This document shows positions 1 through 32,703 of a stretch of 32,703 nt of DNA, one piece after another. This DNA comes from Phormidium sp. OSCR. Lineage in GTDB: Bacteria; Cyanobacteriota; Cyanobacteriia; Cyanobacteriales; Geitlerinemataceae. The stretch covers positions 1 to 32,703 of the forward strand of contig LJZT01000046.1 in assembly GCA_001314905.1 (NCBI GenBank). The letters run 5' to 3'. Below the pieces are notes generated by a model that was not told where the DNA came from, did no database searches, and worked only from the letters and a program-made list of their open reading frames with translations. A program made the position numbers and the translations under genes. Numbering within the stretch: the first letter of the stretch is position 1; every line of letters begins with the position of its first letter.

Positions 1-77
1 GAACAGGGAACAGGGAACAGGGAACAGGGAACAGGGAACAGGGAACAGGGAACAGGGAACAGGGAACAGGGAACAGG
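1..77. repeat. Heptanucleotide tandem array, 11 units of GAACAGG
   Basis: Eleven exact copies of the 7-bp unit GAACAGG run from the first base to position 77; the array probably continues outside the window. It adjoins the dispersed repeat copy A and, read on the minus strand, forms its distal part. Heptanucleotide arrays of this kind match the STRR repeats known from filamentous cyanobacteria. Confidence 0.95.
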
Positions 78-250
78 CATGACCCACCCCTGGCCCCTCC
101 CACCGAGGGGATGGCAAGAGGCAAGAGGCATAACCCACCCCTAACCCCTCCCAGGAGGGGAGAACCCACCCCTGCCCCTCCCAAGAGGGGAAAGAGGTAG
201 GGGATTCTCTCCCAACTCAGAGTGTCCTAAGCCAATCTTCGATTGCCATA
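78..250 (-). repeat. Dispersed repeat, copy A (right part off-window)
   Basis: Read on the minus strand from 250, this begins TATGGCAATCGAAGATTGG, continues with CTTAGGACACTCTGAGTTGG and then holds three GC-rich subunits. Each subunit has a small palindrome (CCCCTC…GAGGGG) and a GGGGTGGGTT motif, followed by GGCAAGA-type heptamers on the plus strand. The head (204-250) and the GC-rich subunit match copy C (13903-14074) closely, and the head also matches copy B (10061-10184). The hairpin CAATC-GAA-GATTG is conserved. The other end is either replaced by the GAACAGG array or outside the window. No coding potential is seen. Confidence 0.8.
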
Positions 251-808
251 CACAAAACCTGCAATTTGTCAAGCCATTGTCCCAACTTTCTGAAAATCGG
301 GCAAAAAAAAAGTCCGTCGACAGACTCTCATTCCGAGTTAGTCGAGGCGACCGAGATCCGCCAACGGCTGTTGATTTTTCTGGGATTTTTGGGAAAATTG
401 CGAAATTGGCAATGGCTGAAGTCTTGACTGGGAGAGATATTGGTTGATTTTGCGTCTGAACAGGGTGCAGAGATATTCAAAGACCTTGAGGAGATGGATG
501 GGGCGATCGCACCAATTTTGCATACAACATTGGCAGTGTGAAAATCATAGCAGAGCCGTCAAACCCTGTCAACCTCGTTTTTTATTGACATAAAATCTCA
601 ATAAAAATTTATGTCAGAAAATCATGATATTTTGTATATTTAAAGTAAATGAAACCTAATAATAGTCTTGGCTTATCGTTTAACCCCATCACGACGACGA
701 AGCCAACTGGCGAGTTGCGAGACAGGGAGTGTTGCCCAACGGTCACGGAAGAAACGCGATATCCTGGAACAATAGCTGCTGCTGTACCTCTGAACCCACA
801 AGACGTTC
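251..808. other. Gene-free stretch upstream of the DUF3611 gene
   Basis: No convincing gene is seen. The only open frame (338-523, minus) has no recognisable domain and atypical composition. Positions 541-660 are markedly AT-rich and contain the inverted repeat at 586-616 and a TTGACA hexamer, so this is the most likely promoter region. Positions 660-808 hold nothing I can name; they could be a long 5' leader. Confidence 0.5.
585..616 (+). promoter_or_regulatory. Inverted repeat overlapping a TTGACA box
   Basis: Perfect 9-bp arms TGACATAAA (586-594) and TTTATGTCA (608-616) are separated by 13 nt. The left arm overlaps TTGACA (585-590), a perfect -35 hexamer. The hexamer 17 nt downstream (TTTATG) is a poor -10. 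The arrangement suits an operator over a promoter for the gene at 809, but the regulator is unknown and the 190-nt distance to that gene is long. Confidence 0.3.
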
Positions 809-1426
809 ATGACTGACGATAACCAACTTCCAGCCCGTGATACAGCAATCTATGAGGGGCAAATTCCCCCATCATTAGAGCGTGTCATTCCCGCAATGCG
901 CCGTTTTGGGCAAATTAGTTTCTGGTTTCAACTGGTGTTGGGGGTGATTGCGGGCTTAATTTTCTTCTTCGCGGGCTTTGTCGGGTCGAATACCGGGGAA
1001 GCCAATACCCTCAGTCCCGAAGAAGGACCCGGCTTGTTCTTTGCCATCACTGGCTTAGTAGCCTTAGCCATTGGCATGTATTGGGCCTTGCGCTATACCC
1101 AGATTGCGAAGCGTTTGGCGATTCCCGATGCTTCGTTGCGGCCGACGCGATCGCAGACCGTCGGGTCTCTACAAACCGGAGTCCTTATTAACTTAGTGGG
1201 GATGTTGTTCAACCTCATCGCCGCCCAAATCATCACCGGCCTGCTGATGGTCAAAGTCTTGAGTTCCGAGGGGGTGCAGTTTTCGCCGGCGGCGTTAAGT
1301 CGTTTGGTGCAACCGATTGATGTCTTTGTAGTTCTGGCCAATACCAATAGCCTTTTTGCCCATTTCGTTGCCCTGACTTGCTCCCTGTGGCTGTTACGAC
1401 TGGTGCATAATCTCAAATCGAGTTAG
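809..1426 (+). CDS. DUF3611 family membrane protein (Tic21/PIC1-like)
   Basis: A 205-residue protein with a polar N-terminus and four predicted membrane segments, at about 36-58, 75-95, 121-148 and 170-197. Length, the conserved stretch RRFGQISFWFQLVLGVI and the cytosolic loop with YTQIAKRL fit DUF3611, a family found in cyanobacteria and, as Tic21/PIC1, in the chloroplast inner envelope. The plant members have been linked to protein import and to iron transport; the cyanobacterial role is not settled, so no substrate is assigned. The ATG at 809 is the only good start; no strong Shine-Dalgarno is seen. The stop codon overlaps that of the convergent gene at 1423 by two bases. Family assignment is from memory of the sequence pattern. 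Confidence 0.82.
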   Translation: MTDDNQLPARDTAIYEGQIPPSLERVIPAMRRFGQISFWFQLVLGVIAGLIFFFAGFVGSNTGEANTLSPEEGPGLFFAITGLVALAIGMYWALRYTQIAKRLAIPDASLRPTRSQTVGSLQTGVLINLVGMLFNLIAAQIITGLLMVKVLSSEGVQFSPAALSRLVQPIDVFVVLANTNSLFAHFVALTCSLWLLRLVHNLKSS

Positions 1427-2298
1427 TCGCGCCGTTGCAGCAGTGGTTCCGGGGCAATCATCTCGGGGCGATCGCCGCCGAATGAGTCTACCTCAGACCG
1501 TTGGGGCGTTCTCACTCCAGGATTGGGCAAATCCGGTTCGCGGACATCCTCTGTCGGCGGTGACGTGGCTGGACGGTTGGCAAACCCTAACGCCAGGGCG
1601 ATCGTGGCCAACAAAGGCATTCCACAGGCCAGCGATCGCCACCACCAGGGATAGACCCATGTCGCTGCTGAAGTTGGCGGCGAGGGTTGAGGTGTGCTCA
1701 AAGCCGGCGGACGAGGTGGCAGAGGCGGTCGAGTGGGGGTGGGTTGTGGTGGCGAGGGTATCCTGGCCACGATCGCCTCAGCCTTGAGTCCCAACGCCGT
1801 CGCCCACAGATGCAACGTTCCTCTGAGATAGGTTGGACTTTGAGGATACTGGGAAATATGACCCGATTCCAAGGCGTGCAGGTGACTGATGGGAATCCGC
1901 GTCTGATGATGGAGTTGCACCAACGAGATCTGTTGTCGGCATCGTTGCGCCCGTAGATACTGGCCGAGTCGATAGAGATAGCGATCGCGAGGGGATGGAG
2001 AAGTCTGCCGAGAAATCGGTTGAGAAATTGGCGGGGCCATCGATACATCCCCCGCTTGAACTGGACGCTGTAGAGCCAGGGCGATCGCCTCGCGAGTTAC
2101 CTCGTGCATCAGCATCTGGGCCGCATACCCCGCATCGCCAAACATCTCCTTTAAGCCATTTAACGCCGTTTGATAGGTCGTCGATTGCAACAGTTGTTGT
2201 TCAATCTCCCCCAGACGGCGATCGCCAGAGTTTCCCGGATTCCCCGAGGAACCCCCGTGGGGGGAATTGGATGGATAAGGGTCTTGAGAACGATCCAT
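1423..2298 (-). CDS. RodZ-like helix-turn-helix protein with one membrane segment
   Basis: A 291-residue protein. Residues 28-80 form a helical cyanobacterial N-terminal extension. Residues 108-178 are an HTH_25/Xre-type domain (YLYRLGQYLRAQRCRQQISL followed by an HTH with an ESGHI turn), as in RodZ and related cytoskeleton-linked proteins. A proline-rich linker (181-210) leads to a single membrane helix (about 222-240). The tail beyond the membrane is only about 50 residues, so the usual C-terminal DUF4115 domain of RodZ appears to be missing. RodZ couples MreB to the cell-wall machinery; whether this protein does so is inference, though the next gene in the same orientation encodes a cell-wall ligase family protein. 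It starts with ATG at 2298 and has no obvious Shine-Dalgarno. Confidence 0.72.
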   Translation of the reverse strand: MDRSQDPYPSNSPHGGSSGNPGNSGDRRLGEIEQQLLQSTTYQTALNGLKEMFGDAGYAAQMLMHEVTREAIALALQRPVQAGDVSMAPPISQPISRQTSPSPRDRYLYRLGQYLRAQRCRQQISLVQLHHQTRIPISHLHALESGHISQYPQSPTYLRGTLHLWATALGLKAEAIVARIPSPPQPTPTRPPLPPRPPALSTPQPSPPTSAATWVYPWWWRSLACGMPLLATIALALGFANRPATSPPTEDVREPDLPNPGVRTPQRSEVDSFGGDRPEMIAPEPLLQRRD

Positions 2299-2402
2299 AG
2301 TGATAGGGGGCCAGAACTAACCTAGTTATCTTTTCGAGGAACCCCAGATTTAATCCGGATTCACGATCGCCCCCCGCCAAACATCTACCCTATTCCCTAC
2401 TC

Positions 2403-2444
2403 ACTATTCACTATTAACTATTCACTATTAACTATTCACTATTA
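2403..2444. repeat. 14-bp tandem repeat (paired heptamers) overlapping a stop codon
   Basis: Three perfect copies of ACTATTCACTATTA (2403-2416, 2417-2430, 2431-2444); each is two near-identical heptamers ACTATT(C/A). The third copy contains the stop codon and last residues (NSE) of the minus-strand LCP gene, so repeat and coding end are fused. Confidence 0.95.
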
Positions 2445-3757
2445 ACATCCAAACCAATGCGAATCGTCAAATCCGAACCAATATCCCCCGTCGAGAGGGG
2501 TTCAAGGTCAGCGAAGCCTAAATCCGATCGCAGCCGTTCCGCCGCCATGTAATCTCCCCTCTGGACAATGATGCTCGTTTGGCGATGAACCGTTCCCCAG
2601 TCGTCGCTGACGTAGATCTCCTCATAGCCCAACTCCTCCAGATAAGCAATCATCCGTTCAACCGCTTCAGGATCAGTGGTGGCGTTTTGTAGAGCAATCC
2701 GAGGCTGTACCGGGAGTTGGCTGTCACTGGGCCGATTCTGGGAGTCCGAACGACCAAACGCCGTTTGCCGACGAACATCATCAATAAACTCATCTGAGTC
2801 TGACGGCTGGAAAAATTGCTCGACGACGCGATCGCCGGCCGCCTCATCCACTCTCCAATAACTCGTCCCCGTCTCTTGGCCGTCCCTAAACTCCCCAGGA
2901 AGCAACGCCATACGCAACGCATCGCGATCAATCTCTAAGGCAAAACTCCCTAACGCCAACATCTCGGGAAGAGTGAGATTGGTATCAATGTGGTTTTGCA
3001 GAATCTGTAGTATGGCCGGAAGTTGGGGAACAATCGTTGGACTCGTGAGGCGATCGCGCAAGGCCTGTAACAGCATTTGTTGTCGTTGCACTCGGCCAAT
3101 ATCCCCATAGGGACCTTGACGATAGCGACTAAACTGTTGAGCTTGTTCCCCCGTCAACCGTTGCCAACCTGCATCGAGTTCAATGGTTAACTCCTGAGTG
3201 CGATCGCGATAGGACATCGGATAAGGAACGAACACCTCCACTCCCCCGAGTACATCCACCAACTCCACCAATCCCTGAGTATTCAGCCGCAGATAGCGAT
3301 CGAACTCAACCGGGTTCAGCAACGTTTCAACAGTCGCCTGCATCAACGCCACGCCACCGAGATAATTCGCTTCATTGAGTTTCCCCCAGCCAAACTCTCC
3401 TAAATCAACCTCCGTATCCCGAGGAATCGAGAGAACATTCACTTGTCGGCCCGCCGTCTCGAAGCGTACCGCCAAAATCGTATCACTACGGCCATCCAAG
3501 ACATCGGGGGAGTCATCGGCTAACTGAGGATCGCGATCAACTCCCAACAGCAACAGGTTCACCGGACGAGTTAATTCATAGCCAAACTGTCCCTGTTGCC
3601 GATTCTCCCGGCCACTCGATTGTACCAGGGGAGAAGCGGGAACCACTAAAGCGGCGATCGCCCCCATCAAGGCTGAGGCCAGAATCACAACGGATGTTAG
3701 CAAACCCCAGCCGAGAAGGCCCGACCAATTCCTAGGTTGCTCAAGAGGAATTCTCAC
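2432..3757 (-). CDS. LytR-CpsA-Psr (LCP) family protein with LytR_C domain
   Basis: A 441-residue membrane-anchored enzyme. One N-terminal membrane helix (about 15-40) is followed by an LCP domain (about 65-240) showing LLLGVDRD, the arginine motifs GRSDTILAVRF and LSIPRDT, and the D-I-GRVQRQQ segment near its end. Residues about 350-438 match the LytR_C domain. LCP proteins transfer lipid-linked glycans or other polymers to peptidoglycan outside the membrane. The start is GTG at 3757, 18 nt after the stop of the upstream TPR gene, so the two are probably one transcript. The last three codons and the stop lie in a tandem heptamer repeat, suggesting the natural C-terminus was replaced or trimmed by repeat growth. 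Confidence 0.9.
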   Translation of the reverse strand: MRIPLEQPRNWSGLLGWGLLTSVVILASALMGAIAALVVPASPLVQSSGRENRQQGQFGYELTRPVNLLLLGVDRDPQLADDSPDVLDGRSDTILAVRFETAGRQVNVLSIPRDTEVDLGEFGWGKLNEANYLGGVALMQATVETLLNPVEFDRYLRLNTQGLVELVDVLGGVEVFVPYPMSYRDRTQELTIELDAGWQRLTGEQAQQFSRYRQGPYGDIGRVQRQQMLLQALRDRLTSPTIVPQLPAILQILQNHIDTNLTLPEMLALGSFALEIDRDALRMALLPGEFRDGQETGTSYWRVDEAAGDRVVEQFFQPSDSDEFIDDVRRQTAFGRSDSQNRPSDSQLPVQPRIALQNATTDPEAVERMIAYLEELGYEEIYVSDDWGTVHRQTSIIVQRGDYMAAERLRSDLGFADLEPLSTGDIGSDLTIRIGLDVNSE

Positions 3758-3775
3758 AGTTGACTCAATTCTCAG

Positions 3776-4417
3776 TTAAACCAGTCCACGACGTGCGTTG
3801 ACTTGTTCCAAAAGTTTAGCAACTTCTAGGGCTTTCCAGAGTTCATCCCGCTCAACAGCGATCTCTAAGGCCTGGGATAATACCTGTGAGGCGGCTGCAA
3901 ATCGTTCGAGTTCGGCCAAGACACGACCTAAATTCTGCATCGCCTCAACGTAGCGATCGTTAATTTCTAAGGCCCGTTCATACAGAGACACGGCTTCGTC
4001 GAGTCGTCCTTGATTGGACCGCAAATTGCCCAAGGCATTATAGGCTAAGGCATGATCTTCATTGAGTCGAATGGCCTCTTGATAGGCCTGACTGGCTTCT
4101 TCGTAGCGATATTGGGCCGAGAGAACATCGCCGAGTTTGTAACGCAGTAGAGAATCCTGGGGATAGTCTTCGATGAGTTCGCGAAAAATGGCTTCGGCGG
4201 CTTCGTAGTCTTGATTGACAAGATGTTCATTCCCCTCTCGTAACCGTTGTCGTCGCTGCTGTTGTCGCTGTTGCTGGGGTTGCAGTTGCGCGAGGGGGAT
4301 GTCTTGGGCCAAGCTAGGAGGTGGGGAACCCCAAAATCCGTTGGCCAACAGCACTAGGGGTGAGAGAATTAGGCTTGAGTAGACACGCGATCGCAGATTA
4401 GACATAGACTCAGACAT
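3776..4417 (-). CDS. Exported tetratricopeptide repeat (TPR) protein
   Basis: The product is 213 residues from the ATG at 4417. The frame is open to 4471, but GGAG nine bases before 4417 and the resulting signal peptide favour the internal start. The signal peptide has a charged n-region, the hydrophobic stretch SSLILSPLVLLANGFW and a likely cleavage near SLAQ. A glutamine/arginine-rich linker is followed by about four TPR units with the canonical pattern (for example ALAYNALGNLRSNQGRLDEA and RYVEAMQNLGRVLAELERF). TPRs are protein-interaction scaffolds; here they should act in the periplasm or at the envelope. Close spacing (18 nt) to the downstream LCP gene suggests a shared role in the cell wall, by inference only. 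Confidence 0.85.
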   Translation of the reverse strand: MSESMSNLRSRVYSSLILSPLVLLANGFWGSPPPSLAQDIPLAQLQPQQQRQQQRRQRLREGNEHLVNQDYEAAEAIFRELIEDYPQDSLLRYKLGDVLSAQYRYEEASQAYQEAIRLNEDHALAYNALGNLRSNQGRLDEAVSLYERALEINDRYVEAMQNLGRVLAELERFAAASQVLSQALEIAVERDELWKALEVAKLLEQVNARRGLV

Positions 4418-4568
4418 AGACAAAGACTCCAAAACCGAACGTTGACCATCGAACGTTGACAGATAATGCAAGAGATGATGATCGCATCAACCTTGATCCT
4501 AGACAAGAAACTCAATCCTCGGCCAACGCCAAAACGGGGATGTTCACGTTTGTCTGAGACTTGTCCTC

Positions 4569-5795
4569 ATGTTACCGACTGATTTACTCAGCCATCGCCG
4601 CCGGGGTGAAACGGTCATTCCCAAACGACTCCCCCTTGATCCACCTCATCTTAGGTTAGCTGAGGCGGCCATTGCTCTGTTTGAGGCTTCACGCAACGAG
4701 ACTCAGGGAGATCTCGATCGCCGATTGAAAGAGTTTGAAGGCGATCGACCGGATTATCGCTTGCGGCGGGGGTTGGCCCATTTGCTCAAAGGGCGCTATT
4801 GTACCTTTGAGATTGTTAGTCCTTTAGATCCGATTGAGTTGCGATCGCGCGTCTTTACCGCCGCCGCGCAACGCGTCCCCAAACCTGACAATACCCTCAA
4901 AACCTTGGAACTCTTGGCCGAGGAACTCAGCCGAGAACTCGAACGAGAGATTCCCATCACCACGATTGTCCAAGGACTCTATGGGGATTTACAAGAAAAC
5001 CGCCGTCTGACGGAATTTAATGCCCCAGATCCCGAGGCCCTATTACATCATTACAATCTATCCCAAGTTCAGGGCATCTTCTACCGAGCCAGCGATATTA
5101 CGATTCAAGCCCATCGCAATGTCCCGGGCCAATATAAACTCCTCTTTCGCTATCTCAAACTCTTTAGTTTGATGTTTTACATCGAGGGAGATGCCGATTG
5201 CGGCTTTACGATTACTATTGATGGCCCCACTAGCCTATTTAAAGCCAGTACCCGCTACGGTTTGGCCATTGCTAAACTTCTCCCAGCTTTGCTTCATGTC
5301 AGTCGCTGGAGTCTCAAGGCTACGCTACAACAACGAGACTCTCGCACAGGCCGAACGGTTCAAGGTCAGTTCAGCCTTGATTCCGATTGCGGACTGGTGA
5401 GTCATTACCCGGCCGGAAAAGCCTATGATTCGATGTTGGAACAATCGTTCGCTGAACGCTGGGAAAAGCTCGATACTCCTTGGCGGTTGGAGAGGGAAGT
5501 TGACTTAATCCCGATTCCGGGAAGTGTCATGGTTCCTGATTTCCGCCTGATTCATGCCGATGGCCGGGAAGTACTGCTCGAAATTGTCGGCTATTGGCGG
5601 CCTGAGTATTTGCGTAAGAAGTTCTCTCAAGTCCGCCAGGGGAGCGATCGCCCTCTTTTGTTGGCCGTCTCCCAACGGCTAAACTTGGCTAAGGCTGGGG
5701 TGAATCTCAACGATGTCTCGGTTCCCATTGTCTGGTTTAAGGACAAGTTACAGCCTAAAGCGATTTTAGCCGCCCTAGACCCCCCTGATGATTAA
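4569..5795 (+). CDS. DUF790 family protein, Bax1-like nuclease
   Basis: A 408-residue protein starting MLPTDLLSHRRRGETVIPKR, typical of DUF790. This family includes Bax1, the archaeal partner nuclease of the XPB helicase. The C-terminal half shows a nuclease core of PD-(D/E)xK type: D324 in MVPDF, E338 in LLEIVGYW and K350/K351 downstream, with the diagnostic EIVGYW signature. Family knowledge suggests a metal-dependent structure-specific endonuclease acting with an XPB-like DNA helicase in repair. No helicase gene is adjacent on either side in this window, although the two genes are often neighbours. It is divergent from the TPR gene, with a 151-nt spacer between their starts. Start ATG 4569; no clear Shine-Dalgarno. 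Confidence 0.8.
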   Translation: MLPTDLLSHRRRGETVIPKRLPLDPPHLRLAEAAIALFEASRNETQGDLDRRLKEFEGDRPDYRLRRGLAHLLKGRYCTFEIVSPLDPIELRSRVFTAAAQRVPKPDNTLKTLELLAEELSRELEREIPITTIVQGLYGDLQENRRLTEFNAPDPEALLHHYNLSQVQGIFYRASDITIQAHRNVPGQYKLLFRYLKLFSLMFYIEGDADCGFTITIDGPTSLFKASTRYGLAIAKLLPALLHVSRWSLKATLQQRDSRTGRTVQGQFSLDSDCGLVSHYPAGKAYDSMLEQSFAERWEKLDTPWRLEREVDLIPIPGSVMVPDFRLIHADGREVLLEIVGYWRPEYLRKKFSQVRQGSDRPLLLAVSQRLNLAKAGVNLNDVSVPIVWFKDKLQPKAILAALDPPDD

Positions 5796-5835
5796 TCTAT
5801 ATCTTGTGGCATATTTTGCGCAATTTGTCAATCCC

Positions 5836-5982
5836 CTAGACCCGCAATTTACGAATCATCTCTCGCAAGACATCGGTTTTCGTCTTCCCCCGTTTCAAGC
5901 AATACTCTTCTAAGCGTTCAAGTTCTCCCACCGGCAGACGGATGGTTAAGACTTTATTAGACGGGGGTTTAGTGCGAGCCAT
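5836..5982 (-). CDS. Small ribbon-helix-helix (CopG-like) protein
   Basis: A 48-residue protein from the ATG at 5982: MARTKPPSNK, then a beta strand (VLTIRLP) and two helices (VGELERLEEYCLKRGKTKTDVLREMIRKL). This is the minimal ribbon-helix-helix fold used by CopG-type DNA-binding proteins and antitoxins. The frame stays open upstream to 6177, but that part has no domain character and is longer than the family usually is, so the short form is preferred. No toxin-like partner is adjacent, so a solo regulator is more likely than an antitoxin. It is convergent with the DUF790 gene, about 40 nt away. Likely a dimeric repressor of unknown target. Confidence 0.65.
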   Translation of the reverse strand: MARTKPPSNKVLTIRLPVGELERLEEYCLKRGKTKTDVLREMIRKLRV

Positions 5983-6351
5983 GAGCGAGAAACGTACTGT
6001 GGGGTGAACAGGAAGAGTATGACCGTCGAACCTCAACCGCATCCCGGCCACCTGAAGCTCGAGCCGAGGGTATGGGAGGTTCGGAGGGATTAGATGCGGA
6101 TTTAAGTACATTGTACTGAAGCCTGACCCCGGCAACAATAGACCGGAGAGATTTTTGGGCGATCGCCAAATTCCCAACCCCCGACTCTAACCGCTGAAAA
6201 TGTTACAGATGGGGGATTTAAGAGAATCCATCTCCGCTCAAATTCCTCGGTTGAAGTCCCAAGCGTCAAGAAACTTGCGCCGAAGTCTGTCGAAACCGCA
6301 AGACTCAAGCTAAGCTATAGAGTAGAAAGACACGTTTCAATAATTTGGGCA
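5983..6351. other. Intergenic region between divergent genes
   Basis: About 370 nt between the ribbon-helix-helix gene (minus) and the CPP1-like gene (plus). Open frames here (5969-6169 and 6102-6308, minus) show no domain or plausible codon pattern. Promoters for both flanking genes should lie here. A TATAGA hexamer near 6315 is a weak -10 candidate. Nothing else is recognisable. Confidence 0.4.
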
Positions 6352-6951
6352 ATGAGCGACCAGAGTCCTTACGAGCAGCTCGGAGTCACTGAAGACGCTT
6401 CGTTCGACGAAATTCAAGCGGCCCGTAGCCGGCTGATCGATCGCGGTGGCGATCGCCAGGCGGTCGAGCGCATCGAAATGGCTTACGATGCCGTCCTTAT
6501 GGATCGGTTGCGATTACGTCAGGAGGGCAAAATCAAAGTTCCTGAAGGCATCCGCTTTCCCGAACGCATGGTGTCCCAAGCACCAAAAACCCTCCCCGAT
6601 CCACCCTCGACGCGAATGCCAGATTGGCTACAAGGGGCCATCGACACCCCCAGTCAAGGAGATGTCCTGCTTCCAGCGGGAATCTTTGCCGCCTTGAGTG
6701 TGGCCAGTGCCATTAGTGCCAGTTATGTCCCGGTGACGTTGGCACTCGGGGCTGGGGCCAGTTTATATTTCCTCAATCGCAAGGAAAAGCGCTTCGGACG
6801 GGCGGTGTTGTTTACCCTCGTGGCCATTATCATCGGCATTCTTCTCGGTGGCCAATTAGCGACCGTCCTCGGGTCCCAACTTGACTCAGAAATCATCGCC
6901 GCTTGGTTGACGTTCTTTGTCCTTTGGCTCACATCGAGCTATTTGCGCTGA
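6352..6951 (+). CDS. CPP1-like family membrane protein with J-like domain
   Basis: A 199-residue protein. Residues 5-50 (SPYEQLGVTEDASFDEIQAA … ERIEMAYDAVLMDRL) form a J-domain-like helical hairpin without the HPD motif. A basic linker with RFPERMV is followed by a C-terminal membrane part with about four hydrophobic segments (106-198). This is the architecture of the CPP1/CDF1 (DUF3353) family shared by cyanobacteria and plastids; the plant CPP1 acts as a chaperone-like factor for protochlorophyllide oxidoreductase. A chaperone-like role at the membrane is the family expectation; no specific client can be read from the sequence. It ends about 105 nt before a strong bidirectional terminator. 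Confidence 0.82.
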   Translation: MSDQSPYEQLGVTEDASFDEIQAARSRLIDRGGDRQAVERIEMAYDAVLMDRLRLRQEGKIKVPEGIRFPERMVSQAPKTLPDPPSTRMPDWLQGAIDTPSQGDVLLPAGIFAALSVASAISASYVPVTLALGAGASLYFLNRKEKRFGRAVLFTLVAIIIGILLGGQLATVLGSQLDSEIIAAWLTFFVLWLTSSYLR

Positions 6952-7057
6952 GTTACAGCCAAAAAAGACACTTAAAAATAGGCAAATAATCACCAAAAAA
7001 TACCCAATTAAAATGGGTTTAAGGCTTTAGCTTTGTCCTATTTAATATAGCAAAAAC

Positions 7058-7085
7058 CAAAAGAGGGGCCTCGGCCCCTCTTTTG
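7058..7085. terminator. Strong bidirectional Rho-independent terminator
   Basis: Perfect 13-bp arms CAAAAGAGGGGCC (7058-7070) and GGCCCCTCTTTTG (7073-7085), with a GC-rich core and A/T-rich flanks giving a U-tract in either direction. It lies between the ends of the convergent CPP1-like and HAD genes and can serve both. Confidence 0.9.
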
Positions 7086-7089
7086 CTGT

Positions 7090-7827
7090 TCATGAGCGAG
7101 GGGCGAGCGACGATGTGAGTAAGAAATCGATCGCATCACTGAGAGTGTTGACAATCTGCTGAGGCTTGTGAGCCGCGAGGGAGGGGCGATCGCGGATTCC
7201 CGAGAGAACCCCGATAAAGTGAATGTCTTGACTGGCGGCGGCGATCGCATCAGCCTCCGTATCTCCCACCATCCACAGGGTTTCATAAGAAGGGAGTTCC
7301 GTCATCGCTCGGGCCATCAGACGGGGTTTATCCTGCGTATCCGCCGTTTTCACCGCATCATCGCCCATACAATAGCGACGTTCAGGAGGGAAAAATCGCC
7401 CCACATCAAAGCGAGATAGGGCCTCGGCTAACTCTCGTTCCCGTCGCATCGTCATCAGCGTTAGCTCAATTCCCGCCTCCTGAGCGCGTTCGAGGGCGGC
7501 GATCGCCCCAGGAATGAGTTGGTCATACTTCAAATAGGGTTGACTATGGACCAACTGACGGCGCAAGGCCGCAAATTTCTGGGCCTGCTCGGGCGTTAAG
7601 CCTGAGCGTTCGCCAATAGTGCGTTCAGGAACCCGAGCCCGTTTGAGCGCCCAAAATTCTGACTTCGAGAAGCGTCGAACAGAGGTCTCGTCGCTCTGTA
7701 TCTGATCTAAACATTCATGATAGACCCGATAATAGCGTTCCGAGACATCGGCGATCGGTCCATCAAAATCCGCAATCAGTCCAAACTCTTGATTCAGGTA
7801 GCGATCTTGGGCAACGGCGCGAGTCAT
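7090..7827 (-). CDS. HAD superfamily hydrolase (phosphatase-like)
   Basis: A 245-residue cytosolic protein with the full HAD motif set. Motif I is LIADFDGPIAD, with nucleophile D20 and acid/base D22; motif II is the threonine in ELTLMTMRR; motif III is the lysine in DTQDKPRL; motif IV is MVGDTEADAIAA. The helical cap lies between motifs I and II (about 35-105), as in phosphoglycolate phosphatase and beta-phosphoglucomutase-like C1-cap enzymes. A Mg-dependent phosphate monoester hydrolase is the safe call; the substrate cannot be read from sequence. Start ATG 7827, ending five bases past the shared terminator. Confidence 0.85.
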   Translation of the reverse strand: MTRAVAQDRYLNQEFGLIADFDGPIADVSERYYRVYHECLDQIQSDETSVRRFSKSEFWALKRARVPERTIGERSGLTPEQAQKFAALRRQLVHSQPYLKYDQLIPGAIAALERAQEAGIELTLMTMRRERELAEALSRFDVGRFFPPERRYCMGDDAVKTADTQDKPRLMARAMTELPSYETLWMVGDTEADAIAAASQDIHFIGVLSGIRDRPSLAAHKPQQIVNTLSDAIDFLLTSSLAPRS

Positions 7828-7984
7828 GGTCGAAAACCTTGTAGTACCCCGTCAAGTTGTATCACATTCTGTTACGAGTTTCAGCCAAAGTTGACGAATG
7901 GCCCCCATCCTCCGAGAAGGGGTTTATCATGATGGGAGGATTTATGCCCCAACCTCCCTTCGACGCCATCATTCAACCATTTCC

Positions 7985-9976
7985 ATGAGCCGATCGCTTC
8001 TCCAAAAACTCTTTAGTCAAGCAGATATTAAGACAACCGTTCAGCAACTGAGCCGCCAGTTGCGGCTCGAAGTTGCCATCGAAGACACTCGTGGCAAAAT
8101 CGTCTTTACCACCGCGTCTAAAAATGATGAAGGCTGGCTATCACAAATCCTATCAAATGTCAACAATAAGGGCAACAAACCCGCTCCTATTGAGAGCAGC
8201 TTATCCCTAAGGTCTCAGACCATTGATGTCAATGGCAAAACCCTCGGTTGGCTCCATAGTGACAACGATGGCACGGTGTTGCATCAGGTTGTGACCTGTT
8301 TGGCTCGTCAACAGAGTGAAAAAACCTCTCTGGCTCGGGAACTCCTAGAACGCTATCAGGAGATCGACCTATTCTATGAAATCTCCACCCAAGTTACCGC
8401 CAGTCTGGATTTAAATCAACTGGCCCAACTGGTATTACGGGAAGTTGAAAATACCTTACCCTCAAGTGGTTGTGCCATTTGGCTACTCGATGAAGATGAT
8501 CGGCAACTGCGGCTGTTATCTCAACTGGGAATGGCTCTACCCTGGTCCAATCCCTTAGCCTTAGACCAAACAATCTTAGGAGCTATTCTGGCCGGAGGAC
8601 AAGGGGAAATTGTGAACAACGTGGCCTGCGATCGCCGCTCAACGTCGATGGATCGGCCCATTTCCTCACTGCTTTGTGTCCCGCTTCATGTACAATCCCG
8701 TATTATCGGCTTGATGGCGGTGGTTCATAACCAGGGAACCATCTATGATGCCGAACATCTGAAACTGCTGACCCTGTTTTCCGTGCAAACAGCGATCGCC
8801 ATCGATAAGGCCCTACTCTATCAACAAAGTCGTCGCACCGCTCTCAACGCCCAGAAACAGGCCCAGCAATTACAAGATACCCTAGAGGAGTTACAACAGG
8901 CCCAAGCTCATTTAGTCCAGAGCGAGAAAATGTCCAGCTTAGGACAGATGGTGGCCGGAATTGCTCATGAAATCAACAATCCGGTCAATTTCATCAACGG
9001 AAATTTAGACCATGCTCGCAACTATACCCAGGATTTGTTGGAGCTGATTGACCTCTATGCTCAATGTTACCCTCAGGCCCAGCCTGAAATTGAGGATCTG
9101 ATTCAAGAAATTGACCTCGGGTTTATTCAGACCGACTTACCCAAGCTAATTCGCTCCATGAAAATGGGAATTGAGCGGATTCAGGAGATTGTTCGCTCAC
9201 TCAAGAACTTTTCTCGGATTGATCGCGATCGCCCTCAACTCGCCGATCTCCATGTTGGCCTCGACAGTACCCTGCTTATTCTCAACCATCGCATTAAAGC
9301 CAAAGGCGATCGCCCGGAAGTGCAGATCAATTGCGACTACCAAGACTTACCCGAAGTAGAATGTTACGCCGGACAACTCAACCAAGTCTTTATTAATACT
9401 GTGGCCAATGCGATCGATGCCATGGAAGAGGCGAACATTGAACATCCTACCCTTTGGCTGCGTACCAAATTACAAGATAACCGTTGGGTCGTCGTGGAAA
9501 TTGCCGATAATGGACCGGGGATGAGTGAGGAGGTGCGATCGCAAATTTATGATCCCTTTTTTACCACCAAAGCCTTAGGGAAAGGAACCGGATTAGGCTT
9601 AGCCATTAGTCGACAGATTATCGTCGAGAAGCATTACGGACGACTCCTGTGTGACTCGTGTCCCGGCGGAGGAACCCTATTTAGTATCTGGATTCCCCTC
9701 AGTCCGGATCTCGGTGAGCCTCCCTCCACATCTCATCCTGAAGTCGAGTCGCTTCCGCTGACAAATATGCACAACCTTAACCCGTCTGAGTCTTCCTCAA
9801 CAAGGGTCTTAGATGACTGTCAAAAACTCATGGAGCGATTAGCCTTAGAAAATCCTAACCTACAGGACATGACCGCTGATGATATTTATGAAATGTTTAC
9901 CTCAATCCCCATTTTATTAAAGCTCTACCGTGTTTTAATCAATTCACCGTTTATTGAGTCTTCACCGCCTAGTTAA
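7985..9976 (+). CDS. GAF-domain sensor histidine kinase
   Basis: A 663-residue kinase from the ATG at 7985 (MSRSLLQKLF); the frame is open to 7898 but the extra residues look non-coding. Order: N-terminal sensory region (1-115, no family recognised), GAF (about 126-278), coiled coil (285-315), HisKA with H328 in MVAGIAHEINNPVNFINGNL, HATPase with N475 in the N-box (VANAID), ADNGPGM, and GKGTGLGLAI as G2, then a 90-residue C-terminal helical tail. The GAF lacks the CH chromophore motif, so it should bind a small ligand or act as a spacer. No membrane segment is seen, so it is cytosolic. It has no receiver; the CheY-like gene at 14140 or the receivers of the hybrid kinase that follows are plausible partners, by position only. 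Confidence 0.88.
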   Translation: MSRSLLQKLFSQADIKTTVQQLSRQLRLEVAIEDTRGKIVFTTASKNDEGWLSQILSNVNNKGNKPAPIESSLSLRSQTIDVNGKTLGWLHSDNDGTVLHQVVTCLARQQSEKTSLARELLERYQEIDLFYEISTQVTASLDLNQLAQLVLREVENTLPSSGCAIWLLDEDDRQLRLLSQLGMALPWSNPLALDQTILGAILAGGQGEIVNNVACDRRSTSMDRPISSLLCVPLHVQSRIIGLMAVVHNQGTIYDAEHLKLLTLFSVQTAIAIDKALLYQQSRRTALNAQKQAQQLQDTLEELQQAQAHLVQSEKMSSLGQMVAGIAHEINNPVNFINGNLDHARNYTQDLLELIDLYAQCYPQAQPEIEDLIQEIDLGFIQTDLPKLIRSMKMGIERIQEIVRSLKNFSRIDRDRPQLADLHVGLDSTLLILNHRIKAKGDRPEVQINCDYQDLPEVECYAGQLNQVFINTVANAIDAMEEANIEHPTLWLRTKLQDNRWVVVEIADNGPGMSEEVRSQIYDPFFTTKALGKGTGLGLAISRQIIVEKHYGRLLCDSCPGGGTLFSIWIPLSPDLGEPPSTSHPEVESLPLTNMHNLNPSESSSTRVLDDCQKLMERLALENPNLQDMTADDIYEMFTSIPILLKLYRVLINSPFIESSPPS

Positions 9977-10060
9977 ATTAGGCTAACCGAAGAAGTAAAA
10001 AACAAATCAATAGCGTTTCTCATGATGTCAATCATCCTCAATTCTTGACAAATAAACACG

Positions 10061-10184
10061 ATAGCAATTGAAGATTGACTTAGGACTCTGAGTTGGAAAA
10101 GACTTCCCCACCTATTGCCTATTGCCTATTGCCTATTGCCTTCTCTTACCCAGTTTTTTTATCCTATTAAGTCAATGTCCTATA
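10061..10184 (+). repeat. Dispersed repeat, copy B, ending inside the next gene's start
   Basis: The copy starts ATAGCAATTGAAGATTG (10061), continues with CTTAGGACTCTGAGTTGG, then four CCTATTG heptamers (10111-10138), then a T-tract and TCCTATTAAGTCA, ending near CTATA (10180-10184). The head aligns with copies A and C, and the end aligns with the right end of copy C (T-tract, TCCTATT, AG, C, A, CTATA). The terminal inverted repeat is eroded compared with C, and no flanking direct repeat is found. The hybrid kinase ATG (10175) lies inside this right end. Confidence 0.7.
10111..10140. repeat. Heptanucleotide array, 4 units of CCTATTG
   Basis: Four exact CCTATTG units plus CC. The array lies inside dispersed repeat copy B at the place where copies A and C carry their own heptamers. 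It creates an in-frame TTG (10115) that could mislead start prediction for the following gene. Confidence 0.92.
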
Positions 10185-13100
10185 CTCCTGAAAATCAAAC
10201 TCAAGAAATCGCCAGACTTCGTCAACAAATTCTTAAGTTAGAAGAGAGCTACCTAGCCCAACAAACCGCCCTCTCTAACGTGATTCGTCATATTCGGGCA
10301 ACCCTGGACTTAGACACCATTTTTCAAGCCACAGTACAGGAAGTTCGCCATCTGTTGGAAGTTGATCGTGTCGCTGTTTTTGAATTTCTAGCCGAAACTC
10401 ATCATCATACAGGAAAATTTATTGCAGAAGACGTTAAATCAGGGTATGAATCAGCCTTAGCAGAACAGGTAACCGATCAGTGCTTTGGGGACAATTATTC
10501 TGGCCTCTATAATCAAGGAAAAATTTACACTGTTGCCGATATTGAAACGGCCCCCATGAGTGAGTGTCATCGGCAGATTCTGAGACGTTTCCAAGTTCGT
10601 GCCAACTTAGTAGTTCCCTTAACTAAAAATAATGAACTCTGGGGATTACTCTGTATTCACCAATGTTCTCAACCCAGGACTTGGACTCAACAAGATATTG
10701 AATTTGTCCGTGAGGTAGCCTCCCATTTAGATATGGCTATTCAACATACGGAGCTGTTCACAACTCAGCAAGAACAAAACCGGCAGCAACTGCAAAAAAT
10801 CGCCAAAAACGTACCGGGTGCCCTCTATCAATTCCGAAAAGATGCCAACGGGGACTTTAGTTTTCCCTATATGTCTCCCAGCGTCGAGGGGTTTTTGGAC
10901 ATCCCCAGCCAAGCCATTGAAGATGATGTTTCGATTCTGTTTGAACTCGCTCATCCCGACGATCGCCCAAAGCTAGAAGCCTCCATCCAAAAATCGGCAG
11001 AAACGGGGAATCCCTGGGTTTTGGAGTGGCGTATGAGAACGCCATCGGGGAATCTGAAATGGATTGAAGGGCGATCGCAGCCGGAACATCAAGCCGATGG
11101 TTCGATTATCTGGTTTGGCTGGCTTAACGATATCAGCGAACGCAAGGCATCGGAGCGAGAGTTACAGGCCCTGGCCGCAATTATTGAGAATAGCAACGAT
11201 TTTATCGGCATTGGCACCTTTGATGGTACTCCTGAATATGTCAACCCAGCCGGACGGCAATTGGTGGGCCTGGCGGACGAGGAGAGTGGTGTCGCTGCGG
11301 GGGATGTGGCGAAACCTAAACTCAGAGATTGCACCTTTGAGGACTTTTTCTTACCCGAGGACTGGCAATGGATGCAAGAGAATGTCTTTGCTATCGTTCA
11401 ACAGACCGGAAATTGGCGAGGGGAAATCAATTTCCGTCATATGCCGACAAATGAGCCAATTCCCTTAGACTATAACCTCTTTGTCACCTACGCTCCCGAT
11501 ACGAAAGAAGCGATTGGGTTAGCGGCGATCGCTCGGGATATCCGCGATCGCCGGGCCTCGGAACAGTTCTTACGGGAGAGTGAGCAGCGGTTTCGCGATG
11601 TCTCGGAAGCTGTCGGTGAATATCTCTGGGAAGCCAATCTGGAGGGACACTATACCTATGTCAGTGAGCGATCGCTCGATGTCTTAGGCTATAACCACCA
11701 GGATCTCCTCGGCCGCAATTCCTTTGATTTAGTCTATGAGGAAGACATCGATTGGCTCGCTCAAGCCTTCGCTACCACCGTCGAACGTCAAGAGCCATTT
11801 CAACTTGACTATCGTAGCGTGACAGAGCAAGGAGAGGTCATCTGGATTTCTGCAACCGGAATCCCCTGCTTTGATGATCAAGGGAATCTCATCGGCTATC
11901 GGGGTGCAGGACGGAACATCACCGAACGCAAACAGGCCGAAGAAGCCTTAAAACAAGCTCTCGGGGATCTCAATGCTATTTTAGATAACCTGGCCGATGG
12001 ACTATTAGTAACAGATACCGCCGGCCGTATTACTCGCTTCAACCCCGTCTTGCGGCGAATGTTTAATCTTAAAACTGGGGACGTCTTAGGCTGTAGCTGC
12101 GATGAATTAGGATTAACGGAACTTAGCCAACTGCTGCAACACCTCCAAACCACCCCCAACTCCCAAGCCGCCACCGCCGAGATCCCCCTCGGGGGCGATC
12201 GCATTGGTCAAGCCTTGGCCACGAACGTCTTAGAGCCAGGTCGAGGTCAGTCGGAAAACCCCTGTATCGGCTCGGTCATCTTGATTCGTGATGTCACCCT
12301 AGAAAAAGAAGTCGATCGCATGAAAACCGACTTCATCGCCACCGTCTCCCATGAATTGCGGACTCCCCTTACCTCGGTGTTGGGGTTTGCGTCCATTGTT
12401 TTGGACAAATTAGAGGATAAAATCTTTCCCCGACTCCCCGAGGGCGATCGCAAGGCCCAACGTCATCAAGAACGAGTGCGGCAAAACCTCAATATTATCG
12501 TCTCGGAAGCTGAACGGCTCACAACTCTGATTAACGATGTCTTGGATATCGCTAAAATGGAGGCGGGGAAAGTGGAATGGGATCAAGACCCCTTATCGGT
12601 GTTGGAGGTGTTAGAGCAGGCGATCGCAGCGAGTTCTTCTCTATTTGAGCGAGACAATCTGCAACTCATGACGGAGTTTCCTGACCAGTTACCTCCCATT
12701 CTCGGCGATCGCGATCGCCTGATTCAGGTGGTCATCAATTTACTCTCCAATGCCGTCAAATTTACTGAATCAGGGGAAATTATTTGTCGCGCTTGCTATG
12801 AAACGTCTCAAGACACGTCCCAAATTCGGGTTGAGGTTCAAGATACCGGAGTGGGTATTGCAGCAGAAGACTTGCCGAAAGTGTTTGAGAAGTTTAAACA
12901 AGTAGGAGAAACTCTGACAGACAAACCCAAAGGAACGGGGTTAGGGTTGCCGATTTGTAAGCAAATTTTAGAGCATCATGGAGGACAGATTTGGGTTGAG
13001 AGTGAGTTAGGCCAAGGTAGTTGTTTCATCTTTACGTTACCCGTCGAAAAGACCACGGAGGGGCGATCTCCATCTAAGTTAAGTCAAACCCCTGAAGTTG

Positions 13101-13813
13101 CACGACGACTGGGGTTAGTTCCCCTGATGCAGCAACTCGAAGACCATGTGGCGATAACGGAAGAGTCCACCCCGGCCCAACTCAGGGCAAACTTGGGCAA
13201 AACCATCTTAGTGGTCGATGACGATGAACATGTGCGGGAACTTTTACGCCAATCCTTAGAGGCTCAAGGCTATCACGTCCGCCAAGCCAAAGATGGCGTC
13301 GAAGCCATTATGGAGGTGAAGCGATCGCGTCCTGATTTAATTGTCTTAGATGTGATGATGCCCTATATTGATGGTTTTGACGTGGCGGCGGTGTTGAAAA
13401 ATGAACCTCAAACTATGGAAATTCCCATTTTGGTTCTCTCCATCGTCGAAGATCGCGAACGAGGCTATCGTTCTGGGGTCGATCGCTACTTGAAAAAACC
13501 CATTGATCGTCAAGGGTTTCTCAAGGAAGTGGGTTCATTACTCTGTCAAGGATCGTCTCATAAAAAGGTCTTAGTGGTCGATCATGACGCATCGAGCCTT
13601 AAGGTGATCTCTGAAATTCTTACCGCTCAAGGATATACGGTTTCAGCCGCTTCCAATGAACAGGAATGTGTTGATCAAGCCATGACCCTGCAACCGGATA
13701 TTATTGCGATTGATTCTGAATTTTTGCAAGAACATGAGGTGGTTCAAGCGTTACGGTTTGAAAAGGGCCTAGAACACCTCGTGTTTGTCTTACTCGGCGA
13801 CTTGGAACGGTAG
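10175..13813 (+). CDS. Hybrid histidine kinase with DXCF-type cyanobacteriochrome GAF, four PAS and two receivers
   Basis: 1212 residues from the ATG at 10175. Domains: GAF 40-195, PAS-like 205-325, 327-460, 467-588 and 590-710, HisKA 715-795 with H726 in VSHELRTPL, HATPase 840-958 with KGTGLGLPICKQ, receiver 1 at 1008-1125 with D1059 in LDVMMPYIDG, and a short second receiver 1130-1212. The GAF has C131-H132 in the bilin-binding context (SECHRQILRRFQVRANLVVP) and D101-Q-C103-F. The two cysteines are 28 apart, as in TePixJ-type DXCF photoreceptors. It should bind phycocyanobilin and sense blue/green or related light (inference). Receiver 2 has D1180 but stops before the conserved lysine; similar shortened ends occur in related cyanobacterial kinases. 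Upstream TTG 10115 lies in repeat DNA and is rejected. Confidence 0.87.
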   Translation: MSYTPENQTQEIARLRQQILKLEESYLAQQTALSNVIRHIRATLDLDTIFQATVQEVRHLLEVDRVAVFEFLAETHHHTGKFIAEDVKSGYESALAEQVTDQCFGDNYSGLYNQGKIYTVADIETAPMSECHRQILRRFQVRANLVVPLTKNNELWGLLCIHQCSQPRTWTQQDIEFVREVASHLDMAIQHTELFTTQQEQNRQQLQKIAKNVPGALYQFRKDANGDFSFPYMSPSVEGFLDIPSQAIEDDVSILFELAHPDDRPKLEASIQKSAETGNPWVLEWRMRTPSGNLKWIEGRSQPEHQADGSIIWFGWLNDISERKASERELQALAAIIENSNDFIGIGTFDGTPEYVNPAGRQLVGLADEESGVAAGDVAKPKLRDCTFEDFFLPEDWQWMQENVFAIVQQTGNWRGEINFRHMPTNEPIPLDYNLFVTYAPDTKEAIGLAAIARDIRDRRASEQFLRESEQRFRDVSEAVGEYLWEANLEGHYTYVSERSLDVLGYNHQDLLGRNSFDLVYEEDIDWLAQAFATTVERQEPFQLDYRSVTEQGEVIWISATGIPCFDDQGNLIGYRGAGRNITERKQAEEALKQALGDLNAILDNLADGLLVTDTAGRITRFNPVLRRMFNLKTGDVLGCSCDELGLTELSQLLQHLQTTPNSQAATAEIPLGGDRIGQALATNVLEPGRGQSENPCIGSVILIRDVTLEKEVDRMKTDFIATVSHELRTPLTSVLGFASIVLDKLEDKIFPRLPEGDRKAQRHQERVRQNLNIIVSEAERLTTLINDVLDIAKMEAGKVEWDQDPLSVLEVLEQAIAASSSLFERDNLQLMTEFPDQLPPILGDRDRLIQVVINLLSNAVKFTESGEIICRACYETSQDTSQIRVEVQDTGVGIAAEDLPKVFEKFKQVGETLTDKPKGTGLGLPICKQILEHHGGQIWVESELGQGSCFIFTLPVEKTTEGRSPSKLSQTPEVARRLGLVPLMQQLEDHVAITEESTPAQLRANLGKTILVVDDDEHVRELLRQSLEAQGYHVRQAKDGVEAIMEVKRSRPDLIVLDVMMPYIDGFDVAAVLKNEPQTMEIPILVLSIVEDRERGYRSGVDRYLKKPIDRQGFLKEVGSLLCQGSSHKKVLVVDHDASSLKVISEILTAQGYTVSAASNEQECVDQAMTLQPDIIAIDSEFLQEHEVVQALRFEKGLEHLVFVLLGDLER

Positions 13814-13853
13814 TGGCGATCGCTGACAAATCCGCTTCTTGGGTGCTATGGTA

Positions 13854-13893
13854 GTGGATGGTTCTGATTGTAGCAATCTCGCAGAACCACCAC
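13854..13893. terminator. Long stem-loop downstream of the hybrid kinase
   Basis: Nested arms GTGG / CCAC, GGTTCTG (13860-13866) / CAGAACC (13882-13888) and inner ATTG-TAG-CAAT. It sits 40 nt after the kinase stop and just before the direct repeat flanking copy C. There is no T-tract, so it may be a processing or stability hairpin rather than a true terminator. Confidence 0.45.
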
Positions 13894-13902
13894 TAATACA
13901 AC

Positions 13903-14074
13903 TATAGCAATCGAAGATTGCCTGATTGACACTCTGAAGGATACTCTGAGTTGGAAGAGAATCTGCTACCTCTTGCCATCCCCTCCTGGGAGGGGTTAGG
14001 GGTGGGTTATGCCTTTTGCCTCTTGCCTTCTTGTCCCCTGTTTTTTGTCCTATTCAGACCAACTTTTGCTATAA
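13903..14074 (+). mobile_element. MITE-like element, dispersed repeat copy C
   Basis: About 172 bp, beginning TATAGCAA (13903-13910) and ending TTGCTATA (14066-14073), an 8-bp terminal inverted repeat. A perfect 12-bp direct repeat CACTAATACAAC flanks it at 13891-13902 and 14075-14086 (one extra A on the right), as expected of a target-site duplication. Inside are the hairpin GCAATC-GAA-GATTGC, a partly duplicated ACTCTGA segment, a CCCCTCC…GGAGGGG palindrome with GGGGTGGGTT, and three GCCTNTT-type heptamers. No ORF of its own, so any transposition would need an enzyme supplied elsewhere. Copies A (78-250) and B (10061-10184) share its head. Confidence 0.7.
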
Positions 14075-14075
14075 C
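14045..14075 (+). promoter_or_regulatory. Candidate extended -10 promoter at the right end of copy C
   Basis: TG-C-TATAAC (14067-14075) resembles an extended -10; TTGTCC (14045-14050) is a partial -35 at 19-nt spacing. Transcription from here would give the CheY-like gene (14140) a leader of roughly 55-60 nt. It is partly formed by the terminal inverted repeat of the element. Confidence 0.4.
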
Positions 14076-14139
14076 ACTAATACAACCAATAATAACTCTC
14101 CCTAGCAAACACCCCTACTTTTACGATTCGTTACATACT

Positions 14140-14517
14140 ATGTGTTTAAAAATTTTGATTGTGGACGATGAACCAAATATTAGGATTTTATTAGAACAAG
14201 CTCTGGAAGACTTAGAAGATGAAGGCGTTGAACTGCTGATGGCGAGTCATGGACTTGAGGCTTTAGAGGTGGTTCAAGAAGAACATCCGAATCTAATTTT
14301 TTTAGATGTAATGATGCCGAAAAAGAATGGTTTGGAAGTCTGTAAAACCATTAAGCAAGACTGGAATCAGACGGATATTTATATCGTTATGCTAACGGCC
14401 AAGGGACAAGAAGTTGAGAAAGAAGAAGGCTTTGCGATGGGGGCTGATTTTTATATGACAAAGCCATTTCGTCCTAAAGAAATTGTGGCTAAAGCTCGTT
14501 CTGTATTGGATTTATAG
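14140..14517 (+). CDS. CheY-like single-domain response regulator
   Basis: A 125-residue stand-alone receiver from the ATG at 14140. All phospho-transfer residues are present: acidic pair D10-D11, phospho-acceptor D56 in IFLDVMMPKKNG, T86 in MLTAKG and K108 in MTKPF. There is no output domain, so it should act by protein interaction or as a phospho-relay intermediate. The frame is open upstream to 13951 but passes through the copy C element and is discarded. It follows two histidine kinases on the same strand, making them natural partner candidates; the hybrid kinase stop is 326 nt upstream, so it is probably transcribed separately, perhaps from the promoter at the edge of copy C. Confidence 0.9.
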   Translation: MCLKILIVDDEPNIRILLEQALEDLEDEGVELLMASHGLEALEVVQEEHPNLIFLDVMMPKKNGLEVCKTIKQDWNQTDIYIVMLTAKGQEVEKEEGFAMGADFYMTKPFRPKEIVAKARSVLDL

Positions 14518-14525
14518 CTTGCTAA

Positions 14526-14547
14526 TTGCTCGTCGTCGGATGAGCAA
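14526..14547. terminator. Hairpin after the response regulator gene
   Basis: Nine-bp stem TTGCTCGTC (14526-14534) / GATGAGCAA (14539-14547) with a GTCG loop and one G-T pair, nine bases after the stop of the receiver gene and ahead of the convergent GldG-like gene. It lacks a clear T-tract, so termination strength is uncertain. Confidence 0.45.
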
Positions 14548-14564
14548 AATCTAGCTCACCCGAC

Positions 14565-14597
14565 TGATGTTTAACTGATATTTAACTGATATTTAAC
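14565..14597. repeat. 11-bp tandem repeat overlapping a stop codon
   Basis: TGATGTTTAAC, TGATATTTAAC and TGATATTTAAC run head to tail. The last unit contains the TAA stop of the minus-strand GldG-like gene, the second case in this window where a tandem repeat forms the end of a gene (compare 2403-2444). Confidence 0.9.
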
Positions 14598-16449
14598 GGC
14601 GAGTCCACCACAGTACAGCACTGGTTGCAAAACCAATCACTGGAAAGGTCACTAAGGCGGTCCAACTCAGTAACCGGGCAATTCTTGGGGTCATGATGAT
14701 ATTGCGATCGACCACCTCCTGAGGGCGAATGGTTAGGTTGTCGTCGCTGTCCACATCACTGAGCCAAGAGACGCTATTGAGGAAAAAGTCACTGTTTAAT
14801 TGTCCGTCAAAAAAGGCATTCGTCATAAAATCGGAATCTCCGATGACTACTAAACGCGCTTCACGAGTTTCCTGAGATGTTTCCTCGGGAGTTTCTTCAG
14901 TCTCAGGAGTTTCTTCAGGAGTGTCTACATCTTCAGGAGTTTCTTCAGTCTCAGGAGTGTCTACATCTTCAGGAGTTTCTTCAGGAGTGTCTACATCTTC
15001 AGGAGTTTCTTCAGGAGTGTCTACATCTTCAGGAGTGTCTACATCTTCAGGAGTGTCTACATCTTCAGGAGTGTCTTCAGTCTCAGGAGTGTCTTCAGGA
15101 GTGTCAAGCTCATTCTCTTGCGGTTCCTGCACCTCTTGCGGTTCCTCTTCTGGTTCAGCGGGTTCCGTCACTTCGGCTGACTCATCCCCTTGAGACAGCT
15201 CTCGACGAGCCGCAACCCCTAACACGAGGGGACCAGGGCGATCGCCTTCAGCATTCAACTCCCAATCAGGTCCTTCTTCGAGAGTCGCTTCGGCCCAACT
15301 GGCGTTACTGGTAAATAACAATGGAGTGATCTCAACCCCCTCTACCGTGTCATACTCCAGCGGACGAGCCACAGGAAAAATCGTGTAATTGCGGCCAAAG
15401 TCCTCCGTAATGGGATGAGTTCCATAGTCAAGAACCAGGGGGGCCGCCGGGCCAAACCCTTGAACCCAGCGATCGGGATCGATCGCAATCCGTTCATCGA
15501 GCCGAATCCCCCAAGTCCCTAACCAGTCCTCCAAACCGGGATCTGTATTGGGATCGACCAACACCAACACCGAGCCACCCTCATCGAAATAGTCATTTAA
15601 CGCCTCAAGTTCCGGCTCAAACAGGCCACTGGTGGGACCAATCATGGCCACAACATCAGCATCCTCTGGAACACTTCCCCGCTCAATGAGATTGAGAGAG
15701 TTCACCACCGCAGCATTTTCTTCCAAGGCTCGTACCGCGCGGGAAATCGACTCTTCGCCATCAGCCAAAACCGCCGGTTCTCCATGGCCTTGTAGCATAT
15801 ACACCGTCAGGCGATCGCCTCCTTGCAATTGAGCTAAGCTGCGAGTCAATTGTGCTTCAGCCAGAGGTTCTAAGTCCAAGGTGGTCACATATTGACGCTG
15901 ATCGCCAATTTCGAGAAATACATCCCCCACAGACGAGACCTCAAATCTCTGAACCAAACCCGGATTCGCTTGCGGGTTAACCAGTTCATACTCGAAGCGA
16001 TCGGGTGCAAGACGGCGATAGTTCTCCAACAAATCCACCGTTCTCTCATTGGGTTGCGAGGAAAATACCCACACCTTCACCGGTTCGTCTAAATTACGAA
16101 TTAAGGTTTGAGTTTGCGGCGCGAGAGTAAAACGTTGAGTTTCCGTGACATCAAAACGAACCTCAGCGCGAACCGCCAAGAAATTCATCAACACTAGAAT
16201 TAAAAGAACCGCCGCTGTCGCAAAAAGAGCGTTGGTTCCCGCCTCCGTCGATCGCCGCGCCCAAAAGCCTCGCTGAAACGTCCCGAGGTAGATGAGCCAA
16301 ATTCCTAAAATGATGACCCCTGCAACGATAAGTGAGGCCGGAATTGGCATCCAAACTCCAGTGACTGTACCGCTGGTGAGTCCGGCTACGCTTAGAAATA
16401 AGCCCAGCCATAACAAAATATTCCAGTATTTTTTAAGGATATTGACCAT
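14593..16449 (-). CDS. GldG-like ABC transporter auxiliary protein with acidic repeat insert
   Basis: 618 residues from the ATG at 16449 (a GTG at 16464 is an alternative). Two N-terminal membrane helices (about 8-28 and 35-58), a third at 75-93, a large periplasmic-side region (about 95-530) and one C-terminal helix (593-615). RFDVTETQRFTLAPQTQTLI and VYMLQGHGEP, plus the later RLVVIGDSDFMTNAFF, are typical of the GldG/ABC_transp_aux family. It is the third gene of an ATPase-permease-GldG set (12-27 nt from the permease). In Bacteroidetes Gld proteins support gliding; the cyanobacterial substrate is unknown. A roughly 110-residue acidic insert of PEDVDT and PEET repeats splits the domain just before the RLVVIGDSDF strand. 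The stop lies in a tandem repeat. Confidence 0.85.
   Translation of the reverse strand: MVNILKKYWNILLWLGLFLSVAGLTSGTVTGVWMPIPASLIVAGVIILGIWLIYLGTFQRGFWARRSTEAGTNALFATAAVLLILVLMNFLAVRAEVRFDVTETQRFTLAPQTQTLIRNLDEPVKVWVFSSQPNERTVDLLENYRRLAPDRFEYELVNPQANPGLVQRFEVSSVGDVFLEIGDQRQYVTTLDLEPLAEAQLTRSLAQLQGGDRLTVYMLQGHGEPAVLADGEESISRAVRALEENAAVVNSLNLIERGSVPEDADVVAMIGPTSGLFEPELEALNDYFDEGGSVLVLVDPNTDPGLEDWLGTWGIRLDERIAIDPDRWVQGFGPAAPLVLDYGTHPITEDFGRNYTIFPVARPLEYDTVEGVEITPLLFTSNASWAEATLEEGPDWELNAEGDRPGPLVLGVAARRELSQGDESAEVTEPAEPEEEPQEVQEPQENELDTPEDTPETEDTPEDVDTPEDVDTPEDVDTPEETPEDVDTPEETPEDVDTPETEETPEDVDTPEETPETEETPEETSQETREARLVVIGDSDFMTNAFFDGQLNSDFFLNSVSWLSDVDSDDNLTIRPQEVVDRNIIMTPRIARLLSWTALVTFPVIGFATSAVLWWTRR
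14863..15102 (-). repeat. In-frame 18/12-bp repeat array encoding PEDVDT and PEET units
   Basis: Mixed 18-bp (CCTGAAGATGTAGACACT on the minus strand) and 12-bp units, all multiples of three, giving an uninterrupted Thr-Pro-Glu-Asp tract in the GldG-like protein. Near-identical DNA units point to recent expansion by slippage or unequal recombination. Confidence 0.9.
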
Positions 16450-16476
16450 AATGGTTAAACACACGAGAACAGGGCG

Positions 16477-17292
16477 TTAGTTTTGTTGAAAACGCAGGGT
16501 TTCAATGGATTGAGCTGTTAGAAAAATTCCCAAAAAGATATAACTTGCAAACAAGACTAAACTGCTAATATCAACCACTCCCTGAATTAAGTTGCTATAG
16601 TTCTCCAAAATTGACAAATGAGCCAGCGCCTCGCCTACGGGGCCGGGAACATTGGCGGCAATTAGGTTGACAATCCACAAAAACAAGACTAAAGCAAAGG
16701 TGAGAATTGCCGAAAGAATAGTGCTATCAGTCAGGGAGGAAACAAACATTCCCAAGGATAAAACACTGGCTGCCAGCAAAATCAAGCCTAGATGTCCCAG
16801 CAGCGGAATTGTGGCAGGAAATGCAGGTTCTGCGACGCTAAAGGTAATGGCTTCGTAGAGAAGTAAGGGGGCAATCATGGTGATATAAAACGTCACAACC
16901 CCCAACAGTTTGCCGGTGGCAACAGTCCAGTTGTACACGGGGGAGGTGGCTAATAGTTCTAAGGTTCCTTGTTTGCGCTCTTCAGCATAGAGTCCCATGG
17001 ACAGAATAGGCAAAATAAACAGGGATAAGGAGGCGACAGTTCCTAAGAAAAATTGCAGAAATTCATAGGGAACATCTAGGGGAGGGCGAGGAGTGCCTAA
17101 CTCTTGCTCAACGGCGGCTTGAGCGGCAACTTGGGCGAGGATTCCCCGTTGTGGGTCTAGGAGAATGGTGACATAGAAAAAACCGGCAATTAACCAGAAA
17201 ATGCCGGCGATCGCCATCGCAAGAGGCGAGGCAAAATAACTCTGGAGTTCTTTGCGATAAATGGCAATGATATTAGCAAAAATTAGGCGCAT
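16477..17292 (-). CDS. ABC transporter permease, GldF-like (ABC2 family)
   Basis: A 271-residue integral membrane protein with six predicted helices (about 24-44, 80-105, 128-150, 166-188, 192-216 and 243-263). The N-terminal IYRKELQSYFASPLAMAI and the cytosolic AEERKQGTLELLATSPV motif are hallmarks of ABC-2 type permeases, notably the GldF/NosY-like group. It is the middle gene of the operon: the ATPase lies 60 nt upstream and the GldG-like gene begins 12-27 nt downstream. It should form the membrane channel with the ATPase; direction (export more likely, from the ABC-2 class) is inferred. Start ATG 17292. Confidence 0.9.
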   Translation of the reverse strand: MRLIFANIIAIYRKELQSYFASPLAMAIAGIFWLIAGFFYVTILLDPQRGILAQVAAQAAVEQELGTPRPPLDVPYEFLQFFLGTVASLSLFILPILSMGLYAEERKQGTLELLATSPVYNWTVATGKLLGVVTFYITMIAPLLLYEAITFSVAEPAFPATIPLLGHLGLILLAASVLSLGMFVSSLTDSTILSAILTFALVLFLWIVNLIAANVPGPVGEALAHLSILENYSNLIQGVVDISSLVLFASYIFLGIFLTAQSIETLRFQQN

Positions 17293-17320
17293 TCGAGATA
17301 AGAAACTAGAGGACGGACAA

Positions 17321-17350
17321 GGTTGAGCGGAACGAGGTTGAGCGGAACGA
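17321..17350. repeat. 15-bp direct duplication
   Basis: GGTTGAGCGGAACGA occurs twice in tandem (17321-17335, 17336-17350), followed by GGTT, directly downstream of the ABC ATPase stop codon in the 60-nt gap to the permease gene. Confidence 0.9.
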
Positions 17351-17352
17351 GG

Positions 17353-18447
17353 TTAGTTGTCGGCGGGGGGTTTCGACTCGGGGGACTCATCTGGATGAGA
17401 ATCTACAGCTTCGGCTGGTATCGCCTCAGGTTCACTCGCGTCAGGTTCACTCGCCTCAGCTTGCGTCTCGTCCTCGATCGCCGCCTCAGCCATGTTCTCT
17501 TCAGTCGTCAATTGTAGGAACACATCTTCGAGACTGGCGCGACTGCGACGCATTTCATGAAGTTGTAGTTTACCCTCTAGGATGGCTGCTGCAATTTCTG
17601 AACCCGGTTCCGACCCCGGTTCGACGGTAATGCGGAAGCGATAGCGTCCTTCGGGGAGGTCGTTACGGGGAAGGGGATCGACCGATCGCAGATTAGGAAG
17701 ATAACCCAGATAGGACCCGATGGCTGTTTCGACCCCATCAACACCACCACCGACTTCGACATCATAGTAGGTTCCCCCGGTTAGATGTTCCATGAGGTTG
17801 TCGAGGCGATCGGTGGCGACGATTTGGCCGCGATTGATGATCGCCACCTGGCTACAGGTCATGCTGACTTCCGGGAGAATGTGGGTCGAGAGGATAATGG
17901 TGTGATTTCCGGCCAGGGATTTGATGAGGTTGCGTACTTCGATAATTTGGCGCGGATCGAGGCCAACGGTGGGTTCATCGAGGATAATCACCGGTGGATC
18001 ATGGACGATCGCCTGAGCAATCCCCACCCGTTGGCGATACCCTTTCGAGAGTTTACGGATCAGGCTTTTGCGGCGATCGCTCAACCCACATTGCTCAATG
18101 GACTGGTTCACCCGTCGGGGGCGATCGCCGGCTGAAACGCCCTTAATCCGCGCCACAAAATGCAAAAACCCTTCCACCGTCATTTCACGGTATAACGGCG
18201 GGCTTTCGGGCAAATAACCAATGCGTTGACGCACCTCTAGGGACTGTTCATGGACATCAAACCCCGCAATCCGAGCCGTCCCGGAACTGGCCGGGAGATA
18301 TCCGGTTAAGATGCGCATCGTGGTGGTCTTCCCGGCCCCATTTGGCCCGAGAAAACCGAGAATTTCCCCCTTCTCTACGGAAAAACTCACATCTTGGATC
18401 GCTTGAGTGGTTCCATAGCGTTTGTGGAGTTGTTCGACTTCGATCAT
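17353..18447 (-). CDS. ABC transporter ATP-binding protein, GldA-like
   Basis: A 364-residue ATPase. Walker A GPNGAGKT (34-41), signature LSKGYRQR (133-140), Walker B VIILDEPT (153-160) and switch histidine in STHI (about 190). A post-NBD domain (about 225-320) ends with the RASLEDVFLQLT motif usual for ABC-2 ATPases of the GldA/CcmA/NatA type. Residues about 321-364 are an extra acidic, Glu/Ser/Pro/Ala-rich tail, echoing the acidic insert in the GldG-like protein of the same operon. It is the first gene of the ATPase-permease-GldG operon; ATG 18447. It powers the transporter formed with the genes at 16477 and 14593. Confidence 0.92.
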   Translation of the reverse strand: MIEVEQLHKRYGTTQAIQDVSFSVEKGEILGFLGPNGAGKTTTMRILTGYLPASSGTARIAGFDVHEQSLEVRQRIGYLPESPPLYREMTVEGFLHFVARIKGVSAGDRPRRVNQSIEQCGLSDRRKSLIRKLSKGYRQRVGIAQAIVHDPPVIILDEPTVGLDPRQIIEVRNLIKSLAGNHTIILSTHILPEVSMTCSQVAIINRGQIVATDRLDNLMEHLTGGTYYDVEVGGGVDGVETAIGSYLGYLPNLRSVDPLPRNDLPEGRYRFRITVEPGSEPGSEIAAAILEGKLQLHEMRRSRASLEDVFLQLTTEENMAEAAIEDETQAEASEPDASEPEAIPAEAVDSHPDESPESKPPADN

Positions 18448-18589
18448 GGTTGGGCCAATAGGATAGACAAAGAGGGATAGGACTGATGGGATGAGACTCG
18501 GGGACTCCGGCTCTTGTTGTATCGCATTCGAGCGGCGAATGTCGAAAATTTGTCAAACATCTTAAGATAGACCTCAAACTCATCTTGCC

Positions 18590-19099
18590 TTAAACGACCC
18601 GGTTAACCACGTTCCAGACGGTGCTATCGGAGCGCACATGGGGAACTGTGACCCGCTTAAAGCCGGTGATAAAGGGTTTCCCTTCATATTGCCAGTAGAG
18701 GGGACTGAGTTGATCGGCGATCTCCTTGAGCGATCGCACTTCGATGATAAGTTCGCTGCTGAGTTCGTTGATGCGTTCGGCGTAATGTTCGGCTTTGGCC
18801 TTGGCTTGCTCGATTTCCTCGCGCAAGGGATCTCGTTGATGCTCGCGGTAATGGCCCACTAAGGCCCGTTTCTGTCGCAGTTGCCGTTGTAACGCGGCGA
18901 TCGCATCGTCAATTCCCTTAATCTCGGCCGCTTGTTCAGCACTGGCGCGGGCCTGAGCGCGGTAGGCTTCCACAATCACAGCGGGAGACGCATCCTCCGG
19001 GGGAAGCAGGGGATGAACGGCTAAATCGCGACGTTCTTGTTCGAGGCTTTGGATGGTCTGTTGTAAAGAGAAGATTTGGTCTTGTAGATCTTGGGTCAT
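18590..19099 (-). CDS. Coiled-coil protein of unknown function
   Basis: 169 residues from the ATG at 19099 (MTQDLQDQIFSLQQTIQSLE); an ATG at 19120 is possible. Two long heptad-rich coiled-coil segments (about 1-30 and 45-125) flank a short linker with HPLLPPEDASPAVIVEAYRA. The C-terminal 45 residues (LSPLYWQYEGKPFITGFKRV and onwards) look globular. No membrane segment or signal peptide, so it is probably cytosolic. I do not recognise a characterised family; cyanobacterial proteins of this kind are usually annotated hypothetical. It lies 140 nt upstream of the ABC operon on the same strand but need not belong to it. Confidence 0.7.
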   Translation of the reverse strand: MTQDLQDQIFSLQQTIQSLEQERRDLAVHPLLPPEDASPAVIVEAYRAQARASAEQAAEIKGIDDAIAALQRQLRQKRALVGHYREHQRDPLREEIEQAKAKAEHYAERINELSSELIIEVRSLKEIADQLSPLYWQYEGKPFITGFKRVTVPHVRSDSTVWNVVNRVV

Positions 19100-19368
19100 A
19101 GCGCAATCTTGGATAGGCATCAAGGATGGCGGCGGCGGTCTGACTCGATTTTAAGGCTTCGACGACCCCCGATTTCCTCAAGATCACCCCTGAAACAGCA
19201 AAAACCCCATCACCCGATGCGATCAAGTCTCGGATCATGAGGTGGTCGAACTCGCGACTGTTGTGGGTTAACGTCAAGCGTTGCAGAAACACCCTGAAAC
19301 GACTCTCGAACGTCTCAACGTTAGTATGCAGAAGTAGTAGTATGCAGAAGTAGTTGTCACCGAGAGAA
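19100..19368. other. Intergenic region with a 16-bp duplication
   Basis: No convincing gene. A minus-strand frame (18936-19292) overlaps the coiled-coil gene and has no domain. Positions 19322-19353 are two exact tandem copies of TAGTATGCAGAAGTAG just downstream of the 64-residue protein gene. A promoter for the coiled-coil gene may lie here but none stands out. Confidence 0.4.
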
Positions 19369-19563
19369 TTAGGGGTTCGAGACCAGTTGAATGACCCCTC
19401 GGTCCATTTGGTCCATCAGAAGTTCGAGAGCCTCATAGTCTACATCGGAGACATATCCCATTCGTGTTAACTCGGCATTGATCTGATTTTCGAGATCGGG
19501 GGTTAACCGTTTGATATAAAGGACTTTTTCAACAAGATGACGGATTGCCGCTGACGCTTTCAT
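19369..19563 (-). CDS. Small conserved-looking cyanobacterial protein, function unknown
   Basis: A 64-residue protein beginning at the ATG at 19563. It is helical, with the pattern HLVEKVLYIKRLTPDLENQI, a short NAELTRMGY turn, and SDVDYEALELLMDQMDRGVI. Balanced charged and hydrophobic positions and normal codon use argue for a real gene. No membrane helix, signal peptide or metal-binding motif. It resembles small hypothetical proteins common in cyanobacteria but I cannot name a function. The upstream region holds a CRP-like palindrome 77 nt from the start and a short ATCCGGAT palindrome right next to it, so it may be regulated. Confidence 0.7.
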   Translation of the reverse strand: MKASAAIRHLVEKVLYIKRLTPDLENQINAELTRMGYVSDVDYEALELLMDQMDRGVIQLVSNP

Positions 19564-19921
19564 GATAATCCGGATAATTCTATGCCTTTATCATCCGTCG
19601 AAAGCTGACCGCGTTATGCGATCGCAACCCTAGCTTGTAAGTGATCTGCGTCACTGCATATCCAGACACCTTAAGACTGAGAAATTAACCCTAGAACTCG
19701 GCGAGTCTAAAATTCTGTCACTGCCACCCAGTATGGCATACCTCTGTTTCAATTGGTAGTTCTGGATACGGTTTAATCCGGCAACTTTTCCAAATCTTCA
19801 CATAAGGGGGGAGAAAAACAAAGATTCCGCAAACTTGGCCCATTTCAGTAGCGCCTAGCCCGAGGGATGCTCTAGGTTGAGACTAGACAAGCGAAATTAG
19901 TTTTTGGATTCAGATATAGCC
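19564..19921. other. Divergent promoter region
   Basis: 358 nt between the 64-residue protein gene (minus) and the STAS gene (plus). It contains a CRP-type palindrome (19640-19655) and the local palindrome ATCCGGAT next to the minus-strand start. No clean -35/-10 pair was found for either gene, and no ORF is supported. Confidence 0.45.
19640..19655. promoter_or_regulatory. Candidate CRP (SyCRP1-type) binding site
   Basis: AGTGATCTGCGTCACT: perfect 5-bp arms AGTGA/TCACT with a 6-bp centre. This matches the GTGA-N6-TCAC core of CRP-family cAMP receptor sites, and the centre TCTGCG is close to the TCTGGG remembered for Synechocystis SyCRP1 sites. It is located 77 nt before the 64-residue protein gene and 267 nt before the STAS gene. 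Confidence 0.45.
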
Positions 19922-20254
19922 ATGCACACCGCAACCCAAGCCTCCAACGTAACCGTCGTCCGCCTCACCGGACATCTCAACGCCGCAAATGCGGAACAAG
20001 TCCGTCAGCAACTGACTTCTGCGGTGGCCGCTAGAACGACTCCTGTGGTTCTTGTTGATATGGAAGAGACTGAATCTCTCGATAGTGCTGGACTGATGGC
20101 ACTCGTCTCAGCCTTAAAACTGGCGCAAAATATCAATATCCAGTTTGGCCTCTGTGCAGTCTCACCAGCAATTCGCATTATTTTTGAGTTAACTCAACTC
20201 GATCGCGTCTTCAAAATGTTCGAAAGTCCGGCAGCGGTTGAAGCTATTGCCTAA
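19922..20254 (+). CDS. STAS domain protein (anti-sigma factor antagonist-like)
   Basis: 110 residues from the ATG at 19922 (a TTG at 19904 is less likely). A single STAS domain: beta strand VTVVRLTGHLNAANAEQVRQ, VVLVDMEETESLDSAGLMAL with S55 in the DSAG motif, and the C-terminal helix-strand LDRVFKMFESPAAVEAI. In SpoIIAA/RsbV proteins the equivalent serine is phosphorylated by an anti-sigma kinase, switching partner binding; S55 should be that site here. No cognate kinase or phosphatase is adjacent. In cyanobacteria many STAS proteins act in stress or motility signalling, but nothing local decides this. A strong hairpin follows about 130 nt downstream. Confidence 0.88.
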   Translation: MHTATQASNVTVVRLTGHLNAANAEQVRQQLTSAVAARTTPVVLVDMEETESLDSAGLMALVSALKLAQNINIQFGLCAVSPAIRIIFELTQLDRVFKMFESPAAVEAIA

Positions 20255-20382
20255 ATCTCCGCAGCTAAGGCTCCACAGAAATGCTAGTGCATTCGATTTA
20301 ATTTTTGAAAGTTTTTAAACTCTGCGTGCATCTTATTCGCTCTCGAACACAAGCCTATAATTCTTACAGTTTAATACAGCTC

Positions 20383-20414
20383 ATCAGCCGCAAGAGAGAG
20401 ACCTTGCGGCTGAT
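20383..20414 (+). terminator. Rho-independent terminator downstream of the STAS gene
   Basis: Perfect 12-bp arms ATCAGCCGCAAG (20383-20394) and CTTGCGGCTGAT (20403-20414) with an 8-nt loop, followed by TGGTTTTG. It lies between the convergent STAS and cryptochrome genes and can act in both directions, the plus direction having the better T-rich tail. Confidence 0.75.
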
Positions 20415-20455
20415 TGGTTTTGAATCGGAGATGCGACATCGCAGCCAGTCGATAT

Positions 20456-21940
20456 CTATTGCAGCGCGATCGCACTCTCGTACCGCTGCTGATTCACCGC
20501 TAAAGATTCCGCCAAATCCACCACTGGCGGGGGATAGTCCACGCCACGCTTGACCCCATAGTTCTGTAACTCTGCCGCGTTGAGACGATGGATTTGATGA
20601 ATGCGATCGCCGGGAACCGCAGCCAACTCCGGTAACCAGTATTTAAGATAGTCGCCGTTCGGGTCATAATCCTGAGACTGTTTGGGGATATTAAAATAAC
20701 GGAACCCTCGCGCATCATTGCCGACACCGGCGGTATAGGTCCAATTTCCCCAATTACTACAGACATCATAATCAATTAACAAGGACTCAAACCACTCAGC
20801 TCCCATACGCCAATCAATCCCTAAATTCTTGGTCAAGAAACTCGCCACATTTTGGCGGCCACGATTGGACATAAACCCGGTTGCGGCTAACTCTCGCATA
20901 TTGGCATCCACGAGGGGATATCCGGTCATTCCTGAACGCCAAGAGTCGAACAATTGCCAATCCTGTTGCCAGTCAATGAGACGTTTTTGTAACCCGGATT
21001 TATAGAAGAGGCGATCGCGATATTTGGCCGCAACCAAGCGAAAATAATCTCGCCAAAGCAGTTCAAACACCAACCAATAGGTGGACTGATTGGCCACTCG
21101 TTCCTGTTCATATCGCTGCACTTCGGCGACAATCGAGCGGGGTGAGAGACATCCTAAGGCTAACCAAGGGGAGAACTTTGAGGAATAGTCAGCTCCCAAC
21201 ATCCCGTTACGGGTGAGTTTATAGTTACGCAGACAGTCCCCCCTCCAGATATAGTCATGTAATCGCTGCATCCCGGCGGATTCGCCACCTTGGAAGGCCA
21301 AAACGGACCGTGAGTCGGTTTGAGGTGAGTCGGTTTGGGGGGAGTCAACCCCTAAGCTGGCTAAACTGGGAAGTTCCCCTACATCCATTTCGGGAAGGGG
21401 TGGGAATTGCGTTAAGGGAGCTACGGGAGGGGGGATTGAGGCAGATTTCTCGACGGCTTTACGGAATTGGCTAAAGACATCGGGAAGCTGCTCAATCTCG
21501 AAGGGAAGCTGACTGGGGTGGTAGAGGCTGGCTCCCCAATGGGTTTGGATGTGGGTTCTCAAAGGTTGTAAGGCGTGACGCAGTGCTTGTTCAACTTGTT
21601 GTTCTTCGCGGGTGAGTGAGGCTTCAAAGCAAACTTGGTCGATGTTGAGGGTTTTGACGAGTTCGGGAATGATCTGTTCGGGTTTCCCCTGGCGAATGAT
21701 TAAGTCACTTCCCTGTTGACGTAAATTTTCCCGTAAGTTGGCGACGGATTCTCGGAGAAATTGGCTACGATAGGCTCCGGTTTTGGGGAAGCCAAAGGCG
21801 GTTTTGCCAAAGTCGCGGGGGTCGAAACAGTATAGGGGAATGAGTTGGGAGTGGGATGTTTGAAGTTTTTGAAGGTGTTGAAGGTCATGGCGATCGCGCA
21901 GTCGCAGGTTATAACGATGCCAAATTAGAGTTCGTTGCAT
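20456..21940 (-). CDS. Cryptochrome DASH / photolyase family flavoprotein
   Basis: 494 residues. The N-terminal alpha/beta photolyase domain (1-135) is followed by the FAD-binding helical domain (about 225-490) with FELLWRDYF (292-300), TGYPLVDANMREL (339-351), MSNRGRQNVASFL (357-369) and the run SNWGNWTYTAGVGNDARGFR, all diagnostic of the DASH class. DASH proteins bind FAD and often MTHF and repair cyclobutane dimers mainly in single-stranded DNA; some also act as light signals. The linker contains a tandem SPQTD-SPQTD duplication (200-209). Start ATG 21940. The pentapeptide gene upstream on the same strand ends 83 nt away, so co-transcription is possible. Confidence 0.92.
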   Translation of the reverse strand: MQRTLIWHRYNLRLRDRHDLQHLQKLQTSHSQLIPLYCFDPRDFGKTAFGFPKTGAYRSQFLRESVANLRENLRQQGSDLIIRQGKPEQIIPELVKTLNIDQVCFEASLTREEQQVEQALRHALQPLRTHIQTHWGASLYHPSQLPFEIEQLPDVFSQFRKAVEKSASIPPPVAPLTQFPPLPEMDVGELPSLASLGVDSPQTDSPQTDSRSVLAFQGGESAGMQRLHDYIWRGDCLRNYKLTRNGMLGADYSSKFSPWLALGCLSPRSIVAEVQRYEQERVANQSTYWLVFELLWRDYFRLVAAKYRDRLFYKSGLQKRLIDWQQDWQLFDSWRSGMTGYPLVDANMRELAATGFMSNRGRQNVASFLTKNLGIDWRMGAEWFESLLIDYDVCSNWGNWTYTAGVGNDARGFRYFNIPKQSQDYDPNGDYLKYWLPELAAVPGDRIHQIHRLNAAELQNYGVKRGVDYPPPVVDLAESLAVNQQRYESAIALQ

Positions 21941-22023
21941 GGTGTGGTATTGGATCTTCTTTAGGGTGAGATTCAGGGTGAGATGAATCTGGTTTGGCTG
22001 AGTGATAGAGATCTAACTCTGGG

Positions 22024-24273
22024 TTAGAGATAGAGAAAGAGGTTTAAACCGGGAATCGTTCGGGATAATGTCCAAAATAATAAACTAATATATAAAATCC
22101 CGACTCCCCATTGATACCAGGCTAAGGCGGTGATTAAGCCGGGGATATGTTTGTCCCGCAGGCGGATATCGTTAAAGCCAAATTTGAGTAAGTTGTTCAG
22201 GCTGAAATCATAGTAATTGAGCCATCCCCAACGGCGATCGCTTAAAATGGGTTCAAAGCGATCGCGGAAGAAGGGGAATCGAGGCATAATTGGCAAACGA
22301 CTAACCATTAAGCGCAATTCCCGAAAGGCTCCATCTTCTACAAAATAAGAGATATCCATTAAGTCATGATAGCGTCCCTGCTGATACATACGAAAGGTTA
22401 ACAGACCGGGGATGGGGAACATGACGATACCTAAACAGGTGAAGGTTAGCCAAGGTTGGGGGGAATTTTGAATGATAGCAATAATCCCGATTATACAGAT
22501 AACGGCTGTTGTTGTTCCTATACACGTGATTTCAAAAAATGTCGGTACAATCGCTTGAGGACGGTGGCGACGATAGCGGTCAATGAGCCAAAATAAACAG
22601 CCAAAATAGGCGATGGCGATCGCACCAACTCCCATCATTAACGCAAAGCTGGTTCCATAGCGACTCAAGGCTAACAATAGGGTGATAAAGAGTAGTTTAC
22701 TACAAAGATAGAGTCGCGCTTTCCCAGTCGTGGCAGGAGCAGCAATGAGGCGATCGCGAACGTTGGTGTATGTCGCGAGAGACACGGTTTCTAGGGTTAG
22801 TAACTCACTTAAACTCGAAAATAACTGCTCTTGGCGATGTTGTACAATTTCGGCGATTTGCTTTTGAGAAAACCCGATTTGTCGTAAGGTTTCGCGAGAG
22901 GCTGTATTGAGATTACTTGCAAACACTCGTTTAAATAAATCTCGCTGAACTAAGAGAACTCGCTTATAGTTGACCTGATTGGCATCTTCAATTTGTTCTA
23001 ATTCCCGAAAGTTTCGGACTAGGTTGATTAAGAGGTTTTCATTGCCTTGTAAGCTGGGAATAGATAACACCTTGCCAATTTTACCAGGATTGCCTATCAG
23101 TTGAGCTTCACTGGCATCAAAGGTTAAGTTGGAAATATTAAGATAGGCATTTTGGCGAAACTGAGCGTCACTAAAATCGAGTATTTTTTGAAAGCTCGCC
23201 TCTCGGAGATTAACGGTTTTAAGAAATTGGGCTTCTCGAAAGCTAAAACGGTCAAGAATGAGGGCATTGGTGAGATAAAGTGCTTGCACAAATTTGGTTT
23301 TGGCAAAATCAGCACGGTTGTCCCAAGTTGTGTCAGAAAAATCCGCCGTTTGACTAAATTTGCTGGCTTCAAATTTAGTTAGAGACTTAAAGCGACTGGC
23401 GCGAAAATTCACCGATCCTTCAAAGGTGGCTCCTGTAAAGTCAGGTTCTCCTAAAAATTTGACATTTGTCCAAGTTGAATCTGTAAAAAAGATGCTTTTA
23501 TGAAATAAAACAGAGCCAAGAAATTGAGCGTGATTGACATTAAAGGTTTGGCTAAATCGAGATTCAGGACTTTTTAGGGATTGCTCGAATATTGCTCCCT
23601 GGGCATTGAGTCCACTCAAAAAAAAGGTATTACTCCAATCGACAATTCCCAAAAAATGGGTATTTTTCAGTTTGAGTTTACCCCGAAAAATACGAACTTG
23701 GAAATCATGATGGTTGGAGTTTTGAGAATCCGATAAGACGGTGGTTGCGATTTGTTGTAGCTGAGAGCGACGGCGGCGATCGCGATCGAGCTGGGTTCGC
23801 TCATCTTCAGATAATAGTAAAGAAAGCTGTTGTCCATATAAAGGGACATCCAAACTCAAGGGTTGAATCCGAAAAATCCCTTGAATTTTAGACTCACTTA
23901 AATCGAGTCCTGGAACCGGATAGGTGCGACTTAAACGGGGTTGTAGTTGTTGATAAAAATAGTCTGCAAAAGGTTCGCCGTTGTCTCGTTGATAACTCGG
24001 ACGTAAATCAATGGTTAAGTGGCTTAAATCAACCATAGCGTCTTCTTCATCAACAGCAACGGCGTTGAGACGCTCCTGTAAAATCTCCTCCGTCAGCAAT
24101 GGGGGGTCTATCCCCTCAGCCCAAACTGGCCCCGAGAAAAGTATTAATCCTATACAAACTAGCCCGATGAGGAGTGCAATGGGGGTCTGCGATCGCCCCA
24201 ATGGGCCGGTCAAGATGAGACGATAGAAAGTATGCCGGTAAGATAGCCCTAGCAGATCGTACAAAAAACTCAT
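22024..24273 (-). CDS. Pentapeptide-repeat membrane protein with ComEA-like HhH segment
   Basis: 749 residues. An N-terminal hydrophobic segment (31-52, ending GPVWAEG) acts as signal peptide or anchor. Residues about 190-390 are pentapeptide-type repeats (F-centred, such as FTGATFEGSVNFRASRF), expected to fold as a right-handed beta-helix. Residues 453-510 (LNTASRETLRQIGFSQKQIA…) resemble the helix-hairpin-helix domain of ComEA. About four membrane helices (525-626) and one more near 725-745 complete it. This combination is unusual and its function unknown. Its ATG overlaps the ATG of the divergent amylase in a shared CATG; no Shine-Dalgarno is seen, and an alternative TTG start further in is possible. 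Confidence 0.8.
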   Translation of the reverse strand: MSFLYDLLGLSYRHTFYRLILTGPLGRSQTPIALLIGLVCIGLILFSGPVWAEGIDPPLLTEEILQERLNAVAVDEEDAMVDLSHLTIDLRPSYQRDNGEPFADYFYQQLQPRLSRTYPVPGLDLSESKIQGIFRIQPLSLDVPLYGQQLSLLLSEDERTQLDRDRRRRSQLQQIATTVLSDSQNSNHHDFQVRIFRGKLKLKNTHFLGIVDWSNTFFLSGLNAQGAIFEQSLKSPESRFSQTFNVNHAQFLGSVLFHKSIFFTDSTWTNVKFLGEPDFTGATFEGSVNFRASRFKSLTKFEASKFSQTADFSDTTWDNRADFAKTKFVQALYLTNALILDRFSFREAQFLKTVNLREASFQKILDFSDAQFRQNAYLNISNLTFDASEAQLIGNPGKIGKVLSIPSLQGNENLLINLVRNFRELEQIEDANQVNYKRVLLVQRDLFKRVFASNLNTASRETLRQIGFSQKQIAEIVQHRQEQLFSSLSELLTLETVSLATYTNVRDRLIAAPATTGKARLYLCSKLLFITLLLALSRYGTSFALMMGVGAIAIAYFGCLFWLIDRYRRHRPQAIVPTFFEITCIGTTTAVICIIGIIAIIQNSPQPWLTFTCLGIVMFPIPGLLTFRMYQQGRYHDLMDISYFVEDGAFRELRLMVSRLPIMPRFPFFRDRFEPILSDRRWGWLNYYDFSLNNLLKFGFNDIRLRDKHIPGLITALAWYQWGVGILYISLLFWTLSRTIPGLNLFLYL

Positions 24274-25741
24274 GCAAGTACAAACCCCAGATTGGGTTAA
24301 GCACGCCGTATTCTACCAAATCTTCCCCGATCGCTTCGCCAAACGCGACGATTCCCCGGGACACGTCTCGACCAACCCCAACCAGTTTGAACCCTGGAGT
24401 GATCCTCCCACGCCCCAAGGCTATAAAGGAGGTAATCTCTGGGGTGTCATCGATCAGTTAGACTATCTCCAAGATTTGGGGATTACAGCCATTTATCTAA
24501 CGCCGATTTTTCAATCGGCCTGTAACCATCGCTATCACACCCACGACTACTATCAAATTGACCCCATTTTAGGAGGAAATGAGGCCTTTACCGCCCTCCT
24601 CGATCGCGCCCATGAACGGGAGATAAAGGTCGTCATTGATGGTGTCTTCAACCATGCGAGTCGGGGGTTTTACTTCTTTAACGATATTCTCGAAAATGGC
24701 CCCTATTCCCCCTGGTTAGATTGGTTTCGCATTGAAAAATGGCCCCTAAGCGCCTATGACGGCAATCTCCCGGCTAATTACGTCAGTTGGGTGGGCAATC
24801 GCGCCTTGCCGCAATTTAACCACGATAACCCCGATGTCCGCGAATATATCATGCAGGTGGGAGAACATTGGATTCGCCAAGGGATCGATGGTTGGCGTTT
24901 AGATGTTCCCTTTGAAGTGAAAACCCCCGGTTTTTGGGTGGAGTTTCGCGATCGCATCAAAGCCCTGAACCCCGAAGCCTATATCGTGGGAGAAGTCTGG
25001 AAAGATGCCGGCCAATGGTTGGATGGAACCCAGTTTGATGCGGTGATGAACTACGAGTTCACCGGGCCGACGATCGCCTATGTGGCCGGCGATCGCGTGG
25101 TGCGAGACTTGGTGGAATTTCATGATTATGACCCCTATCCGGCCCTCAACGCCGAAGAGTATGGGCAAAAAATCCAGGAACTCCTCGATCTCTATCCCTG
25201 GGAGATTCAACTGGCCCAACTTAATCTTCTCGATAGCCACGATACGCCACGGATGCTGACCCTGGCCAGCGAGGATATCCCCAGTTTCAAGCTGGCGGCT
25301 CTGCTGAAGATGACCTTTCCCGGCGCACCCTGTATTTACTATGGTGATGAAGTGGGCTTAAACGGCGGTCATGATCCCGATTGTCGTAAAACCTTTCCCG
25401 ATTCCCAACAGTGGAATCAAGATCTCTATCAAATGTATCGTCAACTGATCGCCTTGCGCCATCACTATCGCGCCCTACGAACCGGCCATTATGAGATCTT
25501 ATTAGCACAGGATAGCCTCTATGCTTTCCTACGCCATCTCCCAGGGGCTGACGATGTGATCGTAGCCGTTAATGCTGGAGATGAACCTGAGCAACTTAAC
25601 CTAGAAACCCTATCTCCGACAGCTAAGGGACTCGAATTGAAGTACGGAGACGCGTCAACGGCCCAGAGTTTGCGTAGTGATGGAACCCTAATCTCGTTTG
25701 AGTTACCGCCTCGTTCAGGCTGTATCCTAGCCAGTCGCTGA
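24272..25741 (+). CDS. GH13 alpha-amylase family glycosidase (maltogenic/neopullulanase-like)
   Basis: A 489-residue intracellular enzyme (no signal peptide) with a complete GH13 (beta/alpha)8 active site: region I DGVFNH (123-128), region II GWRLDVPFE with nucleophile D211, region III with acid/base E241 in IVGEVW, and region IV LLDSHDTPR with D324. PDRFAKRDD and the calcium-like GFYFFNDIL loop fit the cyclomaltodextrinase/neopullulanase branch, though an N-terminal starch-binding domain is absent. It should cleave alpha-1,4 (and perhaps alpha-1,6) glucosidic bonds in glycogen-derived oligosaccharides. The MQ-TPDWVKHAVFYQIFPDRF start is family-typical, so the ATG at 24272 is trusted; its promoter must then lie within the 5' coding part of the divergent gene. 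Confidence 0.9.
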   Translation: MQVQTPDWVKHAVFYQIFPDRFAKRDDSPGHVSTNPNQFEPWSDPPTPQGYKGGNLWGVIDQLDYLQDLGITAIYLTPIFQSACNHRYHTHDYYQIDPILGGNEAFTALLDRAHEREIKVVIDGVFNHASRGFYFFNDILENGPYSPWLDWFRIEKWPLSAYDGNLPANYVSWVGNRALPQFNHDNPDVREYIMQVGEHWIRQGIDGWRLDVPFEVKTPGFWVEFRDRIKALNPEAYIVGEVWKDAGQWLDGTQFDAVMNYEFTGPTIAYVAGDRVVRDLVEFHDYDPYPALNAEEYGQKIQELLDLYPWEIQLAQLNLLDSHDTPRMLTLASEDIPSFKLAALLKMTFPGAPCIYYGDEVGLNGGHDPDCRKTFPDSQQWNQDLYQMYRQLIALRHHYRALRTGHYEILLAQDSLYAFLRHLPGADDVIVAVNAGDEPEQLNLETLSPTAKGLELKYGDASTAQSLRSDGTLISFELPPRSGCILASR

Positions 25742-25857
25742 CCGAGAGCGTCGTCTGATGTCTAGGCTAGAATGTCTCAGCTAGGAGACTGTACCGATTT
25801 CGCGATCGCTCCTCCGTAAAATTGCTAGACTACCAACATTCACGATCCAGGTGATGG

Positions 25858-25875
25858 CTCCTGCTTGAGAGGAGG
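25858..25875 (+). promoter_or_regulatory. Shine-Dalgarno with a pairing partner upstream
   Basis: AGGAGG (25870-25875) is the strongest ribosome-binding site in this part of the window. CTCCT (25858-25862) can pair with AGGAG (25870-25874) across a 7-nt loop and hide it. It precedes an ATG at 25879 that opens an 18-codon frame rather than the start of the TonB-like gene. Confidence 0.4.
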
Positions 25876-25878
25876 GTC

Positions 25879-25935
25879 ATGAGCCTGGACATTTTGAATG
25901 AATTTTTGCTCAACGATTACCTGTATGTCTTCTGA
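25879..25935 (+). CDS. Possible 18-residue leader peptide
   Basis: The ATG at 25879 follows AGGAGG by three bases and opens the frame MSLDILNEFLLNDYLYVF, ending at TGA 25933-25935. The stop overlaps the region of the likely TonB-like start (ATG 25925), the arrangement expected for translational coupling, and that gene has no Shine-Dalgarno of its own. The peptide matches nothing I know. Spacing of the ribosome site is short, so this is only a candidate. Confidence 0.3.
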   Translation: MSLDILNEFLLNDYLYVF

Positions 25936-27136
25936 GGCGTCCCAACTTCACTCCACCCCGGCTCACCCTAACATGGGGCAGTCGACTCCCTGGCAACGGC
26001 TACGACAGACTCTGTTACAGCCGAACCTGTTGGCGATCGCCATTTCCGTGGGCCTTCATGGGGCCGTAGCGGCCGCTTTGCCGTTCATTGGCTTAAATCA
26101 AGAAGAGTCTCAGGGCGATCGCATCCTTGATAGTAATGTTGTCGAACTCACCTCGGAAGAACTGGCCCAATTCGCTCCCGCTGCTACTCAGGAGTTTGGG
26201 GCCGGGGCCTCGGGGTTTGACGTTGAGCAGAACTCTGACTCAACTGTGCCGCCGTCACTCTCGAATCGTTCTAGCTTCCCACCTCCCCCACCAGCGGATG
26301 ATTCAACACAAACCCGAGATTCGATTCAAGATCGCTGGAGTAGCTGGGAAGATCAGTTTACGCCTTCGCCGACCCCCCCGCCCATGAGTCAGAGTTACGA
26401 GAGTTACACCTCTGGCAATCCTGGGACCTTCTCACAAGACTCTTCATCGAGGGAGTATGAGGATATCTGGCAACAGCATCAACAGCAGTGGGAGGACATC
26501 CAACGCGATCGCAGCTATCCGCCCCCCCCTGTCGACGAGAGCCAACCTGACGCTAACACGGGGCCAAGCCAACAGGAACTCTTGCAAGAGAAAAAAGAGC
26601 TCTCGTCTTCTGAATCCCCCTCATCTGAGTCGGAGGAGGGGACTGAACAGGCTGCTGTGACGCCCAGTGGAGAAGACTATCGGCCCGGAATGGCCTTGGT
26701 GGGTGAGTACTATGGTTGGCTCGATCAGGTGTACAACGCTGATCCTGACCTCGAAGAAAACACGACGGTTTGGGAGGAACGAGAGCCCCAGGAGATTGAG
26801 GGGGTATTGCCACCGCAACCGGTCTATGAGCGCTTTCTGGGTGAGTCGTTTTATGTTGGGGTTTTGGTGACTCCCGAGGGGACTGTCGATCAGTTCAGTC
26901 CTTTACCGGTTGATGACAATCGCCTCTTACGCTTAGCCCTGGAAACCACCTTTGATAACTACTCGTTTCCTGAACAAGACCAATACCGAGCCTATTGGTT
27001 CCAAGTGAACTTTACTCCCGAAGCTGAGGCGATCGACCCCGAACCCTCAGAAGCCGAATCCTCAGAAGCCGAATCCTCAGAAGCCGAATCCTCAGAAGCC
27101 GAATCCTCAGAAGCCGAATCCTCAGAAGCCGAATGA
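25925..27136 (+). CDS. TonB-like envelope protein, interrupted in its repeat array
   Basis: 403 residues from the ATG at 25925 (ATG 25898 in frame is an alternative). An N-terminal membrane helix (about 35-57) carries the Ser-x3-His pattern (ISVGLHGAV) of TonB-type transducers. A long Pro/Ser/Gln-rich periplasmic linker leads to a TonB-C-like alpha/beta segment (FYVGVLVTPEGTVDQFSPLP … YRAYWFQVNF). The frame then enters a 15-bp repeat coding SSEAE and ends at TGA 27134-27136. A 5-nt deletion there shifts the frame; the next frame continues SSEAE and encodes a second similar domain (27135-27683). So the gene is truncated as sequenced: mutation, phase-variable state or assembly error. Likely role: envelope-spanning energy transduction or cell-envelope linkage, not proven. 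Confidence 0.7.
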   Translation: MSSEASQLHSTPAHPNMGQSTPWQRLRQTLLQPNLLAIAISVGLHGAVAAALPFIGLNQEESQGDRILDSNVVELTSEELAQFAPAATQEFGAGASGFDVEQNSDSTVPPSLSNRSSFPPPPPADDSTQTRDSIQDRWSSWEDQFTPSPTPPPMSQSYESYTSGNPGTFSQDSSSREYEDIWQQHQQQWEDIQRDRSYPPPPVDESQPDANTGPSQQELLQEKKELSSSESPSSESEEGTEQAAVTPSGEDYRPGMALVGEYYGWLDQVYNADPDLEENTTVWEEREPQEIEGVLPPQPVYERFLGESFYVGVLVTPEGTVDQFSPLPVDDNRLLRLALETTFDNYSFPEQDQYRAYWFQVNFTPEAEAIDPEPSEAESSEAESSEAESSEAESSEAESSEAE

Positions 27137-27200
27137 AGCCGAATCCTCAGAAGCCGAATCCTCAGAAGCCGAATCCTCAGAAGCCGAATCCTCAGAACCC
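27045..27200 (+). repeat. 15-bp tandem array with one 10-bp unit that breaks the frame
   Basis: CCTCAGAAGCCGAAT repeats six times in full (27045-27134), then GAAGCCGAAT (27135-27144) lacks CCTCA, then three full units (27145-27189) and a partial one. The short unit creates TGA at 27134-27136 and moves the frame by one. Full units keep the frame (five codons, PSEAE/SSEAE). Confidence 0.95.
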
Positions 27201-27683
27201 ACCCGTCTTGCACCCGAGCAGGCCTTGGCCTATATCAGCCCCCTAGATTTAGGTGAAACCGCTCAGCAGCGGTGGCTAACCTGGCTCGACACTTGGCTCG
27301 ATGATTCAGACTTGTCCCTGAGCCTACCCGAAGAACCGTCAATCGTCCTAAAACGGGAACTTCCCTCATCACAACTGTCTGAACCGCAACGAGTCGTTTT
27401 TGCCATCACTCAGGATCAAGCAGGGAACCTTCTCGGAGCCAGTCCCTATCCCCTCCAAGTCACCGGTGATGAGGCGTTAGATCAATATGCTCGTCAGAGC
27501 CTGATCGAAGCCTTAGCAGAACGAAACCTAGAATCGTCCGTCCCCGGCCAAGTCTTAGCCGATGTCATGGTTGTGGATTTAATTCCTACAGAGGAGCCAA
27601 CGGATGCCGTGCAAAAATCTCCGCCCGGTGTAGATCAAGCCCCAGAACCGTCCTCAACCCCACCTCAAACCAAAAAACGATAA
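27135..27683 (+). pseudogene. Detached C-terminal part of the TonB-like gene
   Basis: In the frame starting at 27135 the DNA codes EAESSEAESSEAE, then PTRLAPEQALAYISPLDLGE and a domain with strand-turn-strand-helix pattern (VVFAITQDQAGNLLGASPYP … DEALDQYARQSLIEALAERN), resembling the TonB-C-like segment of the upstream part. No ATG or GTG start with a ribosome site is present; the first possible start is a TTG at 27225, without Shine-Dalgarno. Restoring five bases in the array joins it to the upstream frame to give about 587-596 residues. It is probably untranslated as sequenced unless frameshifting or reinitiation occurs. Confidence 0.7.
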
Positions 27684-27766
27684 TTGTCTCAAAAATTCCA
27701 GTTCTCCCAGCTTATCTAAGCCAAAATACCCCGCAAAGAGGTCACCCCTAAAGGTACACCCCCACT

Positions 27767-27857
27767 CCTCTTGCCTCTTGCCTCTTGCCTCTTGCCTTTT
27801 GCCTCTTGCCTCTTGCCTCTTGCCTTTTGCCTCTTGCCTTTTGCCTCTTGCCTCTTG
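27767..27857. repeat. Heptanucleotide array, 13 units of CCTCTTG/CCTTTTG
   Basis: Thirteen 7-bp units, ten CCTCTTG and three CCTTTTG, in the spacer between the TonB-like remnant and the next gene. The same heptamer appears in copies A and C. The apparent minus-strand ORF rich in EARGKRQ is only a translation of this array. Confidence 0.95.
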
Positions 27858-27875
27858 CCTCGTCATAAATTTGAT

Positions 27876-27891
27876 ACACTAAAGATAGTGT
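27876..27891 (+). promoter_or_regulatory. Short inverted repeat upstream of 27923
   Basis: ACACTA-AAGA-TAGTGT, a perfect 6-bp inverted repeat just after TTGATA (27871-27876), 31 nt before the ATG. It may be an operator or leader hairpin; evidence is limited to symmetry and position. Confidence 0.25.
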
Positions 27892-27922
27892 CCTTGTACG
27901 CCTCGATCGGGGTTGACGCCTT

Positions 27923-29242
27923 ATGCCTCTTGAACATCTGCCCAACTCCATCCATCGTGTTCGTGCGAAACTGCGGACTCTGACAAACCCCTCAATTTGG
28001 CTATCAATTTTAGGAGTGGTATTGATTCTTGGGGTCGCCTGGGAATATGTTGACCGTCATGGAGTCCGTAAACTGGCAGAAGAATTTTCCCTCGACGGTT
28101 TCTCGGACAATGAGGCTCCCTCGAACTGGGAGGGAGAAGTTTCGGGTGAAGAAGCTCGGGTGGCGGCAGATATTGACAGTTCGGATGTATTGCAACAAAT
28201 GATTTCACAGCAGGGAACTCCGAGTCCCCTGCCGACGGAGAATCCCAACGCAGACCGCCAGGAGAATATCGATCGCATCCTCGAACTCCTGGCCAATCCT
28301 GAACCGGAGATTTCCTCAGACGATGGTGATAGCAGCCAGTCTCAGGAGAACGCCTCGGCTCCGTCAAATCCATTTCTACAAGGTTTGGGGTTAGACGAGA
28401 GTGACGATGACCGCTCATCATCGCGGCGCGATCGCACTCAAGATACAGGTAATGGCTTCTTTGATCGATTTTCTCCCCCCGCTCAGGGAACGGCGGCGAC
28501 ACAATCGTCTCAGGAATTAACGCCCCTCGAAATGGGGTTCCAACAGTTAGCTAATCCGCGAACTGGGTCTTTGGGATTGATGCAACCGTCGTCAGAGTCG
28601 TCAGAGTCGTCGGAACGAGCGTCCCAGTCTCGACAACGAGAGGCTGATGGTCGCACTGAATCAGATTCTGAAGCTGAGACGGCTGATGGCCGAGCAACCT
28701 CTGCAGAAACTCTACCGGCGTTCGCGATGCCGGTTCCTCCGGCTGCTGGACAGTTTTCTCCGTCCGAGACAGGAGGGCCTACCTTTACGGGATATCCCTA
28801 TAACCCTAACGCTGTACCGGGCCAAACTCCTCAGACTCAGACGGAAACCCCCTATGGCTCTTCGGCGGGGGATTTCGATCCGGGTATTTCAGGTAATCCG
28901 AGTAATGGCTATCGCCGTCCCACCTATGGGGACCCAGCTTCGCCGCAAACGGGGATGGGGAATGGGAGTGTCGGGAATCCTGGAGCTATTGGTGGCTATG
29001 ATGCAAATCCGTCGGCGAATCCCTATCAACAGATGCCGGGTGATGTGTTGAACCCCAATGGTGCAGTCTTTCGCGGTCCGATTCCTGATACGGGAACGGG
29101 ATACCCGGATGGTTCGATGAATGCAACGCCGGAAAGTGAGGAGAGTTTGCGAAATCAACCGGCTGAGCCGTTCTCTGTACCACGCAATCCGCCAGGCCGC
29201 TCGATTGGTGGCGGACGGATTAATACGTTTGCCAATCCCTAG
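27923..29242 (+). CDS. Single-pass envelope protein, mostly disordered, function unknown
   Basis: 439 residues. A short cytosolic N-terminus with basic residues, one membrane helix (about 24-43, PSIWLSILGVVLILGVAWEY), a small helical region (about 45-130) and then over 300 residues rich in Ser, Pro, Gly, Asn, Gln and Glu, including SSESSESSE and many PY/NP motifs. No catalytic or binding domain is visible. The topology resembles the TonB-like protein just upstream, so both may belong to an envelope structure; this is inference. Start ATG 27923, with only a weak purine run before it. It ends at a hairpin shared with icd. Confidence 0.7.
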   Translation: MPLEHLPNSIHRVRAKLRTLTNPSIWLSILGVVLILGVAWEYVDRHGVRKLAEEFSLDGFSDNEAPSNWEGEVSGEEARVAADIDSSDVLQQMISQQGTPSPLPTENPNADRQENIDRILELLANPEPEISSDDGDSSQSQENASAPSNPFLQGLGLDESDDDRSSSRRDRTQDTGNGFFDRFSPPAQGTAATQSSQELTPLEMGFQQLANPRTGSLGLMQPSSESSESSERASQSRQREADGRTESDSEAETADGRATSAETLPAFAMPVPPAAGQFSPSETGGPTFTGYPYNPNAVPGQTPQTQTETPYGSSAGDFDPGISGNPSNGYRRPTYGDPASPQTGMGNGSVGNPGAIGGYDANPSANPYQQMPGDVLNPNGAVFRGPIPDTGTGYPDGSMNATPESEESLRNQPAEPFSVPRNPPGRSIGGGRINTFANP

Positions 29243-29278
29243 TTCTGGGGGGCCGTTATGGCGGCAATTATGGCGGCG

Positions 29279-29301
29279 GGGGCCATCGAAATGATGGCCC
29301 C
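29279..29301 (+). terminator. Terminator between the envelope protein gene and icd
   Basis: Arms GGGGCCATC (29279-29287) and GATGGCCCC (29293-29301) with a 5-nt loop GAAAT, followed by TGCCTGTTTT. It sits between two convergent genes and is oriented best for the plus strand. Confidence 0.75.
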
Positions 29302-29321
29302 TGCCTGTTTTGATGGCCGAA

Positions 29322-30746
29322 TTAATCGTCAAAATGGGCGATGATAGCATCGGCGAACTGGGAACATTTTAGGGGTTCCACGGGGGGGTCTAACAGACGG
29401 GCCAGGTCATAGGTAACTTCACCGTTGGAGATGGCGGCCCCGAGTCCTTTTTGGATCAGTTCGGCGGCTTCATCCCATCCCATATATTCCAACATCATGA
29501 CGCTGGAGAGGATAACGGAAGCGGGGTTGATGCGATCGAGTCCGGCGTGTTTGGGTGCGGTTCCATGGGTGGCTTCAAAGATGGCACAGGTGTCGCCAAT
29601 GTTAGCTCCAGGAGCCATTCCTAAGCCTCCGACAATGGCAGCGGCGGCGTCGGAGAGGTAGTCGCCGTTGAGGTTCATGGTGGCGAGGATGGAGTATTCG
29701 GCGGGACGGGTTTGGATTTGTTGGAAGATACTATCGGCGATGCGATCGTTCACCATGATCTTCTCTTTCCACTTTCCGTTTCCATGAGTCTCCCAAATGG
29801 CGTCGAGAACGGCTTTCACCTCGTCACAGGCTTCGGTTTTTTTCTCAGGGGTGAGGGAGTCGTAGCCGGGTTCGAGTTTACGAGCGTTGTCCTCTAGGCT
29901 AATGTCAGGCTTGGCTTCTTTGTTGCTGAGAATCCAGGATTCCCGTTCGGTGACGCATTCGTCGCGAAACTCGGTGGTGGCCAGTTCATACCCCCAGACG
30001 CGAAAAGCGCCTTCGGTGTATTTCATGATGTTTCCCTTGTGAACGAGCGTCACCATCTGTTTCTCTTTGGGAAGTCGCAAGGCGTGTTTCATGGCCCGAC
30101 GCACCAGTCGCTGAGATCCCAGTTTACTAATGGGTTTGATGCCAATTCCTGAGTCGAGGGGAATCTGCTTGTTGCCATGTTCTGGGGTGGCGGGAATTAA
30201 CTCCTCGTTAAGCTGTTTGATGAGTTGGTTGGCGATGTCGCTTCCTTCGGCCCATTCAATCCCGAGATAGATGTCTTCGGTGTTTTCCCGATAAATGATG
30301 ACATCGAGTTTTTCGGGACTTTTGTGAGGGGAGGGGGTTCCCAGGTAGTATTTACAGGGACGGACGCAGGCGTAGAGGTCGTTAATTTGCCGCAAGGCCA
30401 CGTTGAGGGAGCGAATCCCACCGCCGATGGGGGTGGTGAGAGGGCCTTTGATGGCGATTCCATACTCGCGGATGGCTTGCAGGGTATCTTCGGGGAGATA
30501 CTGAAATTGCCCGTATTGTTCGCAGGCTTCGTCTCCGGCGTAGATTTTGAACCAGCTAATTTTACGTTTGTCGCCGTAGGCTTTGGCGACGGCGGCGTCA
30601 ATGACTTTCTCGGTGGCGGGCCAGATATCGACACCGGTTCCGTCTCCTCGGATGAAGGGGATAATCGGGTTGTCGGGAACGACGGGTTCGCCATCTTTGA
30701 AGGTGACTTTCTCGCCAGTGGTGGGGGGGGCAATTTTTTCGTACAT
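29322..30746 (-). CDS. icd: Isocitrate dehydrogenase (NADP+)
   Basis: 474 residues, the usual cyanobacterial length and longer than the E. coli enzyme because of an internal insertion (about 270-330). It converts isocitrate to 2-oxoglutarate plus CO2 with NADPH formation in the cytosol, supplying the carbon skeleton for ammonium assimilation. Visible motifs: [10 protein letters not shown] (29-38), the substrate loop [17 protein letters not shown] with the serine equivalent to E. coli S113, [27 protein letters not shown] and [11 protein letters not shown]. The lysine of GTAPK and the Y-x3-R pair indicate NADP rather than NAD use. A good Shine-Dalgarno (AAGGAG, 6-7 nt before the ATG at 30746) supports the start. 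I found no NtcA palindrome (GTA-N8-TAC) in the upstream 100 nt. Confidence 0.97.
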
Positions 30747-31009
30747 CTCTATCTCCTTGTTATCTCCTGGTTGATACAGATCCGTTAGAGTTGGATATCT
30801 AGCTGACCCTGATGGAACTGGTTATGAGTCAGGGGCTATGGGTTGAAGATCGTCTTAGCTTACCATGGCTGACTTCTCGGGAGGACTCGGAGACCTCAGG
30901 GAAATTGGATAATGTTATCGATTCAGGAGATTGTCTGGATCTGGGGGTGGTGAGTTTTAAGCCTATTGATTTTGGGAACTTCGGTTTGCTAGGCTACTAG
31001 GAAGAATTT

Positions 31010-32703
31010 ATGATCGTGGGTGCAGGAGAGATGAATACGTTTGAGTTGGGAGAGGGTCTACCGTTTTCAGTCGATTATGGGGAGTTGTTGGAGAAGATAC
31101 TACGGGAACTGCGACAGCAAAACCTATTTAGGGTGAGTCAAGGTGGGAGCGATCGCCTGATGGTGAATGTGGATGCGATCGCCAAAGCGGTGGCACAACA
31201 GCCGATTAAAAACCCCATTTTGGATAACCATTATGCTCGCTCAGCTACGTTAAGTCTGACGGAAAGTTTTAGAAATCGCTTCAATGATGTGATTCAAGAC
31301 TTACGTGAGGAAGTCGCCAGCCAGTTACAGCAGCAACTGGACACAACTGAGTTTGAAATCAACGAGTTACTGACTCCTCTTACGGAAGAATCATCAAGTC
31401 GCATCAGTTTTGCTCGTCAAGCCTCTAATTCCACATCTGTCCCCATTGCGGATTTAGAAACCCGAACCCAAGGACGAGGCGGAGATTCGCGGCTTAAGTT
31501 CCACAAAGTGACCATCACGGTGGGTGAGGTTAACCAGTTTTCAGAACGAATGGAAGCTGGCTTAAATCGTTATCTGGCAGATGTTTTAACGGATGAGGAC
31601 GAGTTACAAGATGCACAAGAGGCGGTTCAGGAACGATTGATAGACTCTCCAGGTTCAGATTTCTATCGTTTGCAGCGAGTGATGGATCGTGAGTCGTTAG
31701 GACGGCTAAAGAAAGAGGCGAAAATTTGCTATTTAGAGTATCTCAGTCAGCAAATTGATCGGGATAGTCATCCTGATGTGGTCTATTTAGATGACTTAAT
31801 TCGTCGTTTACGAGCGATTGAAACCTATATTAGTCATCCAGACCTGACCTATGGAGATTATACGGTTAATTATCACGGGGAAAGTCTAAATTACAAGGAT
31901 TGGTTTTCACGCTCTGAATCCCTAGATGCATTGCCAATTATCCCGATTCTCTCAGATATTTTAGGGGAAACAACGAATGATAGCAATGGCGATCGTATTT
32001 TTACATTTGGACTCAAACTGAAGTTTGCCAATAAAGTACAAGCACAAGGTGAAAAAGCTAAACCTGTGTTTGACTATTATTGTAATATTTTAGATCCGGC
32101 GAATTGGAACCAACAGGTTGAGGAGAGTAATACAGAAATCGTGGCGCGTAAGATGCTGCGAATCTTGTTTCTTTACTATTTCATTTTTGCATCGCGGTGT
32201 GATCCAAATGCCGAGGAATATGAAATAACATCAGAACTAGAGTATGATGTTATTTCTGGTTTTGAGCAGCATATTCTTCCCATTTTTCAGGGAAGCAATG
32301 AAGAGCAAAAAAATAGTATTTTGCGAGGACTTATCCAGGGATTCAAAAAATTCAATGTTCGCATAAAAATACAGAAACTCAAGCATTTATTAGAAACTAC
32401 ATTGAAGCGACAAGGTATTTTTACGCCTCAAGTTTTTCAGAAAAAAATTGGTGTATTTCGAGGAATTTTAAGACGATCGCCTAATTCGTTAGGGAATGGA
32501 GATGTCTTTGATGATGTGGTGAGTCGCAATCCTCGGGAATGTCTGCGCTACATCACAATCAAGGAGGACTTTACCTCAGATGACACCTTTTGTCAACTTC
32601 CGGTTCACTTTAAGTTTGAGGATATTCGCTATTATTCTAAGCCAGGAACTGAGAGTTTTGATTGTTCCGATGCGGAGACGGATACAATTTATCAACTTCC
32701 TGT
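31010..32703 (+). CDS. Large protein of unknown function (3' end off-window)
   Basis: The frame is open from the ATG at 31010 through the last base (564 codons) with no stop. AGGAAG five bases before the ATG supports this start; a second ATG at 31031 is preceded by AGGAGAG. The protein looks cytosolic: no signal peptide, and only one short hydrophobic stretch (ILFLYYFIFA). The first 130 residues are helical with heptad character (DVIQDLREEVASQLQQQLDT), later parts mix helix and strand. No known domain was recognised, including nuclease, helicase, ATPase or protease motifs. Base composition becomes AT-richer after about 32000 than in neighbouring genes, though GATCGC sites persist. It is divergent from icd. 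Confidence 0.75.
   Translation, partial: MIVGAGEMNTFELGEGLPFSVDYGELLEKILRELRQQNLFRVSQGGSDRLMVNVDAIAKAVAQQPIKNPILDNHYARSATLSLTESFRNRFNDVIQDLREEVASQLQQQLDTTEFEINELLTPLTEESSSRISFARQASNSTSVPIADLETRTQGRGGDSRLKFHKVTITVGEVNQFSERMEAGLNRYLADVLTDEDELQDAQEAVQERLIDSPGSDFYRLQRVMDRESLGRLKKEAKICYLEYLSQQIDRDSHPDVVYLDDLIRRLRAIETYISHPDLTYGDYTVNYHGESLNYKDWFSRSESLDALPIIPILSDILGETTNDSNGDRIFTFGLKLKFANKVQAQGEKAKPVFDYYCNILDPANWNQQVEESNTEIVARKMLRILFLYYFIFASRCDPNAEEYEITSELEYDVISGFEQHILPIFQGSNEEQKNSILRGLIQGFKKFNVRIKIQKLKHLLETTLKRQGIFTPQVFQKKIGVFRGILRRSPNSLGNGDVFDDVVSRNPRECLRYITIKEDFTSDDTFCQLPVHFKFEDIRYYSKPGTESFDCSDAETDTIYQLP

Follow-up and report, generated by a model that had tools for sequence, protein, structure and literature searches.

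Two perfect copies of a 12-bp sequence, CACTAATACAAC, enclose a short non-coding segment in an intergenic region of the cyanobacterium Phormidium sp. OSCR. Did a mobile element insert here and duplicate 12 bp of target, and do the repeats in its interior move with it? The preliminary description of the locus favored both possibilities. Here, we discuss these questions for the 32,703-nucleotide stretch of contig LJZT01000046.1 that was analyzed (the "window"), using copies of the segment in the same genome (G000) and in related genomes. The combined data show that the element family is real and recently active, with a 2-bp target duplication of the TA type.

Anatomy of the element at the window locus

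Positions 13903-14073 constitute one non-coding copy of a dispersed MITE-like family [Table 1]. The span from TATAGCAA (13903-13910) through TTGCTATA (14066-14073) is 171 bp, and a single extra A at 14074 lies between TTGCTATA and the right direct repeat. The 12-bp direct repeats and the 8-bp inverted repeats given in the preliminary description are present. However, TA is the measured 2-bp duplication (see below) and hence the outer TA of the 8-bp repeat is best read as target, with an inverted repeat proper of 6 bp (TAGCAA/TTGCTA).

Head and tail are conserved among copies, the head containing a hairpin, and the middle between them varies. Across the 93 copies that we collected, the five inner pairs of the hairpin are nearly invariant, and the outermost G-C pair is found in 54. 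As these inner pairs hardly vary, they leave little room for a covariation signal in the head hairpin. The loop is GAA in 80 of the 93 copies and TTC in four; the latter have the appearance of an inverted 13-bp hairpin. Searching Rfam with positions 13800-14200 gave no match at E values up to 1.

Table 1. Features of the element and of two further copies in the window.
Feature	Position	Strand	Basis or remark
Further copy	1..250	-	head at 250-233; extends to contig start
Decayed copy	10060..10174	+	recognizable tail fades at about the sensor kinase start codon (10175)
Left direct repeat CACTAATACAAC	13891..13902	+	12 bp; among 93 copies, unique to the window copy
Left TA of the 2-bp target duplication	13903..13904	+	empty sites; outer dinucleotides TA/TA in 79/93 copies
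Conserved head module, left TA included	13903..13977	+	copies and consensus; right limit approximate
Mobile element proper, TAGCAA...TTGCTA	13905..14071	+	167 bp; borders from copies and empty sites
Left terminal inverted repeat TAGCAA	13905..13910	+	copy comparison
Head hairpin GCAATC-GAA-GATTGC	13907..13921	+	pairing across 93 copies
GC-rich palindrome cassette	13979..14008	+	such a cassette in 28/93 copies
Short heptamer-type run	14012..14033	+	sequence; middle-length modulo 7 test
Conserved tail module, ending in TTGCTA + TA	14026..14073	+	consensus
Right terminal inverted repeat TTGCTA	14066..14071	+	copy comparison
Right TA of the 2-bp target duplication	14072..14073	+	copies and empty sites
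Right direct repeat CACTAATACAAC, CAA next	14075..14086	+	sequence; 12 bp

The decayed copy reaches to about the likely ATG (10175) of a large sensor kinase, and a TTG-started frame at 10115 begins inside it. An approximate pattern for the kinase start found no match in three named relatives (L066, L067, and L072; see below), and in G001 the orthologous sensor kinase (L049) is interrupted by an insertion of ~1.2 kb. The minus-strand copy at the contig start holds GAACAGG heptamers, and such repeats may break assembly. The window also carries two coding minisatellites. One, at 14870-15097, has a spacing of 18/30 bp and lies inside frame 14593-16464 or at its end; the other, at 26997-27215, has a spacing of 15 bp and lies inside frame 25898-27136 or at its end.

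Copies and their distribution

The window segment has 63 matches in its own genome. When a copy is defined as a head with a tail (at most four mismatches) no more than 400 bp away, there are 93 distinct head-plus-tail copies of 113-285 bp in four genomes of one genus (G000, 31; G001, 31; G005, 30; G004, 1). They were gathered with a head pattern and BLAST, which favors intact heads, and they include at least three orthologous pairs; among the other fetched heads, none has a tail beyond 400 bp. The search for further copies sharing the head, as the preliminary description had proposed, was thus productive, and its view of the segment as a small non-autonomous mobile element is borne out by the many copies, the shared ends, and the empty orthologous sites discussed below.

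Matches to the window segment were found in 17 of 59 genomes searched, its own included, and those outside the genus, among the matches listed, cover the middle only. Likewise, a 121-bp copy used as query matches 71 of 291 genomes of the order, including all seven members of the genus, and among the matches listed from outside the genus only positions 44-103 are covered. Scoring extended to at most three candidates per genome (121-bp query) or at most 14 (window-segment query, relatives), so that heads or tails with weak similarity in other genera may have been missed. A 16-base head pattern with at most one mismatch occurs in three of four further genus members (G003, G004, and G006, not G002) and in none of seven genomes from other genera of the family. 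Counting G000, G001, and G005, heads are present in six of the seven genus genomes. Three named relatives look identical to genus members over the compared stretch of the locus: Phormidium willei BDU 130791 (L066) to G004, Geitlerinema sp. P-1104 (L067) to G003, and Phormidium sp. SL48-SHIP (L072) to G006; an excerpt of PMC9420970 places these three organisms in one GTDB genus, Phormidium_A. Among the titles and abstract openings of one literature collection, we found no published description of the element.

Target duplication and empty sites

Irrespective of what the window copy suggests, the direct repeats near the borders of the other 92 copies are 1-6 bp long and resemble those seen when flanks are paired across copies. 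In 8556 such mismatched pairings, the longest repeat was 10 bp and none reached the 12 bp of the window copy, whose repeat thus exceeds chance expectation. The outer dinucleotides are TA/TA in 79 of the 93 copies. Seven copies deviate from TA on the right only and seven on both sides; four of the latter still match directly (TT/TT in three, CA/CA in one), and the remaining three are mismatched (TT/GT, TT/TC, and GA/AG).

The empty sites give a direct measure. For 25 sites in G005 and G001, the insert was removed in silico and the resulting sequence was searched in the other genome. Of the 20 matches aligned, 14 extend 15 nt or more to either side of the junction and six do not. The empty dinucleotide is TA in 11 of the 14 spanning alignments (CC, TG, and TG in the other three), and seven have TA and are ungapped for 20 nt around the junction (L206, L207, L208, L209, L211, L213, and L237). 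Gaps at the junction correspond to 30, 7, and 1 additional nt in the empty relative (L239, L210, and L236, respectively) and to 6 nt fewer in L214. A 12-nt excess in the filled site was not seen in any spanning alignment. These data fit a 2-bp target duplication, usually TA. As a comparison, an excerpt of PMC2170065 reports 39 events for the cyanobacterial IS630 element ISY100, with TA duplicated in 34 and AA/TT in two.

Sites that are filled in one genome and empty in the other mean that the element has moved. Moreover, at L188/L206 the flanks are identical over 122 of 122 bases and the insert is present in G005 only, showing that movement is recent. In the intergenic region that corresponds to the window locus, G005 has an insertion at a different position, and G001 is empty there (CCTGG-TA-TAGTAGTCC). 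Seven orthologous loci were fetched (L046-L052), of which L051 and L052 have no junction readable by the pattern used.

The 12-bp flanking repeat

How, then, did the window copy come to lie between two CACTAATACAAC units? If CACTAATACAAC were a 12-bp target-site duplication made by the element, as the preliminary description held, relatives should exist with one unit and no insert. Two such relatives, G004 and G006, were indeed found, and the repeat is perfect on both sides of the window element. Yet the repeat is restricted to one of 93 copies, the others being comparable to mismatched flanks, the empty sites give a duplication of 2 bp, and a 12-bp duplication leaves the extra A at 14074 unexplained. 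We consider this origin improbable, and CACTAATACAAC is very probably not a target duplication.

When the element and one TA are removed, what remains is CACTAATACAAC-TAA followed by CACTAATACAAC-CAA, i.e., a 15-bp tandem repeat with one mismatch. The alignment with G004 and G006 fits equally well with TA plus an older tandem repeat and with a 12-bp duplication plus one A; the other 92 copies together with the empty sites favor the former. Hence, the CACTAATACAAC pair most likely goes back to an older local duplication that was already there when the element landed in it. The TA that received the insertion would probably have lain within a pre-existing 15-bp tandem duplication (CACTAATACAACTAA/CACTAATACAACCAA), so that one 12-bp unit ended up on each side. 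Among the strains searched, none was found with the tandem repeat (CACTAATACAACTAACACTAATACAACCAA) and without the insert.

Turnover of the interior

The preliminary description further suggested that the interior repeats can move as a unit. This suggestion was not supported: for the most part, the interior repeats do not simply move as one block. The GC-rich cassette is present in 28 of the 93 copies, a second cassette (GGGCGACCACAAGGGT) in ten, and both in three. Orthologous copies differ inside, and most heptamer arrays in sampled DNA lie elsewhere (see below). At least one or two heptamers are present in every copy whose sequence was inspected, so that some of the interior repeats do move along with the element. 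In addition, for the 45 copies that passed the cassette filter and had both anchors, the length of the middle falls in one class modulo 7 in 28 cases, which indicates that the middle changes largely by whole heptamers.

Three orthologous pairs, with flank identities of 88-97%, differ in the middle, and their heads and tails differ at few positions. L312 and L199 are distinguished by a 50-bp stretch comprising the second cassette and heptamers, L195 and L348 by a GC-rich cassette present in only one of them plus smaller changes, and L345 and L317 by the type and number of heptamers. The cassettes also differ among L323, L333, and L360, which have similar left flanks in three genomes. In one of the orthologs L312/L199, a GGGCGACCACAAGGGTACGCCCC cassette sits inside a heptamer run; it is absent in the other. 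In-place turnover is thus seen as differences between orthologous copies, compatible with either gain or loss. The middle would accordingly be remodeled in place, with heptamers varying in number and type and GC-rich cassettes being gained or lost.

To what extent do these repeats occur apart from the element? We sampled 400 kb, evenly spaced, of G001 and 392 kb of G000, the latter from five contigs picked for holding matches and hence not random. Of the perfect heptamer arrays, four of 29 (G001) and none of 28 (G000) have a recognized head or tail at a distance of 250 bp or less; with relaxed thresholds, the numbers of such arrays are five and zero, respectively. For GC-rich cassettes, a recognized head or tail is present within ~300 bp in none of five (G001) and three of 20 (G000). 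Within the samples, tandem heptamers are located no more than 70 bp from 13 of 18 second cassettes, against eight of 360 random positions. With a looser pattern, the same holds for 19 of 41 GC-rich cassettes (2/10 in G001 and 17/31 in G000), against 20 of 820 random positions; both contrasts are overstated, because the random positions include coding DNA. This proximity to tandem heptamers raises the tentative possibility that the heptamer run acts as a docking site, where GC-rich palindromic cassettes would insert into MITEs already in place, using heptamer homology or mobility of their own.

Nature of the element and the source of its transposase

The element is small, has many copies, constant ends, and no room for a transposase, and it combines short terminal inverted repeats with empty sites and a 2-bp target duplication that is mostly TA. 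Such a TA duplication is also made in IS630/Tc1-mariner transposition, and the order of leader, tandem array, and tail is that of MITEs bearing tandem repeats. We therefore regard it as likely that the element is an IS630/Tc1-mariner-type MITE, a non-autonomous DNA transposon mobilized in trans and duplicating TA on insertion. According to this model, a transposase supplied in trans would cut at TAGCAA...TTGCTA, and the element would insert at a TA that becomes duplicated; the IS630-like nature of the enzyme is inferred.

Which IS630 gene could provide it? The subgroup with ends reading TAGCA next to TA (group C) is perhaps the source, a candidacy based on the short shared termini. NCBIfam NF033545 identifies its protein P0001, whose element has an end of TA followed by TAGCAGTCC, as an IS630 transposase. 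P0001 matches six of the 12 genomes searched (G001, G002, G003, G007, G008, and G009, with no match in G000, G004, G005, G006, G010, or G011). IS630 elements of the genus and family end in TATAGCAG or TATAGCAA, and a decayed relative in G009 has one of each. About seven terminal bases are common to the element and group C, and the inner ends differ. Groups A and B were set aside as partners on account of their ends, ATACGGAATCC and ATATCAAGTCC. In G001, one group C copy (L174) has its left end replaced by a group A end, apparently through a nested insertion. In G005, which harbors 30 copies, one insertion being very young, all IS630 genes belong to the group with ends ATATCAAGTCC; because this genome moved the element recently with no group C gene detected, and the inner ends differ, group C stays a putative partner.

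These observations bear on a rather unlikely alternative, which differs from the IS630-type model in the enzyme alone: a MITE with TA duplication moved by a transposase outside the IS630 family. Matches to PF13358 were obtained in G001, G002, G003, and G005 and not in G000, G004, or G006, though all three carry copies. The lack of a detected IS630 gene in G000 and of group C in G005 agrees with such an enzyme, as does the one PF13586 gene in G000. However, no TATAGCAA...TTGCTATA pair (at most one mismatch per end, 700-2600 bp apart) lies in the 3.2 kb around that gene, and by this loose rule two of ten other PF13586 loci have a pair (L414 and L409), with L414 unconvincing on inspection. Far less probable is that the head hairpin serves an element of the IS200/IS605-like or REP-like kind. 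The hairpin is well kept and adjoins the left end, but inverted ends and a 2-bp target duplication speak against such an element; IS200/IS605 elements, to our knowledge, have neither. That the family is a plain intergenic repeat spread by recombination is hardly credible: heptamers and cassettes do occur apart from the element, but the borders are sharp at unrelated flanks and the empty sites are clean.

An autonomous copy was not found, and all 93 head-plus-tail copies are shorter than 400 bp. Of 116 distinct heads, 23 have no recognized tail in the fetched DNA; some of these represent the hairpin as seen on the opposite strand (e.g., L011, L026, and L327), and others run into a contig end within 100-320 bp. 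Long frames were inspected by eye in up to 1.5 kb downstream of 16 tailless heads, and apart from L202 (G005) none looked transposase-like. In L202, a PF01609 transposase frame (1588 onwards, opposite strand) lies ~100 bp past the head, which is accompanied by part of a cassette. In L185 (G001), which has a similar left flank, the cassette continues at the same point. Hence, the L202 frame is read as probably belonging to another transposon inside a MITE copy, with its far end beyond the fetched stretch.

Relation to known elements

By analogy, the closest known kind appears to be the tandem-repeat-bearing MITEs, e.g., BrickBuilt of Porphyromonas gingivalis. As described in an excerpt of PMC4596501, BrickBuilt shares with the present element a leader, internal tandem repeats, a tail, and short inverted-repeat ends, as well as a lineage-limited distribution and the lack of a transposase remnant inside. 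In contrast to BrickBuilt, whose repeats measure 23 nt, whose ends are IS5-like, and whose flanking duplications are unequal, the element here has 7-nt repeats, TAGCAA ends, and a duplication that is 2 bp and mostly TA; compared by eye, the ends published in that excerpt differ from those of our element. ISY100/IS630 is likewise cyanobacterial, inserts at TA, and duplicates it, but it encodes a transposase and has 24-bp inverted repeats (PMC2170065, excerpt), whereas the present element could not accommodate a transposase, and its two ends match over 6-8 bp only. In IS630 group C of the same genus, TA is followed by TAGCAG at the ends. Anabaena sp. 90 offers, by description, another cyanobacterium with many MITEs; an excerpt of PMC3542288 terms these type II on the ground that no IS in the same genome resembles them at the ends. 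Nezha is named an active cyanobacterial MITE in the title of a work cited in PMC10969869.

Implications

Within one cyanobacterial genus, the element forms a MITE family that inserts at TA, has moved recently, and belongs to an already known kind of element. A tempting misreading is corrected: the perfect 12-bp flanking repeat looks like a target duplication and very probably is not. With its clean empty sites, the family is a resource on recent MITE movement in one cyanobacterial genus, and its orthologous copies allow the turnover of heptamers and GC-rich palindromes to be followed in place. If the docking-site reading is true, the MITE would serve as a landing platform with constant ends, and its cargo would be exchanged in situ.
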